This document shows, piece after piece, positions 1 through 64,000 of a DNA stretch of 64,000 bases. This DNA comes from Sphingomonas jatrophae (GTDB taxonomy: Bacteria > Pseudomonadota > Alphaproteobacteria > Sphingomonadales > Sphingomonadaceae). Under the pieces are notes generated by a model. The model saw only the letters and a list, made by a program, of their open reading frames with translations. It was not told the DNA's origin and did no database searches. Made by a program: the position numbers and the translations under genes. Position 1 is the stretch's first letter. Each line of letters opens with the position of its first letter. The stretch spans positions 620,001 through 684,000 of the forward strand of contig NZ_FOZG01000002.1 in the NCBI RefSeq assembly GCF_900113315.1, written 5' to 3'.

Positions 1-405
1 ATCGGCAGCTTCGAGGGCTTGCGCGTGCTGGACCTGTTCGCCGGCACCGGCGCGCTGGGGCTGGAGGCACTGTCACGCGGCGCCGCCGCCTGCACGTTCG
101 TCGAGCATGACCGGGCCGCCCTTGCCGCGCTGAATGCCAACATCGCCGCGCTCGGCGCAGAGGGCGCGATCGTCCGCGCGTCCTCCGTCGCAGCCTTTCG
201 CGCGGGCGCCTTCGATCTCGCCTTCCTCGATCCGCCTTATGCCAGCGGCCTCGGCCAGACCGCGCTTGCCGCGCTCGCGCCGCCGCCCGGCGCATGGGCC
301 AGCGTCGAGACCGGGCGGGGCGAGGACGTCGTCGTGCCCGGCTGGGCGGTGGAAGCGGAGCGCGTGTTCGGCAAGGCGAAGATCACCCTGCTGCGCAGTG
401 GGTGA
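1..405 (+). CDS. rsmD: 16S rRNA (guanine-N2)-methyltransferase RsmD, 5'-truncated
   Basis: The gene runs in from before the window: the frame is open from base 1 and ends in TGA at 403-405, leaving 134 codons of the C-terminal part. The visible part begins just before the SAM-binding glycine loop (DLFAGTG) and includes the catalytic DPPY motif (N/DPPY class). RsmD methylates G966 of 16S rRNA in the 30S subunit using S-adenosylmethionine. The N-terminal 45-50 residues typical of the family lie outside. A related N/DPPY rRNA methyltransferase is possible, but spacing and motifs fit RsmD well. Confidence 0.85.
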   Translation: MGSFEGLRVLDLFAGTGALGLEALSRGAAACTFVEHDRAALAALNANIAALGAEGAIVRASSVAAFRAGAFDLAFLDPPYASGLGQTALAALAPPPGAWASVETGRGEDVVVPGWAVEAERVFGKAKITLLRSG

Positions 406-465
406 GCACCGAAACCAATCGTTTACCAGACTGGTCATAACCCTTCCGCTGCGGGAGGATCATCG

Positions 466-786
466 ATGGGCACGCGCTATGCAGCCTTGCTGGAAGATTG
501 GGCGGCAGTGATGGAGAACCGGCGGGAACCGCGTTACGCCACCCGTCTCGCCGGCGCCCTGCTGACCTACCGCCACCGCGACGAGATCCTCGTCGAAAAC
601 GTCTCCCGCTCGGGCGCGCTCGTCACCGGCGCCGACCTGCCCGAACGCGGCACGGAAGTGGTGCTGAGCGCGGGCGCGATGGAAATCGTCGCGACGGTCG
701 CGTGGGCGACGGACCAGTCGTGCGGCCTGATGTTCCACCGCAACATCGATGCAGGCGCGCTCCGCCACCTGCGCCAGGCCGGCTGA
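466..786 (+). CDS. PilZ domain protein
   Basis: This 106-residue protein is essentially one PilZ domain, the c-di-GMP receptor fold. The ligand signature is present: an RxxxR motif at R19-R23 and N-x-S-x-x-G at N45-G50. ATG at 466 is preceded by a GGGAGGA ribosome-binding site about nine bases upstream, which favours it over the internal ATG at 511. It probably senses c-di-GMP in the cytoplasm. A GGDEF-EAL protein that could make or degrade this messenger is encoded about 6.5 kb away, but a direct link is only inference. The output partner is unknown. Confidence 0.75.
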   Translation: MGTRYAALLEDWAAVMENRREPRYATRLAGALLTYRHRDEILVENVSRSGALVTGADLPERGTEVVLSAGAMEIVATVAWATDQSCGLMFHRNIDAGALRHLRQAG

Positions 787-857
787 CCGCTCGGCTTCAC
801 GCTTGCGTCAAGCGATCGCGCATCCCATTTCGCGCGCTCACGCAAGGAGATGCCCGC

Positions 858-1163
858 ATGACGAAGTCCGACCTCGCCGAAAAACTCCGCCAGGCCAATG
901 CCACTCTGCCCGGCAAGGTCGTGCGCCTTGATTTCGGCCCGGATGGCAGCGTCACGCTCGACGGCAACAGCCAGACCATCCTCGAGGACGACACCGGCGC
1001 GGCAAGCGACGCTACGGTGAATATCTCGTGGGACGACTTCAAGTCGCTCGCCAAGGGCCAGCTCAACCCGATGACCGCTTTCATGTCGGGCAAGATCCGG
1101 CTGGACGGCGACATGGGCGTCGCCATGCAGCTTCAGTCGGTCTTCTCCAAGCTCCAGGGCTGA
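858..1163 (+). CDS. SCP2 sterol-binding-like domain protein
   Basis: A 101-residue protein resembling a stand-alone SCP-2 sterol-transfer domain: the C-terminal region with the pattern NPMTAFMSGKIRLDGDMG is characteristic of the family. Such proteins bind lipids or acyl chains in a hydrophobic tunnel; the physiological ligand in bacteria is mostly unknown. The start at 858 follows AAGGAGA at 844-850. The same frame is open further upstream but has no better start. No signal peptide, so cytoplasmic. A role in lipid handling fits the sphingolipid genes elsewhere in the window but is not shown by the sequence. Confidence 0.75.
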   Translation: MTKSDLAEKLRQANATLPGKVVRLDFGPDGSVTLDGNSQTILEDDTGAASDATVNISWDDFKSLAKGQLNPMTAFMSGKIRLDGDMGVAMQLQSVFSKLQG

Positions 1164-1366
1164 TCGCCGCGCTGGCGGGGCGATCCACGCCCCGCCGGCG
1201 GCAGAGTCGCTTTTCTTGTCCACTTCCGCTATGTCGGTCTGGCTGAACGTCGCCCGCGACGGATGATGGGGCGCTCTGGCGCCTCCCTTTGTCCCTTCAA
1301 GCTTCAAGACGCCGGGATGTGCCGCTGTTGGCGCATGCCCGCCACCCATGGGACAAGGACATCCTG

Positions 1367-1573
1367 ATGATCACCGGCACCGTCAAATTCTTCAACGCCG
1401 ACAAGGGCTATGGCTTCATCGCGCCCGAGACCGGCGGCGACGACGCCTTCGTCCATATCTCCGCGGTCGAGCGCGCCGGCATGGCGACGCTCAACAAGGA
1501 CCAGCGCGTCTCCTACGAGCTGGAGACCGATCGGCGTGGCAAGACCTCCGCAGTGAACCTGCAGAGCGCCTGA
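1367..1573 (+). CDS. Cold-shock protein, CspA family
   Basis: A single cold-shock domain of 68 residues. RNP1 (KGYGFIAPE) and RNP2 (DAFVHIS) are intact, so it should bind single-stranded RNA and DNA and act as an RNA chaperone. The ATG at 1367 follows AAGGA at about 1355; upstream in-frame codons look non-coding. The 203-base spacer before it (1164-1366) has no gene and is long enough for the structured 5' leader common in csp genes, though I did not identify a specific fold. A second, double-domain cold-shock protein is encoded on the minus strand at 3996-4604. Confidence 0.9.
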   Translation: MITGTVKFFNADKGYGFIAPETGGDDAFVHISAVERAGMATLNKDQRVSYELETDRRGKTSAVNLQSA

Positions 1574-1685
1574 CCGTGCGTGGCGGGCGCACGCGGCCGC
1601 CACCCGCCCCTTCCCTTTGCGATGCGCCGTGCAGGCCGGCAGTCGCAGCATGGCCGGCACCGTCCGGCGCCTTAGAAAGACCGAT

Positions 1686-1895
1686 ATGTCGAGAACCTCC
1701 CCCGCACCCTATCTGATCGCCAAGGATGAGGAGGGCCGGTTCCGCATCACCATCCGCAGCACCCGCTACAATTCGCAGAATTATCCGATCACGGTGTCGA
1801 CGCTGCAGCCGGAGACATTCGCCACCGCCACCGCCGCCCGCGCCCATGCCAAGCAGGAATTTGGCGCGCAGGCAGGCCAGTTCGCGAGCAAATAA
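1686..1895 (+). CDS. Small conserved-type hypothetical protein
   Basis: A predicted 69-residue soluble protein of no family I recognise. It is polar, with a short beta-rich middle (RFRITIRSTRYNSQNYPITV) and an alanine-rich helical C-terminus, and lacks a signal peptide, cysteines or membrane segments. ATG 1686 is chosen because residues upstream in the frame look like translated spacer; in-frame ATGs at 1617 and 1650 are alternatives. No clear Shine-Dalgarno is visible (only AGAAAGA at 1674-1680). It stands alone between the cold-shock gene and the convergent operon ending at 1917. Confidence 0.5.
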   Translation: MSRTSPAPYLIAKDEEGRFRITIRSTRYNSQNYPITVSTLQPETFATATAARAHAKQEFGAQAGQFASK

Positions 1896-1916
1896 GGCCG
1901 CTTGCGGCCGCCCGTG

Positions 1917-2846
1917 TCAGCCATGGGCGGCCGCCACCCACCGCTCCCCCGCCCTCATCGTCGCGATCGCCTCTGCCGCCAGCCCGGCGACGAACGGATC
2001 CGCATCGCGCGCCGCCCGCGCAAAAGCGTCCGCCCGCTCGGCACGTGACGGCGCCACCCGCGCCGCTGCGGCGAGGGCCGCGAAGCGCGCCCAGCCATTG
2101 GGATGGCCGGCCCCCACCTCCGCCACCAGCGCCCGCCCCTCCTCGCCGCCCAGCGCCGCGGCGAGCGGCAGCAGCGCCGTGAGCGAGGTGGTCGTCAGCA
2201 CCTCCGTGACGCGGTCCGCCTCGGGATCGAAGCGGTGCTGCACCGCCGGCGCGCGGCCGCGCGTCTCCGCCATCAGGTTGATCGTGATCGACAGCCGCTC
2301 GGCCGGCAGCTGGCGATGCACATCGCGGTGCGCGCGGTAGAGCATCAGCTCGCCCGGCCCCAGCATGCGCCGCCCTGCCGGCACCAGCCCTGCCGCCGCA
2401 CCCGGCGCGGCCGAACCGAGCGCCGGATCGCGCTCCCAATAGTCGCTGGCATAGCCCGGCCCGTGATAGCCGAGCGTCACGAAGGCGAAATCGTGATCGT
2501 GCGCGACGCCGTAGAAGAAGGGCGCCAGCCCGCCCGCGCGCACCACCGGATCGTCTGGCGCCGGCCATAGGCAGGCACGCAGGAACCAGCCGTCCCCGCG
2601 ATGAAGCATCATCACCTGCGCGCTGTAGCGGCTGGCGCGCGCCTGAGGGGCGCAGCGCGCCACCAGCGCGGCAATCGCGAGATCGCCGAGGAAGCGCCGG
2701 TCCCGCCCCAGTGCAGCGAGGATCGGCGCCTGCGCCGCCAACGCCGCCTCGTCCCGCGGATCGAACCGTGCATCGGCCAGGCGCGCGGCCGCATCGTCGA
2801 GGCAGAGCCGCTCCGTGCCGCCGCCTGCTGCCAGCGCTACCGGCAT
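1917..2846 (-). CDS. Cupin-like metal-binding protein with C-terminal HEAT-like helices
   Basis: Third gene of a three-gene minus-strand operon. The 309-residue protein has a helical N-terminus, a central beta-rich segment with an HDHDF motif inside GVAHDHDFAFVTLGY, and later AHRDVH, a layout like the two metal-binding motifs of a cupin/double-stranded beta-helix. The last 90 residues look like HEAT-type helical repeats. Relatives in sphingomonads are, to my recollection, often auto-labelled transposase, but nothing here resembles a DDE or serine recombinase and no terminal repeats are seen. Its start overlaps the stop of the preceding HEAT gene by 10 bases, implying translational coupling. 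I infer an Fe- or metal-dependent enzyme acting on the small peptide encoded first in the operon; substrate and reaction are unknown. Confidence 0.6.
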   Translation of the reverse strand: MPVALAAGGGTERLCLDDAAARLADARFDPRDEAALAAQAPILAALGRDRRFLGDLAIAALVARCAPQARASRYSAQVMMLHRGDGWFLRACLWPAPDDPVVRAGGLAPFFYGVAHDHDFAFVTLGYHGPGYASDYWERDPALGSAAPGAAAGLVPAGRRMLGPGELMLYRAHRDVHRQLPAERLSITINLMAETRGRAPAVQHRFDPEADRVTEVLTTTSLTALLPLAAALGGEEGRALVAEVGAGHPNGWARFAALAAAARVAPSRAERADAFARAARDADPFVAGLAAEAIATMRAGERWVAAAHG

Positions 2847-3733
2847 GGCTGCGCCTCACGCGCGGCCCGTGCCAACGCCGCCCGCGCTGCCGCGGCGACA
2901 TCGCGGTGAGGATCGTCCGCCAGCTGCGTGACCGCCGCGCGGCCCGCCGCCGGATCGAGCGCGACCAGGGTCCGCGCCGCGGCCCAGCGGAGGAAGAAGC
3001 GCGGATCCTCCAGCCACCGCGCCACAGTTGGCACCGCATCGGCACGCCCCGTTTCGGCCAGCAGCCGCATCAGCATCTGCGCGAGGCTCGCCTCCGCCTC
3101 GCCCGCGGCCGCGCCGACCAGTGCGTGCGTCGTCGCGTCATATTCGGCGCGCAGGCCTTCGCGCCCCGTCTTCACCAGCGCCTGCACCCACAGGATGTCG
3201 CGGCTGGCGCTCTCGACGATGAAGCCTTCGCGCCGCCCGTCGACGCGCAGCAGCGCGCTCGTTTGCAGCGGGGCTGCCCCGCGATAGGTGCAGCGCGGCC
3301 CGGCGCCCGCGTCGAACCCCGCGTCGATCGCCGGCGCATCCCACCAGCCGAGCGTGGCGCCCCCTGCGTCGAGCACGCGGTAGAGGATCGTCGCCCCCTC
3401 AAACCCGATCGATCCGCGCCCGCCGCCCGCCTGCTTGCGCGCCGCCAGCCGATCGACCGCGATCGTCGCCAGCGAGATGGTCGCGCAGGCATCGTCGATC
3501 AGCACCAGCCCCTGCGCCAGCCCGCCCGCTATGGCCGGAAAGGGCAAGGGCGCGTCCGGCCGGCGACGCGCCTCGGCCGCGAGCGCCGCAACGGTCCGCT
3601 CCGCCCAGCCATCGGCGGCGAGCAGGGCGCGCACCGCCTGCTCAGCCGCCGCCGCGTCGCCCGCCGCCGCCCTGCTCGCGCGCAGATAGGCGGCGACGGG
3701 CGCCCATGTCCGCCACTCCGCGGCGAAGGACAT
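2837..3733 (-). CDS. HEAT-repeat domain protein of the small-peptide operon
   Basis: Second gene of the operon, 298 residues. The N-terminal 100 residues are helical and alanine-rich. A middle region of about 120 residues (from GSIGFEGATILYR to SRDILWVQ) is mixed alpha/beta and unfamiliar. The C-terminal 80 residues read as HEAT repeats (WLEDPRFFLRWAAARTLVAL, then DPHRDVAAAARAALA). HEAT repeats usually provide a protein- or peptide-binding surface. It starts five bases after the stop of the 52-codon gene and overlaps the next gene by 10 bases, so the three are almost certainly co-expressed. A scaffold or peptide-recognition subunit is the likeliest role; this is inference from domain type and context. 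Confidence 0.6.
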   Translation of the reverse strand: MSFAAEWRTWAPVAAYLRASRAAAGDAAAAEQAVRALLAADGWAERTVAALAAEARRRPDAPLPFPAIAGGLAQGLVLIDDACATISLATIAVDRLAARKQAGGGRGSIGFEGATILYRVLDAGGATLGWWDAPAIDAGFDAGAGPRCTYRGAAPLQTSALLRVDGRREGFIVESASRDILWVQALVKTGREGLRAEYDATTHALVGAAAGEAEASLAQMLMRLLAETGRADAVPTVARWLEDPRFFLRWAAARTLVALDPAAGRAAVTQLADDPHRDVAAAARAALARAAREAQPCR

Positions 3734-3738
3734 GCCGG

Positions 3739-3897
3739 TCAGCCCTCGGTGACGACGACGACGGTTATGACGCTGTTGAAGCAGACGCTGCCGCCCACTT
3801 CCGCCTGGTGCAGCGTGCCGGCAAGGCCTACGCGCGTGTCGAGATCGGGCAGGTCGTCGAGGCGCAGTGTCGGCAGACGGTCGGTCGGCAGGTCCAT
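3739..3897 (-). CDS. 52-residue peptide, candidate modified-peptide precursor
   Basis: This short gene opens the operon. ATG at 3897 is preceded by GAGGAG eight bases upstream, and the stop lies five bases before the HEAT gene. The peptide has an acidic, leucine-rich N-terminal part (MDLPTDRLPTLRLDDLPDLD), then a Gly-Gly at residues 35-36, then a hydrophobic 16-residue tail SVCFNSVITVVVVTEG with a single Cys39 and Asn41. The layout of leader, Gly-Gly and short tail, translated just ahead of two unusual proteins, resembles a ribosomally made, post-translationally modified peptide precursor. No protease or export gene is adjacent. It could instead be a small structural partner of the two proteins. 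Coding status rests on RBS, spacing and operon position. Confidence 0.6.
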   Translation of the reverse strand: MDLPTDRLPTLRLDDLPDLDTRVGLAGTLHQAEVGGSVCFNSVITVVVVTEG

Positions 3898-3995
3898 GGC
3901 AGGCTCCTCATCGTGGAGCCGCCATTGTGGCGCGATCTCATCCTCTTTGGGGCGCGGTCCGGTCCAGTTTGGCGCCTTCTCCGCGCATCGGCGGC

Positions 3996-4604
3996 TCAGT
4001 CGGGCGCGGCGACCATCACCACCAACGGCCCTTTACGCCCTTCGGCGATGCGCACCTGCAACGGCTGTTCGGGCGTGAGATCGACCAGCCCGCCCCGCCG
4101 CACCGTCTCCATGTGGACGAAGATGTCGTCGTCCGACCCCGCCCGGTTGACGAAGCCATAGCCGCGCAGCCGGTTGAACCACTTGACGATCACCGGCTCC
4201 CACGCGCCCGCCGCATCGACCAGCGCAACGGGATCGGTGCGGTCGGCGGCGCGACGGAGCGCCGGCTCGGGATCGGCGACGGTGGCGCAGCTCAGGTCGA
4301 TCGCGACAACACGGCGGGCTTGACGCCCCCGGTCCCGCGCCACGGCGAGGCATTCCACCCGCGCCCCCTCCGGCAGCGAGCGGCGGCCATGATCGCGCAG
4401 CGCACTGAAGTGGACGAGCACGTCTCCCCCGCCATCCTCCGCGACGAGGAAGCCGAAGCCGCGGACCACGTCGAACCACTTCACCGTGCCCGTAACGGCC
4501 TCGCCCTCGTCCTCGACCGGGAAAGCGATCACGGAGCCGGGCACGGCGATGCCTGCCGCGCCGACGCGCGTCTCCCCCTCGTCCTGTTGCTGGTCGAGTC
4601 GCAT
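3996..4604 (-). CDS. Double cold-shock domain protein
   Basis: A 202-residue protein with two cold-shock domains: the first near residues 36-100 (GTVKWFDVVRGFGF, then DVLVHFSAL), the second near residues 136-198 (VIVKWFNRLRGYGF, then DIFVHMETV). RNP1 and RNP2 are recognisable in both, linked by about 35 residues. Tandem-CSD proteins of this size are common in alphaproteobacteria and act as nucleic-acid chaperones, often in stationary phase. The gene is separate from the peptide operon downstream (98-base gap). The second domain is slightly divergent after RNP2. Confidence 0.85.
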   Translation of the reverse strand: MRLDQQQDEGETRVGAAGIAVPGSVIAFPVEDEGEAVTGTVKWFDVVRGFGFLVAEDGGGDVLVHFSALRDHGRRSLPEGARVECLAVARDRGRQARRVVAIDLSCATVADPEPALRRAADRTDPVALVDAAGAWEPVIVKWFNRLRGYGFVNRAGSDDDIFVHMETVRRGGLVDLTPEQPLQVRIAEGRKGPLVVMVAAPD

Positions 4605-4697
4605 GCGACCGTCCTTCCCCCTTAAGATGACGCTAACATGAACCTAGGTGGAAACGTAGCGGCAATTTGCGGGATTAGCGCAGATGTCGGACGGTCT

Positions 4698-5249
4698 TCA
4701 GTCGGCAACCTCGTCGTCACAGTCGAGCGCACTGCCACCGAGAACAAGCCGCGCCACCGCGAAGTCATGGCCGGCACGCAGCATCGCCGCGAGCTGTCGA
4801 CGGGCCTTGTCGGGGTCTGCCGGCCCACCCCATGGCCCCAGCCGCTTGCGCCGGGCAAAGGCGCGCGCCGCCGCCAGCGCCGCGCCTTCGGCATCCTCCT
4901 CCGCATCGCGAAGCGCCGCGGCATCCTCGCGCGTCACGCCGGCGGCGCGCAGCGCATCCGCCTGTCGCCGCGCGCCATAGCCCCGCCTGGCCAGCGATGC
5001 CGTGCGCGCGGCGGCGAAGGCGCGGTCGTCGACATAGCCCGCCGCCGCCATCCGCTCGACCAGCGCCTCGACCGGGGGCGCGCCCTCGCCCGCCCAGCCT
5101 CGCTCGGTAATCTTTCTTTGCAGATAGGCCGCCAGTCTCGCGCGCGTGGTGGCAAATCGGCCGACATAGCGGATCGCCATGCCGTCCAGCGCCGCCCGAT
5201 CGAGCGGCGGTAGGTTGCGATTTCGTGAAGGCCGTGCCACGCGCCCCAT
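4698..5249 (-). CDS. recX: Regulatory protein RecX
   Basis: RecX-family protein, 183 residues from the chosen start; it modulates RecA filaments during recombination and SOS. The helical repeats are recognisable: AIRYVGRFATTRARLAAYL near the N-terminus, then VEALVERMAAAGYVDDRAFAAA, then RRGYGARRQADALRAAGV, and a C-terminal AAARAFARRKRLGPW segment. The start is uncertain: in-frame ATGs lie at 5336, 5285 and 5249, none with a strong ribosome-binding site; 5249 gives the usual length ahead of the first repeat. recA is not in the window, and the gene is divergent from the acyl-AMP ligase. Confidence 0.8.
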   Translation of the reverse strand: MGRVARPSRNRNLPPLDRAALDGMAIRYVGRFATTRARLAAYLQRKITERGWAGEGAPPVEALVERMAAAGYVDDRAFAAARTASLARRGYGARRQADALRAAGVTREDAAALRDAEEDAEGAALAAARAFARRKRLGPWGGPADPDKARRQLAAMLRAGHDFAVARLVLGGSALDCDDEVAD

Positions 5250-5351
5250 TCGTGCCACAGTCGGGCCGGATTTTGAACCCGGCATGCCCGCATCAGGGCA
5301 GGCTGTAACGGTTTCGCCGCCCCCGCGCAGGGGCACGGCGATGCGGAGATG

Positions 5352-5360
5352 GAAGAAGGG
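5352..5360 (+). promoter_or_regulatory. Ribosome-binding site that fixes a GTG start
   Basis: GAAGAAGGG lies six bases before GTG 5367. The upstream in-frame ATG at 5349 overlaps this site and has no comparable sequence of its own, so GTG 5367 is the better start for the acyl-AMP ligase. Confidence 0.5.
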
Positions 5361-5366
5361 TATCGA

Positions 5367-7160
5367 GTGACGGCTCCCGACATGACCGGCGCGGAGAGGG
5401 CAGACGATGCGAAGGGCCGCGCGGGCGCGCAGGCACCGCTCGTGGTGACGCCGACGGACGACGCCCTGACGCGTCGCTACGCCGATTTTGCGACCTTGGG
5501 CGAATCACTGGATTATGCGGCGCAAGGCAAACGCGGGCTCAACTTCCACGACGCCCGCGGCACGCTGATCCGTGCCTATCCGTTTTCCGAGATGCGCGCC
5601 GATGCGCTGGGCCATGCGCGCCGGCTGATCGCGGCGGGCATCCGCCCGGGTGATCGCGTCGCGCTGGTGGCGGAGACGGGCACCGACTTCGCCGCGCTCT
5701 TCTTCGGCGCGGTCTATGCCGGCGCGTGGCCCGTGCCGTTGCCGCTGCCGACCAGCTTTGCCGGCAAGGACAGCTATATCGGACAGCTCGAGGTCCAGCT
5801 CGGCAGCTCCGACCCCGCGTTGTTCCTGTATCCGGCCGAGCTCGCCGGCATGGCGGCGGCCGCTGCCACCGCCTGCGGCCTGACGGGCGAGGATTGGGAG
5901 ACGTTCGCCGCGCGCCCCGCCCCGCCAGCGACGCTGCCGACGGCCAGCCCCGACGACATCGCCTATCTGCAATATAGCAGCGGCTCGACGCGCTTCCCCC
6001 ACGGCGTCGCCGTCACCCACCACGCGCTGCTCGCCAATCTTGCCGCGCACAGCCACGGCATGGACGTGCGCGACGGGGATCGCTGCGTCTCATGGCTGCC
6101 CTGGTATCACGACATGGGGCTGGTCGGCTGCTTCCTGTCGCTCGTCGCCAACCAGGTGTCGGGCGATTACCTCAAGACCGAGGATTTCGCCCGCCGTCCG
6201 CTGGCCTGGCTGGACCTGATCAGCCGCAATCCCGGCCAGACGCTCTCCTACTCGCCCACCTTCGGCTACGATATCTGCGCGCGGCGCATGTCGTCGCAGA
6301 CGCGCGCCGCCGATCGCTTCGATCTGTCGCGCTGGCGCCTCGCCGGCAACGGCGCGGACATGATCCGGCCCGACGTGATGCAGGCCTTTGTCGATGCCTT
6401 CGCCGATGCCGGCTTCGACGCGCACGCCTTCACTCCCTCCTACGGCCTCGCCGAGGCGACGCTCGCCGTGTCGATCATGCCGCCCGGCGAAGGCATTGTC
6501 GTCGAGCTGGTCGAGGAGACCGAGCTGTCGGGTGGCGGCGTCGCCGCGAAGGACCGGCCGCAGCGCTACCGCGCCGTCGTCAACTGCGGCAAGCCGGTGC
6601 GCGGCATGGAGATCGAGATCCGCGAGGAGGACGGCCAGCCGCTGCCCGACCGCGCGATCGGCAAGGTGTGGTGCCGCGGCACCTCCGTCATGGAGGGCTA
6701 TTTCCGCGACCCGGAGGCGACCGCCGCGTGCATGGCGGACGGCTGGCTCGACACGGGCGACATGGGCTATTTGTCTGACGGCTATATCTACATCGTCGGC
6801 CGGGCGAAGGACATGATCATCGTCAACGGCAAGAACCACTGGCCGCAGGATATCGAGTGGGCGGTGGAGCAGCTGCCGGGCTTCAAGGCGGGCGACATCG
6901 CCGCTTTCGCCATCACGACCCCCGGCGGGGAGGAGACGCCCGCCGTCCTCGTCCAGTGCCGCACCTCGGATCTGGCCGAGCGTGCCCGCCTGCGCGAGGA
7001 GATTCGTGAGCGGGTGCGCGCCATCACCGGCATGAACTGCGTGATCGAGCTGGTGCCGCCGCGCACGCTGCCGCGCACCTCGTCCGGCAAGCTCAGCCGG
7101 GCCAAGGCGCGCAATCTTTATCTCTCGGGCGAGATCCAGCCCTACAACATCGCCGCGTGA
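5367..7160 (+). CDS. Fatty acyl-AMP ligase (FAAL-type)
   Basis: A 597-residue ANL-superfamily enzyme that activates fatty acids as acyl-AMP and typically hands them to an acyl carrier protein. The phosphate loop YLQYSSGSTRFPHGV, the SYGLAEATLA adenine-binding motif, the DTGD motif and the C-terminal lysine region (RTSSGKLSRAKAR) are present. The segment after the WLPWYHDMGLVG block (SLVANQVSGDYLKTEDFARR) matches the insertion that distinguishes FAALs from acyl-CoA synthetases. In bacterial sphingolipid gene sets an acyl-AMP ligase of this kind accompanies serine palmitoyltransferase and its ACP; those genes lie at 42.5-44 kb, so it may load that carrier, but distance makes this inference. Start GTG 5367 rather than ATG 5349, because of the ribosome-binding site. 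Confidence 0.85.
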   Translation: MTAPDMTGAERADDAKGRAGAQAPLVVTPTDDALTRRYADFATLGESLDYAAQGKRGLNFHDARGTLIRAYPFSEMRADALGHARRLIAAGIRPGDRVALVAETGTDFAALFFGAVYAGAWPVPLPLPTSFAGKDSYIGQLEVQLGSSDPALFLYPAELAGMAAAAATACGLTGEDWETFAARPAPPATLPTASPDDIAYLQYSSGSTRFPHGVAVTHHALLANLAAHSHGMDVRDGDRCVSWLPWYHDMGLVGCFLSLVANQVSGDYLKTEDFARRPLAWLDLISRNPGQTLSYSPTFGYDICARRMSSQTRAADRFDLSRWRLAGNGADMIRPDVMQAFVDAFADAGFDAHAFTPSYGLAEATLAVSIMPPGEGIVVELVEETELSGGGVAAKDRPQRYRAVVNCGKPVRGMEIEIREEDGQPLPDRAIGKVWCRGTSVMEGYFRDPEATAACMADGWLDTGDMGYLSDGYIYIVGRAKDMIIVNGKNHWPQDIEWAVEQLPGFKAGDIAAFAITTPGGEETPAVLVQCRTSDLAERARLREEIRERVRAITGMNCVIELVPPRTLPRTSSGKLSRAKARNLYLSGEIQPYNIAA

Positions 7161-7196
7161 CGGGCCGGGCTGGGTCGCGCGCGACCCTCCGGCCCG
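7161..7196 (+). terminator. Long GC hairpin after the acyl-AMP ligase, no T-run
   Basis: CGGGCCGG at 7161-7168 pairs with CCGGCCCG at 7189-7196, enclosing a second hairpin GGGTCGC/GCGACCC. It starts at the first base after the stop codon. There is no run of T after it, so it may stop transcription only with help from Rho, or may protect the mRNA 3' end. Confidence 0.35.
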
Positions 7197-7260
7197 AAGC
7201 CTCTCAGATCAGGGCAGATTCCCGCTCTTCGGGTTATCCGGTCCGATGCCGATCGATTAT

Positions 7261-7285
7261 CCGTAATTCGGTTCAGGAATTGCGG
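7261..7285 (+). promoter_or_regulatory. Inverted repeat in the leader of the GGDEF-EAL gene
   Basis: CCGTAATTC at 7261-7269 faces GAATTGCGG at 7277-7285 across a seven-base loop, with one mismatch that would be a G-U pair in RNA. It lies 41 bases before the start codon in an otherwise AT-richer stretch. It could be an operator or an mRNA hairpin; nothing else identifies the factor. Confidence 0.35.
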
Positions 7286-7326
7286 AGATTAGGGGTCCGT
7301 TTAAGCATCGGGGCTAAATCGGCGCC

Positions 7327-9672
7327 GTGACCAGCCGCCCGGACGATACCACCCCGCCCATCCGCATCACCTGGCAGGCCGTGCTCGGGTTCTCCGAACG
7401 GTCGACGCCGGGGTGGGATCGCGTGCGCACGGCGCAGCAGGACGAACTCGTCCGCCAGTTGCCCCTCGTCTCGGCGGCGCATTGCGGCGCCACGCTGCTG
7501 CTCACGTGGATGTGCCGCAACAGCGTCCCGCCCTTGCCGCTGGCCACGTGGGCGGTGCTCAGCCTGCTCGTCTCGGCGCTCGGCATCTTTGCCGCCGGCC
7601 AGGCAAAGCCGGCAGGCCCGCGGGTGTGGAGCATTCCGCATTCGATCGTCTTCAGCGGCCTGTTCGGCCTCATCTGGGCGCTGCCGCCCACGCTCTTCTC
7701 CGGCGGCGCGCCGCTCGTCGAACAACTTGCCATGGCGATGGCACCGGCGGCCATGATGGGTCTGGTGGCGCTGACCTGCGGACCGCTGCCCGTCGTGGCG
7801 GCGGTGTTCGCGCTCGTCACCGGCGCGGGGCTCACCGCCATGGCGGCGGGCACCGGCTCGATCGGCCTTGCCCTCCTGCCGCTCGCTTATGCGACGCTGC
7901 TGATCATGGGCGGCGCCTCCGCGGCGCGCGCGCTGATCGCGCGGCGCTGGGCGGAGCTGGCGCTCGAGGAGCAGAGCGAGGTGGTCCGCCTGCTGCTGCG
8001 CGAGAGCGAGGGGCAGGATGCCGACTGGCTGTGGGAGGTGGACAGCGCCAAGCTGCTGCGCCGCGTCTCCGGCCGGCTCGCGCGCGCAGCCGGCCTGCCG
8101 GCGGCCGAGATCGAGGGCTGTTCCCTGATCCGTCTGCTGGCAGGCGCGGGCTGGGAAACGGGCGAGACCGCGCCGGAGATCGCCGAGCTGGTCGAGCGGC
8201 TGAATGCGCGCGAGCGGGTGTCCAATTTCGAGGTGCCCGTCACGCTGAATGGCGAGGAACGCTGGTGGTCGCTCTCCGCTGCGCCGCGGCTGGACGAACG
8301 CGGCGGCTTTGCCGGGTTCCGCGGCGTCGGCTCCGACGTCACCGAGCGGCGCCGCTCGACCGACCGGATCGAGCATGCCGCCCGCTTCGATGCCCTCACC
8401 GGCCTGTGCAACCGCGCCCACTTCATGAACGAGGCACGCAAGGCGATCGCCGCTGCCCACCGCGATGGTGATCGCGCCGCGCTGCTGCTGATCGATCTCG
8501 ACAAGTTCAAGCCGGTCAATGACACGCTCGGCCACCCCGTCGGCGACAAGCTGCTGAAACGCGTGGCGGAGCGGACGCGCGGGCGGATCGGCCCCAATGA
8601 TCTTGCCGGCCGGCTGGGCGGTGACGAATTCGCCGTGCTCGTCCGCAGCCATGCCGACGATCCGCGCGTCGCCGCGCTCGCGACCGAGCTGATTGCCGTG
8701 CTGGTGGAGCCGTTCGAGGTGGACGGCCAGCTGATCCGCATCGGCGCCAGCATCGGCTCTGCTTTGGCGCTGCGCGACGGCCGCACGCTGGAGACGATCG
8801 TGCGCAATGCCGATCTCGCGCTCTACCGCGCCAAGCATGACGGCCGCGGCTGCCACCGCCGCTTCATCCCCGCCTTGCTCGCCGATTCGGAGCGCCGCCG
8901 TGCGATCGAGAGCGCGCTGCGCGAGGCGTTGGAGACGGACCAGTTCACCCTCCTCTACCAGCCAATGATCGAGGGCGACGGCGGCCGCATCGTCGGGTTC
9001 GAGGCGCTGATCCGCTGGACCCATCCGACGCTGGGCGAGATCGCCCCGGTCGATTTCCTCAAGGTGGCGGAGGAGGCGCAGCTCGCGGCGCGGCTGGGCG
9101 CCTGGGTGCTGCGGAGCGCCTGCGTCGAGGCGGCGCACTGGCCGCAGCCACTCCGCGTCGCGGTCAACCTGTCGAGCGAGCAGCTTGCCGATCGCCAGCT
9201 TCCCGCCATCGTCGTCGCGGCCCTTGCCGGCTCGGGGCTGGCCGCGCAGCGGCTGGAGCTTGACGTCTCCGAACAGAGCTTCCTGCGCGACAACGGCACG
9301 GTGGTGACGGTGCTCGATCAGCTCCGCTCCCTCGGCGTCCGCATCGCGCTCGACGATTTCGGCAGCGGCTATGCGGCGCTCGGCTATGTCCGCCGCGGGC
9401 GGTTCGACACGATCAAGATCGACCAGGCGTTCGTCCGCGGCGCGGCGCAGAGCGAACCCGAAAGCCTCGCCATCGTCCGCTCGGTGGTGGCGCTCGCCGG
9501 ATCGCTCGGCATCTCGACGGTGGCCGAGGGCATGGAGACGGACGTCGAATATCGCCGCATGCGCGATCTCGGCTGCCGCCACATGCAGGGCCATTATGCC
9601 GGTGCGCCGATGCCCGCGGACGCGGTGCGGCAGCTGGTCGACGCGCCGGAGCCGATGGTGGCCGCACGCTGA
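7327..9672 (+). CDS. Membrane PAS-GGDEF-EAL protein, c-di-GMP turnover
   Basis: A 781-residue protein. Roughly residues 45-205 are hydrophobic with five or six membrane segments, followed by a PAS-like region (about 230-345), a GGDEF domain with intact motif at residues 431-435, and an EAL domain with EAL at 559-561. Residues needed for phosphodiesterase activity are visible: VNLSSEQ asparagine, DDFGSGY, KIDQAFV lysine, AEGMET glutamate and MQGH glutamine. The cyclase inhibitory site is lost: the position of Arg in RxxD, five residues before the GGDEF region, is Gly (GPND). It should sit in the inner membrane and both make and degrade c-di-GMP, or be biased to one activity. Start is GTG 7327 with a weak ribosome-binding site. 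Confidence 0.9.
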   Translation: MTSRPDDTTPPIRITWQAVLGFSERSTPGWDRVRTAQQDELVRQLPLVSAAHCGATLLLTWMCRNSVPPLPLATWAVLSLLVSALGIFAAGQAKPAGPRVWSIPHSIVFSGLFGLIWALPPTLFSGGAPLVEQLAMAMAPAAMMGLVALTCGPLPVVAAVFALVTGAGLTAMAAGTGSIGLALLPLAYATLLIMGGASAARALIARRWAELALEEQSEVVRLLLRESEGQDADWLWEVDSAKLLRRVSGRLARAAGLPAAEIEGCSLIRLLAGAGWETGETAPEIAELVERLNARERVSNFEVPVTLNGEERWWSLSAAPRLDERGGFAGFRGVGSDVTERRRSTDRIEHAARFDALTGLCNRAHFMNEARKAIAAAHRDGDRAALLLIDLDKFKPVNDTLGHPVGDKLLKRVAERTRGRIGPNDLAGRLGGDEFAVLVRSHADDPRVAALATELIAVLVEPFEVDGQLIRIGASIGSALALRDGRTLETIVRNADLALYRAKHDGRGCHRRFIPALLADSERRRAIESALREALETDQFTLLYQPMIEGDGGRIVGFEALIRWTHPTLGEIAPVDFLKVAEEAQLAARLGAWVLRSACVEAAHWPQPLRVAVNLSSEQLADRQLPAIVVAALAGSGLAAQRLELDVSEQSFLRDNGTVVTVLDQLRSLGVRIALDDFGSGYAALGYVRRGRFDTIKIDQAFVRGAAQSEPESLAIVRSVVALAGSLGISTVAEGMETDVEYRRMRDLGCRHMQGHYAGAPMPADAVRQLVDAPEPMVAAR

Positions 9673-9744
9673 GGCAGCGCCTTCGCGACCCCGCCCTTGC
9701 GCGGGCGTGCGGGCCCCGCTATGTGCGCCCCTCTCCGGACCCGG

Positions 9745-9820
9745 AGGAGTGTAGCTCAGTTGGTAGAGCATCGGTCTCCAAAACCGAGGGCCGGGGGTTC
9801 GAGTCCCTCCACTCCTGCCA
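9745..9820 (+). tRNA. trnW: tRNA-Trp (anticodon CCA)
   Basis: A full 76-base cloverleaf: acceptor AGGAGTG pairs with CACTCCT, the anticodon stem TCGGT/ACCGA encloses the loop CTCCAAA with anticodon CCA at 9778-9780, the T-loop GGTTCGAGTCC is standard, and the genome encodes the terminal CCA. Its place just ahead of secE-nusG is a widespread arrangement. Confidence 0.97.
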
Positions 9821-9942
9821 GCCGCCGCGGCTGACAGGCAAGGGTTCGGAGACAGTCAGCGAGGTCGCGGGCCTATCCGCTGGACCCTGTCGGGGCCGGC
9901 GGGCGGCCTATGCCCTCGCAAAAGCTATTTGAGGACGGTCGC

Positions 9943-10140
9943 ATGGCCAAGACGACGCCGGGCGAGTTCATCCAGCAGGTGCGGACCGAGACCGGCAAGG
10001 TCGCATGGCCGAGCTGGAAGGAAACCTACATGACGGCCATCATGGTGGTCATCATGGCGGTCGTGCTCGGCCTGTTCTTCTTCCTGGTCGATTCGGTGTT
10101 CAGCCAGATCGTCCAGGCGCTGCTCGGCCTGCTGGCCTAA
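9943..10140 (+). CDS. secE: Protein translocase subunit SecE
   Basis: A 65-residue SecE: a short amphipathic N-terminal helix with the conserved RTETGKVAWPSWKE segment, then one membrane helix (TAIMVVIMAVVLGLFFFLVDSV). It clamps SecY in the SecYEG channel of the inner membrane. ATG 9943 is preceded by GAGGA eight bases upstream; the in-frame ATG at 9910 would add an implausible extension. It follows tRNA-Trp and precedes nusG by 23 bases. Confidence 0.95.
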   Translation: MAKTTPGEFIQQVRTETGKVAWPSWKETYMTAIMVVIMAVVLGLFFFLVDSVFSQIVQALLGLLA

Positions 10141-10163
10141 GGCTTCGGAGTAACACCACACCC

Positions 10164-10703
10164 ATGTCGCGCTGGTACATCATCCACGCCTATTCGGGCT
10201 TCGAGAACAAGGTGCGCGAGGCGATCCTCGCCGACGCGACGCGCCTCGGCCTGGAGCAGCTGGTCGAATCCGTCGAAGTGCCGACCGAGAAGGTGACCGA
10301 GGTCCGCCGCGGCAAGAAGGTGACGTCGGATCGCAAGTTTTTCCCCGGCTACGTGCTGGCGAAGCTCGAGATGAACGACCAGGTCTATCACCTCGTCAAG
10401 AACACGCCGAAGGTGACGGGCTTCCTCGGTTCGTCTGGCAAGCCGCAGCCGATCAGCGAGGCCGAGGCCGCGCGCATCCTCAACACCAAGGACGAGGCCG
10501 CTGCCGCCGCGCCCAAGGCCAAGCTCAAGGTCGATTACGAGATCGGCGATTCGGTCAAGGTGCTCGACGGCCCCTTCGCCAGCTTCAACGGCCTGGTCGA
10601 GGAGCTGGATTTCGATCGCGGCCGCGTGAAGGTCTCCGTCTCCATCTTCGGCCGCGCCACGCCGGTCGAGCTGGAGTTCGAGCAGGTCGAGCGGGTCAAG
10701 TAA
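10164..10703 (+). CDS. nusG: Transcription termination/antitermination factor NusG
   Basis: A 179-residue NusG with the NGN domain (WYIIHAYSGFENKVREAI at the start, FFPGYVLAKL in the middle) and a C-terminal KOW domain (IGDSVKVLDGPFASFNGLV). It binds RNA polymerase to suppress pausing and links it to Rho or the ribosome. An alanine-rich linker near residue 113 joins the domains. It forms one unit with secE, and rplK follows after a 194-base spacer holding a REP pair. Confidence 0.97.
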   Translation: MSRWYIIHAYSGFENKVREAILADATRLGLEQLVESVEVPTEKVTEVRRGKKVTSDRKFFPGYVLAKLEMNDQVYHLVKNTPKVTGFLGSSGKPQPISEAEAARILNTKDEAAAAAPKAKLKVDYEIGDSVKVLDGPFASFNGLVEELDFDRGRVKVSVSIFGRATPVELEFEQVERVK

Positions 10704-10741
10704 CGGCCTCTACCGGCCTGGCCTGGTAGCCGAAGTAATTA

Positions 10742-10824
10742 CGTCACCCCAGCGAATGCTGGGGTCTCATGAGGTGGAGGGCACCGCCAGCCTCGACGAG
10801 ATGCCAGCCTTCGCTGGCATGACG
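10742..10824. repeat. Inverted pair of REP-like palindromes
   Basis: Two hairpin units face each other. The first, from 10742 to 10768, begins CGTCACCCCAGCGAATGC and ends in GTCTC; the second, 10798-10824, begins GAGATGCCAGCC and ends in GGCATGACG. Read in the same direction each has the layout CGTCA(T/C)-stem-loop-stem-(A/G)TCTC. The stems differ in sequence but stay paired. Similar pairs occur at 14491-14587 and 29451-29589. It lies between nusG and rplK. Confidence 0.75.
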
Positions 10825-10897
10825 AAGTGAAGGTGCAATCCCGCGGGAGGCAGGCTTCGGCCCGCCGTCAGCACCGCTAAGCCATAGAGAGGTTCAC

Positions 10898-11335
10898 ATG
10901 GCGAAGAAGATTACCGGTTACATCAAATTGCAGGTGCCGGCCGGCAAGGCCAATCCGTCGCCGCCGATCGGCCCGGCGCTGGGTCAGCGCGGCGTCAACA
11001 TCATGGAATTCTGCAAGGCGTTCAACGCCAAGACGCAGGCCGAGGGCACCGAGGTCGGCACGCCGCTGCCGACGGTCATCACCGTCTACGCCGATCGCAG
11101 CTTCTCGTTCGAGACGAAGACGCCGCCCGCCACCTACCTGCTGAAGAAGGCGGCGAACCTGAAGTCGGGCTCCAAGGAGCCGGGCAAGACGTCGGCGGGA
11201 ACCATCAAGCGCTCGCAGGTCACCGAGATCGCGAATGCGAAGATGAAGGACTTGAACGCGAACGACGTCGAATCGGCCACGCGCATCATCGAGGGCTCGG
11301 CCCGCGCGATGGGCCTTCAGGTGGTGGAGGGCTGA
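10898..11335 (+). CDS. rplK: 50S ribosomal protein L11
   Basis: A 145-residue L11. The N-terminal proline-rich segment ([21 protein letters not shown]) and C-terminal RNA-binding domain ([18 protein letters not shown]) are intact. L11 forms the GTPase-associated centre with 23S rRNA and the L10-L12 stalk. The start follows GAGAGG about seven bases upstream. rplA begins two bases after its stop, so the two are co-translated. Confidence 0.97.
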
Positions 11336-11337
11336 AC

Positions 11338-12036
11338 ATGGCGAAGCTGAGCAAGAAGGCCAAGGCGATGGCCGCGGCGGTTGACGCGCTGAAGCTGCAC
11401 GGCGTCGACGAGGCGATCGGTCTCGCCCGCACGCATGCATCTTCCAAGTTCGACGAGACGATCGAGGTCGCCGTCAATCTCGGCGTCGATCCGCGTCACG
11501 CCGACCAGATGGTCCGCGGCGTCGTCACGCTGCCCAAGGGCACCGGCAAGACCGTCCGCGTCGGCGTGTTCGCCCGCGGTGCCAAGGCCGATGAGGCGCG
11601 CGCCGCCGGTGCCGACGTCGTCGGTGCGGAGGACCTGCTGGAGACGGTGCAGGGCGGCACGATCGAATTCGATCGCTGCATCGCCACGCCCGACATGATG
11701 GGCCTCGTCGGCCGCCTGGGCAAGATCCTGGGTCCGAAGGGCCTGATGCCCAACCCCAAGCTCGGCACGGTGACGATGAACGTCGCTGCCGCGGTCGAAG
11801 CGGCGAAGGGCGGTCAGGTCGAGTATCGCGTCGAGAAGGCCGGCATCATCCACTCCGGCATCGGCAAGGCGAGCTTCCCGGCCGAGGATCTGCGCGCCAA
11901 CTTCGACGCGCTGCTGGACGCGCTGGTCAAGGCCAAGCCGTCGGGCGCCAAGGGCAAGTATGTCAGGAAGATCGCGGTCTCCTCGACGATGGGCCCGGGC
12001 ATCAAGGTCGATCCGGCCGAGGTGAGCGCGGCCTGA
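11338..12036 (+). CDS. rplA: 50S ribosomal protein L1
   Basis: A 232-residue L1, normal length, containing the family signature [13 protein letters not shown] and the N-terminal [11 protein letters not shown] helix. L1 forms the mobile stalk near the ribosomal E site and in many bacteria represses its own operon by binding the mRNA leader. The stop is followed within 30 bases by an intrinsic terminator, so the secE-nusG-rplK-rplA unit ends here. Confidence 0.97.
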
Positions 12037-12063
12037 GCCTCGCTCCTGACGAACGAACGCGAA

Positions 12064-12089
12064 GGGCCGGGAGCGATCCCGGCCCTTTT
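12064..12089 (+). terminator. Intrinsic terminator after rplA
   Basis: A perfect nine-pair stem, GGGCCGGGA (12064-12072) and TCCCGGCCC (12077-12085), closed by a GCGA tetraloop and followed by TTTT. Confidence 0.9.
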
Positions 12090-12208
12090 CGCATGGGCCG
12101 CGCACCGGCACGCGTCGTCCGCAATTTTCTGACATCTGCGCACAACATCATATTGCCAAGGCAATCACCTGCGGGTCATCCTCCTGCCCGACCAACAGGG
12201 GGATCAGC

Positions 12209-13744
12209 ATGGATACGTCTTCGCCCGCCTCGCCTGCCCGCCGCGATGTCCTGCGCGGGGCAGCCCTCGGCACCACCGCGCTTGCCGCCACCGCCGCGGG
12301 CGCCGCGGGGACGCCGGACACGGCCGCCCTCCGCGCCGCGGTGAAGGCCGATCACGACGTCAACATCAAGCGCCTGCAGGATTGGATCGCGCTGCCCACC
12401 ATCGCGGCGGAAGGCCGCAACATCGACCAGGGCGTCGCGCACATGACGCAGCTGGCGCGCGATGCGGGCTTCCAGACGGTCGAGACGATCAAGCCCGCCA
12501 AGGGCATCCCGGCCGTCTTCGCCACGATGGACAATGGTGCCAAGAAGACGCTCGGCCTCTACTTCATGTATGACGTCAAGCAGTTCGACCCGGCCGAATG
12601 GAGCTCGCCGCCGCTGGAAGGCCGCATCGTCGACCGCGCCGGCATGGGCAAGGTGCTGATCGGCCGGGGCGCGACCAACCAGAAGGGGCCCGAGTCGATG
12701 ATGCTCGCCGCGCTCCACGCCTTCAAGAAGACGGGCCGCAAGCCGCCGGTGAACCTCGTCCTGATCGCGGAAGGCGAGGAGGAGATCGGCTCGCCCAATT
12801 TTGCCGAGATCGTCCGCACGCCCAAGGTGCTCGCCGCGCTGAAGAAATGCAGCGGCGTGATCATTCCCTTCCCCTCGCAGGCGCCGGGCAACGGCAACGT
12901 CTCGGTCAATCTCGGCGCCAAGGGCGTGATCGAGCTGGAGCTGGTCGCCTCGGGCGAGAAATGGGGTCGCGGTCCGGCCAAGGATCTCCATTCCAGCAAC
13001 AAGGCGATCGTCGACAGCCCGGCGTGGCACCTCGTCGAGGCGCTCGCCACGCTCGTCACCCCCGATGGCAACACGCCCGCCATCGACGGCTGGTTCGAGC
13101 ACGTGCTGCCGCTCACCCCCCGCGAAAAGGCGCTGATCGCGGACAGCGCCGCCAAGCGCGATCAGGCGCGCGAGATGGCGCAGATGGGCGTCAAGAAGTT
13201 CGTCGGCGACATGACGTGGCAGGAAACGCTGGAACGCCTCGCCGCCATGCCGACGATCAACATCGAGGGCCTCGTCGCGGGCTATACCGGTCCGGGCGGC
13301 AAGACGGTGCTGCCCGCGCGTGCGGTGGCCAAGATCGACATGCGCCTCGTCCCCGCGCAGACCAAGGATGATTGCGTCGCCAAGCTGAAGGCGCATCTCG
13401 CCAAGCGCGGCTTCGGCGACATCGAGGTCAATGTCTCGGGCGGCTATGATCCGACGCAGACGGACGAGAATAGCGCGCTGATCAAGGCGGAGCTGGCCAC
13501 CTGCGCCCGCGCTGGCATCCAGACGACGGTCTATCCGCGCCTCGCGGGCTCATGGCCGGGCTATGTCTTCACCTCGGCACCGGTGTCGCAACCCGCGGGC
13601 CAGTTCGGCTTCGGCCATGGCAGCGGCGCGCACGCACCCGACGAATATCTGCTGATCGAAAGCAGCAATCCCAAGGTGCTCGGCTATGACGATGCGGTGA
13701 TGGGCTACGTCGATTTCCTTCACCAGATCGCCGCCACCGGCTGA
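12209..13744 (+). CDS. Tat-exported M20-family peptidase-like protein with altered metal ligands
   Basis: A 511-residue protein of the M20 metallopeptidase fold. The N-terminus carries a twin-arginine signal (ARRDVLRGAALG then an alanine-rich core), so it is probably exported folded. The M20 landmarks can be followed: the EEE catalytic glutamates at 190-192 in EGEEEIGSPN and a C-terminal GHGSGAHAPDEY. However, where relatives have HxD the sequence is MYD (M120-D122), and where they have a bridging aspartate (GRGASDDKG) it reads GRGATNQKG with Asn157. So two expected zinc ligands appear replaced. It may be inactive, bind one metal, or use other residues. It lies between rplA and rplJ without obvious functional link. 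Confidence 0.75.
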   Translation: MDTSSPASPARRDVLRGAALGTTALAATAAGAAGTPDTAALRAAVKADHDVNIKRLQDWIALPTIAAEGRNIDQGVAHMTQLARDAGFQTVETIKPAKGIPAVFATMDNGAKKTLGLYFMYDVKQFDPAEWSSPPLEGRIVDRAGMGKVLIGRGATNQKGPESMMLAALHAFKKTGRKPPVNLVLIAEGEEEIGSPNFAEIVRTPKVLAALKKCSGVIIPFPSQAPGNGNVSVNLGAKGVIELELVASGEKWGRGPAKDLHSSNKAIVDSPAWHLVEALATLVTPDGNTPAIDGWFEHVLPLTPREKALIADSAAKRDQAREMAQMGVKKFVGDMTWQETLERLAAMPTINIEGLVAGYTGPGGKTVLPARAVAKIDMRLVPAQTKDDCVAKLKAHLAKRGFGDIEVNVSGGYDPTQTDENSALIKAELATCARAGIQTTVYPRLAGSWPGYVFTSAPVSQPAGQFGFGHGSGAHAPDEYLLIESSNPKVLGYDDAVMGYVDFLHQIAATG

Positions 13745-13763
13745 TCGGGGCTTGGAACCGGAG

Positions 13764-13797
13764 CTGTGCCATGCCGTTCGGCCGCGGCATGGCACAG
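13764..13797 (+). promoter_or_regulatory. 13-bp perfect hairpin before the 13813 gene
   Basis: CTGTGCCATGCCG at 13764-13776 is the exact reverse complement of CGGCATGGCACAG at 13785-13797, with an eight-base loop. It ends two bases before the AAGGAGG ribosome-binding site of the next gene and begins 20 bases after the M20 stop. No T-run follows. It may separate expression of the two genes, protect an RNA end, or bind a regulator. Confidence 0.6.
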
Positions 13798-13812
13798 CCA
13801 AGGAGGTTCCCC

Positions 13813-14442
13813 ATGAAGTTCGGCTCCACCCTTCGCGGCATGATCGCCGCATCCGCCCTGATGATCGCCGCCACGCCCGCGCTCGCCGGCGATGAGGAGC
13901 GCGCCCGCGCCGCCATCGCCGAGGCGCGTGGCAAGATCGATGCTGCGATGCGGATCAAGGCGGATACGGTCACGCCCGATGCCTTTGCCCGCGCGCAAGC
14001 CTCGCTCCGCCTCGCCGAGGAAGAGATCAAGAGCGGCCATGAGCAGAAGGCGATCCAGGCCGCGATCGAGGCGCAGCAGTTCGCCGACAGCGCCATCGGC
14101 CGCGCGCAGCAGCGCACCAACGCCGCCGTCGACGGCCAGGCGGTCGCCGCCCAGGCCGCCGCGCAGGATGCCGCCGCCGCAAATGCCCGCGCCGAGGCCG
14201 CGGAGCGCGCCGCCGCACAGGCGCAGGCCGATGCCGCCGCCGCGCGCGCCGCACCCCCGGTCGTCGTCCCCACGCAGGCCGCCGCCACCACGGTGACCAC
14301 CGAAACGGTGAAGACCACTGCCGGCGCCGGCACCGTCCGCACGACGGCCAAGCGCCCGGTCAAGAAGGTCGTCCGCCGCACCACAGCGGCGCGCCCGGTG
14401 ACGACGGAGAAGACCACGACGACAGTTACGACATCGAATTAA
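13813..14442 (+). CDS. Secreted coiled-coil protein, DUF4398-like
   Basis: A 209-residue exported protein. ATG 13813 follows a perfect AAGGAGG and gives a clean Sec signal peptide (MKFGSTLRGMIAASALMIAA, cleavage after ALA); an upstream ATG at 13771 falls inside the hairpin. The mature part starts with an alternating helical region (ERARAAIAEARGKIDAAM, then AQASLRLAEEEIKSGHEQKA) resembling DUF4398 proteins, continues as an alanine/glutamine-rich coiled coil, and ends in a basic, threonine-rich tail with repeated TTET/KTT motifs. It probably acts in the periplasm or at the envelope. Function unknown. Confidence 0.65.
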   Translation: MKFGSTLRGMIAASALMIAATPALAGDEERARAAIAEARGKIDAAMRIKADTVTPDAFARAQASLRLAEEEIKSGHEQKAIQAAIEAQQFADSAIGRAQQRTNAAVDGQAVAAQAAAQDAAAANARAEAAERAAAQAQADAAAARAAPPVVVPTQAAATTVTTETVKTTAGAGTVRTTAKRPVKKVVRRTTAARPVTTEKTTTTVTTSN

Positions 14443-14490
14443 GAATCGGTGGGAGGCGCCAACCCGCCTCCCGCTCACCCCTTCTTTCTT

Positions 14491-14587
14491 CGTCATCCCG
14501 GACTTGGTCCGGGATCCACCGGGCGGCACATCCTGACACCGCTCAGCCAGGAGGCGCAGTGGATGCTGAAACAAGTTCAGCATGACG
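14491..14587. repeat. Inverted pair of REP-like palindromes
   Basis: The first unit (14491-14518) reads CGTCAT, a CCCGGAC/GTCCGGG stem, then ATCCA. The second (14560-14587) is the same design inverted: TGGAT, a GCTGAA/TTCAGC stem, then ATGACG. Flanks are conserved and stems differ but pair. Part of the 468-base spacer 14443-14910, whose rest is the rplJ leader. Confidence 0.75.
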
Positions 14588-14699
14588 ACGGGGTGGGCCG
14601 GTGCGCAGGCCCCACCCCCCCTTGCTTCCCCGCGCAAATCTGCTAAGCGCCCGACCTTCGCCGGGCAGGTTCGCTTGCCCGGCAGTCCGTCCGAGACAG

Positions 14700-14910
14700 C
14701 GGGTGCCCTCCGGGGCTTAATCATCCCGCCGAGGCGGGAAGAGATTTGCCGGCCGTATCGTCCGCGATGCGTCGTCTGCCATGTGTCGCCGCATCAGGCG
14801 TCCAGGCCCTAGCTCCTCCCCATCTGGACGTTGCCTCGCGCGGGTTCCCGCGCGGGGCTGTAACCGCATCCGCCCGGCGACGGGCGGTTGTTTGTTGAAG
14901 GAGTGAGGCA
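14700..14910 (+). promoter_or_regulatory. rplJ leader, probable L10-binding region
   Basis: About 210 bases before rplJ hold no gene but several hairpins, among them CGCGCGG/CCGCGCG (14837-14854) and the attenuator-like stem at 14870-14887. Long structured leaders that bind the L10-L12 complex and control rplJ-rplL are general in bacteria; position and structure suggest this one does the same. I did not align it to the known L10 leader consensus. Confidence 0.45.
14870..14892 (+). terminator. Attenuator-like hairpin in the rplJ leader
   Basis: CCGCCCG (14870-14876), loop GCGA, CGGGCGG (14881-14887), then TTGTTTGTTG. It ends 23 bases before the rplJ start. The T-rich tail is broken by G, so termination may be partial and conditional. 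Confidence 0.45.
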
Positions 14911-15432
14911 ATGGATCGAGCACAGAAGACCGATCTCGTCGCCGAGCTGAAGGGCAATTTCGGGAGCACCAGCGTCGTCATCGTGACGCGCAACAAGGGG
15001 CTCACCGTCGCGCAGTCGACTGCGCTACGGAACCGGATGCGCGAAGCCGGCGCCCAGCATCGGGTCTACAAGAATACGCTCGCCCGCATCGCCGCGGAAG
15101 GCACGCCCTATGCGGGTGTGGCCGACCTGCTGACGGGCCCGACCGCTCTGTCCACGTCCGTCGATCCGGTGGCGCCTGCGAAGGTGATCGTCGAGTTCGC
15201 GCGGACCAACGACAAGCTGGAAATCGTCGGCGGCGCGATGGCCGGCCAGGTGCTCGACGCCGATGGCGTTCGTGCGCTTGCCACCCTGCCGTCGCTCGAT
15301 GAGCTGCGCGCCAAGATCGTGGGCCTCGTGCAGGCGCCCGCGACCAAGGTGGTGCAGATCGTCCAGGCGCCGGCTGGCCAGCTCGCGCGCGTGCTTGGCG
15401 CCTATGCGGCCAAGGATGCGGAAGCCGCCTGA
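14911..15432 (+). CDS. rplJ: 50S ribosomal protein L10
   Basis: A 173-residue L10. The N-terminal RNA-binding domain ([33 protein letters not shown]) and the C-terminal helix that carries L7/L12 dimers ([12 protein letters not shown]) are both present. It is the base of the ribosomal stalk. ATG 14911 follows GAAGGAG. rplL follows 63 bases later. Confidence 0.97.
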
Positions 15433-15495
15433 GCGGCAGCGATCATCGATTGAAGCGAACGAACATGGGGCGACCAGCCCCGCATGGAGACTATC

Positions 15496-15879
15496 ATGGC
15501 AGACCTGCAGAAGATTGTTGACGACCTGTCGGCGCTCACCGTCCTCGAAGCCGCCGAGCTCTCGAAGATGCTCGAAGAGAAGTGGGGCGTGTCCGCCGCT
15601 GCTGCGGTCGCGGTTGCCGCGCCCGCCGATGGCGGTGCTGGCGCCGGTGCGCCGGCCGCTGAAGAGAAGACCGAGTTCGACGTCATCCTGACCGGCGACG
15701 GCGGCAAGAAGATCAACGTCATCAAGGAAGTCCGAGCGATCACCTCGCTCGGCCTGACCGAAGCGAAGGCGCTGGTCGAGGGCGCGCCCAAGGCCGTCAA
15801 GGAAGGCGTGTCGAAGGACGAGGCCGAGAAGCTCAAGAAGCAGCTCGAAGACGCCGGCGCGACTGTCGAGATCAAGTAA
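15496..15879 (+). CDS. rplL: 50S ribosomal protein L7/L12
   Basis: A 127-residue L7/L12: N-terminal dimerisation helices ([23 protein letters not shown]), an alanine/glycine-rich hinge near residues 35-50, and the factor-binding C-terminal domain ([30 protein letters not shown]). ATG 15496 with GGAGA eight bases upstream is preferred over ATG 15484, which would add four residues. It is followed by tandem hairpins, and rpoB does not come next. Confidence 0.97.
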
Positions 15880-15924
15880 GCCTCACGGCTTGCTTGGCCC
15901 TGGCCTCCGTGCCGGGATCGATCA

Positions 15925-15980
15925 GGGGCCGGCGCGATCCGGCCCCGCAAGAGGGCGGCCTGGCAACAGGCCGCCCTTTT
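15925..15980 (+). terminator. Tandem hairpins with intrinsic terminator after rplL
   Basis: First hairpin GGGGCCGG/CCGGCCCC (15925-15946) without T-run; second GGGCGGCCT/AGGCCGCCC (15953-15976), nine pairs and a six-base loop, followed by TTTT. The rplJ-rplL transcript therefore probably ends here. Confidence 0.9.
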
Positions 15981-16029
15981 CGCATGCAGAAGGCGTAGCC
16001 TGTCGCAGGCTGCACCTTCAGCCTGACGA

Positions 16030-16920
16030 TCAATCTGCCTCCGGCGTCCCGTTCGACGTCGCCTGCGGTGCCGCGCCGGCAGTCACTCGGTGCGCAAAGG
16101 CGGCCATGTCGCGCAGCACCGGCGCCCGCCCGCGCAGCGGCCGCGCCAGCGCGGTCAGGATGCCGACATGGGCGATGCCGGGATAAAGCTTTACCTCCGC
16201 CGCTACGCCGCCGGCGCGCAGCCGTGCCGCGAGCGCCTGCGTGTTGCGCGGCTGCACCGTCCGGTCGTCCGCACCGCTCAGCAGCAGCGCCGGCGGATCT
16301 CCCGCGCCGGCATGACTGACCGGCTGCGTCTCGGCAGCATCGGGCCAATGGCCGAAGGCGGCACGGCTCGCCGCCACATCGAACGGCGCGAAGTCATAGG
16401 GCCCGGCCAGACCGATCAGCCCGCGCACTGCCGTCCGGCCGTCCCCCAGCCAGCGCGGATCGACCGCCAGCATCGCCGCAATATAAGCGCCCGCCGAATG
16501 ACCGGCGAGCAGGATGCGTCCGCCATCCCCACCCCAGGCCGCCGCATGGCCGCGAACGTAAGCGACCGCCGCCGCGCCATCCTCGACGAACCCGGGATAA
16601 CGCCCCTCCGGCACCAGCCGGTAATCGGGCACCGCGACGACGAAGCCTTGCGCCGCCAGCGCGCGGCCGACCCAGCCATAATCACGGCGCGATCCGCTCG
16701 CCCAGCTGCCGCCATAGAAGAAGACGATCACCGGCCGTGCCCTGCCGCCCCGCGCCCGCGGCGCATAGACATCCAGCCGCCGCCGCTCGCCCGCGCCGTA
16801 AGCGACATCCCTGGCGACGCGCACCGCCCGGTCCTGCGGTACCAGCGTGGCGAACAGCCCGAGCGGCGAGCAGGCGGCGGGCACGCCTGCGAGCAGGGCA
16901 GCGGCAAGGCGACGGATCAT
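16030..16920 (-). CDS. Alpha/beta hydrolase, esterase-like
   Basis: A 296-residue hydrolase of the carboxylesterase / hormone-sensitive-lipase type. The oxyanion motif is FFYGGSW, the nucleophile elbow is GHSAG, the acid lies in GADDRT and the histidine in GIAHVG, so the triad is complete. The N-terminus (MIRRLAAALLAGVPAAC) is a signal sequence, possibly a lipoprotein signal with Cys17, although Pro at -3 is atypical. It probably acts in the periplasm on short esters or acyl amides. The gene stands alone, convergent with rplL and divergent from the gene at 16984. Confidence 0.8.
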   Translation of the reverse strand: MIRRLAAALLAGVPAACSPLGLFATLVPQDRAVRVARDVAYGAGERRRLDVYAPRARGGRARPVIVFFYGGSWASGSRRDYGWVGRALAAQGFVVAVPDYRLVPEGRYPGFVEDGAAAVAYVRGHAAAWGGDGGRILLAGHSAGAYIAAMLAVDPRWLGDGRTAVRGLIGLAGPYDFAPFDVAASRAAFGHWPDAAETQPVSHAGAGDPPALLLSGADDRTVQPRNTQALAARLRAGGVAAEVKLYPGIAHVGILTALARPLRGRAPVLRDMAAFAHRVTAGAAPQATSNGTPEAD

Positions 16921-16973
16921 GCCCCCGCTCTAGCCGTTTCCTCTCCCCCATGCGACGGCACCGCCGCGCCAGC

Positions 16974-16978
16974 GGAGG
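16974..16978 (+). promoter_or_regulatory. Shine-Dalgarno site pointing to a CTG start
   Basis: GGAGG sits five bases before CTG 16984, the only start-like codon at the right distance for the conserved frame downstream. The nearest ATG (16950) is in another frame. Confidence 0.45.
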
Positions 16979-16983
16979 CTCCC

Positions 16984-17316
16984 CTGCCCAGACGCACTGT
17001 TCCCGATCCCACCCGCGCCGCGCTCGAGCAAAGCTGGCTGACGCTCACGCGCGAGACGTTGCCCGCGCTCGCCGCCGCACGCGAGTGGCCGGTCAACGCC
17101 GACCATTGCTTCCAGCGCATCCTGCTCGACGCAGCCTGCGAGGGCGTCTGGTATGACCGCATCGCCGGCCGCCCGGCCTATGCTTTCGCCCCCACCGACC
17201 TGCTCACCGCCGCCGTCGCCCTCGGCGAAGCGGCGGCAGTCGGCACGGCGGACCTGCCCGCGCTCAACGCCCGTTCGCTGGCGTGGCGCCGCGCGCGGAG
17301 TCAGCCGAAGGGGTGA
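16984..17316 (+). CDS. Conserved hypothetical protein of about 110 residues, probable CTG start
   Basis: The frame encodes a protein I recognise only as a small family common in sphingomonads: a helical segment (LTLTRETLPALAAAREWPV), then NADHCFQRILLDAACEGVWYDRI and a short C-terminal part ending LNARSLAWRRAR. The HCFQRILLD block looks functionally constrained, but no activity is known to me. No ATG, GTG or TTG lies at a sensible place; CTG 16984 with GGAGG five bases upstream is the best start. Database labels of GNAT acetyltransferase for relatives are not supported by any motif visible here. uvrA follows after 96 bases. Confidence 0.6.
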   Translation: MPRRTVPDPTRAALEQSWLTLTRETLPALAAAREWPVNADHCFQRILLDAACEGVWYDRIAGRPAYAFAPTDLLTAAVALGEAAAVGTADLPALNARSLAWRRARSQPKG

Positions 17317-17391
17317 TCGCCCGGCTGGATCTGCCCGCCCGCTAGCACTCCCCCTCCCCGCTTCCTATCTCCCGCTCTGGCATCCCACCCG

Positions 17392-17406
17392 GAACGGACC
17401 TAGAAC
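17392..17406 (+). promoter_or_regulatory. LexA (SOS) box upstream of uvrA
   Basis: GAACGGACCTAGAAC is GAAC-N7-GAAC, the reverse complement of GTTC-N7-GTTC, the direct-repeat operator bound by LexA in alphaproteobacteria. It ends six bases before the uvrA start codon, where a bound repressor would block transcription or early elongation. Confidence 0.75.
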
Positions 17407-17412
17407 ACGCGC

Positions 17413-20367
<2,955 letters not shown>

Positions 20368-22549
20368 TCAGGATGAAATTGAGTGCCAAGAGTACGATCT
20401 TAAGAAGCTAAAGCGGCATGATTATGACCCGAGAGTTAGTTAAATCATGCCGACCCGAAAGATAGGTTAGCTCGGACGAGTGAACATATTGCCGATGTGC
20501 TTCGCAAAGTGGTCCGTTCTGTCGAAACGCATTTCTATTTCACTTCGGGCTTCCAACAAAGATTTTCTAAAAAGCGATATCATATTTGGAAGCGAAGTTT
20601 CCATAATCCACTCTGCGTTTAGTTTCGAAGTATATAGCGTGCATTGATCCTCGCCACTTTCCTCTACAGCTTCAGCAAACGCCTTTTTGACGCCGTTTAC
20701 GCCCTCCGCCGGAAGCAATGGCGCGCTCAAGAAGCTTAGGATTGCGCCGACACCTTCTTGGCTGAGCACGCGGTCAAGTGCCACAAGAGAAGGAACTAAT
20801 CCCTTCTTATCATGAGCTATAGCTAGACACTCACCAGTCTGTATCGATAAATCAATTGAAGGAGTCAGATCCTTTATGAATTCTACCACTTGGCTTGGTT
20901 CACTCGCGTCAACCAGATTTGTTCTGGATATGTATTCTTCTATCTTGGGCAATGCCCATCTTCTAAGCACGTCTTCGCCTGACATCTGGCAAAGCATCAA
21001 AAATGCATTATCAACCAACCTCAACACTAAACCATCTACAAGATTCTTGTATTCGGCGCCGGTGTATTGCATAAGAAATCTTGCGCAGAAGTATTCTTGA
21101 AACGACCTATGGACGAAGGAGACAAAGAGACCATCTTCTTGCAACAGCGACGTTGACTTAATACAATCTTTGATAAAACTATCTGCTTTTACGTTGACCC
21201 GGCACTGCTCAATTGAGGTCCGCATCAAAGACATTAAGTCAGCGGTTTCGAAGCTTAACTTCTGCGTCGCGTAGGTTTGGAAGCAGAACGTACGGAATAC
21301 CTGCTCAAATTCATCGATGTCCAGATCTGTGTAGTGCTCTCGTACGTACACCCCTTTAGACGAGTCATGCTTGTAGAATAGTGATTCATACACTTGGCTA
21401 TAAAACAAGCTTAGCTTAGATGGCACACTTACTGAGAAGTCGAATGTGATTAGCATTATAGTTGCAAGAAGCGGATTAGATAAAAAGCTTTTATGCTCCT
21501 CATACAGACCATCTTCTAAGGCAATAATAAAGCCTTTCTTCTTCACTTCATCGAACCCAATATTTTGAATGACGCGTTTGATTTGATCCAAGGACATACT
21601 ATCGACGTGAATCGTTGTTAGGCCGGTTGCGCTTTCTAATTTCCGATCAGGACGAGTAGAGCAGATCAGGCTTGAGTGGGGAAACCGGCGCTGAAAATCG
21701 GATACCTCCGCGAGGACTCCATCTCGATACTTAAGTGGCACCTCGTCCAGTCCATCGATCAGCACTGCAAACATGCCTTGCACCAGCCCGACCCGAAACT
21801 GTTCGAAATTAGCGTTTGAACCATCGGAGCTGGTTTTCTTAAAAATCATCTGATCGAACGGAAGCGACAGAGTGGCGCCATCGATTTCCCTAGCTTCAAC
21901 GAACAGAGGGATCTTCTGGGTGTTTGGGAGCGCCTCAATCATCCTAAGCGCCGCCCATTTCATGAACATTGACTTGCCACAACCTGCAAGCCCTGACACA
22001 ACAAAGGACGAAGATTCAAACAGCATTTTTTGGAGGACATCTTGGTCCTTTAACGACAACTCACCTCCAGATGAAAATAAGAGATTTACGTACTGGCTAT
22101 CAATTGAAACAGGAACATCCCTCTGTATTAGAGTCTTTATCTTCGCACACCTCCTCATAGTGACGCTTACATGATCTTGAAATATGTTCGTGTACGTAGC
22201 GACGAACTTGTTGTACTTATCCTTGCCCACGGTCTTGAGAAGGCTCATAGCCGAGGGCGCTGTAGCAGTTCCAAGCTCAATCGCCGCCGCTATCGCATCC
22301 ATGCTTTCTGCATCCTTTGCCATGCTACTCTAACTGCCGCGTTGATTGGCATTCTTCTGTATGACTAGTGATAGCAAACAGTGGCAAGGCAAAAGGGCGG
22401 GTGGCGTCTGGGTCGCCTTCTGATAGCCTAATCTGCAGAGTTAAAGCGGAGGCGCCTCGACGTCCCAAACGGAACAGCGTCCCACAAATTCCTTTTCCAA
22501 CACTCCCACATTGTGCCAAATGGGTTAGCTCCAACCCTAAGGAGCAACC
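20368..22549. other. AT-richer insert, putative horizontally acquired segment
   Basis: Base composition changes abruptly after the uvrA stop and returns to the GC-rich norm near 22550. For example 21181-21240 has 28 G+C in 60 bases, against a strongly GC-rich background on both sides. The segment contains one long gene (20467-22323, minus) and about 225 bases of non-coding DNA on its right. I saw no integrase, transposase, tRNA or convincing flanking direct repeat. Confidence 0.55.
20467..22323 (-). CDS. NACHT-domain NTPase, probable anti-phage protein
   Basis: A 618-residue STAND ATPase. The NACHT core is clear: Walker A GLAGCGKS at 111-118, Walker B with extra acidic residues in FAVLIDGLDEVP at 185-196, STRPD at 222-226, NPLLATIML near 283-291, and the winged-helix end motif FVHRSFQEYFCARFL at 403-417. 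About 95 N-terminal residues precede the NACHT core and about 200 helical residues follow it; I recognise no effector domain in either, and no leucine-rich, TPR or WD repeats. Bacterial NACHT proteins are established single-gene defences against phage, sensing infection and triggering abortive responses. Codon use and AT content are unlike neighbouring genes, supporting recent transfer. A regulatory STAND protein without defence role is the alternative. Confidence 0.8.
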   Translation of the reverse strand: MAKDAESMDAIAAAIELGTATAPSAMSLLKTVGKDKYNKFVATYTNIFQDHVSVTMRRCAKIKTLIQRDVPVSIDSQYVNLLFSSGGELSLKDQDVLQKMLFESSSFVVSGLAGCGKSMFMKWAALRMIEALPNTQKIPLFVEAREIDGATLSLPFDQMIFKKTSSDGSNANFEQFRVGLVQGMFAVLIDGLDEVPLKYRDGVLAEVSDFQRRFPHSSLICSTRPDRKLESATGLTTIHVDSMSLDQIKRVIQNIGFDEVKKKGFIIALEDGLYEEHKSFLSNPLLATIMLITFDFSVSVPSKLSLFYSQVYESLFYKHDSSKGVYVREHYTDLDIDEFEQVFRTFCFQTYATQKLSFETADLMSLMRTSIEQCRVNVKADSFIKDCIKSTSLLQEDGLFVSFVHRSFQEYFCARFLMQYTGAEYKNLVDGLVLRLVDNAFLMLCQMSGEDVLRRWALPKIEEYISRTNLVDASEPSQVVEFIKDLTPSIDLSIQTGECLAIAHDKKGLVPSLVALDRVLSQEGVGAILSFLSAPLLPAEGVNGVKKAFAEAVEESGEDQCTLYTSKLNAEWIMETSLPNMISLFRKSLLEARSEIEMRFDRTDHFAKHIGNMFTRPS

Positions 22550-22747
22550 ATGCGCGACCAACGACCCTTCTACGCCCGGCGTGCCACCCAGTCCGAAATC
22601 GAGCACAGGCTCGAATGGGAGCGCCTCCTCGACGCAGGGCTGATCGGCAACCGTATCCCGCCCACCCCCGAGCAGCTCGCCAGGCTCGCGCACAATGACG
22701 CGATCTTCCGCGCCCGCGCCGCCCGCCACCGGGAGGCGCTGCGGTGA
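22550..22747 (+). CDS. Small hypothetical protein coupled to the 22744 gene
   Basis: A 65-residue charged, helical protein (SEIEHRLEWERLLDAGLIG, then PPTPEQLARLAHNDAIFRARAARH). No signal peptide, membrane segment or known motif. ATG 22550 follows AAGGAG eight bases upstream. Its stop overlaps the GTG start of the next gene (GTGA), so the two are translationally coupled. It begins exactly where the AT-rich insert ends. Function unknown. Confidence 0.6.
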   Translation: MRDQRPFYARRATQSEIEHRLEWERLLDAGLIGNRIPPTPEQLARLAHNDAIFRARAARHREALR

Positions 22748-23556
22748 GCCGGCGGGAGGATCTCCCCGAATATGACGAGGCCGACGAGCTTCGCGCCCAC
22801 GAACATGCGCTCGATCCGGCGCATCCGGGCGTGCTCGATCCCGATCCGCCCGGCTGGCGGCAGGGGGAGCCGCATCCCGCGCACGGCCCCGCCCACCTGC
22901 TGCCGCGCGATGCCGACGGGCGCATCCCCATCTATTATTACTGCTCGCCCGAGGAGATCGTCCGCGGCCAGTTCACGCCGCCCAATCTGAAGAAGGAACG
23001 GCGCACGCGGCAGGACGGCTTCTCGCCCGAGCGGCAGCGTTATTTCATCGAGATGCTCGCCGCCACCGCCAGCGTCGGCGCCGCGGCCGCCGTCACCGGC
23101 ATCTCGCGCAACTGCGCCTATCGCCTGCGCAACGCGCCGCACGCCCACGCCTTCCGCGCCGCGTGGGATGCGGCGCTGCGCGTCTCGGTCGGCGTGCTGG
23201 CGGATACCGCGTTCGAGCGCGCGGTGGAGGGCGTCGAGGAGCCGATCGTGTGGCGGGGCGAGACGATGGGCTATCGCCGCCGCTACGACAATCGCCTAAT
23301 CATGTTCCTGCTGCGCGTGCGCGATCCTGCCGCCTATGCGCCGCTGGCGGAGCTTGGCCAGTGGCAGCAGGTCCGCCCGGTCGAGAATGCGTCGGAAACG
23401 CTCGACGCCGCGCTCGCCCGGCTCGACGGGGCGGAGCCCGATCCGGTCGCGCCGGAGATGGATTTGCTCCGCTCGTCCTACCGCCCGGCGGAGGCGCCGG
23501 CGCTCGCCGCGGCGCCGGATCGGCCCGCTCTGCCCGTGTCGGAAAAGGGCGTCTGA
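22744..23556 (+). CDS. Helix-turn-helix-containing protein of a sphingomonad family
   Basis: A 270-residue protein. The recognisable part is a helix-turn-helix-like block near residues 97-140 (FSPERQRYFIEMLAATASVG, then AAAVTGISRNCAYRLR, then FRAAWDAAL), similar to families seen repeatedly in sphingomonad genomes and loosely like terminase small subunits or resolvase-type DNA-binding domains. The N-terminal 90 residues are acidic and proline-rich; the C-terminus is low-complexity. The stop codon lies within the 41-bp dispersed repeat at 23537, which therefore supplies the last residues. DNA binding is likely; the role is unknown. Confidence 0.6.
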   Translation: MSRREDLPEYDEADELRAHEHALDPAHPGVLDPDPPGWRQGEPHPAHGPAHLLPRDADGRIPIYYYCSPEEIVRGQFTPPNLKKERRTRQDGFSPERQRYFIEMLAATASVGAAAAVTGISRNCAYRLRNAPHAHAFRAAWDAALRVSVGVLADTAFERAVEGVEEPIVWRGETMGYRRRYDNRLIMFLLRVRDPAAYAPLAELGQWQQVRPVENASETLDAALARLDGAEPDPVAPEMDLLRSSYRPAEAPALAAAPDRPALPVSEKGV

Positions 23557-23577
23557 GTGTCACCTTTGTCAACTTAA
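23537..23577 (+). repeat. 41-bp dispersed repeat, copy 1
   Basis: TGTCGGAAAAGGGCGTCTGA at its left and TTTGTCAACTTAA at its right; it matches 38768-38808 at 37 of 41 positions. This copy overlaps the end of the HTH gene, including its TGA stop, and contains a tandem GTCA(A/C)CTT motif. Confidence 0.75.
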
Positions 23578-23670
23578 GGCGAGGCGGGCGGCGGCGGCGG
23601 CGGGCGGCGCAACCGCGGCGGCGGGGCAGACGTTACGCGGGCGACCTGTTTTCCCAAGGGAGCCCGCCCC

Positions 23671-24096
23671 ATGACCACCCGCACCGCCACCGCCCGCTAT
23701 TCCGGCTTCGGCAAGGCCGGCAAAGGCCAGCTGACCAGCCAGTCCGGCGTGCTCGATGCCACGCCCTACAGCTTCAACACCCGCTTCGGCGACGAGAAAG
23801 GCACCAATCCGGAGGAGCTGATCGCCGCCTCCCACGCCGGCTGCTTCACCATGGCCCTGTCCTTCGCGCTGGCGGGCGCCGGCTATGAAGAGGGCACGCT
23901 GGAGACCAAGGCCGCGGTCAAGCTCGAACAGGACGGCGCCGGCTTCAAGGTCACCCGCTCGGATCTGACGCTCAATGCCCACGTCCCCGGCATCGATCCC
24001 GACCGCTTCCGCGACCTCGCCTTCGAGGCCAAGGAGAATTGCCCCATCTCCAAGCTCCTCAATGCCGAGGTGACGCTCAGCCACACGCTCACCTGA
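23671..24096 (+). CDS. osmC: OsmC-family peroxiredoxin
   Basis: A 141-residue OsmC/Ohr fold protein. Both redox cysteines are present, in HAGCFTMAL near residue 57 and NCPISKLL near residue 125. The pattern PYSFNTRFGDEKGTNPEELIAASHAGC is typical of OsmC rather than Ohr. It reduces organic hydroperoxides in the cytoplasm. AGGGAG precedes the ATG. The 94-base stretch before it is GC-rich, partly a low-complexity GGC run. Confidence 0.88.
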   Translation: MTTRTATARYSGFGKAGKGQLTSQSGVLDATPYSFNTRFGDEKGTNPEELIAASHAGCFTMALSFALAGAGYEEGTLETKAAVKLEQDGAGFKVTRSDLTLNAHVPGIDPDRFRDLAFEAKENCPISKLLNAEVTLSHTLT

Positions 24097-24139
24097 GCCT
24101 GTCGCGCCGACCTGTCCCTGCCTCTGCCGGAGCCCCACG

Positions 24140-24541
24140 ATGAAAGCCGCTTTCGCCCTCCTCGCCCTCGCCGCCGCCACCCCGACGCTCGCCGCCCCCT
24201 CGCCCAACTTCAACCGCGGCACGCCCATCGCGGTCACCGTCACCAACGATCGCTTCATCCCCGACCGCATCAACCTGCGCCGCGGCCGCGCCTATGCGAT
24301 CACCATCCGCAACGCCTCCGACCGGCGCCACAACTTCTCCGCGCCCGACTTCTTCGGCCTCGCCCGCGTCGCTCCGCGCGACGGGCGGCTGGTCAGCGAC
24401 AACAAGGTCGATCTGCGCCCCGGCCAGCGCGCCACCATCCGCATCATCGCGCCCGACACGCCCAACGCCGTCTATCGCTTCCGCAGCACCAACCTGCTCG
24501 ACGCGGCCGAGAAGCTGAAGGGCAATATCTACGTCCGCTGA
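24140..24541 (+). CDS. Secreted cupredoxin-fold protein lacking copper ligands
   Basis: A 133-residue exported protein: Sec signal peptide (MKAAFALLALAAATPTLAA) and a cupredoxin-like beta domain (AVTVTNDRFIPDRINLRRGR, AITIRNASDRRHNF, DLRPGQRATIRI). The mature protein has one histidine and neither cysteine nor methionine, so a type 1 copper site is impossible. Similar copper-free domains serve as structural or electron-transfer partners. The next gene starts eight bases after its stop, but no functional tie is evident. Confidence 0.7.
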   Translation: MKAAFALLALAAATPTLAAPSPNFNRGTPIAVTVTNDRFIPDRINLRRGRAYAITIRNASDRRHNFSAPDFFGLARVAPRDGRLVSDNKVDLRPGQRATIRIIAPDTPNAVYRFRSTNLLDAAEKLKGNIYVR

Positions 24542-24549
24542 GCCGGCCG

Positions 24550-25131
24550 ATGTGCAACGAGGCCCGCCGCCAGGTCGCGCTGGGCGACATCCGCACCGAT
24601 TGGGGGCAGACGCGCATCCCGCTCGTCTTCCCCGAGGGCCTGCCCAACCTCGCCGCCACCGACAGCGTCCGCATCACCGACCAGACGCCGATCATCCGCG
24701 CCGCCCCCGACGGCGCGGAGCTTGCGGTGCGGCGCTGGAGCTGGCCCGGCCCCTCGGGCAAGCCCGTCTACAATTACCGCTCCGAGCGCCGTGACCTGCG
24801 CCACGGCCGCTGCCTGATCCCAGTCGACGGCTTCTACGAGTTCACCGACCCCGCGGACCCGGCCAAGAAGCGCAAGGACAAGTGGCTGTTCACCTGGCCG
24901 CCGCACCGCTGGTTCTGCATCGCCGGCCTGTGGCGCCGTGACGATGCGGTGGGCGAGGCCTTCACCATGCTGACGACCGAGCCGGGGCCGGACATCGCCC
25001 CCTATCATGGCCGCCAGGTCGTACTGCTCGGCCCCGAGCAATGGGGATCGTGGCTCGACGACACGATCCCCTCGCAACGCCTGATCGCCCCCCTGCCCGC
25101 CGGCACGCTGGCGGTCGAGCAGGTCGGCTAG
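24550..25131 (+). CDS. SOS-response-associated peptidase / abasic-site protein, YedK-HMCES family
   Basis: A 193-residue SRAP-domain protein that crosslinks to abasic sites in single-stranded DNA through Cys2, shielding them from breakage. The N-terminal MCNEAR gives Cys2 after methionine removal; YNYRSERR corresponds to the NxRxE motif, GFYEF to the active-site glutamate region, and APYHGRQVVLL to the conserved histidine. It is slightly short for the family. No LexA box was seen upstream. Its end is four bases from argF, convergent. Confidence 0.85.
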   Translation: MCNEARRQVALGDIRTDWGQTRIPLVFPEGLPNLAATDSVRITDQTPIIRAAPDGAELAVRRWSWPGPSGKPVYNYRSERRDLRHGRCLIPVDGFYEFTDPADPAKKRKDKWLFTWPPHRWFCIAGLWRRDDAVGEAFTMLTTEPGPDIAPYHGRQVVLLGPEQWGSWLDDTIPSQRLIAPLPAGTLAVEQVG

Positions 25132-25135
25132 GCGC

Positions 25136-26061
<926 letters not shown>

Positions 26062-26065
<4 letters not shown>

Positions 26066-27252
26066 GCCGCAGCCGGGAGCTGGAAGCTCCGCGCCCCGGC
26101 CGACAGCCGCTCGATGCATTCGGCGATATGGCTGTCCTCGATGTTGAGCGGCGGCAGGATACGGACGACATTGTCGCCCGCCGCCACCGTCAGCAGCCCA
26201 TGCTCGTCGCGCAGGTGAGCGACGAAGGCACGGCTGTCGCCCTTCAGCTTGAGGCCGAGCATCAGCCCTTCGCCACGCACGCTGTCGAACAGGTGATCGT
26301 GGTTGGGGATGAGCTGCTCGAGGCTCGCGCGCAGCCGCTCGCCCGTCTGGCGGACCTGCTCGAGGAAGCCGGGCGCGAGCAGCACGTCCAGCATCGCATT
26401 GCCCGCCGCCATCGCCAGCGGATTGCCGCCATAGGTGGAGCCATGCGTGCCGATCACCATGCCCTTCGCCGCCTCCTCGGTGGCGAGGCAGGCGCCGAGC
26501 GGAAAGCCGCCGCCGATCCCCTTGGCGGACGCAACGATGTCCGGCGTCACGCCATACAGCTCGTGCGCGAAGAGATAGCCGGTTCGCGCCATGCCGCACT
26601 GCACCTCGTCGAGGATCAGCAACAGCCCGCGCTCATCGGCGATGCGGCGCAGCCCTTGGAGGAAGTCGCGCGTGGCGGGGAGGATGCCGCCCTCGCCCTG
26701 GACCGGCTCCACCAGGAAGCCCGCGGTCGTCTCGTCCACCGCCGCTTCCGCCCCCTCAAGGTCGTTGAACGCAACCACCTCGAAGCCTGGCAGCAGCGGC
26801 TCGAACCCGTCGCGCATCTTCGGCTGGTTGGTCGCGGAGATGGTACCCAGCGTTCGCCCGTGGAAGGCATTGCCGAAGCTGACGATCTTGTGCCGCTCGG
26901 GATTGCCGTTCGCGAAATGATAGCGGCGCGCGGTCTTGATCGCGCACTCCACCGCCTCCGCGCCCGAATTGGTGAAGAACACGGTGTCGGCGAAGGTCGC
27001 ATCGACCAGCCGCTGCGCCAGCGCCTCGCCCTGCGGGCTACCGTACAGGTTGGAGACGTGCATCAGCGTCGCCGCCTGTTGCTGGATCGCCTGCACCAGA
27101 TGCGGGTGGCCGTGGCCAAGCGCATTCACCGCAATGCCGGAGGCGAAATCCAGATAGCGTTCCCCTCGCTCGCCGATCAGCCACGCGCCCTCGCCGCGCA
27201 CCGGCCGAACCCCGCACCGGGGATAGACGGGCATCAGCGGGGTGATCGGCAT
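26062..27252 (-). CDS. argD: Acetylornithine/succinyldiaminopimelate aminotransferase
   Basis: A 396-residue class III PLP aminotransferase. The PLP lysine lies in [15 protein letters not shown], with [12 protein letters not shown] before it and the [10 protein letters not shown] motif near residue 105. It converts N-acetylglutamate semialdehyde to N-acetylornithine. ATG 27252 has GGAG about ten bases upstream; an upstream ATG at 27330 would run through the terminator hairpin and is rejected. First gene of an argD-argF operon. Confidence 0.93.
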
Positions 27253-27301
27253 CGGACTTACTCCAGTCGGGAAAAAGGTCGGTGACAACTCCAGAAACGC
27301 G

Positions 27302-27327
27302 AAAAGGCGGCCCATTCCGGCCGCCTT
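27302..27327 (-). terminator. Intrinsic terminator between the ABC-2 unit and argD
   Basis: On the minus strand AAGGCGGCC and GGCCGCCTT form a nine-pair stem (27304-27327) with a six-base loop, followed by TTTTC. It would end the transcript of the 28691-27367 genes before argD. Confidence 0.8.
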
Positions 27328-27366
27328 CATGCGAGATCATGCTGTAACGGAGCGCAGGCCCTTACG

Positions 27367-27825
27367 TCAACTCAGCCGCTGCGCCAGCGTCTTGCCGCCC
27401 TGATAGGCAAGACCGGCCGTGACGGCATAGACGAGGTGGTGCCCGACATCGATCGCCGCATCCTGCACGCCCCACTCGCTCGGCTTGCCGGACAGGTCGA
27501 GCGCCTGGAGGATCGCCGCACCGGTGCCCTGCGCCATTGCGAGGAAGGCGAGCGTGCGCGCCGGCTCGGGCACGCGGTCCAGCGCGGCGAGCCCGGCGCC
27601 GAGCGCCGTGCCATAGGCAAAGTGCGTCGCGTTGCTCAGGCGCGCCTCGTCAGGCTTTGACGGCTCGATCCCGGTCACCGTCTCCACCGCCTTGGCCGGC
27701 GTCGTCGACGGTGGGCGATCGGTCAGCGCCATTTCGAGCTTCTGGCCGAGCGTCATGACGACGGTGCCGACAAGCCCGGCGGCAAGGCCGAGCGCGAGTT
27801 TCTGCGGGGTGCTGAGATCGGACAT
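27367..27825 (-). CDS. Predicted inner-membrane protein, DUF1440-like
   Basis: A 152-residue protein with about four membrane segments (LALGLAAGLVGTVVMTLGQ, THFAYGTALGAGLAAL, TLAFLAMAQGTGAAIL, HHLVYAVTAGLAYQ). The opening glycine-rich helix followed by QKLEMALTDR recalls DUF1440/YagU-type proteins; that is a resemblance by eye only. It starts 38 bases after the ABC permease stop and is probably in the same transcript. Function unknown. Confidence 0.55.
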   Translation of the reverse strand: MSDLSTPQKLALGLAAGLVGTVVMTLGQKLEMALTDRPPSTTPAKAVETVTGIEPSKPDEARLSNATHFAYGTALGAGLAALDRVPEPARTLAFLAMAQGTGAAILQALDLSGKPSEWGVQDAAIDVGHHLVYAVTAGLAYQGGKTLAQRLS

Positions 27826-27863
27826 GGCAGCGACAGCGCACCGCCCGCGGCGATGTTCCCGGA

Positions 27864-28691
27864 TCAGGCCTTCAGCCGCCATCCCTTTGCGAGTGCCACG
27901 TAGCACCAGATGCCGAGCACCAGATTGACGCCGACCAGCACCAGCGTGCCCGTCAGAAGGTTCGAATCGCTGGTGCCGATGAAGCCGTAGCGGAAGCCCG
28001 AAATGGCGTAGAAGAACGGGTTGGCGTGGCTGATGTCGCGGAAGACGGGCGTCAACCGCTCGACCGAATAGAAGGTGCCCGACAGCAGCAGCAGCGGCTG
28101 GACGACGAAGTTGGTGATCGCCGCCGACTGGTCGAACTTCTCCGCCCAGATCGAGCTCAGCACGCCGATGAACGAGACGAGCAGCGAGCCGAGCAGCCCG
28201 AACCACACCACCGCCCACAGATGCAGCGGCACCGCCTGCACGTCAGGGAAAAAGGCGATCGCCGCCCAGATGGCCAGACCCACCAGCACCGCGCGCGTGA
28301 TCGCCGCGCCGACCAGCCCGAACAGCATCTCGCCCACCGAAATGGGCGGCATCAGATAGTCGACGATGGTGCCGTTCATCTTGCCCGCCAGCAGCGAGAA
28401 GGAGGAATTGGCAAAGGCGCTGCCCATCATGCCCGTCGCCACGATCAGTCCGGGTGCCACGAAATTGGCGAAGGGATGCCCCATCACGGTGCGCCCGCCG
28501 CCGCCCAGCGCCACGACGAACACCACCAGATAGAGCAGGGTATTGATCGCCGGCGCCCAGATCGTCTGGAGGTGGACCTTGAAGAAGCGGCGCACCTCCT
28601 TCACATAGAGGGCCTTCATCCCACTCCAGTTGACGATCGGGATCACCGGTTCGCCGGGGGTGGGCAGCGTGAATTGATCGGGTCCGGGCAT
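27864..28691 (-). CDS. ABC-2 type transporter permease
   Basis: A 275-residue permease with six membrane segments and the ABC-2 membrane layout (ANFVAPGLIVATGMMGSAFANSS, LMPPISVGEMLFGLVGA, GTFYSVERLTP). Permeases of this class export polysaccharides, lipids or drugs. No ATPase gene is next to it, so the partner must be elsewhere. It is divergent from gcrA, 47 bases apart. Confidence 0.85.
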   Translation of the reverse strand: MPGPDQFTLPTPGEPVIPIVNWSGMKALYVKEVRRFFKVHLQTIWAPAINTLLYLVVFVVALGGGGRTVMGHPFANFVAPGLIVATGMMGSAFANSSFSLLAGKMNGTIVDYLMPPISVGEMLFGLVGAAITRAVLVGLAIWAAIAFFPDVQAVPLHLWAVVWFGLLGSLLVSFIGVLSSIWAEKFDQSAAITNFVVQPLLLLSGTFYSVERLTPVFRDISHANPFFYAISGFRYGFIGTSDSNLLTGTLVLVGVNLVLGIWCYVALAKGWRLKA

Positions 28692-28738
28692 GGCCGCCGC
28701 CTATCGGCCGCTGCCCGCACCCGCAAGGAGTTAAGACG

Positions 28739-29407
28739 ATGGCGTGGACGGACGAGCGGATCGAGCTGCTCCGCAAGCTCTGGGAACAGGGCATGACGGC
28801 GAGCCAGATCGCCGACGAGCTGGGCGATGTCAGCCGCAATGCGGTGATCGGCAAGGCGCACCGCCTGGGCCTGCAGGCGCGTCCCTCCCCCGTTCGCCCG
28901 CACGAGGCGGCGGCGGAGCCCGTCGTTGTCGCCGCCGCGCCGGAGCCGGTGGCCGAGCCTGTCGCCATGGTCGAGGAACCCGTCGCGCCCGAGCCCGAGC
29001 CGGTCGAGGTGGAAGAGCCCGTCGTCGCGCCCGTGCAGGCCGCGCCCGTCGCCCCGCCGCCCCCGCCGCAGCCCATGGTCCGCTCGATCGGGCCCGGCGG
29101 CTTCGTCCGCTCAGGGCCTGGCGAGCAGCAGCCGCCGTCCACGCCTGCGCCGCCCCGCCGGCTGGTGCCGGCCAAGCCGTCGGCAGAGATTGCCGGCAAG
29201 ACCTCGCTGCTCGAACTCAGCGACAAGATCTGCAAGTGGCCGCTCGGCCATCCGGGTGAGCCCGACTTCCACTTCTGCGGCACGCCGGTGAACCCGGGCT
29301 TCCCTTATTGCCTCGAGCATTGCTCGGTGGCCTATCAGGCGCAGCTTCCCCGCCGCGACCGCCGCCCGCCGCCGCCGCTTCCCTATGGCGGCCCGCGCGT
29401 CCGCTGA
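28739..29407 (+). CDS. gcrA: Cell-cycle regulator GcrA
   Basis: A 222-residue GcrA. The N-terminal DNA-binding domain (MAWTDERIELLRKLWEQGMT, then GDVSRNAVIGKAHRLGL) and the C-terminal domain that contacts sigma70 (CKWPLGHPGEPDFHFCG, YCLEHC) are conserved, joined by a long proline/valine/glutamate-rich linker of about 90 residues that makes the protein longer than the Caulobacter one. GcrA activates promoters methylated at GANTC by CcrM. AAGGAG lies eight bases before the ATG. Confidence 0.95.
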   Translation: MAWTDERIELLRKLWEQGMTASQIADELGDVSRNAVIGKAHRLGLQARPSPVRPHEAAAEPVVVAAAPEPVAEPVAMVEEPVAPEPEPVEVEEPVVAPVQAAPVAPPPPPQPMVRSIGPGGFVRSGPGEQQPPSTPAPPRRLVPAKPSAEIAGKTSLLELSDKICKWPLGHPGEPDFHFCGTPVNPGFPYCLEHCSVAYQAQLPRRDRRPPPPLPYGGPRVR

Positions 29408-29450
29408 GGATTGAGGGGAGAAGCGGAGTTCCGCCCGCTTCCCTTTCGCT

Positions 29451-29589
29451 CGTCATTCCCGCGAAGGCGGGAATCCACTGCACGGGGCGCCCGACCGTTG
29501 AAGACGACGGGCAGGCGTCACTCCCTGTCTGCAACCGTGTGCACGAGGCGCAACCGCCCGGTGGATCCCGGAACAAGTCCGGGATGACG
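29451..29589. repeat. Inverted pair of REP-like palindromes
   Basis: Left unit 29451-29477: CGTCAT, TCCCGC/GCGGGA stem, ATCCA. Right unit 29562-29589 inverted: TGGAT, CCCGGA/TCCGGG stem, ATGACG. 84 bases of unremarkable sequence lie between. It sits between convergent gcrA and the TPR gene. Confidence 0.75.
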
Positions 29590-29626
29590 AGAAGAGAGGC
29601 TTGATCGGGCCTCCGCGCCCACCTTC

Positions 29627-31636
29627 CTACAACCGGCCCAACAACGCCCTCGCCGCGCCCGCCTGCCCGAAGCCCGGCAGGCTAAGCGCCGCCTGCGCCG
29701 CCGCCCGCGCCTCCTTGCGGCGGCCCTCCGCCGCATAGGCCAGCGCAAGCCGCCAGTGCGGCCATGGATCGCGCGGCGCCTGCGCGCTGCCCTGCCGCAT
29801 CAGCGCGATGCCGCGCGCGCGGTCCTTGCCCGAGGCGTGGAGCAGCCAGCCATAGCCCGTCGCCACCGCGGCATTGGCCGGCGCCAGCCGGTAGGCCTGC
29901 GCGCCCAGCGCGAGCGCCTCGTCCCGCCGGCCGAGCTCCCAATAGGCCCAGGCGAGATTGCCGGTGACGATCGCGTCGCGTGGCCCGATACGGCTGCGCA
30001 GCCGCTCCAGCAGCGGGGCCGCCTCCGCCCAATGGCCTGCCGCCAGCAGCAGGTCGGCGCGCAGCAGATGGCCGGCAAGGCTGCGGGGGTTCTGCTGGAG
30101 ATAGAGGCCGAGCGCCCGCTGCGCGCCCGGCCCGTCGCCGGCCCGGCGCAGCGCATCGATCAGGCGCAGCGCGACGGGTTCGCTGAACTGGATGTCCGCC
30201 GCGGTCCGGTAACTGCCCGCCGCCTCGCGATATCGGCCAAGCGCGGCAAGCGCGTCGCCCACCAGCAGGTGCGTTGCGGGCACGCCGGGATCGGCATCGC
30301 GCAGCATCGTCGCTTCGGCAAGGGCCTCGGTGCCCCTTTCGCCGCGCAACAGCGCACGGACGAGCGCGATCCGCGCGCCCGCCCCGCCGCGCGCCGCCGC
30401 CCCGCGCAGCGTCGCCAGTCGCTCGGGCGTCAGCGCCTCGCGGCCAAGATCCGCACCACGATCCGCCGGCATCGCCGCCCGGTCGAGATAGGCGGCGGCG
30501 CGCGCGCGATCCCCCGTCCGCTCCAGCGCGCGACCGATCAGCGTAAGCGTGTAGCTGTCCGCCCGCGGATCGTCCGCCACGGGCGCCAGCGTCTCGATCA
30601 CCGCCGCCGCATCGCCCGTATTCCAGGCAGCGGCAGCGAGCACGCGGCGCGCCTTGAGGTTGTCTGGCTGCATCGCCACCAGTCGCCGCAGCTTGGCGAT
30701 GGCCTGTTCGGGATTGCCCGACTGCAGGGAGACGATGCCGTCCAGCAGCATCACGGAAGGCCGCTCCGCCACGCCGTCACCCGCTTTGTCGAGCAGAGTG
30801 CGTGCCAGCACCCAGCGCTTTGCCCGCGCCGCCAGCACCGCCTGCAGGTAGAAGGCGTCGCCATTGCGCGGATCGATGCGGATCACCGCGCGCGTCGTCG
30901 CCAGCATCGCGCGCATCTGGCCGAGGTCGCCCTCCGTCGCCGCACGCGCGATCAGCGCGTCGATGTTGCGGGGATCGACCTCCAGCGCGCGCTCGAACCA
31001 GGGGAGCGCCGCACGCAGGCCGTATTGCGTCCGCGCCGCCTCCCCCTTGGCGATCAGCGCGGCCACGTTGCGCGGGCCCAGCGCCACCGCCCGGTCCGCC
31101 GCGGCGATGCTGCCGCGCAGATCGCCCGTCGCGCGGCGGAAGGTGGCGGTGTCGACCCACGCCTCGGGATCGTTCGGATCGCGTGCACGCGCCTCGTCAT
31201 AGGCGGCATCCGCGCCGGCCAGATCGCCCTGCGCCGCCAGCGCCCGCCCCCGCATCCGCGCGGCATAGCCGCGGAAGCGTGGCGCGACGCCCTCCGGAAA
31301 GGCAGCATCCAGCGCGCGCGCCGGCCGCCCTTCCAGCAGCAGCGCATGCGCGCGCAGGTGATTGGTCAGCGCGCGCGGCAGGCCCGCCGCCTCGGCACGG
31401 TCCAGCTCCGCCTCCGCCCCGATGCCGTCGCCGAGCGAGAGGCGCACGCGCGCGGCGAGGATGCGCGTCCACGGATCAGCCGGGTTCGCCGCGATCGCCG
31501 CCTCCGCCAGCGGCATCGCGTCGGCCGGGCGGCCCGCCTTCCACATGTTGTAGGCCGGGTAGAGTTCAGCCGGATAAGCGGCGGCAGGGGCTGCGAGCGT
31601 CAGCATCAGCAGCGCCGCCGCGTCAGCCCAGCGCAT
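29627..31636 (-). CDS. TPR-repeat protein of the exopolysaccharide operon (PrsT-like)
   Basis: A 669-residue exported protein with a Sec signal peptide (ALLMLTLAAPAAAYPAELY) and many tetratricopeptide repeats throughout, for example AEAAIAANPADPWTRILAAR, DAAYDEARARDPNDPEAW and ERALEVDPRNIDALIARAA. It resembles the large TPR proteins of PEP-CTERM/exosortase-type polysaccharide clusters. It should act as a periplasmic scaffold. Its start overlaps the prsR stop by 14 bases; last gene of a four-gene operon. Confidence 0.75.
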   Translation of the reverse strand: MRWADAAALLMLTLAAPAAAYPAELYPAYNMWKAGRPADAMPLAEAAIAANPADPWTRILAARVRLSLGDGIGAEAELDRAEAAGLPRALTNHLRAHALLLEGRPARALDAAFPEGVAPRFRGYAARMRGRALAAQGDLAGADAAYDEARARDPNDPEAWVDTATFRRATGDLRGSIAAADRAVALGPRNVAALIAKGEAARTQYGLRAALPWFERALEVDPRNIDALIARAATEGDLGQMRAMLATTRAVIRIDPRNGDAFYLQAVLAARAKRWVLARTLLDKAGDGVAERPSVMLLDGIVSLQSGNPEQAIAKLRRLVAMQPDNLKARRVLAAAAWNTGDAAAVIETLAPVADDPRADSYTLTLIGRALERTGDRARAAAYLDRAAMPADRGADLGREALTPERLATLRGAAARGGAGARIALVRALLRGERGTEALAEATMLRDADPGVPATHLLVGDALAALGRYREAAGSYRTAADIQFSEPVALRLIDALRRAGDGPGAQRALGLYLQQNPRSLAGHLLRADLLLAAGHWAEAAPLLERLRSRIGPRDAIVTGNLAWAYWELGRRDEALALGAQAYRLAPANAAVATGYGWLLHASGKDRARGIALMRQGSAQAPRDPWPHWRLALAYAAEGRRKEARAAAQAALSLPGFGQAGAARALLGRL

Positions 31637-32981
31637 GGGCCTTCATCAGGTCGTAGAGCGTCGGCCGGCTGATCCCGAGCAGACGGGCAGCGGCCGAGAC
31701 GTTGCCTTCCGCCCGCGTCAGCGCCGATTGCACGGCGCGCCGGTCCGCTGCGTCGCGCACCTCGCGCAGGTTGAGCGGGTCGGTGCCGGCCGGGTCGGCC
31801 AGTTCGAGATCCGCAGCGGTGATCGCACGCCCATCCGCCATGATGATGGCGCGCTTCACCCGGTTCTCCAGCTCGCGCACGTTGCCGGGCCAGGTCCACG
31901 CCTCGATCGCCGCGGCCGCATCGGGCGCCAGCGCCGTCACCGCCGGGTTCAGCACCGGCGCCAGCCGCGCGAGGAAGTGGCGCGCCAGCAACACCGCATC
32001 GCCGCTCCGCTCCGCGAGCGACGGCAGGCGCACCACGATCTCGGCGAGGCGATACCACAGATCCTCTCGGAAGCTGCCCTCGGCCACCATCGCGGCCACG
32101 TCGCGGTGCGTCGCCGCGACGATCCGCGTATCGACGGATATGGCACGGCGTCCGCCGATCCGCTCGATCACCCGCTCCTGCAGGAAACGCAGCAGCTTGA
32201 CCTGGAGCGGCAGCGGCACGTCGCCAATCTCGTCGAGGAACAGGGTGCCGCCATGCGCCAGCTCGATCTTGCCTTCGGTCGCCTTGACCGCGCCGGTGAA
32301 GGCGCCCTTCTCATGGCCGAACAGCTCGGCCTCCAGCAGCGTGTCGGGGATCGCGGCACAGTTGATCGCGACGAAGGACTTGCCCGAACGCCGGCTGGCC
32401 GCGTGCAACCGCCGGGCCAGCACCTCCTTCCCCGTGCCGCTGGCGCCCAGCAGCAGGACGGAAACGTCCGCCGGCGCCACCCGCTCGATCGTCCGCGCCA
32501 CCTTCAGCATTTCGGGTGCTGCGGTGACGAGGTCGCCCGCCAGCGGCACCGCCGCCGCGGCGTCCGCCAGCCGCCGGTTCTCCGCTTCCAGCGCATGGAC
32601 GTGGAAGGCGCGCGCGACGATCAGCCCCAGCGCGTCGATATCGATCGGCTTCTGGTAGAAATCCCACGCACCCGCATCGATGGCGCGCAGCGCGCTCGCC
32701 CGCTCGCCATGGCCGGAGGCGACGATCACCTTGGTGTCAGGCTTCAGCCGCAGGATCTCGCCCAGCACCGCAAAGCCTTCAGTCACGCCGTCGGGATCGG
32801 GCGGCAGGCCGAGGTCGAGCGTGACCACATCGGGCGCCTCGGCGCGGAGTGCCGTGATCGCCGCCTCGCGGTCGGGCGCCACCGTCACCTCGTAATCATC
32901 ATACGCCCAGCGAAGCTGACGGGCGAGGCCGGCATCGTCCTCCACCACCAGCAGGCGGCGCTTGGTTGCAGCCTCGCTCAT
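31623..32981 (-). CDS. prsR: Sigma54-dependent response regulator, PrsR-type
   Basis: A 452-residue NtrC-type regulator: receiver domain (RLLVVEDDAGLARQL, LDLGLP, KPID), a sigma54-activating AAA+ domain with Walker A GASGTGKE, the GAFTGA loop (GHEKGAFTGAVK) and Walker B GGTLFLDEIGD, and a Fis-type HTH at the end (NVSAAARLLGISRPTLYDLM). It overlaps the histidine kinase by four bases and fits the PEP-CTERM-box response regulator family that controls polysaccharide genes. I did not find a -24/-12 promoter in the window. Confidence 0.85.
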   Translation of the reverse strand: MSEAATKRRLLVVEDDAGLARQLRWAYDDYEVTVAPDREAAITALRAEAPDVVTLDLGLPPDPDGVTEGFAVLGEILRLKPDTKVIVASGHGERASALRAIDAGAWDFYQKPIDIDALGLIVARAFHVHALEAENRRLADAAAAVPLAGDLVTAAPEMLKVARTIERVAPADVSVLLLGASGTGKEVLARRLHAASRRSGKSFVAINCAAIPDTLLEAELFGHEKGAFTGAVKATEGKIELAHGGTLFLDEIGDVPLPLQVKLLRFLQERVIERIGGRRAISVDTRIVAATHRDVAAMVAEGSFREDLWYRLAEIVVRLPSLAERSGDAVLLARHFLARLAPVLNPAVTALAPDAAAAIEAWTWPGNVRELENRVKRAIIMADGRAITAADLELADPAGTDPLNLREVRDAADRRAVQSALTRAEGNVSAAARLLGISRPTLYDLMKAHALG

Positions 32982-34468
32982 CGTGCCGCCGCCAGCGCGG
33001 GCTGGCGCGCCTCGCCGTCCAGCTCGGCAGAGGGGAGCAGCACGGTGAAGCGGGTGCCGCGGCCCGGCGCGCTCTCCACCTCCAGCCGCCCGCCCATCGC
33101 CCGGATCAGCGCGCGCACCTCGTAAGCGCCGATGCCGAAGCCCGCCGGCTTGGTCGAGGCAAAGGGGCGGAACAGGCGGTGCGCGACGAACTCGGCATCC
33201 ATGCCGCAGCCGCGATCCGCGATGATCACCGCCGCCGCATCGCCGCGCCGCTCGGTCGCGACGATCACGGGCACCCCCGCCGGGCTCGCCTCGATCGCAT
33301 TCTGGATCAGATGCTCCAACGCCTGCTCCAGCCGCCGCACGTCGCCGAGCGCGCCGAGGCACGGATCGGCGGCAACCTCGATCGGGTGCTGCGCCCGCTT
33401 GGCCAGCGCCGCCGCACACGCTGCGCGGCCGAGCGAGAAAGCGCGCCGCTCCTCCGCCCGCGGCCGGTGATGCTGGTCTAGCCGCGCCAGCATGTCGTTC
33501 AGCCGCGTCGCCGATCCGTTCAGCGTCTCGATCATGTCGGCGCGGAAGGCGGGATTGTCGGCATGTCGCTCGGCATTGCGCGCGAGCAAGGCGAGCTGGC
33601 TGACGAGGTTCTTCACGTCATGCATGATGAAGGCGAAGCGGCGGTTGAACTCGTCGAAGCGGCGCGCCTCGGCCAGCGCCTCCTGCACCCGCGCCTCGGC
33701 CAGATGCCCGGCCGCCTGCTGCCCGGCGAGCCGCAGCAGGTCGAAATCCTCCCAGTCGAGCGCCCGGTCGATCACCGGCCGGTGGAGCAGCAGCAGCCCT
33801 TCCAGCCGGTCGCCATGCAGCAGCGGCACGCCCGCCCACAGCGCCTCCTCCGCCAGCATCCACTCGGGAACCAGGACATATTCCTCCGGCCACTCCCCGG
33901 CACGCAGCCGGTCGAAGGCGAGCACGCGGCCGGTCGCCCGCAGGTGGTCGGCCAGGGGCAGTCCGGCGCCCGCGGCCAGTGCATCGGGCCAGCGCCACTC
34001 GGTCGCGATGCGCAATTCTCCCTCCTCGCGCGCGACGAGCAGCAGCGCGGCGGGGGATCCGACGATATCGGCGATCGCCTGCGCCACGCGTGTGCCGAGC
34101 GGCGCGGCATCCGCCCCCGTCCGCCCCAGCGCAGCGACGAAGCGCAGCCATTCCTCGCGATAGTCGTAACGGTGCGCGAACAGATGCTTGGCCAGCATCA
34201 CCTTGGCCAGCGCGCGTGTGCGGCTGGAGGGCAGCAGCGCGATCACCGCCGCGCTGATCGCGCAGACGATCGACACGGCAACAGTCCGCAGCACGTCGTC
34301 GGGCAGGCGCGGCAGCCATGAGCCGAGCAGGATCATCGCCACCAGCGATCCGGCAAAGGCCAGCAGCACGAGCGACTGGAGCAGCGCGTGCCGGCTCAGC
34401 CGCACCCGCCCCGGCCGCTGCCCCCGCGCCTCGACCAGCGAGGGGCTCCAGCGCGCCGCCCCGCTCAT
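32978..34468 (-). CDS. prsK: Sensor histidine kinase, PrsK-type with shortened membrane region
   Basis: A 496-residue kinase. After two membrane helices (about residues 29-50 and 59-78) comes the segment VMLAKHLFAHRYDYREEWLRF typical of PrsK, a GAF-like region, the phospho-acceptor H283 in FIMHDVKN, an N-box LIQNAIEAS and the ATPase glycine boxes. Relatives I know carry a much larger multi-pass N-terminus, so this one looks shortened. Start and stop overlap the neighbouring genes by four bases on both sides. Partner of the response regulator downstream. Confidence 0.85.
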   Translation of the reverse strand: MSGAARWSPSLVEARGQRPGRVRLSRHALLQSLVLLAFAGSLVAMILLGSWLPRLPDDVLRTVAVSIVCAISAAVIALLPSSRTRALAKVMLAKHLFAHRYDYREEWLRFVAALGRTGADAAPLGTRVAQAIADIVGSPAALLLVAREEGELRIATEWRWPDALAAGAGLPLADHLRATGRVLAFDRLRAGEWPEEYVLVPEWMLAEEALWAGVPLLHGDRLEGLLLLHRPVIDRALDWEDFDLLRLAGQQAAGHLAEARVQEALAEARRFDEFNRRFAFIMHDVKNLVSQLALLARNAERHADNPAFRADMIETLNGSATRLNDMLARLDQHHRPRAEERRAFSLGRAACAAALAKRAQHPIEVAADPCLGALGDVRRLEQALEHLIQNAIEASPAGVPVIVATERRGDAAAVIIADRGCGMDAEFVAHRLFRPFASTKPAGFGIGAYEVRALIRAMGGRLEVESAPGRGTRFTVLLPSAELDGEARQPALAAAR

Positions 34469-35853
34469 CGCGCGCCGGAAGGAAACAACAGCACCCGCGC
34501 GGTCTGGATCAGGATCAGCAGATCGAGGAAGGGCGTGTAGTTCTTCGCGTAATAAAGGTCATATTCCAGCTTGTGCCGGGCATCCTCCAGGCTCGCGCCA
34601 TAGGGATAGTTGATCTGCGCCCAGCCGGTGATGCCGGGCTTCACCATATGCCGCTCGGCGTAGAAGCGTAGCTTCTGCTCCAGATCCTCGACGAACTGGC
34701 GCCGCTCGGGGCGGGGCCCGACGAAGCTCATCTCGCCCTTCAGCACGGTCCACAGCTGCGGCAGCTCGTCCACCCGGATCTTGCGGATGATGCGGCCGAC
34801 GCGGGTGATGCGCGGATCGTCCTTCTCCGCCCACACCGCCTGGCCGCCCACCTCGGCGTCGGTGCGCATCGAGCGGAGCTTCAGGATGGTGAACTCCTGC
34901 CCGTAGAGCCCGACGCGGCGCTGCGCGTAGAAGGCCGGCCCGCGGCTCTCCAGCTTCACCGCGATGGCGCCGAGCAGGATGATCGGCCAGGCGAGGCACA
35001 GGCCGATGCAGCTGGCGACGAGATCGAACAAGCGCTTCGACGCGCTCGACAGGCGCCGCCCCGCGGTGAACCCGTCGGAGAAGATTAGCCAGCTCGGATT
35101 GACGCTGTCCAGGTCGACGCGCCCCGTCTGCCGCTCGAGAAAGGTCGACAGCTCGTTGACGTGGACGCCCGTCGTCTTGATCCGCAGCAGATCCTGCAGC
35201 GGCAAGGCGTTGCGGCGCTCGTCCAGTGCCAGCACCACCTCGGATACGTTCAGGTTGACGACGTGATCGGACAGGCTCTCGATCGCATCGCGGTTGATCG
35301 CGGAGGAGATGCGCTGCGGCCCCTCGTTCATGCCAACGAAGCCGGCGATCAGGAATCCGCGTCCCGGCTGCTTCGCCAGCTCGCGCACCCGCTCCGCCCG
35401 GCGGCCCGCGCCCAGCACCAGGATGCGCGTCTTGAACGCCTGCACGCCGACCAGACCGCCGAACACGCTGCGGATCGCCATCATCGACAGGAACGCGATC
35501 CCGATGGCGTAGAGCGAGTTGGATCGCCACAGCGTCAGCTCGGGCATCAGGAAGAACATGACCGAGACGAAGATCGTGCCGAGCGAGATGGCGACGATCA
35601 GCCGCGCCGCGGCGAAGCGCACGGAATTGACCGCGTCCGCGCCGTAGACGCCGACGCCGATCATCGCGATCTGGATGGCCAGTGCGAAGCTCAGGATCTG
35701 CGGCACGCGATTGGTGATCGCGCCGGGATCGTTGCCGATCTGCGCGTTGCGAATCAGCCAGCCCGCCTCGGCCGACACCAGCAGCAGCAGGAAATCCAGC
35801 AGGCCGAGCATCAGCACCGCGTGCGGCACATAATGTTTGAACAGCCTGACCAC
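34465..35853 (-). CDS. Polyprenyl-phosphate sugar phosphotransferase of the PrsK/R operon
   Basis: A 462-residue initiating glycosyltransferase (TIGR03013-like). The N-terminal half has four membrane segments and a nucleotide-fold CoA-binding-like region (RILVLGAGRRAERV). The C-terminal bacterial sugar transferase domain shows KRLFDLVASCIGL, LKLRSMRTDAE, RIIRKIRVDELPQLW and SFVGPRPERRQF. It transfers a sugar-1-phosphate to undecaprenyl phosphate at the inner membrane, starting exopolysaccharide repeat synthesis. First gene of a minus-strand operon with 4-base overlaps; divergent from manC. Confidence 0.88.
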   Translation of the reverse strand: MVRLFKHYVPHAVLMLGLLDFLLLLVSAEAGWLIRNAQIGNDPGAITNRVPQILSFALAIQIAMIGVGVYGADAVNSVRFAAARLIVAISLGTIFVSVMFFLMPELTLWRSNSLYAIGIAFLSMMAIRSVFGGLVGVQAFKTRILVLGAGRRAERVRELAKQPGRGFLIAGFVGMNEGPQRISSAINRDAIESLSDHVVNLNVSEVVLALDERRNALPLQDLLRIKTTGVHVNELSTFLERQTGRVDLDSVNPSWLIFSDGFTAGRRLSSASKRLFDLVASCIGLCLAWPIILLGAIAVKLESRGPAFYAQRRVGLYGQEFTILKLRSMRTDAEVGGQAVWAEKDDPRITRVGRIIRKIRVDELPQLWTVLKGEMSFVGPRPERRQFVEDLEQKLRFYAERHMVKPGITGWAQINYPYGASLEDARHKLEYDLYYAKNYTPFLDLLILIQTARVLLFPSGAR

Positions 35854-36029
35854 GCGTCTATCCCCGGCACCTGTAAACTAATCCGACGCTTGGCGCCCTA
35901 GCGCAGAATGGCAAAGAAAAACTGAACCGCGCTGCCCGGCTTGCAACCTTCCCGTCGTGATATCGATTACACTGCCGTAACGGCGCACTTGCGCCGGGGG
36001 CAAAGCCGCACAGGGGATTGAGACGCCGC

Positions 36030-37112
36030 ATGGGCGAGACGAGCAGGATCACGCCGGTCATCCTTTCGGGTGGATCGGGCACGCGGCTGTGGCCGCTCTC
36101 GCGCACCGCCCGGCCTAAGCAGCTGTTGAGCCTCACCGCGGCGGAAACGATGCTTCAGCTCACCGCGCAGCGCACGGCCGACGTGCAGGCGTTCGATCCG
36201 CCGATCGTCGTCGCCAGCGCTGCACATGCCGACGAGATCGAGGCGCAGCTTGCCGCCGTCGGCACGCCCGCCGCCGCGCTGATCCTCGAGCCCGTCGCCC
36301 GCAACACCGCGCCGGCGATCGCGCTCGCCGCGCTCGCGCTGCCGGGCGACGCACAGATGCTGGTGATGCCCAGCGATCATGTCATCGCCGATGTCGCCGC
36401 CTTCCGCGATGCCGTCGCCGTCGCGCGTTCGCTGGTCGATCGCGGCTGGCTCGCCACCTTCGGCATCACGCCCGATGCCCCGGAAACGGGCTATGGCTAT
36501 ATCTGCACGGGCGAGGCGCTGATGCCCGGCGTCCACAAGGTCGAGCGCTTCGTCGAGAAGCCCGATCGCGCGACGGCCGAACATTATCTCAGCACCGGCG
36601 CCTATAACTGGAACGGCGGCATCTTCCTGTTCCGCGCCGATGCCTTTCTCGCCGCGCTCGACGCGCACGCCCCCGGCATCACCGCGGCCGCGCGCGCCGC
36701 GCACGAGGCCGCCCGGCGCGAGGGCACGCGGCTCTATCCCGACGCGGATGCCTTTGCCGCTTCGCCGTCCGATTCGATCGACTATGCGGTGATGGAGAAA
36801 GCGGACAAGGTCGCCGTCGTGCCGGTCGAGATGGGCTGGTCCGACGTCGGCAGCTGGGATGCGCTCCACGCCCTCGCCGCCCGCGACGACCGGGACAATG
36901 CCGCTCATGGCGAGGTGCTGGCGATCGACACGCGCAACTGCCTGATCCGCAGCGATGGCCCGCTCGTCGCCGCGGTCGGCGTGCAGGATCTGATCGTGAT
37001 CGCGACGGGCGATGCCGTGCTGATCCTGCCGCGCGGCTCCAGCCAGGAGGTCAAGCGCGCGGTCGAGGCACTGAAGGCACAAGGCCACGTGTCGCTGGAT
37101 CAGGTGGCGTGA
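36030..37112 (+). CDS. manC: Mannose-1-phosphate guanylyltransferase
   Basis: A 360-residue nucleotidyltransferase making GDP-mannose. The signature LSGGSGTRLWPLSR at the N-terminus, LEPVARNTAPAIALAAL, MPSDHV and FVEKPD are conserved; NWNGGIFLF and MGWSDVGSWDAL are typical of the GDP-mannose type. It lacks the isomerase domain of bifunctional enzymes. ATG 36030 is preferred; a TTG at 36018 is possible. It probably feeds the divergent exopolysaccharide operon. Its stop overlaps the next gene (GTGA). Confidence 0.9.
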   Translation: MGETSRITPVILSGGSGTRLWPLSRTARPKQLLSLTAAETMLQLTAQRTADVQAFDPPIVVASAAHADEIEAQLAAVGTPAAALILEPVARNTAPAIALAALALPGDAQMLVMPSDHVIADVAAFRDAVAVARSLVDRGWLATFGITPDAPETGYGYICTGEALMPGVHKVERFVEKPDRATAEHYLSTGAYNWNGGIFLFRADAFLAALDAHAPGITAAARAAHEAARREGTRLYPDADAFAASPSDSIDYAVMEKADKVAVVPVEMGWSDVGSWDALHALAARDDRDNAAHGEVLAIDTRNCLIRSDGPLVAAVGVQDLIVIATGDAVLILPRGSSQEVKRAVEALKAQGHVSLDQVA

Positions 37113-37870
37113 GCGCGTCGCGCTGGCCCTCGCACCTGTGGCTGGTCCGCCACGGGCAGAGCGCCGGCAATGTCGCGCGCGACGCCGCCCATGCCGAAGG
37201 GCTGGCGCGCATCCCGCTCGACAGTCGCGATGTCGACGTGCCCCTGTCCCCGTTGGGCGAGCGGCAGGCCGATGCGCTCGGCCGCTGGTTCGCCGGCGCG
37301 GAGGAGCGGCCGGAGGTGATGCTCGCCTCGCCTTACGTCCGCGCGATGAACACCGCGCGACTGTTTCGCGCGGCCGGCGGCTGCGACCCGGATGAGCCGA
37401 TCTGCTGCGACGAGCGGCTGCGCGAAAAGGAGTTCGGCATCCTCGATGGCCTGACCACCGCGGGGATCCACGAAACGCTGCCCGACCAGGCCGAATTCCG
37501 CCGCCTGCTCGGCAAATTTTATCACCGCCCGCCGGGTGGCGAGAGCTGGTGCGACGTGATCCTGCGGCTGCGCTCGGTGCTCGACACCGTGTCGCTCCAT
37601 TATGCCGGCCGCCGCGTGATGATCGTCGCGCATCAGGTCGTCGTCCTGTGCCTGCGCTACATCATCGAAAATCTGGACGAGGCGCAGATCCTCGCAATCG
37701 ATCGCGAAGGCGATGTCGCCAATTGCTCGATCACCGAATATCGCTTCGATCCCTCCTCGGGGCGCGACGGCAATCTCGTCCTCACCCGCTACAACGTCAC
37801 CGCGCCGGTCGAGGCGGCGGACGTGCCGGTGACGGACGAACCCGAGCCGCCCGTCGCGGTGCGCGGATGA
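37109..37870 (+). CDS. Histidine phosphatase family protein
   Basis: A 253-residue phosphoglycerate-mutase-like phosphatase. The phospho-histidine motif VRHGQSAGN is at residues 13-21 and the second catalytic histidine in IVAHQVVVL; LSPLGERQADALGRWF and ASPYVRAMNTA are typical. GTG 37109 overlaps the manC stop. The substrate is not evident; a sugar-phosphate or metabolite-repair role is suggested by the neighbours. The C-terminal 30 residues are acidic. Confidence 0.85.
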   Translation: MSASRWPSHLWLVRHGQSAGNVARDAAHAEGLARIPLDSRDVDVPLSPLGERQADALGRWFAGAEERPEVMLASPYVRAMNTARLFRAAGGCDPDEPICCDERLREKEFGILDGLTTAGIHETLPDQAEFRRLLGKFYHRPPGGESWCDVILRLRSVLDTVSLHYAGRRVMIVAHQVVVLCLRYIIENLDEAQILAIDREGDVANCSITEYRFDPSSGRDGNLVLTRYNVTAPVEAADVPVTDEPEPPVAVRG

Positions 37871-38742
37871 CCCCGCTCGACCGCGCCTGGCTCGACTCCA
37901 ACCCCCTGCCCGACTGCGACTCGGCGACCGACAAGAACAGCCGCGGGCGCGTGCTGCTGGCCGGCGGATCGGCGCTCTGCCCCGGCGCGCTGCGGCTGAC
38001 GGCCGAGGCGGCGCTGCGTGCGGGCGCGGGCAAGGTGCGCGCCGGCACGATCGATCAGGCGGCGATCGGCCTCGGCCTGCTGCTCCCCGAATGTGCCGTG
38101 CTGGCGCTGCCCGCGGACGAAGATGGCGAACTGGCCGAGGCGGCGGCGGAGCCGCTCCGCGCCGGGCTCGGCCGCTGCGACGTGCTGGCGCTCGGCCCGG
38201 GCATGGGCAGCCGCGATGCGGCGGGGCGGCTGGTGCGCGCGCTGCTCGCCGATCCGCCCGAGGGCCCTGCGCTGCTGCTCGATGCCGCCGCCATCTCCTG
38301 CCTCGGCGAGTGCGGCGGCACGCTCGATCGCTGGCACGGCCGCATCGTGCTGACGCCGCATTTCGGCGAGATGGCGGCGCTGACCGGCGAGGATGAGGAC
38401 GCCATCGGCGCCGATCCCGCGCGCCACGCCTGCGAGGCGGCGGCGCGGCTGGGCGCGGTGGTCGTGCTCAAGTCCGCCCGGACGGTGATCGCGGCGCCGG
38501 ATGGCGAGACGCTGCACTATGAAGGCGGCGGCTCGGGCCTCGCGACAGGCGGTTCGGGCGATGTGCTGGCGGGCGTGATCGCCGGCCTGCTCGCCCGCGG
38601 TGCGGCGCCGCTGCTGGCAGCGGCCTGGGGCGTGTGGCTGCACGGCGAGGCGGGCCGCCGCGTCTCCGCCCGGCTCGGCCCCATCGGCCTGCTCGCGCGT
38701 GAGCTGCCGGGCGAGGTGCCGACGCTCATGGCCGGGCGATAG
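37867..38742 (+). CDS. nnrD: NAD(P)H-hydrate dehydratase
   Basis: A 291-residue ribokinase-like enzyme that repairs hydrated NAD(P)H, using ADP or ATP. The motifs GRVLLAGGSALCPGALRLTAEAALRAGAGKVR near the start (shortened here: GGSALCPGA), LGPGMG, LTPHFGEMAAL and the catalytic GSGDVLAGVIAGLLARG are present. The epimerase domain found in fused forms is absent. ATG 37867 overlaps the previous stop by four bases, so manC, the phosphatase and nnrD form one operon. Confidence 0.9.
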   Translation: MTPLDRAWLDSNPLPDCDSATDKNSRGRVLLAGGSALCPGALRLTAEAALRAGAGKVRAGTIDQAAIGLGLLLPECAVLALPADEDGELAEAAAEPLRAGLGRCDVLALGPGMGSRDAAGRLVRALLADPPEGPALLLDAAAISCLGECGGTLDRWHGRIVLTPHFGEMAALTGEDEDAIGADPARHACEAAARLGAVVVLKSARTVIAAPDGETLHYEGGGSGLATGGSGDVLAGVIAGLLARGAAPLLAAAWGVWLHGEAGRRVSARLGPIGLLARELPGEVPTLMAGR

Positions 38743-38767
38743 GGCCCGCCCTACAAGGGCCCGTCCA

Positions 38768-38808
38768 TGTCGGAAACGGGCCTCTGAGTGTCAACTTCGT
38801 CAACTTAA
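38768..38808 (+). repeat. 41-bp dispersed repeat, copy 2
   Basis: TGTCGGAAACGGGCCTCTGA at the left and TTCGTCAACTTAA at the right, 37 of 41 identical to 23537-23577. Here it is fully intergenic, 25 bases after nnrD and 36 before obgE. Confidence 0.75.
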
Positions 38809-39879
<1,071 letters not shown>

Positions 39880-39889
39880 CGCGCGCCTG

Positions 39890-41008
39890 ATGCCCCGCCG
39901 CTTCGCTCCCGCCGCCTGCCCGCGGCTCGTCGTCAAGATCGGCTCGGCGCTGCTGGTCGATCCCGCCGGCCATGTCCGTCGTGACTGGCTGGCCGGGGTC
40001 GTCGCCGATCTGGCGGCGCGAGCGCGGGCCGGGCAGCAGGTCGCGGTCGTCTCGTCGGGCGCGATCGCGCTCGGCGCGCGGCGGCTGAAGCTGCCCAAGG
40101 GAGGCCGCGCCAGCCTTGAGGATGCGCAGGCCGCCGCCGCGACCGGCCAGATCGCGCTGTCGCACTGCTGGGCCGAACTGCTCGGCGCCGAGGGGCTGAC
40201 CGCCGCGCAGATGCTCGTCACGCTCGACGATCTCGAGGATCGCCGCCGCTATCTCAATGCCGCCTCCACGCTCGACCGGCTGCTGTCGCTCGGCGTCGTG
40301 CCCGTCATCAACGAGAATGATTCGGTCGCCACCGAGGAGATCCGCTTCGGCGACAATGACCGGCTGGCCGCGCGGATCGGTCAGGCGGCGGCGGCGCAAG
40401 GCGTCGTGCTGCTGTCCGACGTGGACGGTCTCTACACCGCCAATCCCGGCCGCGATCCGGACGCTGCCTTCATCCCCGAAATCACCCGCATAGACGCGCG
40501 CATCCGCGCCATGGCGGATGGCGGCTCGGCCTCCGGAATGGGCTCGGGCGGCATGGTGTCGAAGCTTGAGGCGGCGCGGATCGCCACCTCCGCGGGCGCG
40601 CATCTCGCCATCGTCTCGGGCAAGCGCGATCGGCCGCTGGCGGCGTGGGAAGCGGACGGTCGCGGCAGCGTGTTCGTCGCGGCCGCCCGCGCCCGCTCCC
40701 GCAAGGCGTGGCTGGCCGGGCGGCTGACCGCGCGCGGCGTGATCCGGATCGACGCTGGCGCCGCCGCTGCTCTTGCCGCGGGCAACAGCCTGCTGGCGGC
40801 GGGCGCGCTGGTCGTCGAAGGACGCTTCGCCCGCGGCGACGTGATCGACATTCACGGGCCCGAAGGCCGGATCGCCCGTGGCCTGGCCGAATATGATGCG
40901 GCCGACGCCGCCCGCATCGTCGGCCGGCGGAGTGACGCGCTGGCGGCGATCCTCGGCTACGCGCCCAGATCCGCGATGGTCCACCGCGACCATCTGGTGC
41001 TGCTGTGA
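39890..41008 (+). CDS. proB: Glutamate 5-kinase
   Basis: A 372-residue enzyme for the first step of proline synthesis. The amino-acid-kinase domain shows VVKIGSALLVD, VVSSGAIALG, INENDSVATEEIRFGDND and GMGSGGMVSKLEAARIA; the C-terminal 100 residues form a PUA domain. It begins ten bases after obgE; its stop overlaps the next gene by four bases. proA is not nearby. Confidence 0.95.
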   Translation: MPRRFAPAACPRLVVKIGSALLVDPAGHVRRDWLAGVVADLAARARAGQQVAVVSSGAIALGARRLKLPKGGRASLEDAQAAAATGQIALSHCWAELLGAEGLTAAQMLVTLDDLEDRRRYLNAASTLDRLLSLGVVPVINENDSVATEEIRFGDNDRLAARIGQAAAAQGVVLLSDVDGLYTANPGRDPDAAFIPEITRIDARIRAMADGGSASGMGSGGMVSKLEAARIATSAGAHLAIVSGKRDRPLAAWEADGRGSVFVAAARARSRKAWLAGRLTARGVIRIDAGAAAALAAGNSLLAAGALVVEGRFARGDVIDIHGPEGRIARGLAEYDAADAARIVGRRSDALAAILGYAPRSAMVHRDHLVLL

Positions 41009-41907
41009 TCCTCGCGCTGACCGGCGCCACCGGTTTCGTCGGCGGCCACGTCCTGCGTGTCGCGCTGGATGGCGGGCATGAGGTGCGCGCGCTGACCCGC
41101 CGTCCGCAAATGCCGCACCCCGGCATCACCTGGGTCGAAGGCACGCTGGCCGACGCGCCCGCGCTGGCGCGCTTGGTAGAGGGGGCGCATGCGGTCATCC
41201 ACGTCGCCGGCGTGGTCAATGCGCGTAACCTGGCGGGCTTTCGCGCGGGCAATGTCGCGGGCACGCAGGCGCTGCTCGATGCCACGATCGGCACCAGCAT
41301 CGATCGCTTGGTATTCGTCTCCTCGCTCTCGGCGCGCGAACCCAGCCTATCCGATTACGGCACGTCGAAGGCCGAGGCGGAGACGCTGGTCGAAACGGCG
41401 CCGCTCGGTTGGGTGATCGTCCGCCCGCCAGCAATCTACGGCCCCGGCGATCGCGAGATCCTGGAGCTGTTCCGCATGGCCAAGCGCGGGATCGTCGCGC
41501 TGCCGCCGGGGGGGGGGCGGCTGTCCGTCATCCATGCCGAGGATCTCGCGCGGCTGCTGCTCGCGCTCGCCACCGCGCCGACGCCGCGCCACCGCATCCT
41601 TGAGCCGGACGACGGCGTGGCGGCAGGCTGGAGCCATGGCGATTTCGCCCGCGCCATCGGTGCCGCGGTCGGTCGCCGTGCCGTGCCGGTGGCGCTGCCG
41701 CGGCCGCTGCTGCGGGTCGCCAGCCTCGCCGACGGGCTGGTCCGCCGGGGTGCCGCCAAGCTCACCGCGGACCGAGTGCGCTACATGTGCCATCCCGACT
41801 GGGTCGTGCGGACGCGCCCCGATCCAGCGCTCTGGCAGCCGCAGATCGCCACCGCGGACGGCCTGAAGGCGACCGCCGACTGGTATCGCGACAAGGGCTG
41901 GCTCTAG
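41005..41907 (+). CDS. NAD(P)-dependent epimerase/dehydratase-type reductase, CerR-like
   Basis: A 300-residue extended SDR: nucleotide-binding TGATGFVGGHV at the N-terminus, active-site YGTSK (Tyr and Lys), and VSSLS before it. In Caulobacter an enzyme of this type next to serine palmitoyltransferase reduces 3-keto-dihydroceramide (CerR). Here the ACP and SPT genes start 630 bases downstream with a PycTM-like gene between, so the same role is likely but inferred. GTG 41005 overlaps proB. A run of ten G (41508-41517) encodes Gly169-171 and could slip. General sugar or quinone SDR roles remain possible. Confidence 0.75.
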   Translation: MILALTGATGFVGGHVLRVALDGGHEVRALTRRPQMPHPGITWVEGTLADAPALARLVEGAHAVIHVAGVVNARNLAGFRAGNVAGTQALLDATIGTSIDRLVFVSSLSAREPSLSDYGTSKAEAETLVETAPLGWVIVRPPAIYGPGDREILELFRMAKRGIVALPPGGGRLSVIHAEDLARLLLALATAPTPRHRILEPDDGVAAGWSHGDFARAIGAAVGRRAVPVALPRPLLRVASLADGLVRRGAAKLTADRVRYMCHPDWVVRTRPDPALWQPQIATADGLKATADWYRDKGWL

Positions 41908-41913
41908 GGCGGC

Positions 41914-42435
41914 TCAGCCCTGCGTCAGCGCCCACTGCACGACAAACGCGACGAAGCTGAGCGTCAGCCCGACGAGGAAGATGCGGTAGGCATATCCGAG
42001 AAAGCGATACTTCTTGCGCGCCAGCACCACCCCGTTCTGGTACATGTCCCGGATCATCGTGCGGTAGATGTCCGGCTCCGCCGTCAGCTCGCCCACCACC
42101 CGGCGGACATAATCTTGCTCGCTCAGCTGCGTGAACGAGCCGAAGAACAGGAGGTTGATCGGCCCTTGCGGCGGCTTGGTCGCCGGCAGGATCGCCAGCA
42201 CCGCGAACACCGCCGCGAAGAAGGCGAACGCGCCCAGGATCAGCAGCGGCAGCGGCGCGTGGCCGCCGCGCGACTGGCTGATTGTGATCGTGAAGATGAC
42301 GAAGGTGGCGCCCATCAGGATCGACGCCTTCTGATCCGCCATCTGGCTGAGCGAGACGTGGATCTGCTGCCCGGTCCGCACCATGTGCATGGCGTGGACC
42401 CAGGTATCGTCGCTCATCTGAACCGGTTCGTTCAT
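41914..42435 (-). CDS. PycTM-like (Pycsar effector-type) membrane protein
   Basis: A 173-residue protein with an amphipathic N-terminal helix leading into ADQKAS (33-38), two membrane segments (about 39-53 and 61-81), a soluble region with QDYVRRVVGEL, and a C-terminal membrane helix (IFLVGLTLSFVAFVVQWAL). The layout with ADxKA just before the first membrane helix fits the PycTM family, effectors of Pycsar anti-phage systems. No pyrimidine cyclase gene is next to it; its neighbours are ceramide genes. It may be a standalone relative with a housekeeping membrane role. ATG 42435 chosen; ATG 42417 is an alternative. Confidence 0.65.
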   Translation of the reverse strand: MNEPVQMSDDTWVHAMHMVRTGQQIHVSLSQMADQKASILMGATFVIFTITISQSRGGHAPLPLLILGAFAFFAAVFAVLAILPATKPPQGPINLLFFGSFTQLSEQDYVRRVVGELTAEPDIYRTMIRDMYQNGVVLARKKYRFLGYAYRIFLVGLTLSFVAFVVQWALTQG

Positions 42436-42533
42436 GCCCGCCCGCCGACAACGCTTCCTGCCCGCCTAACCGGAGCTTCTTTGCGCCGCAATCGCTTGGC
42501 AGGCACCATGCGCCCCCGCTAAGGATCGCCGCC

Positions 42534-42776
42534 ATGACCGACAGGACCGAGACCTTCGCAAAGGTCGCCGCTGAAATCGAGCCCTTCAACAAGAAGGGCA
42601 TCAGCCTCACCGATGCCACCACCTTCGCCGGCGATCTCGAATGGGATAGCCTGACCGTGATGGATTTCGTCGCAGCGGTAGAGGATGCGTTCGACATCAC
42701 CATCACCATGAACATGCAGGCGGAGATCGAGACGGTCGGCCAGCTGGTCGATGCGGTGGAAAAGCTGAAGGCATGA
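42534..42776 (+). CDS. Acyl carrier protein of the sphingolipid locus
   Basis: An 80-residue ACP. The phosphopantetheine attachment Ser39 is in the WDSL motif, followed by TVMDFVAAVEDAFDI. It is not the housekeeping acpP: it is basic near the N-terminus and coupled to serine palmitoyltransferase, whose ATG overlaps its stop (ATGA). Such ACPs supply the acyl thioester for SPT in sphingolipid-producing bacteria. Confidence 0.9.
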   Translation: MTDRTETFAKVAAEIEPFNKKGISLTDATTFAGDLEWDSLTVMDFVAAVEDAFDITITMNMQAEIETVGQLVDAVEKLKA

Positions 42777-44032
42777 CGGACGCGGTCGAGACCCCCGACG
42801 CCGTCCGCCTGGGCGACGACGCCGCGCCCTCGCGCGATCTCTTCTCCAAGTTCGATCCGCTGATCGCCGAGCGGGAGGCGCTGCTCGCCACCGGCGTGCG
42901 CGATCCCTTCGCCATCGTGATGGAGCGGGTGACCAGCCCGACCGAGGCGATCATCCAGGGCCGCCGCACCATCCTGCTCGGCACCTACAATTATATGGGC
43001 ATGACGTTCGATCCGGACGTTATTGCCGCCGGCAAGGCCGCACTCGACGATTTCGGTTCGGGCACCACGGGCAGCCGCGTGCTGAACGGCACCTACGATC
43101 CGCACAAGGATTGCGAAGCGGCGCTGCGCGAATTCTACGGCACCGAACATGCGATGGTCTTCTCCACCGGCTACCAGGCCAATCTGGGGATGATCTCCAC
43201 GCTCGCGGGCAAGGGTGACTACATCATCCTCGATGCGGACAGCCACGCGTCGATCTATGACGGCTGCTGGCTGGGCAATGCCGAGGTGGTCCGCTTCCGC
43301 CACAATTCGGTCGAGGATCTCGACAAGCGGCTCGGCCGGCTGCCGAAGGAGGCAGGCAAGCTCGTCGTCCTCGAAGGCGTCTATTCGATGTTCGGCGATG
43401 TCGCGCCGCTGCCCGAGATGGTGGCGGTGGCGAAGAAGCATGGCGCGATGATCCTGTGCGACGAAGCGCATGGCATGGGCTTCTTCGGCGCGAACGGCCG
43501 CGGCGTTTATGAGGAGATGGGCGTCGCCGACGACATCGACTTCGTCGTCGGCACCTTCTCCAAGTCGGTCGGCACGGTGGGCGGTTTCTGCGTCTCCAAC
43601 CACCCGAAGTTCGAAGTGCTGCGGCTCGTCTGTCGCCCTTACGTCTTCACCGCCTCGCTGCCGCCGTCGGTTGTTGCCACCGCCGCTGCCTCGATCCGCA
43701 AGCTGATGCACGCCGCCGACAAGCGCGCGCATCTGTGGAAGAACTCGCGCCGCCTGCACGCGGGCCTGCGCGAACTGGGGTTCAAGCTCGGCACCGAAAC
43801 CGCGCAGTCAGCGATCATCGCGGTGATCCTGCCCGATCAGGAGCAGGCGGTCGGCATGTGGCAGGCGCTGCTGGAGCAGGGACTCTACGTCAACATGGCG
43901 CGCCCGCCGGCGACGCCCGCCGGCACTTTCCTGCTGCGCTGCTCGCTCTGTGCCGAGCATAGCGACAAGCAGGTCGGGGAAATCCTGACGATGTTCGCCG
44001 CTGCCGGACAGGCCGTGGGCTGTATCGGCTGA
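42773..44032 (+). CDS. spt: Serine palmitoyltransferase
   Basis: A 419-residue alpha-oxoamine synthase that condenses serine with a palmitoyl thioester to 3-ketosphinganine, the first step of sphingolipid synthesis. PLP Lys264 lies in GTFSKSVGTVGGF; the LLGTYNYMGMTFDP, GTTGSRVLNGTYDPH, DADSHASIYDG and DEAHGMG motifs match bacterial SPT. Soluble and homodimeric, as in Sphingomonas. Distinction from KBL or BioF rests on the coupled ACP and the sphingolipid context, which is strong. Confidence 0.93.
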   Translation: MTDAVETPDAVRLGDDAAPSRDLFSKFDPLIAEREALLATGVRDPFAIVMERVTSPTEAIIQGRRTILLGTYNYMGMTFDPDVIAAGKAALDDFGSGTTGSRVLNGTYDPHKDCEAALREFYGTEHAMVFSTGYQANLGMISTLAGKGDYIILDADSHASIYDGCWLGNAEVVRFRHNSVEDLDKRLGRLPKEAGKLVVLEGVYSMFGDVAPLPEMVAVAKKHGAMILCDEAHGMGFFGANGRGVYEEMGVADDIDFVVGTFSKSVGTVGGFCVSNHPKFEVLRLVCRPYVFTASLPPSVVATAAASIRKLMHAADKRAHLWKNSRRLHAGLRELGFKLGTETAQSAIIAVILPDQEQAVGMWQALLEQGLYVNMARPPATPAGTFLLRCSLCAEHSDKQVGEILTMFAAAGQAVGCIG

Positions 44033-44086
44033 GCTGAGTCGGGCTGCCGGGAACCATCTGCGTTATTCCGGCATAGTCGCGTCCGC

Positions 44087-46063
44087 ATGGCGACCGAACC
44101 GATCGTTGCCACGCGCGAAGGGGGGACCGGCAAGGTCTGGCGGCGCGGTGCTGCCACCGGCGGCGCGTTCGCCGCGGCCCTGCTCCTCATCGCGCTGGTG
44201 GTCCTTGTCGCGCTGTCGAACCGCGCGCGTGACGACGCGCTCGCGCGCGAGCGGCGCAGCTACGACGTGCTGCTCGTCATTCGCGGGCTCGACGCTGCCA
44301 TGGCGCGTTCGGAAGCGGCGCTCGGCCGCTTCGTCATTTCGGGCGATCGGCGCACCGGCTTCCTCTACTTCGACGAATGGCGCCGCGCGGGCACGCAGCT
44401 GGAGAAGCTGCGCACCCTCGTCGCCGACGATCCCGCGCAGGCGCAGCGCGTGCGGGACCTCGCGCGCCTGTACCGCGAGCGTGGCGATGAGCTCGCCGCT
44501 CCCGCGACGCGCGCCACCTATCACCAGGGCTGGCCGGCGCTGTCGATGTTCTACGAGGCCGGCAAGGCGCTGACCATTCCGGTGATCGCCCGGCGGATGG
44601 AGGAGATCGCCGATCACGAGCGTGCCCGGCTGGGACGACTGTCCGATCTGGCGCAGCAGAAGGTCGAGCGATCCAACCGGCTGGCGCGCCTGCTATCCCT
44701 GCTCGGCGTCGCGCTAGTGTTCGTCGCGGGCGTGCTGGTGTGGCTGGCGGTCGAAGCCTTTGGCCAGCGCGCTTCCGCCCGCCGCCGCGCGGACGAGGAG
44801 GAGATACGCGCCTTGTCGCTGGAGGCTGCGGTGGCCGAGCGGACGCGCGAACTGTCCGACGCCAATGCCGCCCTCCGCGCCGAGGCCGAGACGCGTGCGG
44901 CTGCCGAGGCACAATTGCGTCAGATCCAGAAGATGGAGGCAGTTGGCCAGCTGACCGGCGGCATCGCGCACGACTTCAACAATATGCTGGCGGTCGTCGT
45001 TGGCGGTCTCGATCTCGCCCGGCGGCGGCTTGGCACGCAGGCCCCCGATGCGGCCCGCCACCTCGACAATGCGCTCGAGGGGGCGAACCGCGCGGCCGCC
45101 CTCACCCGCCGCCTGCTTGCCTTTGCCCGCGCCGAGCCGTTGCTGCCCGAGGGGGTCGACCCGACGCGGCTGATCGGGGGCATGTCCGACCTGATCGATC
45201 GGACGCTGGGTGAGCGGATCGAGGTGGTGGTGCAGGCACCCGCCGCCCCCTGGCATGTCTGGTGCGATCCCGGGCAGCTGGAGAATGCCATCCTCAACGC
45301 CGCGGTGAATGCGCGCGACGCGATGGAGGGCGAAGGCCGCCTGACCATCGCGACCACCAACGTGACGCTGCGTGCCGGCGAGGTCGGCGACGCACCGGCG
45401 GGCGATTACGTGCGCATAGACATTGCGGACACCGGCTGCGGCATGCCGCCGGAACTCGCCGAGCGCGTGTTCGAGCCGTTCTTCACCACCAAGCCTGTCG
45501 GCAAGGGCACCGGTCTTGGGCTCAGCCAAATCTTCGGCTTTGCCCGCCAGTCGGGTGGAGAGGTAGCGATCCGCAGCGCCGTCGGCACAGGCACTACGCT
45601 GTCGCTGCTGCTGCCGCGCTACGAGGCCGTTGCCCCGGCGGTGGCGGCGCCCGTCGTGCAGCTCCAGCTGGCACCGACCGTCGCAGAACGCGGCAGCCGC
45701 GTGCTGGTGGTGGAGGATGATCCCCGCGTCCGTGGCGCAACGATCGGCGCGTTGGAGGAGCTCGGCTACCTGCCGATCGCCTGTACCAGCGGTGACGAGG
45801 CCTTGGCGCAGGATCTGGCGGGCGTTCGGCTCGTCGTCACCGACGTGGTGATGCCCGGCATGACCGGTCCTGCGCTTGCCGCCGAGCTTGCCCGCCGCGC
45901 GCCGGCGCTGCCGGTGCTGTTCGTCACGGGCTATGTCGGTGAGGCTGGCGATGCGGAGGATTTCCGTGGCCATGCCGTGCTGCGCAAGCCCTTCACCGTC
46001 GATCAGCTGGCGCGTGCCGTTGCCGAGGCGATTACATTGCCCCCGGCCGAGCGCGCCGCCTGA
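44087..46063 (+). CDS. Hybrid sensor histidine kinase with receiver
   Basis: A 658-residue membrane protein: one membrane helix (about 27-44), a CHASE3-like periplasmic sensor, a second helix (LLSLLGVALVFVAGVLVWLAV), a coiled coil, the HisKA box GGIAHDFNN, an ATPase domain (NAAVNARDAM, DTGCGM, FFTTKPVGKGTGLGL) and a C-terminal receiver (VLVVEDD, VVTDVVMPG, LRKPF). It starts 54 bases after spt. No HPt or separate regulator is adjacent; signal and targets unknown. Confidence 0.88.
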   Translation: MATEPIVATREGGTGKVWRRGAATGGAFAAALLLIALVVLVALSNRARDDALARERRSYDVLLVIRGLDAAMARSEAALGRFVISGDRRTGFLYFDEWRRAGTQLEKLRTLVADDPAQAQRVRDLARLYRERGDELAAPATRATYHQGWPALSMFYEAGKALTIPVIARRMEEIADHERARLGRLSDLAQQKVERSNRLARLLSLLGVALVFVAGVLVWLAVEAFGQRASARRRADEEEIRALSLEAAVAERTRELSDANAALRAEAETRAAAEAQLRQIQKMEAVGQLTGGIAHDFNNMLAVVVGGLDLARRRLGTQAPDAARHLDNALEGANRAAALTRRLLAFARAEPLLPEGVDPTRLIGGMSDLIDRTLGERIEVVVQAPAAPWHVWCDPGQLENAILNAAVNARDAMEGEGRLTIATTNVTLRAGEVGDAPAGDYVRIDIADTGCGMPPELAERVFEPFFTTKPVGKGTGLGLSQIFGFARQSGGEVAIRSAVGTGTTLSLLLPRYEAVAPAVAAPVVQLQLAPTVAERGSRVLVVEDDPRVRGATIGALEELGYLPIACTSGDEALAQDLAGVRLVVTDVVMPGMTGPALAAELARRAPALPVLFVTGYVGEAGDAEDFRGHAVLRKPFTVDQLARAVAEAITLPPAERAA

Positions 46064-46067
46064 TCGA

Positions 46068-46976
46068 TCAGCGCACCGCACCGCCACGGATCAGCCGCGG
46101 CAGCAGCGTCAGGGCGCCAAGCAGCGGCCACCGCCGCTGCCACGGACGGATGGCGATCTGCGTGCCCGCGTGGCGATTGATCTTCCAGGCAAGGTAATCG
46201 ATGCCGCCGGCATAGGTCAGGCTTGCCTTGGCGAGCTTGGCCAGCTGGCGACGCTTGCCGCGCCTGGCGATATGTGCCCAGCCTTCCGCCGCAGTGCGCC
46301 GATGGGCAGCGTCGAACGGCCCGGCCAACGCGGGTTCAGCGGCGAGAATCGCTTCGGCAAAGCGCGCATATCGCGCCGGATCGGCCTCGACGATCGAGCC
46401 CGAACGCCCCTTGCGCTCCGCCCTAAGCTCCGCACGGTAGGTCAGATCGAAAGCGGTGCGCCACAGGTCGAGCGGGTCGCCCTCGCCTGCCGGCACCATC
46501 GGCGCCGCAAAGCGCAGCAGCGTCGGTGCGGCGAGGGCCACTGCATCGGCAATCTCCACGCCAGCCTCCGTTGATGCCATCCAGGCAAGCCGCGCCGGCT
46601 GGGCGAAGCGTGCATAGGTGGAGGCATCATGCGCAGCCGGGCCGCATTCGCGACGCAGATGATCGAGGCTCAGCACGGCATATTTGGCCGCCAGCCCGCC
46701 GGCTTCGATCGGGAAGACATTGGGCGGCAGCAGCCGGTTCGCGACCGCCTGCCAGCGCTTGCCGAAGGCGCGGGCATAATCCTCGACGATCAGGTAGAAA
46801 TCCAGCATCTGCCCGTCGAGGCCCTGCCCCTGCTTCCACAGGCAGGATCCGTAGAACAGCACCGCCAGCGATCCCGGATGGCGGCGTGCGACCTCGCCTG
46901 CGAGCGCCGCCACGCGCGGATCGACGGGTTGCGCCAGCTCGGCCGTGACGAGATCGAGAAGTGCGGAGCCGTCCAT
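46068..46976 (-). CDS. Nucleotidyltransferase-like protein of the ceramide-kinase operon (CpgA-like)
   Basis: A 302-residue protein with a nucleotidyltransferase-like N-terminus: LAVLFYGSCLW followed by MLDFYLIVEDY, comparable to the GS and DxD elements of polymerase-beta-type folds. The C-terminus is basic (RRGKRRQLAKLAKASLTYAG, then KINRHAG). It is the last gene of an operon after a ceramide-kinase-like gene. In Caulobacter a nucleotidyltransferase (CpgA) and a kinase (CpgB) are needed for ceramide phosphoglycerate; this pair looks equivalent, which is inference from context and general resemblance. Confidence 0.6.
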   Translation of the reverse strand: MDGSALLDLVTAELAQPVDPRVAALAGEVARRHPGSLAVLFYGSCLWKQGQGLDGQMLDFYLIVEDYARAFGKRWQAVANRLLPPNVFPIEAGGLAAKYAVLSLDHLRRECGPAAHDASTYARFAQPARLAWMASTEAGVEIADAVALAAPTLLRFAAPMVPAGEGDPLDLWRTAFDLTYRAELRAERKGRSGSIVEADPARYARFAEAILAAEPALAGPFDAAHRRTAAEGWAHIARRGKRRQLAKLAKASLTYAGGIDYLAWKINRHAGTQIAIRPWQRRWPLLGALTLLPRLIRGGAVR

Positions 46977-47020
46977 CGTCGAGCCGTTCCCCGGAACCGT
47001 CCGGGGGACAAGAGCGCCGC

Positions 47021-48001
47021 TTATGCCGCCAGCCGCAGGAACGGCACGGGCGCAGTCTGGCGGAGCACGATGGCGCGGTCCTTGTCCGCCGAGAAGATCT
47101 CCCCGTCGAGGATCACGCTGGAGCGCACGCCCTCGATCCGGATCTCATCCCCCTCGCCCAGATGGACGCCGTTCATCGTCTGCCGGCCAAGCTTGCCCGA
47201 CACGCCCGCGAAGATCGCGCGGACAAGCGTGAACGGCCGGTGATCCACCAGCATCAGCTTCATGCCGCCCTGTCGCACCGTCCGCGTGCCGATCAGCATC
47301 CGCTCCAGCGTGGTGACGATCAGCAGCGAGAACCGGCCCTGATGCTGGCCCTGGCGCATCAGCGACACCTTCACGTGCCCCGGCCGTGGCGGCAGGAAGG
47401 CGGCGCGGATGCCGAAGATCAGCGATGCGATCACCGCCAGCGCCGTCAGCACATGGCTGAAGCCGTTGGGCAGCCCAAGCGGATAGACCTTCTGCCGGCA
47501 GAACAGGATCGAATCGGCCAGCCCCGCACCGCCGAGGAACATGCCCAGCACCGGCCGGGCATTGCCCTCGCCCTCGCCGTCATGGCTGAGCGCGATCAGT
47601 TCGCGCGTGATGACGTGCTTCTCCACACCCTCGCGCGCAATCTCCAGCACCCGCTCCAAGGCGGCGATGGGATCGCCCTCCGCGCCCAGATCGAGCGCGA
47701 TCAGGTTGGTCTTGCCGTTGGGCAGCACCGCGACCGGCGGCGGCGTATCGCCGAACCAGCCGCCGTGATGCAGCTCGGTCAGCGTCGTCTGGACCGTGCC
47801 GTCGCCGCCATTGACCACCAGCACCGCCGGCTTAACCCGGGCGATGGTGCGCAACGCCTCACCGATCTGGCTCACATCCTCCACCTCATAGTGGAAGATG
47901 TCGGAGCGCTGCGCGCAGAAGCTGCGCACGCGCGGCAGCAGCGCGCGATTGCCCGTCGAGCGCGGATTGGAGAGGAGGGCAACGCGCGCCATGCCGGTCA
48001 T
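47021..48001 (-). CDS. Diacylglycerol-kinase-family lipid kinase, CpgB-like
   Basis: A 326-residue DAGK-catalytic-domain protein with the glycine-rich signature VVNGGDGTVQTTLT and the start pattern LLSNPRSTGNR. The C-terminal half is beta-rich as in YegS-type lipid kinases. In Caulobacter CpgB phosphorylates ceramide; location near spt supports the same substrate, but sphingosine or diacylglycerol are alternatives. ATG 48001 overlaps the stop of the DUF2141 gene (ATGA); the ATG at 47992 is less likely. Confidence 0.75.
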   Translation of the reverse strand: MTGMARVALLSNPRSTGNRALLPRVRSFCAQRSDIFHYEVEDVSQIGEALRTIARVKPAVLVVNGGDGTVQTTLTELHHGGWFGDTPPPVAVLPNGKTNLIALDLGAEGDPIAALERVLEIAREGVEKHVITRELIALSHDGEGEGNARPVLGMFLGGAGLADSILFCRQKVYPLGLPNGFSHVLTALAVIASLIFGIRAAFLPPRPGHVKVSLMRQGQHQGRFSLLIVTTLERMLIGTRTVRQGGMKLMLVDHRPFTLVRAIFAGVSGKLGRQTMNGVHLGEGDEIRIEGVRSSVILDGEIFSADKDRAIVLRQTAPVPFLRLAA

Positions 48002-48510
48002 CCCTCGCGCCTCACCGGCCCGATCGACAGACCCTGGCGATAGTTCAGCCGCACATCGACCGTGCGCGTGCCGGCACCGACGCCGACCACGACCTCTTCA
48101 TATTTCGGCTTGTAGGAGAACAGCGACAGCTTGGGATTGCGCGAGAAGCCGCCGCCGTCGTTCCAGCCCGACTTGCCCGAGCCGTCGATGTCGTGACGTA
48201 CCGCCACCGCGTAATTGCCGGCCTTCGGCAGCGCCACGCACACCTCCATCGCACCGCGCGGCGTGACCGGCAGGTCGATGCGCTTCAGCTTGCGCCCCTT
48301 CTCGAGAAAGTCGTCCGGGTTCGAGCCGTAAATCTGCACGCGCAGGCCGCCCGTGCGCGCCTTGAACCCGTCCACCCGCACCAGCACCGCCGGTACATTC
48401 GCTTCCGCCCGGCAGGCAGGCGCCTCCGGCCCGAGCACCGCGGCGGCCGCGGGCATGCCGAGGGCGACCAGCCCTGCCGCCGCCATCGTCCAACCGCACC
48501 TTTTCAGCAT
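47998..48510 (-). CDS. Secreted DUF2141 protein
   Basis: A 170-residue exported protein: signal peptide (TMAAAGLVALGMPAAAA) and a beta-sandwich DUF2141 domain (LRVQIYGSNPDDFLEKGRKL, YAVAVRHDIDGSGK, GFSRNPKLSLF). DUF2141 proteins are periplasmic or outer-membrane with no known activity. It is the first gene of the operon containing the lipid kinase, so it may bind or transport the lipid product; this is only contextual. Divergent from lptF by 120 bases. Confidence 0.75.
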   Translation of the reverse strand: MLKRCGWTMAAAGLVALGMPAAAAVLGPEAPACRAEANVPAVLVRVDGFKARTGGLRVQIYGSNPDDFLEKGRKLKRIDLPVTPRGAMEVCVALPKAGNYAVAVRHDIDGSGKSGWNDGGGFSRNPKLSLFSYKPKYEEVVVGVGAGTRTVDVRLNYRQGLSIGPVRREG

Positions 48511-48630
48511 GACCGATCTACTCCCGGCAGCTATAGCCCCCGCGCGTCGCGCAGAGGTCACAAACCCCCTTGTCGTCGATGCAGGTGGGCCGCGATTGCG
48601 GCGAGAACATGGTGGCGGGACGTCCGTATC

Positions 48631-49845
48631 TTGAAAATCGCCAGCCTCACGGATCGTTACATCGCCCGCCTGATCTTCGTGCCGCTGATGGGCACGCTGC
48701 TGCTGGCGGCCATGCTGCTGATCCTCGACCGCATGCTGCGCCTGTTCGAGTTCGTCGCGCAGGAGGGCGGACCGGTCTCCGTCGTCTGGCGGATGCTGGC
48801 GAACCTGATCCCCGAATATCTCTCGCTTGGCATTCCGATCGGGCTGATGCTCGGCATCCTGCTCGCCTTCCGCAAGCTGGCGCTGTCGAACGAGCTGGAC
48901 ATCTTCCGGGCGGTGGGCCTCAGCTACGGCCGGCTGCTGCGCGTGCCCTACATGTATGCGCTGGCGCTGGCGGTCGTGAATCTCGGCATCGTCAGCTACG
49001 TCCAGCCCTGGGCGCGCTATGGCTATGAGCGGCTGCGCTACGAACTGCGCTCGGGCGCGCTGGGCGCCTCCATCAAGGTCGGCGAGTTCACCAAGCTTGG
49101 CAAGCGGATGACGCTCAGGATCGAGAAATCGGCTGCCGGCGGGCGCGACCTGACCGGCATCTTCGTCCGTGCCGAGGGCAGCGACGGCAAGTCGCTCGCC
49201 GTCACCGCCGAGCAGGGGACGTTCCTGGCGACGGATGATCCGAACACGATCATCTTCCGCCTGCGGAACGGCACGCTCGTCCACAATGCACCGAGCTTCC
49301 GTGCCCCCCGCGTGCTCGCCTTCCAGCGGCACGATCTGCCGATCGACCTGCCGAAGATGGAATCCTTCCGCCAGCGCGGCGGCCGCGACCGGGAGCTGAC
49401 CATTCCCGAGCTGGCGCGGGACGCGAAGGCTGCGGGCACGCCCAAGCGCACGTCCAACGAGCTGCGCGCCGAGTTCCACTACCGTCTGGTCGAGGTGGCG
49501 GCCATGTTCGTGCTGCCGCTGCTGGCGGTCGCGCTGGCGGTGCCGCCGAAGCGGTCCTCGTCCGCGCTCGGCGTGTTCCTGTCGATCGTGCTGATCGTCA
49601 CCCAGCACAAGATCAACGAATATGCGCAGGATCTGGGCGATCGCGGCGGCGTGGATCCCGCAGTCGCCTTGTGGGTGCCGTTCCTGCTGTTCGCGGCGCT
49701 GAGCTGGTGGCTGTATCGAACGCTGGCGCATGTGCCTGGCGGGCAACCGATCGGTGCGCTGGAACGCTGGGCATCGAAGGCCATGGCGGGCGTGCGTCGC
49801 GGCATTGCGCGCCTGTTCCGCCGCGGCGGGGGAGCGAGCGCATGA
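48631..49845 (+). CDS. lptF: LPS export permease LptF
   Basis: A 404-residue YjgP/YjgQ-family permease: membrane helices at both ends (VPLMGTLLLAAMLLILDRML at the start, four near the C-terminus) and a periplasmic beta-jellyroll between (KMTLRIEKSA-like region, FVRAEGSDGKS). It forms the LptB2FG exporter that lifts LPS from the inner membrane. The start is TTG 48631 with GGCGGGA ten bases upstream; no ATG is available in frame. In sphingomonads, many of which replace LPS by glycosphingolipids, LptFG substrates deserve attention. Confidence 0.88.
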   Translation: MKIASLTDRYIARLIFVPLMGTLLLAAMLLILDRMLRLFEFVAQEGGPVSVVWRMLANLIPEYLSLGIPIGLMLGILLAFRKLALSNELDIFRAVGLSYGRLLRVPYMYALALAVVNLGIVSYVQPWARYGYERLRYELRSGALGASIKVGEFTKLGKRMTLRIEKSAAGGRDLTGIFVRAEGSDGKSLAVTAEQGTFLATDDPNTIIFRLRNGTLVHNAPSFRAPRVLAFQRHDLPIDLPKMESFRQRGGRDRELTIPELARDAKAAGTPKRTSNELRAEFHYRLVEVAAMFVLPLLAVALAVPPKRSSSALGVFLSIVLIVTQHKINEYAQDLGDRGGVDPAVALWVPFLLFAALSWWLYRTLAHVPGGQPIGALERWASKAMAGVRRGIARLFRRGGGASA

Positions 49846-50936
49846 ACATCGCCTTCTTCCCCTCGGCGACGATCACCCGCTACATGGCGCGGCGCTTCCT
49901 CATGACGAGCGCGTCGGTGCTCGGCGCCCTGGTGCTGGTGCTGCTGACGCTCGATCTGCTCGGCGAATCCGGCAAGGTGCTGGCCTATCGCGGCAATGGC
50001 GATGCGGAGCTGTGGCGCTATGCCGGCTTGCGGCTGCCGCAGATCATCCAGCGTTTCCTGCCCTTCGCGGTGCTGCTGGGCACGCTGATCTGCTTCGCCA
50101 GCCTCAACCAGAATAGCGAGATCATCTCGATGAAGGCGGGCGGTGTCTCCGCCCACCAGATCCTCGCGCCGCTGGTGCTTGCCAGCCTCGGCATCGCGGT
50201 CGCCTCCTTCGCGTTCAACGATCGCATCGTCTCGCGCGCCACCGCTGCCTTGTCGGCGTGGGAGGCGGCGGATTACGGGCCGGTGCCGCGCGATCGGGGC
50301 ATCGTTTCCAACGTCTGGGTGCGCGACGGTGACGACCTGATCCATGCCGACACCGCGTCGGGCCGGGGCAATGCGGTGCGTCTGACGGGCGTCACCGTCT
50401 ATGAGCGGGATGGCGGCCGGCTCGTGTCGATCCTGACCGGGGCGCAGGGCGTCCGCGCGGGCAGCGGCTGGCGGGTCGCGCAGGCAAGCCGCTTCGACGT
50501 CGCCTCGGGCAAGGTCATCGCCGTGCCGGCGGCCGAGATCGGCCGCGGCATCACGCCCGACCGGTTCACCCTCGCCGATGTCGATCCCGAAGGCCGCTCC
50601 TTCATCGGCCTCGCCGATGCGATCGACGAGCTGGAGAAGGCGGGCCGCCCGGTCGGGGCGCTCCGCTCGGTGCTGTGGCACAAGATTTCGGGGCCGCTCT
50701 CGGCCGTGCTGATGCCGCTGCTCGGCGCGGTGGCGGCGTTCGGGCTTGCGCGATCCGGGCGGCTGTTCGTCCGCCTCGTCATCGGCATGGGGCTGGGCTT
50801 CGCCTATTTCGTGGCGGACAATTTCGCCCTCGCCATGGGCAATCTCGGCGCCTACCCGCCGCTCCTCGCGGCATGGGCGCCGTTCGTGCTGTTCCTGCTG
50901 ATCGGCGAGACGATCCTGATCCGCACCGAAGAATGA
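49842..50936 (+). CDS. lptG: LPS export permease LptG
   Basis: A 364-residue partner of LptF with the same six-helix and jellyroll layout (SVLGALVLVLLTLDLL, LICFASLNQNSEIISMKAGG, GARSVLWHKISGPLSAV-type C-terminal helices). The segment NSEIISMKAGGVSAHQIL is the coupling helix that contacts LptB. ATG 49842 overlaps the lptF stop (ATGA). lptB is not in the window. Confidence 0.88.
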   Translation: MNIAFFPSATITRYMARRFLMTSASVLGALVLVLLTLDLLGESGKVLAYRGNGDAELWRYAGLRLPQIIQRFLPFAVLLGTLICFASLNQNSEIISMKAGGVSAHQILAPLVLASLGIAVASFAFNDRIVSRATAALSAWEAADYGPVPRDRGIVSNVWVRDGDDLIHADTASGRGNAVRLTGVTVYERDGGRLVSILTGAQGVRAGSGWRVAQASRFDVASGKVIAVPAAEIGRGITPDRFTLADVDPEGRSFIGLADAIDELEKAGRPVGALRSVLWHKISGPLSAVLMPLLGAVAAFGLARSGRLFVRLVIGMGLGFAYFVADNFALAMGNLGAYPPLLAAWAPFVLFLLIGETILIRTEE

Positions 50937-50949
50937 GGCCGCGCGGGGC

Positions 50950-52032
50950 TCAGCCCCGCAGCGTTCCCCGCACCAGCCGCGCCACCAGCTGCGGCAACCC
51001 CGGATGGTTCGCCGCATGATAGGGCGAGTCCGCGCCCAGCGCCGTCACCAGCCGGCGGTGCGCCGCGCCGAGCCGGTGATAGGGCACGCTCGGCAGCAGG
51101 TGATGCAGCGCGTGGTAGCGGAGGCCGACCGGCGCCCACAAAGCGGGCAGCAGCGTCGGCGGCGGCACGTTGACCGAGTCGAGATATTGCGCGGTCACGC
51201 TCATCGCCTCGCCCTCATTCTCCCAGAGATGCGCGACGAGGGTGCGGATCTGGTTGACCACCATCATCGCCGAGGTGACGCCCAAGCCGATCAGGAAGGC
51301 GCGGAGCGGCAGCGTGCCCGTCGCCACCAGCAGGACGAGCGCGATCGCCCACAAGCTCGCCCCCGCCTCCTGCCAGCGCCACTGCCGGGCAAGCGCGCCT
51401 TCGGGCGGGCGGCGGCGAAAGGCGGGGTTGATCGCCAGCGCCGAGTAACGCGCCACCACCGTGGCGCGCAGCCGCGGGCTGAGCAGCGACAAGGGCGTCA
51501 GCACCGCGAAGCGGAAAATTAGCGCGATCGGCGCGAGGGCTGCGGTCAACACGAACAGCGGCACCGTCCACGGCTTCATCCGGGCGAGCGGCAGATATTC
51601 GGGGTCGTCGATCGTGCCATAACGCGTGCGGGCATGGTGCAGCGTGTGCACGCCCTCATACATGAAGGACGGCGCCAGCAGCGGCACGCCGACGGCAAGA
51701 TTCCAGCCGAGGCGGAAGCCGCGCAGCTGCGCATGCTTCACGTGCGTCAGCTCATGAATGAAGCTGCCCGCGCGGTAGAGCGCCAGCGCCGCGACGACGC
51801 CCGCCCCCCACGCCGCCGCACCGTGCAGCAGGATCGCAGCCACCAGCGCGGCATAGCCGAGCGTAGCGGAGGCGAGCATGTCCGCCCAGAAGATGCGCGG
51901 ATCGGGCGCGGCGAAATCGCGCGCCGCCTCGGCCGCGACACGCAGCAGCGCAGCATCGTCGCCACCGCGCGGACGGCCGCGGGCGGGCGCCGCTGCGCCA
52001 ACGTCGCGGGGGGAAAGGGTCGTGCTGGTCAT
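50950..52032 (-). CDS. Fatty acid desaturase family protein
   Basis: A 360-residue membrane di-iron enzyme. Three histidine boxes are present: HELTHVKH, HTLHH and YHALHHLLP. The membrane layout matches acyl-lipid and sphingolipid desaturase families. Placed between lptG and a ceramide synthase candidate, it may desaturate or hydroxylate the sphingoid base or an acyl chain, or make carotenoid-like products; the sequence does not decide. ATG 52032 preferred to TTG 52050. Confidence 0.85.
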   Translation of the reverse strand: MTSTTLSPRDVGAAAPARGRPRGGDDAALLRVAAEAARDFAAPDPRIFWADMLASATLGYAALVAAILLHGAAAWGAGVVAALALYRAGSFIHELTHVKHAQLRGFRLGWNLAVGVPLLAPSFMYEGVHTLHHARTRYGTIDDPEYLPLARMKPWTVPLFVLTAALAPIALIFRFAVLTPLSLLSPRLRATVVARYSALAINPAFRRRPPEGALARQWRWQEAGASLWAIALVLLVATGTLPLRAFLIGLGVTSAMMVVNQIRTLVAHLWENEGEAMSVTAQYLDSVNVPPPTLLPALWAPVGLRYHALHHLLPSVPYHRLGAAHRRLVTALGADSPYHAANHPGLPQLVARLVRGTLRG

Positions 52033-52152
52033 GGGGTGCCTAAGCCCCAAGATAGTGGCAGCATCGCGGCGTTGCCAGTCCGTGTCTGGCCAGCGCTTGT
52101 CGAACCCGCGGCCTTGGCCTAGCCGCGGGATTGCTCGACCCCGCCGCTCTCC

Positions 52153-52158
52153 GGAGGA
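52153..52158 (+). promoter_or_regulatory. Ribosome-binding site that fixes a TTG start
   Basis: GGAGGA ends five bases before TTG 52164, whereas TTG 52131 has no comparable sequence. Confidence 0.55.
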
Positions 52159-52163
52159 TTATC

Positions 52164-53315
52164 TTGACCGCGATCACCATCCGCCCCGTCGCCGGCAAGG
52201 CGGATCGCAAGGCGTTCGTCGATCTCCAGTTCCGCCTCTATGCGGACGATCCCGCCTGGGTGCCGAACCTGAAGGACGAACTGCTCGGCCTGATCACGCC
52301 GGGCAAGAATCCGTTCTTCGAACATGCCGAGGTCGAGCTGTTCCTCGCCGAGCGCGGCGGCCGGGTGGTCGGGCGCATCTCGGCCCATGTCGACCGGCTG
52401 TTCCAGCAAATGTCGCCCGAACAGGGTGGTGGCCCGGACATGGGCAATTGGGGCCTGCTCGAGGCGGAGGATGCCGAGGTCGGCGCCGCGCTGATCGCGC
52501 ATGCCGAGGCGCGGCTGAAGGCGCGCGGGCTCAGCCGCGTGCTGGCGCCCATCTCCATGTCGATGTGGGAGGAGCCGGGCCTGCTGATCCAGGGCCACGA
52601 TCATCCGCCGACGGTGATGATGGGCCACAACAAGCCCGGCTACGAAGCGATCGTCGAGGGTGCCGGCTACACGCCCGCCAAGGATCTCCAGACGTTCGAG
52701 CTGGACATCACCAACCAGTTCCCGCCCATCGTCCAGCGCATCATCGCGTCGGGCGAGCGCAACCCCCGCATCCGCATCCGCAAGGTCGACAAGTCCCGCT
52801 TCGCCGAGGAAGCAGCGACGATCCTGAACATCCTCAACGATGCATGGTCGGACAATTGGGGCTTTGTGCCTTTCACCGATGCGGAGATCGCTTTCGCCGG
52901 CAAGAAGCTGAAGCCGATCATCTTCGAGGATCTGGTGATGGTGGCCGAGGTGGACGGCGAGCCTGCGGCGTTCATGATGACGTGGCCGGACCTCAACGAG
53001 CAGCTGGCCGGCTTCGGCGGATCGCTGCTGCCCTTCAACTGGGTGAAGATGCTGCTGTGGATGCGCCGGCCAAAGGTGCGGACGATGCGCGTGCCGCTGA
53101 TGGGCGTCGTCAAGCGGCTGCAGGCGACGCGGCTGGCCAGCCAGCTCGCCTTCATGATGATCGAATATATCCGCCGCGCCTCCGTCGCCGATTATGGCGC
53201 GACACGGGGCGAGATCGGCTGGATCCTGGAGGACAATCAGGGCATGCGCTCGATCGCCGAGACGGTGAACGGGCGGGTCAACAAGACCTATCGGATCTAC
53301 GAGAAGCGGATCTGA
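52164..53315 (+). CDS. GNAT-fold acyltransferase, probable bacterial ceramide synthase (bCerS)
   Basis: A 383-residue GNAT-like protein. The N-terminal part (TIRPVAGKADRKAFVDLQFRLY, then WVPNLKDELLGLI and FFEHAEVELFLA) and SMSMWEEPGLLI are features of the family that in Caulobacter N-acylates sphinganine, i.e. bCerS, formerly labelled as unrelated enzymes. The closing region (RRASVADYGATRGEIGWILEDNQ) is typical of the family. Presence with SPT and the CerR-like gene supports the role; general N-acyltransferase activity is the alternative. Start TTG 52164. Confidence 0.75.
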   Translation: MTAITIRPVAGKADRKAFVDLQFRLYADDPAWVPNLKDELLGLITPGKNPFFEHAEVELFLAERGGRVVGRISAHVDRLFQQMSPEQGGGPDMGNWGLLEAEDAEVGAALIAHAEARLKARGLSRVLAPISMSMWEEPGLLIQGHDHPPTVMMGHNKPGYEAIVEGAGYTPAKDLQTFELDITNQFPPIVQRIIASGERNPRIRIRKVDKSRFAEEAATILNILNDAWSDNWGFVPFTDAEIAFAGKKLKPIIFEDLVMVAEVDGEPAAFMMTWPDLNEQLAGFGGSLLPFNWVKMLLWMRRPKVRTMRVPLMGVVKRLQATRLASQLAFMMIEYIRRASVADYGATRGEIGWILEDNQGMRSIAETVNGRVNKTYRIYEKRI

Positions 53316-53347
53316 GTCCCGCTCCTATTTCGTCACCCCGGCACGCG

Positions 53348-55207
53348 TCAGGCGCTGACGCCCTCCAGCGCCTCGCTCGCCTCCAGCCACCGCGCTTCCG
53401 CGGCGTCCAGCTTCTCCTGCACGTCGGCGCGGCGCTTCATCAGCTCGGACATGGCCAGCCCTTTGAGCGACGGCTCCGCGCCTGAGGGATCGAACATCGC
53501 GCGGTCGAGCGCGCTGCGGCGTTCGTTGAGCGCGGCGGTTTCCGCCTCGATCTCGCGGATCGCCTTCTTCAGCTGGCTGTCCCGCTCCTTCTGCGCGGCG
53601 GCCGCTTTCTTGTCGCGCTTGGCCTTGGCGCCGCCCGCCTTGGCCGGATCGCCTGCCAGCACGAAGGCGATATAATCATCGAGGCTGCCGTCGAAGTCGC
53701 GCGCGGTGCCGCCGTCCACCAGCACCAGCCGGTCGGCGGTCAGCTCCAGCATGTGGCGGTCGTGGCTGACCAGCACGACGGCGCCGGTATAGTCGTTCAG
53801 CGCCTGCACCAGCGCCTCGCGGGCATCGACGTCGAGGTGGTTGGTCGGCTCGTCGAGGATCAGCAGGTGCGGCGCGTCGCGGGTGATGAGGGCCAGCGCC
53901 AGCCGCGCCTTCTCGCCGCCCGACATCTTGCCGACCTTGCCCGTCGCCTTGTCGCCCGAGAAGCCGAAGCGGCCGAGCTGCGCGCGCACCGCGGCCGGCG
54001 TCGCGCCCTTCATAGTCCGCGTCATATGCTCCAGCGGCGTGTCGTCGGCGTCCAGCTCCTCCACCTGATACTGGGTGAAATAGCCGACCTTCATCTTGCC
54101 GCTGGCGTTCATCGCGCCTTCCATCGGCGCCAGTTGCGCGGCGAGCAGGCGGGCGAGCGTCGTCTTGCCGTTGCCGTTGCGGCCGAGCAGCGCGATCCGG
54201 TCGTCCGGATCGACGCGCAGGTTCAGCCGCTTGAGGATCGGCACCTCGGCATAGCCGACCGATGCGAGGTCGAGCGTGATGAGCGGGGGCCTGAGCTCGG
54301 AAGGGTTGGGGAAGCCGAAGGACAGCGAGGGATCGTTCGCCAGCTCGGCAATCGGCTGCATCTTGGCGAGCATCTTGGCCCGGCTCTGCGCCTGCTTTGC
54401 GGTCGATGCGCGGGCGGAGTTGCGCGCGACATAATCCTGCAGCTTGGCGCGCTGCGCATCCTGATTGGCCTTGGCGGCCGCCAGCTGCGCCATCCGCTCG
54501 GCCCGCTGCCGCTCGAACGCGTCATAGCCGCCGGGATAGAGCGTGATCTTGCCGTTCTGCAGGTGCAGGATGTGATCGACCACGTTGTTGAGGAAATCCC
54601 GCTCGTGGCTGACGACGACGATGGTCGCCTTGTAGCCGCGCAGGAAGTCCTCCAGCCACATCACCGCTTCGAGATCGAGGTGGTTCGATGGCTCGTCGAG
54701 CAGCAGCAGATCCGGCTGGCTGAACAGCAGGGCCGCGAGCGCGACGCGCATCTTCCAGCCGCCCGAGAAGCTGTCGAGCGGGCGGCCCTGCATCTCCTCG
54801 TCGAAGCCGAGGCCGACGAGGATGCCGGCGGCACGGGCGGGCGCGGTATAGGCGTCGATGGCGATCAGCCGCTCGTAGAGGTCGCCGAGGCGATCGGGAT
54901 CCTCGCACGTCTCGCTCTCGGCCATCAGCGCGGCGCGCTCGGTATCGGCGGCGAGCACCGTCTCGAACGGCGTGGCATCGCCCGCGGGAGCCTCCTGCGC
55001 GATATAGCCGAGACGGGCGCCGCGCGGCATGTCCGCCGACCCGCCGTCCGGCTCCAGCAAGCCCGCGATCACGCGCACCAGCGTCGACTTGCCCGCACCG
55101 TTGCGGCCGATCAGCCCGACGCGGCTGCCGGGAGGCAGCGCGGCCGTGGCACCGTCGAGGATCGTGCGCCCGCCGAGGCGGACGGTGACGTTGGACAGAT
55201 TCAGCAT
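53348..55207 (-). CDS. ABC-F family ATPase (ribosome-associated type)
   Basis: A 619-residue soluble protein with two ABC domains: Walker A GRNGAGKST and GRNGNGKTT, signatures FSGGWKMRVALA and MSGGEKARLALA, Walker B LLLLDEPSNHLD and LLILDEPTNHLD, joined by a charged helical linker (QDAQRAKLQDYVARNSARAS). A lysine-rich linker and coiled coil end the protein, as in Uup/YheS-type members. It has no membrane domain and probably resolves stalled ribosomes. Convergent with the bCerS-like gene. Confidence 0.9.
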   Translation of the reverse strand: MLNLSNVTVRLGGRTILDGATAALPPGSRVGLIGRNGAGKSTLVRVIAGLLEPDGGSADMPRGARLGYIAQEAPAGDATPFETVLAADTERAALMAESETCEDPDRLGDLYERLIAIDAYTAPARAAGILVGLGFDEEMQGRPLDSFSGGWKMRVALAALLFSQPDLLLLDEPSNHLDLEAVMWLEDFLRGYKATIVVVSHERDFLNNVVDHILHLQNGKITLYPGGYDAFERQRAERMAQLAAAKANQDAQRAKLQDYVARNSARASTAKQAQSRAKMLAKMQPIAELANDPSLSFGFPNPSELRPPLITLDLASVGYAEVPILKRLNLRVDPDDRIALLGRNGNGKTTLARLLAAQLAPMEGAMNASGKMKVGYFTQYQVEELDADDTPLEHMTRTMKGATPAAVRAQLGRFGFSGDKATGKVGKMSGGEKARLALALITRDAPHLLILDEPTNHLDVDAREALVQALNDYTGAVVLVSHDRHMLELTADRLVLVDGGTARDFDGSLDDYIAFVLAGDPAKAGGAKAKRDKKAAAAQKERDSQLKKAIREIEAETAALNERRSALDRAMFDPSGAEPSLKGLAMSELMKRRADVQEKLDAAEARWLEASEALEGVSA

Positions 55208-55308
55208 GAGCGCGCCCTTACCTCATGCCGCGCCGCAACAGAACCGTCTCATTCGCGGCGACGCTGCGTTCCGGCGAAGGTCACGAAAGTCACACCAATG
55301 GCGCAACT

Positions 55309-56544
55309 TCATTGCGTGGGCGTCACATCCTCCATCGCCGGCGGGACATCCTTCATCGCCGCGGCCACCGCCTCCGCCCGCGCCATCACGCGCAGCACGT
55401 TGCCACCGGACAGCTTGGCGAGATCCGCATCGCTCCAGCCGCGGCGGGCGAGTTCGACGAACAGCAGGGGATAGCCGTCGACGCCGCGCATCCCTTCCGG
55501 CCCGGTGCCGTCGATCCCGTCATAATCGCCACCGATGCCGACATGATCGCGCCCTGCCACGCGGGCGATATGCTCGACATGATCGGCGAGGTCGGCCGGC
55601 GTGACGCGCGGGACCGCATGGGCATTGTCCCATGTGGCGAGCGCCGCAGCCGCCGCGGCCGCATCGCCCGGATAGAGCGCCTTCAGCCGTGCCTCCTCGC
55701 CCGAGCGCGCGGCCGACCAGTCGCGATAGGCGCGCGAGACGAAGGCGGGATAGACGTTGACCATCACCACGCCGCCATTGGCCGGCAGCTTCGCCAGCAC
55801 GCTGTCGGGCACGTTGCGCGGATGATCGTTGACGCCGCGTGCACCCGAATGGGAGAAAATCACCGGCGCCTTCGTCGCGGCGAGCGCATCGAGCATCGTC
55901 GCTTCCGACACATGGCTGAGATCGACGATCATGCCGATCCGGTTCATCTCGCGCACCACCGCCACGCCGAACGGCGAAAGGCCGTCGTGGCGCGGCGCAT
56001 CGGTGGCGCTGTCCGCCCAGTCGGTCGTCTTCGAGTGGGTCAGCGTCATGTAGGCGACGCCGAGCCGGCGATAGAGCCGCAGCGTGGCGAGGCTGCCGCC
56101 GATCTGCGCGCCACCTTCCACGCCGATCAGGCTGGCGATGCGGCCCGCCTGCTCGATCCGCCGCACGTCGGCCGCGGTGCGGGCGAATTCGAACGTGTCC
56201 GGCCAGCGCGCGACGAGGCGGTGGACGATGTCGATCTCCTCCAGCGTGGTGCGGATCGCCTCGTCCCCACTCAGCGTCGCCGGGATCCACACCGACCAGA
56301 ATTGCGCGCCGACATGGCCGCGCCGGAGCCGGGCGATGTCGGTCTGCAGCGGCGCGGCGAGCCGGTCGGTGCCGGCGCGCAGGTCCACCGCCTCCACCCG
56401 CCGGCCGTGATTGGCGCGCAGCTCCCACGGCAGATCGTTATGCCCGTCGACGATGGGGGTCCGCGCCAGCACCTTGTCGACCCGCGCGGCGAGCGCCGCA
56501 TCGCCAGGCGCGGCGGCGAGCAGCAGCGCAGCGGCGAGGATCAT
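55309..56544 (-). CDS. Membrane dipeptidase family M19
   Basis: A 411-residue M19 zinc dipeptidase. Signal peptide at the start (MILAAALLLAAAPGDAALA); metal ligands in DGHNDLPWEL (HxD), EGG, LSHVSE and SHSGAR; and GIGGDYDG near the end. It cleaves dipeptides, including beta-lactam-like compounds, in the periplasm. Translation is coupled to the GST gene by a four-base overlap at its start. Confidence 0.9.
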   Translation of the reverse strand: MILAAALLLAAAPGDAALAARVDKVLARTPIVDGHNDLPWELRANHGRRVEAVDLRAGTDRLAAPLQTDIARLRRGHVGAQFWSVWIPATLSGDEAIRTTLEEIDIVHRLVARWPDTFEFARTAADVRRIEQAGRIASLIGVEGGAQIGGSLATLRLYRRLGVAYMTLTHSKTTDWADSATDAPRHDGLSPFGVAVVREMNRIGMIVDLSHVSEATMLDALAATKAPVIFSHSGARGVNDHPRNVPDSVLAKLPANGGVVMVNVYPAFVSRAYRDWSAARSGEEARLKALYPGDAAAAAAALATWDNAHAVPRVTPADLADHVEHIARVAGRDHVGIGGDYDGIDGTGPEGMRGVDGYPLLFVELARRGWSDADLAKLSGGNVLRVMARAEAVAAAMKDVPPAMEDVTPTQ

Positions 56545-57209
56545 GCCGCCCCCCTCCCCCGCACCTTGGCGAGCAGCCGCGTCTCACTGTCGACGACGCC
56601 GGCGAAGCTCGGCCGCGCGAGGATCGGGCGGACCCAGGCGGCGACGCGCGGATAGGCGTCGGCCCAAGGGCTGCTGGCGCAATGATCGAAGTTCACGAAC
56701 GGGCTGGCGACGGCGATATCGGCCAGGCTGAGGCTGCTGCCGACCAGCCAGCCGCCCGGCTCCGGCACGACGTCTTCCAGATAGGCTAGGATCCGCGGCA
56801 GATCGTCGCGCTCCGCCGCGTCCGCGTCGGCCGCATCGGCGATGGCGGGATTGCGCTGGAAGAGCGGCGCCACCACCCGGTTGAAGAACATGCGCCGGCC
56901 GACGCCGAACAGCTCGGTATCGGCGAACTCGTCCCACCAATAGACCGTCGCCCGCTCGCGCGGAGTCTCCGGGATCAGCTTGGCGCCCGGGGCCACGCCG
57001 TCGAGATAGGTGACGATCGCGGTCGAATCCGCGATCGAGAAATCGCCGTCGACCAGAGCGGGCATCTTGGCCAGCGGGCTGGCTGCGCGGAAGGCGGGAT
57101 CGGGATCGCCGAGCAGGATCGCCTTGTTCTCCAGCGCGACGCCGCGTTCGGCGGCGAAGGCGATCACCTTGCGGACAAAGGGGGAAAAGCTGCTGCCGTA
57201 GAGGATCAT
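56541..57209 (-). CDS. Glutathione S-transferase family protein
   Basis: A 222-residue GST: thioredoxin-like N-terminal domain (ILYGSSFSPFVRKVIAFAAE, then PLAKMPALVDGDFSIADSTAIV with the cis-Pro and glutathione-binding region) and a helical C-terminal domain (LSLADIAVASPF). The usual catalytic Ser/Tyr is near SSFSPF. Middle gene of a methyltransferase-GST-dipeptidase operon with four-base overlaps. Confidence 0.88.
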   Translation of the reverse strand: MILYGSSFSPFVRKVIAFAAERGVALENKAILLGDPDPAFRAASPLAKMPALVDGDFSIADSTAIVTYLDGVAPGAKLIPETPRERATVYWWDEFADTELFGVGRRMFFNRVVAPLFQRNPAIADAADADAAERDDLPRILAYLEDVVPEPGGWLVGSSLSLADIAVASPFVNFDHCASSPWADAYPRVAAWVRPILARPSFAGVVDSETRLLAKVRGRGAA

Positions 57210-58045
57210 GCGGATCTCCGCTCGAAGGTGAAGATGATGTAGCGCATCGCGCCGCTGCGATAGGCCCAGATCAGCCGCGGCACGCTGAGCGCAAAGGCGC
57301 GGTCACGGCCATGCCGCAGGACGCGCCGGGCGGCGGCGTCATGCGTCAGGCGGACGAGGAAGCGGCGCAGGCAGATCGTCCAGGTGCGCGCCACGCGGTC
57401 GCTGACATCCTGCGCCTTGACCGGCCCGAAGCCGGCGGCCTCGGCCATGGCGACATATTCGCCCTCGGTGCCCATGCCGGGCAGGCGGCCCTCGCGGCAG
57501 ATCGGTTCGAGCAGGTGATCGACCTGCCAGCGCGTCGGCCTGTCCGCCGCGATCCAGGCGCAGACGACGAAGCGCGCGCTCGGCTTCAGCACGCGCGCCG
57601 CCTCGGCGAAGAAGGCGGGCTTGTCGGCGATATGCTCGCTGCTCTCGATCGCATAGGCGCCGTCGCGGTTCGCGTCGGGCAGGCGATTGTCGAGCCAGTC
57701 GCGGACGTGGAAGGACAGGCGCGCGTCGCCCCGCGCCGCTGCCACCGCAACCTGCGCCGGCGACAGGCTGAACCCCGTCACGCGCGCGTCGAACCGTCTG
57801 GCGAACAGCGCGGCGGTGGCGCCATAGCCGCAGCCGATATCGACCAGCGCCTCGCCGCCGCGCAATCCCAGCCGATCGGCAACGGCGAGGCTCAGCGCCT
57901 CGGTCGCCTCCTCGCTCGTCTCGCGACCGCTGGTCCACAGCCCATGGTGGACATGCTCGCCCCAGACGGCGCGGTAGATGTGATCGAGCTCGTCATAGTG
58001 GCCGGCCACGTCGGCAGGCGATTGGCGGGTGCGCGGCTCGATCAT
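57206..58045 (-). CDS. Class I SAM-dependent methyltransferase
   Basis: A 279-residue methyltransferase resembling the tocopherol/sterol C-methyltransferase group: VAGHYDELDHIYRAVWGEHVHHGLW at its start (split here: YDELDHIYRAVW and GEHVHHG), the SAM loop VDIGCGYGATA, and AIESSEHIADKPAFFAEAARVLKP. It probably methylates a small hydrophobic or ring compound. First gene of its operon; substrate unknown. Confidence 0.8.
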   Translation of the reverse strand: MIEPRTRQSPADVAGHYDELDHIYRAVWGEHVHHGLWTSGRETSEEATEALSLAVADRLGLRGGEALVDIGCGYGATAALFARRFDARVTGFSLSPAQVAVAAARGDARLSFHVRDWLDNRLPDANRDGAYAIESSEHIADKPAFFAEAARVLKPSARFVVCAWIAADRPTRWQVDHLLEPICREGRLPGMGTEGEYVAMAEAAGFGPVKAQDVSDRVARTWTICLRRFLVRLTHDAAARRVLRHGRDRAFALSVPRLIWAYRSGAMRYIIFTFERRSA

Positions 58046-58087
58046 GCCCCCGCTTATGATATGGAAACGGGCCCAAGCGCCAGCGGA

Positions 58088-58543
58088 TCACGGCAGGCGG
58101 TAATGATCCGCCAGCCGATCGAGCGCGAGGCCGAGCACCAGCTTGCCCGCCCGCTTCGGCCAGCCGAGCCCGCGCTCCGCCGCCTCAAGCCCCTCGCCCG
58201 CGCAGACGATCCGCCACAGCACGTCGTTGAGACCCGCGCCGACCGCGCCAAGCGCCGCATCGAAGCGGCGCCTGGCATCGATCTGCGCCAGCGTCGGATC
58301 GCACGCATCCGGCGCGCCGCGGGCGGCGGCGGGCGCCGCATCCCAGCGCATCGTGACATGCGCGGCGAGGCCGGCGCGCTCGTAATCCCCGCGCAGCCGC
58401 CCGCCGGCCTCCGCCTGCCGGGCGGTGAGGTGCCCCCGCGCGGCGAGCCATGCCAGCGGCGATTCGGCGAGATTGACCGTCACCGACCGGGCAGCACGCC
58501 CGCCTGCCCCGGTCGCGATCGTCCGTTCCGCCAGCCTGCGCAT
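58088..58543 (-). CDS. DUF6456-type protein
   Basis: A 151-residue alphaproteobacterial protein without assigned function (DUF6456 by resemblance). Helical and basic: NLAESPLAWLAARGHLTARQ and GGRLRGDYERAGLAAHVTMRW, then a C-terminal RRFDAALGAVGAGLNDVLW and a helix LVLGLALDRLADHY. ATG 58543 has AGGAG six bases upstream; ATG 58561 is possible but weaker. Divergent from the XRE gene, sharing its operator region. Confidence 0.65.
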   Translation of the reverse strand: MRRLAERTIATGAGGRAARSVTVNLAESPLAWLAARGHLTARQAEAGGRLRGDYERAGLAAHVTMRWDAAPAAARGAPDACDPTLAQIDARRRFDAALGAVGAGLNDVLWRIVCAGEGLEAAERGLGWPKRAGKLVLGLALDRLADHYRLP

Positions 58544-58607
58544 CCGCTGCTCCTGTTCCATCTTTGCGAATCGGCTTGCCACGGCGGCGATGATGTTGGA
58601 AAGGAGA

Positions 58608-58622
58608 TAACCGATCCGGTTA
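58608..58622 (+). promoter_or_regulatory. Inverted repeat, probable operator of the XRE regulator
   Basis: TAACCG-ATC-CGGTTA, a perfect 6-3-6 palindrome 23 bases before the XRE gene and 64 bases from the divergent DUF6456 gene. A homodimeric HTH protein such as its neighbour would bind such a site. Confidence 0.55.
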
Positions 58623-58645
58623 CGGGCAGAGACAGGAGGGGGCCG

Positions 58646-59212
58646 ATGATCACCCGCATTCGCGAGGTCCGCCGTGCCAAGGGGATGACCTTGGCCGAGG
58701 TGGGCGCGGCGTGCGAGCCGCCGACCACCGCCCAGACCATCGGGCGGCTGGAGACGGGCACGCGCACCGTGTCGGTCGGCTGGCTGAACCGCATCGCGCA
58801 TGCGCTGGGCGTGGCCGCAGGCGACCTCGTCGAGCTGCCCGAGCAGGCGGACCTGCCCGTCGCTGCCCTGCTCGGCCGCGATGGCGCGCAGGCGCCGCGC
58901 CGGGCGCAGGTGGCGACGCCGCCGCAGGTGCTGCCCGGCATGGTCGCGGTGACCGTGGATGCGGGCGTCGGCGATTACCGCGCGGGCGACGTGCTGTGGT
59001 GCGAGCGGCTGGGCGGCGACGCGCTGGCGCAGGCGCTGAACCGCGACCTGCTGGTGCCGCTGGCAGCGGGGCGCTTCGCCTTCGGCCGGCTGCTCGAAAT
59101 CGGCGGCGACGGCGAACTCAAGCTCTTGCCCCCCGCGGCGGGTGCCAAGCCGCAGGCGATCCCCGCACCCGCCTGGGGTGCCGTCGCGCGGACGCTGGTG
59201 CGCGCGGTCTAG
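58646..59212 (+). CDS. XRE-family transcriptional regulator
   Basis: A 188-residue regulator: N-terminal HTH_XRE (IREVRRAKGMTLAEVGAACE, then TIGRLETGTRTVSVGWLNRI) and a C-terminal beta-rich domain with a YRAGDVLWCER motif as in LexA/cI-like or cupin-like sensor domains; the serine and lysine of S24 autoproteases are not obvious. CAGGAGGGGG precedes the ATG. It probably binds the palindrome upstream and controls itself and the divergent gene. Confidence 0.75.
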   Translation: MITRIREVRRAKGMTLAEVGAACEPPTTAQTIGRLETGTRTVSVGWLNRIAHALGVAAGDLVELPEQADLPVAALLGRDGAQAPRRAQVATPPQVLPGMVAVTVDAGVGDYRAGDVLWCERLGGDALAQALNRDLLVPLAAGRFAFGRLLEIGGDGELKLLPPAAGAKPQAIPAPAWGAVARTLVRAV

Positions 59213-59709
59213 CCCGCCAGTTCGCGCAGCCGCAGCCAGAAGCGACGTTCGCGCGCGGCATCGGCAACGGCACGATGCGCCACCTCCCACGTCGCCGCCT
59301 CCGCCTTCGCCTGTGCCAGCAGCGTATCGGCATCGGCGCGGCCGGCAAGCACCTCGGCCCACGCCGCCTCCGTGTCGCGCAGGCGGAGCGCGTGGCGCGG
59401 CTGGCCGGCGGCGCGGAGCAGAAGGCTCAGCCACTTGCCGTCCCACGACGGCGCGCTTGCCATCAGATCATGCCCGGCGAGCTCGTCCAGCATGCGTGCG
59501 GCGACCGTCTCGACCGGCTCGCCCTCCGCCTCGAGCCTTGCGCGCGGCAGGCGGTGGATCGCCTCGGCGGCGTCGTCCCACTCGTCCCAGCCGGGCGCAG
59601 GGCGGATGAGGTGCGCCTCCTCGCGCCCGTCCTCCCACACCCAGCCGACCTCGACCGGAAAGCCGTGGCGGCCGAGCGATGACGCCTCGAAATCGAGAAA
59701 CACCTTCAT
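59209..59709 (-). CDS. 3'-5' exonuclease-like protein, DEDD family
   Basis: A 166-residue DnaQ/RNase T-type nuclease fold: Exo I motif VFLDFEASSL with Asp and Glu, a second acidic region (HRLPRARLEAEG, DLMASAPSWDGKWL) and an Exo III-like histidine/aspartate block (EVAHRAVADA). It is short, so perhaps a structured-RNA or repair exonuclease. It overlaps the XRE stop by four bases, convergent, and its start codon abuts the extensin gene. Confidence 0.7.
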   Translation of the reverse strand: MKVFLDFEASSLGRHGFPVEVGWVWEDGREEAHLIRPAPGWDEWDDAAEAIHRLPRARLEAEGEPVETVAARMLDELAGHDLMASAPSWDGKWLSLLLRAAGQPRHALRLRDTEAAWAEVLAGRADADTLLAQAKAEAATWEVAHRAVADAARERRFWLRLRELAG

Positions 59710-59761
59710 GGGCGAAGCAACGCCGGGGATCGCGGGCGAGGTCCGTCGCGTTCGGGGAGCG

Positions 59762-60457
59762 ATGCTGCGTCTGCTCCTCCTCCTCATCCTCGCAGGCGCG
59801 GGCTGGTTCGGCTGGACGCTGTATCAGGCGCGCGAGCGGGAAGGCGCGCTCGATCTCGGTGCGCCACCCGGCCTGCTGGACGGGCGCCGGCTGACCGGGC
59901 TGACCGGCGACTTTCGCGGGTGCCGGGCGGCGCTGGAGCGGGCCGGCGTGCGCTACACCGCGCTGGCGCCGGTGCGCGCCGGCCATTGCGGCTATGCGGA
60001 CGGCGTGCGGCTGAGCGGCGGCGCTGCGACGGTGAAGCTGGCACCCGCATCGCTCGGCACGTCCTGCGCGGTGGCGGCAAGCCTAGCGCGGTGGACGTGG
60101 GATGCGGTGCAGCCGGCGGCGGTGCGACACTTCGGCACCACCGTGGTCTCGATCGAGACGTTCGGCAGCTATTCCTGCCGCCGCCTCTATGGCCGGCGCG
60201 AGGGCGGCTGGAGCGAACATTCGACCGCGGATGCGATCGACATCGCCGGCTTCCGCCTCGCCGACGGGCGGCGCATCACCGTGGCGGGGGACTGGCGCGG
60301 CGAGGATGCTGCGGCCCGCTTCCTCCATGACGTGCGCGACGGCGCCTGCCGCCTGTTCGCGACGACCTTGTCGCCCGACTACAATGCGGCGCACCGCGAT
60401 CACCTGCACCTCGACCAGGCGGCGCGCGGCACCGCCGGCTGGCGGGCGTGCCGGTGA
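59762..60457 (+). CDS. Extensin-like protein with metallopeptidase-type site
   Basis: A 231-residue exported protein: N-terminal hydrophobic anchor (MLRLLLLLILAGAGWFGWTL) and an extensin-like C-terminal domain with EHSTADAIDIAGFRLADG and DHLHLD, the histidine/aspartate pattern of peptidoglycan-acting D-Ala-D-Ala metallopeptidases. Four cysteines (GCRAAL, GHCG, TSCAV, SCRRLY) may form disulfides. It probably acts on cell wall in the periplasm. ATG 59762 follows GGGGAG; the ATG at 59708 would overlap the exonuclease start. Confidence 0.75.
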   Translation: MLRLLLLLILAGAGWFGWTLYQAREREGALDLGAPPGLLDGRRLTGLTGDFRGCRAALERAGVRYTALAPVRAGHCGYADGVRLSGGAATVKLAPASLGTSCAVAASLARWTWDAVQPAAVRHFGTTVVSIETFGSYSCRRLYGRREGGWSEHSTADAIDIAGFRLADGRRITVAGDWRGEDAAARFLHDVRDGACRLFATTLSPDYNAAHRDHLHLDQAARGTAGWRACR

Positions 60458-60512
60458 CCCTCTCGTCGAGACCCTGATTCACGATCCGGGCGCTGCCCGG
60501 ACCGATCAGGGT

Positions 60513-61076
60513 CTAACGGATCGTGTCGATCACGGAGCCGATGATGTCAGGATCGGTGCCCGTCAGCTCGGGCGAGGCATGGGCCAACTGCACCCGGGCG
60601 CCACCGGCCGCGCGGCCGTAGATGAAGCCATAGGTCGGGTAGGTGCTGCCGCCCAGGCCGTCATTCTGGTCGTACCAGACCTTGACGCGGCTCCAGTCAC
60701 CCCGATCGGACACGTCGGTCATCGTCACGTCGCGCTCGATCTGCCCGCGCTGGCCGCCGATGCGCGACCAGTTGGCATGCGTCACCATGACGATGCGCGG
60801 ATCGATCACGCGGCTGACCACCGCGACATGGCCGAGGCGCATCGCGCCGGCTGCCCGGAAGACGAGCACCGCGCCCACCTCCGGCCGGGCACCACGGGCA
60901 TAGACGCCCTCCGCCTTGTCCCACCAGGACCAGGCATCGCCGTAGAGCCGGACGCCCGAAATGGCGCGCGCGAACGGCACGCATTCGCCCGTTCCCGGCG
61001 CGGGGCCGACCCGTTCCGCGCGGAGCGGCGCGGCGAGCAGGCCCAGACACAACAACACACACCCCGCTCGACGCAT
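60513..61076 (-). CDS. Secreted CHAP-domain amidase
   Basis: A 187-residue protein with signal peptide (CVLLCLGLLAAPLRA) and a CHAP cysteine peptidase/amidase domain: catalytic Cys in GECVPFARAISG, histidine in GHVAVVSRVID, and a following Asn/Glu region (THANWSRIGG). It should cleave peptidoglycan cross-bridges or stem peptides. Stands alone. Confidence 0.85.
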   Translation of the reverse strand: MRRAGCVLLCLGLLAAPLRAERVGPAPGTGECVPFARAISGVRLYGDAWSWWDKAEGVYARGARPEVGAVLVFRAAGAMRLGHVAVVSRVIDPRIVMVTHANWSRIGGQRGQIERDVTMTDVSDRGDWSRVKVWYDQNDGLGGSTYPTYGFIYGRAAGGARVQLAHASPELTGTDPDIIGSVIDTIR

Positions 61077-61172
61077 AAAGCACGCTCGCCGTAACCCAAG
61101 GAGTGGGGCGACCCTGCCGCCACCCGCTTAAGATTCGGTTTCGCCGCACCTCCCGCACGGCGACCCCCGGCG

Positions 61173-61724
61173 TCAGTTTGCGACGCGCGGCTCTCCCTTG
61201 TCGACCCATTCGGGGAAGAAGCTCGGCTCGCGATTCGACCATCCCGGCGCAGTCGCCGCGGCTTCGCTGATCGACTGGAGCAGCAGCCGGCGCTTGTCCG
61301 GGTGCAGGTGCGGCAGCGCGGCGGCGGCGCAGAAGGCGCCGGGCAGCCACGGCCGCACGGTGGCGCCGATCAGCCGCTCGTAGAGAAAGCGGTAGCTGCC
61401 GAAGGTGGGCAGGCGATCCTGACCGAGATCGAAGGCGGTCATGGTGACGAGCGGCGCCATGAACGGCTCCACCGCATCGAGTCCGCTATCATCGGGCACG
61501 TGATCGCGGAGATAATCCAGCCGCGTGTAGATGCGCGATTGCGCACGGATGCTGGCCGCCTCGCCGATGTCGCGCGACCAGCGCTTCACCGCATCCAGCC
61601 GGTCGAGCCCGATATCGAGCGAGCGGCGGATGTAGCGCTGCGTCGCCGCGCTGAAGCCGGCAAACTCCTTCATCTCGGCGAAGGTCATCGCGCCATGTGC
61701 GGGCTTCATTTGTGCAGCCATCAT
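61173..61724 (-). CDS. Hypothetical protein, 183 residues
   Basis: A soluble, mostly helical protein of unknown family: TFAEMKEFAGFSAATQRYIRRSL, then SIRAQSRIYTRLDYLRDHVPD and ATVRPWLPGAFCAAAALP. ATG 61724 is preferred because CCAAGGGGAGC precedes it; an in-frame ATG at 61808 is rejected. The 215-base spacer on its upstream side (61725-61939) holds no gene or motif I could recognise. Confidence 0.55.
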   Translation of the reverse strand: MMAAQMKPAHGAMTFAEMKEFAGFSAATQRYIRRSLDIGLDRLDAVKRWSRDIGEAASIRAQSRIYTRLDYLRDHVPDDSGLDAVEPFMAPLVTMTAFDLGQDRLPTFGSYRFLYERLIGATVRPWLPGAFCAAAALPHLHPDKRRLLLQSISEAAATAPGWSNREPSFFPEWVDKGEPRVAN

Positions 61725-61939
61725 GCTCCCCTTGGCCTTGCGCCAACCCTGGACGGAGCGTCGCACGCGCATGGTAAACGCGCACTGAACCCGGCCGTGA
61801 AGCGGCACGATCGGATGGGATCATGAAGTCTGTTGCGGCGCAACATGGAAAGTGCGCCCGCGACGAGCGAGGCAGCGACGCTGCGGCATCGCTGCAACAG
61901 CGCACCCCGCCGCTCAGTGGAGCGACGGGGTGGCGGAGA

Positions 61940-62230
61940 TCAGCCGTTCGATCCCGTCTGCTGACGCTCTTCGTCCGGATCGAAGCCGGTTGACGGTGCC
62001 GGATCCTTGCCCTTGCCGGGCTGCGTGTTGCTGGGCGCGTCGGAGCCGGGGAAGGTCTCGTCCAGCGCGACGTCGAGCTTGGCGTCCTCGTCCGACGGAT
62101 CGCGCTTTAGCCGCTGCACGTCCTCGGCATCCAGCCCTTCGCGCAAACCGCCGGCCTTGTCCTCGACATGGCCGGGGTCCCGCGGCGCATCGGCCGCAAT
62201 CTGATCGGTCGTCCTGTTATCCGTGGGCAT
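61940..62230 (-). CDS. Small acidic stress protein under EcfG control
   Basis: A 96-residue highly charged, probably disordered protein (acidic, with LDVALDETFPGSDAPS near residue 52). That motif recurs in small general-stress proteins of alphaproteobacteria. AGAGGAGC precedes ATG 62230 and a full EcfG promoter lies upstream, so expression in stationary phase, drying or osmotic stress is expected. No known activity. Confidence 0.65.
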   Translation of the reverse strand: MPTDNRTTDQIAADAPRDPGHVEDKAGGLREGLDAEDVQRLKRDPSDEDAKLDVALDETFPGSDAPSNTQPGKGKDPAPSTGFDPDEERQQTGSNG

Positions 62231-62252
62231 GATGTGCTCCTCTCGGAAACAG

Positions 62253-62278
62253 AACGTCTCCGGTGGAGCCGCCGTTCC
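62253..62278 (-). promoter_or_regulatory. EcfG (general stress sigma factor) promoter
   Basis: On the minus strand GGAAC (62278-62274), 17 bases, then CGTT (62256-62253): the consensus of sigma EcfG promoters in alphaproteobacteria. It lies 23 bases before the start codon of the stress protein. Confidence 0.8.
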
Positions 62279-62280
62279 CT

Positions 62281-62296
62281 GTTACGTGACCGTAAC
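62281..62296. promoter_or_regulatory. Palindrome between divergent stress gene and LytS-type kinase
   Basis: GTTACG-TGAC-CGTAAC, a 6-4-6 inverted repeat two bases upstream of the EcfG -35 element and 82 bases before the kinase start. Possible binding site for the LytTR regulator encoded downstream or another factor. Confidence 0.4.
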
Positions 62297-62378
62297 GGTG
62301 GCTGAACTTTCGATGAATGTCGCCCCCGCTTCGACCGGACGCCGGGCGCGCCAGCCTGACCTGCGTTACAAGGTCTCG

Positions 62379-63536
62379 ATGATTTCAGACGTCGCGTCGT
62401 CGCGTGAGGGCATCACGTCCCGCACCGCCATCCTGTCCATCCTCGGATTCTGGGCATTCCACTTCGTGATCGTCACGCTGCGCGCCGCGGTGCTCGGCTT
62501 CGACGATCAGCTGGAGATGCTGGTCCGTCGCGCGGTCGTCACCCTGGTCAGCATCGGCATCACCATGGTCGTCTGGCTGCTGCTGCGGCGGGTGCATGGC
62601 GCGCCGCTCAGCCGGCGGGTGGCGGCGGCCGCCTTGCTCGCCGTGCCCGCGTCGATCGTCTATTCCGCGGTCAACTACTACGTCTTCTACGATTTCGGCC
62701 TGCCCAAGAGCGTGGTCATCGCCAACAAGGCGGACGAGAAGACGCTGACCGTGCAGGTCGACATGACGCACGCCGACGAAAAGTCGCCGGTGATGGCGAT
62801 CGCGGACAATGCCGCCAACGGCTATTTCTTCTTCGCCGCCTGGGCCGCCTTGTTCCTCGCGCTGACCTATGCCGCCGAGACGGGCCATGCCGAGCGCCGC
62901 GTCGCGCGGTTCCGCGCCGCCGCGCAATCGGCCGAGCTGCGCGCGCTCCGCTATCAGGTGAACCCGCACTTCCTGTTCAACACGCTGAATTCGCTCTCCT
63001 CGCTGATCATGACCGACCGGCGCGATGCGGCGGAGGCGATGGTGATGAACCTATCGACCTTCTTTCGCACCAGCCTGACGGGCGATCCGACCGAGGACAT
63101 GCGGCTGTCGGACGAACTGCGGCTCCAGCGGCTCTATCTCGATATCGAGACGGTGCGCTTCCCCGAGCGCATGCTGGTCGACATCGCCGTGCCCGACGCG
63201 CTGATGGATGCGTGCGTGCCGGGCCTGATCCTGCAGCCATTAATCGAGAATGCGATCAAATATGGCGTGTCGCCGGCCCGCCGCGTGGTGCGGATCAGCG
63301 TGCGCGCGCGGGAGAGCGAAGGGCGGCTGGTGCTTGCGGTGGAGGACGACGGCGACGATAAGCCGACAGGTGCAACCATCGGCGAGCCTGGCGTGACGAA
63401 CGGAATCGGCCTGAGGAACGTGCGCGAGCGCTTGGCGGCGCGGTTCGGCGACGCGGCGGACGCTGCCTGGGGCCGGCGCCCCGGCGGCGGCTGGGCGGTG
63501 GTGCTGACCATGCCGCTGGTCCGCAATGGCTGCTGA
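62379..63536 (+). CDS. LytS/YehU-type sensor histidine kinase
   Basis: A 385-residue kinase with four or five membrane helices (LSILGFWAFHFVIVTLRAA, VTLVSIGITMVVWLLLR, AALLAVPASIVYSAVNYYVF, YFFFAAWAALFLALTYAAE) and the His_kinase domain: the acceptor histidine in VNPHFLFNTLNSL, then ILQPLIENAIKYG and a GIGLRNVRERL ATPase tail. It pairs with the LytTR regulator 23 bases downstream. ATG 62379 chosen, ATG 62313 is possible. Confidence 0.85.
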   Translation: MISDVASSREGITSRTAILSILGFWAFHFVIVTLRAAVLGFDDQLEMLVRRAVVTLVSIGITMVVWLLLRRVHGAPLSRRVAAAALLAVPASIVYSAVNYYVFYDFGLPKSVVIANKADEKTLTVQVDMTHADEKSPVMAIADNAANGYFFFAAWAALFLALTYAAETGHAERRVARFRAAAQSAELRALRYQVNPHFLFNTLNSLSSLIMTDRRDAAEAMVMNLSTFFRTSLTGDPTEDMRLSDELRLQRLYLDIETVRFPERMLVDIAVPDALMDACVPGLILQPLIENAIKYGVSPARRVVRISVRARESEGRLVLAVEDDGDDKPTGATIGEPGVTNGIGLRNVRERLAARFGDAADAAWGRRPGGGWAVVLTMPLVRNGC

Positions 63537-63559
63537 ACAGTTCATCAGGCTGACCTGTC

Positions 63560-64000
63560 GTGGCTGCTGACGGCGCGGGCGCACCTCCCGTTCTCCGCAC
63601 GCTCGTCGTCGATGACGAGCCGCTGGCGATCGAGCGTCTGCAGATCCTCTGCGCGCGCGAGCCGATGGTCGATCTCGTCGGCACCGCCGCCGATGGCGAG
63701 GCGGCGCTGCGGCTGGTCGAGGCGCTGGAGCCGGACCTGCTGCTGCTCGACATTTCGATGCCCGGCCTCGACGGCATGGGCGTGGCGCGCGCGCTGGAGA
63801 AGCGCACGCGCCGGCCCGCGGTCATCTTCTGCACCGCCTATGATCAGTTCGCGGTGGCGGCGTTCGACGTGGCGGCGGTGGATTACCTCCTCAAGCCCGT
63901 CGCGCCCGATCGGCTGTCCCGCGCGGTGGCGCGCGCGGCGGAGAAACTGTCGGGAGCGCCCGCGCCGGCCGCGCCCGAAACACAGGCGCCGGTGCCCGAG
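63560..64000 (+). CDS. LytTR-type response regulator, 3'-truncated
   Basis: The first 147 codons of a response regulator lie in the window: receiver domain with VVDDEPLAIERL, the phospho-acceptor Asp in LLLLDISMPGLDG, and the signalling Lys in YLLKPV. The pattern FDVAAVDYLLKPVAPDRL is usual for LytTR regulators; the DNA-binding domain would follow after the window end. It starts at GTG 63560 without a strong ribosome-binding site. Confidence 0.8.
   Translation, partial: MAADGAGAPPVLRTLVVDDEPLAIERLQILCAREPMVDLVGTAADGEAALRLVEALEPDLLLLDISMPGLDGMGVARALEKRTRRPAVIFCTAYDQFAVAAFDVAAVDYLLKPVAPDRLSRAVARAAEKLSGAPAPAAPETQAPVPE

Follow-up and report, generated by a model that had tools for sequence, protein, structure and literature searches.

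A 52-residue precursor-like peptide encoded ahead of a HEAT-repeat protein and a putative iron cupin in Sphingomonas jatrophae and its relatives

The stretch of 64,000 nucleotides from Sphingomonas jatrophae analysed here (further referred to as the window) contains a reading frame of 52 codons, which raises the question of whether so short a frame is a gene and, if so, what its product does. The encoded peptide, MDLPTDRLPTLRLDDLPDLDTRVGLAGTLHQAEVGGSVCFNSVITVVVVTEG, consists of an acidic leader (approximately residues 1–31), the EVGGSVC segment and a tail rich in Val and Ile. Gly35-Gly36, Cys39, Asn41 and the Val-rich end, listed in an earlier note made from the sequence of the window, are all present. 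Two genes downstream of the peptide gene, overlooked in that note, provide the strongest evidence. The features of the locus are given in Table 1.

Table 1. Features of the peptide locus in the window
Feature	Position	Strand	Basis
Precursor-like peptide, 52 aa	3739..3897	-	ORF, relatives and purifying selection
Shine-Dalgarno-like GAGGAG, 6 nt 5' of the peptide ATG	3904..3909	-	Read from the sequence
HEAT-repeat protein, 298 aa	2837..3733	-	PF13646 match and predicted model
Cupin, 309 aa, thiol-dioxygenase-like predicted fold	1917..2846	-	Model of a relative and His triad

The peptide gene comes first and is followed by the genes of the HEAT-repeat protein and the cupin. The stop codon of the peptide gene is separated from the ATG of the HEAT gene by 5 nt, and the end of the HEAT gene overlaps the start of the cupin gene by 10 nt; this spacing and overlap suggest that the three genes form one operon. 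The genes overlap likewise in most relatives. CPA/CRA at the C-terminus of the HEAT protein resembled a conserved Cys motif, a reading that was rejected, as in the window these residues result from the overlap with the cupin start codon. A 202-aa protein with two cold-shock domains (PF00313, two stretches) is encoded directly upstream of the operon at 3996–4604 on the minus strand.

Relatives of the locus were collected by scanning contigs with the alignment of the 309-aa protein. The scan yielded 411 relatives, and the best 80 were kept for locus analysis. Most of these come from sphingomonads; among those that do not are Alteromonas halophila (L074) and a contig titled Bacillus sp. 2B10 (L092), whose enzyme is nested among Sphingomonas rows in the tree, the contig likely being mislabelled or contaminated. 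A peptide of the same kind was found upstream of the cupin by profile search (E below 1) in 77 of the best 80 loci, and in two more (L050 and L064) it was recognised by eye. One locus (L051) was left out of this count, given that its contig ends first. Hence, all 79 testable loci have the upstream peptide. The profile matches of L074, L044 and L045 were weak (E 0.56, 0.028 and 0.0057, respectively) and were accepted on the motif and position. Further, in all 80 loci an ORF of 239–355 aa, found by position, ends from −30 to +16 nt relative to the cupin start.

The two profiles were then applied to 296 sampled genomes of the order (taken as Sphingomonadales), where the enzyme profile matched 99 genomes and the peptide profile, built from 22 rows, matched 91. 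Both matched in 90 genomes, the peptide only in one, the enzyme only in nine and neither in 196, a count that is partly circular, as certain rows of both profiles had come from this same draw; of the 90 genomes, at least 68 did not contribute to the peptide profile. In other words, the peptide was matched in 90 of the 99 enzyme-positive genomes and in one of the 197 others. The latter match (G235) is weak and lies inside a 649-aa frame, and two of the 99 enzyme matches are weak as well: G001 (E 8.9e-4), one of the enzyme-only genomes, and G119, a fragment. The linkage of the genes is established: peptide and enzyme are within 2.5 kb of each other in 88 of the 90 genomes and on different contigs in the other two. 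The window peptide alone is a weak query, matching three of the 296 genomes at E 0.001. Outside the order the three-gene system is rare. The window's own family aside, matches were found in one of 385 genomes drawn from the class (G612) and in two of 398 drawn from the phylum (G783 and G939), both draws including some genomes of that family.

The peptide alignment contained 80 sequences (79 loci and the window). Its least variable columns, in the window numbering, are G27 (78 of 80), L19 (77 of 80) and T21 (64 of 80), and the column of L16 has 48 Leu and 27 Ile among 79 sequences. The acidic leader with the pattern LPxLxT...G is thus conserved, and the tail is aliphatic, rich in Val and Ile. 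The earlier note had proposed an alignment of homologues as the way to see which part of the peptide matters; both the leader and the tail halves proved to be conserved. Tails fall into several types: EVGGxxC with a short run of V, I, A and G; tails like DDxFEYIIGVAILIYE; and tails like DDTIVVIMVYVYD. They differ between the types yet are conserved within them, with L19 and G27 of the leader nearly fixed throughout. The EVGGxxC subclass, which holds the window, comprises 22 rows picked by eye on EVGG and Cys before counting; within this selection Cys is present in 22 rows, EVGG in 19 and EV[AG][GS] in 21. Thus, of the two residues proposed earlier as possible modification sites, Cys39 is retained in every row of a subclass that was itself chosen on the motif, and Asn41 has no counterpart in the aligned relatives. 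The EVGGxxC tail type tracks the enzyme tree, with 2 label changes compared to 20.1 in shuffles. One locus placed in the Cys group of this tree (L120) has a precursor that is a guess, and the branch of the window is long (1.31), its neighbour being L056 (support 96/77). In two distant systems the peptides 5' of the HEAT gene, chosen by eye and by their position, end in a hydrophobic stretch that contains no Cys: MERKSVVLEDLLDDVAPTTNTTTELGIVITIAVVIL (G939) and MDLMIEAVNALGNFDVAMFDPQVLDPVFVIPIIIILTKTL (G783). Hence it looks as if the general feature were the aliphatic tail and not the Cys. The peptide of A. halophila, which belongs to another class, has a Cys.

Peptide genes are under purifying selection. 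In close pairs pS equals 0.485 and pN 0.146, which gives pN/pS of approximately 0.30; the pairs had peptide identity above 60%, each locus was used a few times at most, and the pairs are not independent. Change across the frame is therefore not random; random change was the outcome that the earlier note had named as speaking against its reading. In many pairs the peptide shows higher conservation than the HEAT protein, an outcome favoured by the choice of pairs on peptide identity. Since peptides of the same kind precede the same enzyme in all testable loci, and pS exceeds pN, the 52-aa peptide is a real gene and not a chance ORF.

The 309-aa protein of the window has no match in Pfam or NCBIfam up to E 10. 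Among eight cupin rows scanned, NCBIfam gave no match and Pfam weak ones only: the best, to an EF-hand model, had E 0.0096, and HEAT_2 was matched in two rows with E of 0.017 at best. A search of PDB sequences with the cupin profile returned five weak matches (best E 0.089) with no thiol dioxygenase among them. The fold was read from the AlphaFold2 model of the relative from L034 (alignment A1; pLDDT 86, pTM 0.78), in which a thiol-dioxygenase-like fold spans residues 11–218. This model matches 4tlf with Foldseek E 1e-8 and VIA Z 13.8 (rmsd 3.3, 162 residues aligned), and the 50 VIA matches listed are cysteine, mercaptan, plant cysteine, cysteamine and ergothioneine dioxygenases, some of them putative. 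The family is thus predicted to have the cupin fold of the cysteine dioxygenase (CDO) type. The HxH...H triad is conserved: of the 102 rows spanning its three columns, 101, with the window among them, retain it (the alignment has 104 rows, near-duplicates of the same species among them). The window protein is accordingly a putative iron-type cupin, in which H116, H118 and H177 would be the ligands. In the remaining locus (L027, genome G146) the third metal His is replaced by R and the peptide is devoid of the usual hydrophobic tail, an apparent joint decay of the enzyme and the peptide. Cysteine dioxygenases carry S-x-H-x-Y residues, and at this place, judged by the sequence pattern and not by superposed coordinates, the family has S-x-S-x-N.

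The HEAT-repeat protein matches PF13646 (31.8 bits, above the cutoff of 27.7; E 1.8e-7). Its AlphaFold2 model (alignment A2; pLDDT 87.4, pTM 0.71) predicts a helical N-terminal part, a CDO-type cupin barrel and a C-terminal HEAT part; HEAT-like C-termini appear in the predicted models of both proteins. The best Foldseek match is mercaptosuccinate dioxygenase (8vni, E 3.5e-5), with other cupins close behind, and cysteine dioxygenases rank first by VIA (4qm9, Z 10.5, rmsd 3.3, 144 residues aligned). No invariant His was found in 14 aligned rows of this protein. Comparison with the cupin family by hhalign gave the probability of 78% and the pair E of 1.8e-5, in the C-terminal half. Given the similar predicted fold and the absence of the metal histidines, the HEAT protein looks like a pseudoenzyme paralogue of the iron cupin and its partner, with which it may form a complex.

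No exporter or protease common to the loci was seen among ORF clusters from the 80 loci and the window. The clustering was crude: antisense ORFs were kept and the operon genes were partly broken (the HEAT cluster covers 56 loci and the cupin cluster 51). Besides the operon, it gave divergent genes in 26–28 loci (hotdog thioesterases as read by eye) and local synteny. A match to an ABC exporter at E 1e-12 is absent from 70 of the 80 loci, some of which have short flanks. An ABC system adjoins the operon in the same direction in five loci (L044, L045, L050, L064 and L074). The first four contain, at 11.5–20 kb, a second set of peptide, HEAT and cupin genes, whose peptide has another tail. Behind this set come genes of an ABC exporter, HlyD, an ABC ATPase and MacB/FtsX permeases; these families were checked in L044, whose exporter has no C39 domain. 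In A. halophila the cupin gene is followed by those of an ABC ATPase and an ABC-2 permease, and divergent genes of HlyD, an ABC ATPase, MacB, a histidine kinase and LytTR flank the other side of the operon (L074:2376-12925), an arrangement resembling that found near secreted peptide signals. At 62925–63988 on the plus strand, 59 kb from its operon, the window has matches to a histidine kinase and a LytTR regulator similar to these. In four loci (L038, L047, L052 and L059) an ABC-2-like permease is encoded on the opposite strand, 2.5–5.4 kb away, and L048 has an ABC match. In the window, the nearest ABC match is weak and partial (19.9–20.2 kb), followed by an ABC-2-like permease (28.0–28.6 kb).

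Several other neighbours were noticed by eye. A winged-helix-like protein (L034, L056) and a TIR-like protein (L034, L036) are encoded about 1–3 kb after the cupin. A sigma-factor-like cluster lies about 1.8–2.8 kb 5' of the cupin in seven loci with EVGGxxC-type operons, and a cluster resembling a small membrane protein is 5' of such operons in six, partly the same, loci (L038, L039, L045, L048, L050, L052 and L060); both may be regulatory. A defence system was considered and rejected: the sole PADLOC match, to PglZ, was weak (E 0.0077) and came from a single relative, with no match for the window proteins.

A short precursor-like gene beside genes of candidate modifying enzymes, a feature of RiPP systems, is present in all 79 testable loci. 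We consider it somewhat probable that the peptide serves as the substrate of such a RiPP-like system, to be oxidised by the iron cupin together with the HEAT partner. The acidic leader would be bound by the HEAT-repeat/pseudo-cupin protein together with its cupin paralogue, and the three-His iron cupin would act within the hydrophobic tail or close to it, such as on the residues immediately ahead; for the window subclass, the conserved Cys of EVGGxxC is a candidate site. Release of the product may depend on a protease from outside the operon, and where an exporter adjoins the operon the product is probably secreted. This reading draws on the co-occurrence of the two profiles in 90 genomes and their close linkage in 88, on purifying selection on the peptide, and on the combination of nearly fixed leader columns with an EVGGxxC tail type that follows the enzyme tree. 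It is further favoured by the predicted thiol-dioxygenase-like cupin folds of both downstream proteins, which are profile-related, by the near-universal His triad, whose sole loss coincides with the loss of the usual tail, and by the four of 80 loci where a tandem set with a different tail is followed by exporter genes. Against it stand the lack of Cys in most of the peptides, S-x-S-x-N in place of the CDO residues, the fact that no protease common to the loci was seen among the crude ORF clusters, the 70 loci with no ABC-exporter match at E 1e-12, the nine genomes with the enzyme and no peptide match, and the conservation of the peptide along its length, as could be expected of a structural subunit.

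The latter possibility is the main rival. The peptide would be a permanent small subunit or activator whose tail adds a strand to a two-cupin complex acting on another substrate. Its conservation over the whole length, often above that of the HEAT protein (with the bias from the choice of pairs), the tight gene linkage and the fact that no common exporter or protease was seen all agree with this. However, tails vary greatly between the types and the active-site residues of the enzyme do not, and four tandem sets with different tails lie beside exporters; we regard a subunit as unlikely. A narrower version of the RiPP-like reading, with which its probability overlaps, is a thiol-specific one: Cys39 of the EVGGxxC subclass would be turned into a sulfinate by the cupin, as by ADO and PCO, the reaction having been lost or changed in the others. 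Thiol dioxygenases are the best fold matches, and Cys is found both in the window subclass and in an organism of another class, A. halophila. Yet 53 of the 80 peptides are Cys-less while their enzymes keep the same active-site residues, and the distant systems of G939 and G783 have aliphatic ends without Cys. Since any Cys is found in only 27 of the 80 peptides, a thiol reaction cannot be general; for the window subclass it could hold, and we rate this version as rather improbable.

Two further explanations take the peptide as a leader of another kind. The earlier note pointed to the Gly-Gly pair as a common leader-cleavage motif, and in a double-glycine scheme cleavage at GG36 and export by a C39 transporter would give SVCFNSVITVVVVTEG. 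The alignment bears out a precursor-like make-up, in which the acidic leader is conserved and the tail hydrophobic; Gly-Gly as its cleavage site is not supported. EVGG does precede the tail in 19 of the 22 subclass rows, but outside the subclass GG occurs anywhere in just 10 of 58 rows, in nine of them at or near the C-terminus. Nor does the peptide have the residues E(-8)/L(-7)/aliphatic(-4) that characterise double-glycine leaders. The earlier note was right that no export peptidase adjoins the peptide gene: Peptidase_C39 (PF03412) was matched nowhere in the genome, the stated completeness of which is 99.99%, whereas the control was positive in 8 of 14 genomes. Cleavage by a C39 peptidase was rejected on this result, and the scheme as a whole is very improbable. 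The remaining explanation is a regulatory one. Attenuator leader peptides of the ivbL kind are rich in Val and Ile, and the peptide has a V/I-rich end just 5' of an operon. Nevertheless, in the window the gap of 5 nt before the HEAT gene is too short for a terminator, nothing in Pfam or NCBIfam links the downstream proteins to branched-chain amino acids, and the leader half is conserved as protein, with pN/pS making an attenuator unlikely; we give this explanation hardly any credence.

The predicted fold of the cupin and the HxH...H sequence pattern are shared with thiol dioxygenases such as cysteine dioxygenase, 4tlf of Pseudomonas aeruginosa and ADO/PCO, from which the present family differs by the additional C-terminal HEAT part, S-x-S-x-N, the pseudoenzyme partner and mostly Cys-less peptides. 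ADO oxidises the N-terminal Cys of proteins, as stated in an excerpt of PMC8503633. Cupin-like hydroxylases are already known in RiPP clusters, as JmjC-related enzymes beside others: according to PMC12257519, PbsQ, from the cluster of a biphenomycin-like RiPP, acts on the ribosomal precursor of its own cluster, next to an MNIO, a B12-radical SAM enzyme and an arginase. The likeness to PbsQ is in the cupin-fold enzyme and the precursor of its own cluster, whose modification would be the counterpart here; unlike in that cluster, a cupin of the three-His type and the pseudoenzyme are the only enzymes common to the loci. MNIO (DUF692) RiPP clusters, as described in PMC12257519, likewise combine an iron enzyme, a partner protein and a short precursor, but the predicted fold differs, no MNIO was seen in the operon, and the partner here is the paralogue of the enzyme. 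A Nif11/cupin cluster is mentioned in an excerpt of PMC10783134. NblB and phycocyanobilin lyase share C-terminal HEAT repeats, the match being confined to the repeats (the NblB score is 18.9 bits, below the cutoff of 300). No named family covers the three-gene set, and no Pfam or NCBIfam model exceeds its cutoff for the cupin rows scanned. No description of a peptide-HEAT-cupin system was found in the open-licence PMC literature, where the only paper that turned up for HEAT repeats with RiPP leader peptides was on a lanthipeptide synthetase.

A bolder claim, which we put forward tentatively as possible but doubtful, is that these genes represent a new RiPP class, where two paralogous HEAT proteins of the thiol-dioxygenase fold, an iron enzyme and a leader-carrying pseudoenzyme, oxidise Val/Ile-rich tails to yield an exported signal or antibiotic in sphingomonads. 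As a part of this joint claim, tail oxidation would extend beyond Cys, a chemistry unseen for the thiol-dioxygenase fold.

The substrates of known thiol dioxygenases are small thiols or the N-terminal Cys of proteins. If the RiPP-like reading is true, the family, present in roughly one third of the genomes sampled from the order, would consist of peptide-modifying enzymes that use the thiol-dioxygenase fold and come with a pseudoenzyme partner of their own, and the Cys-less substrates would mean new chemistry for this fold. The three-gene operon is small enough for direct testing.
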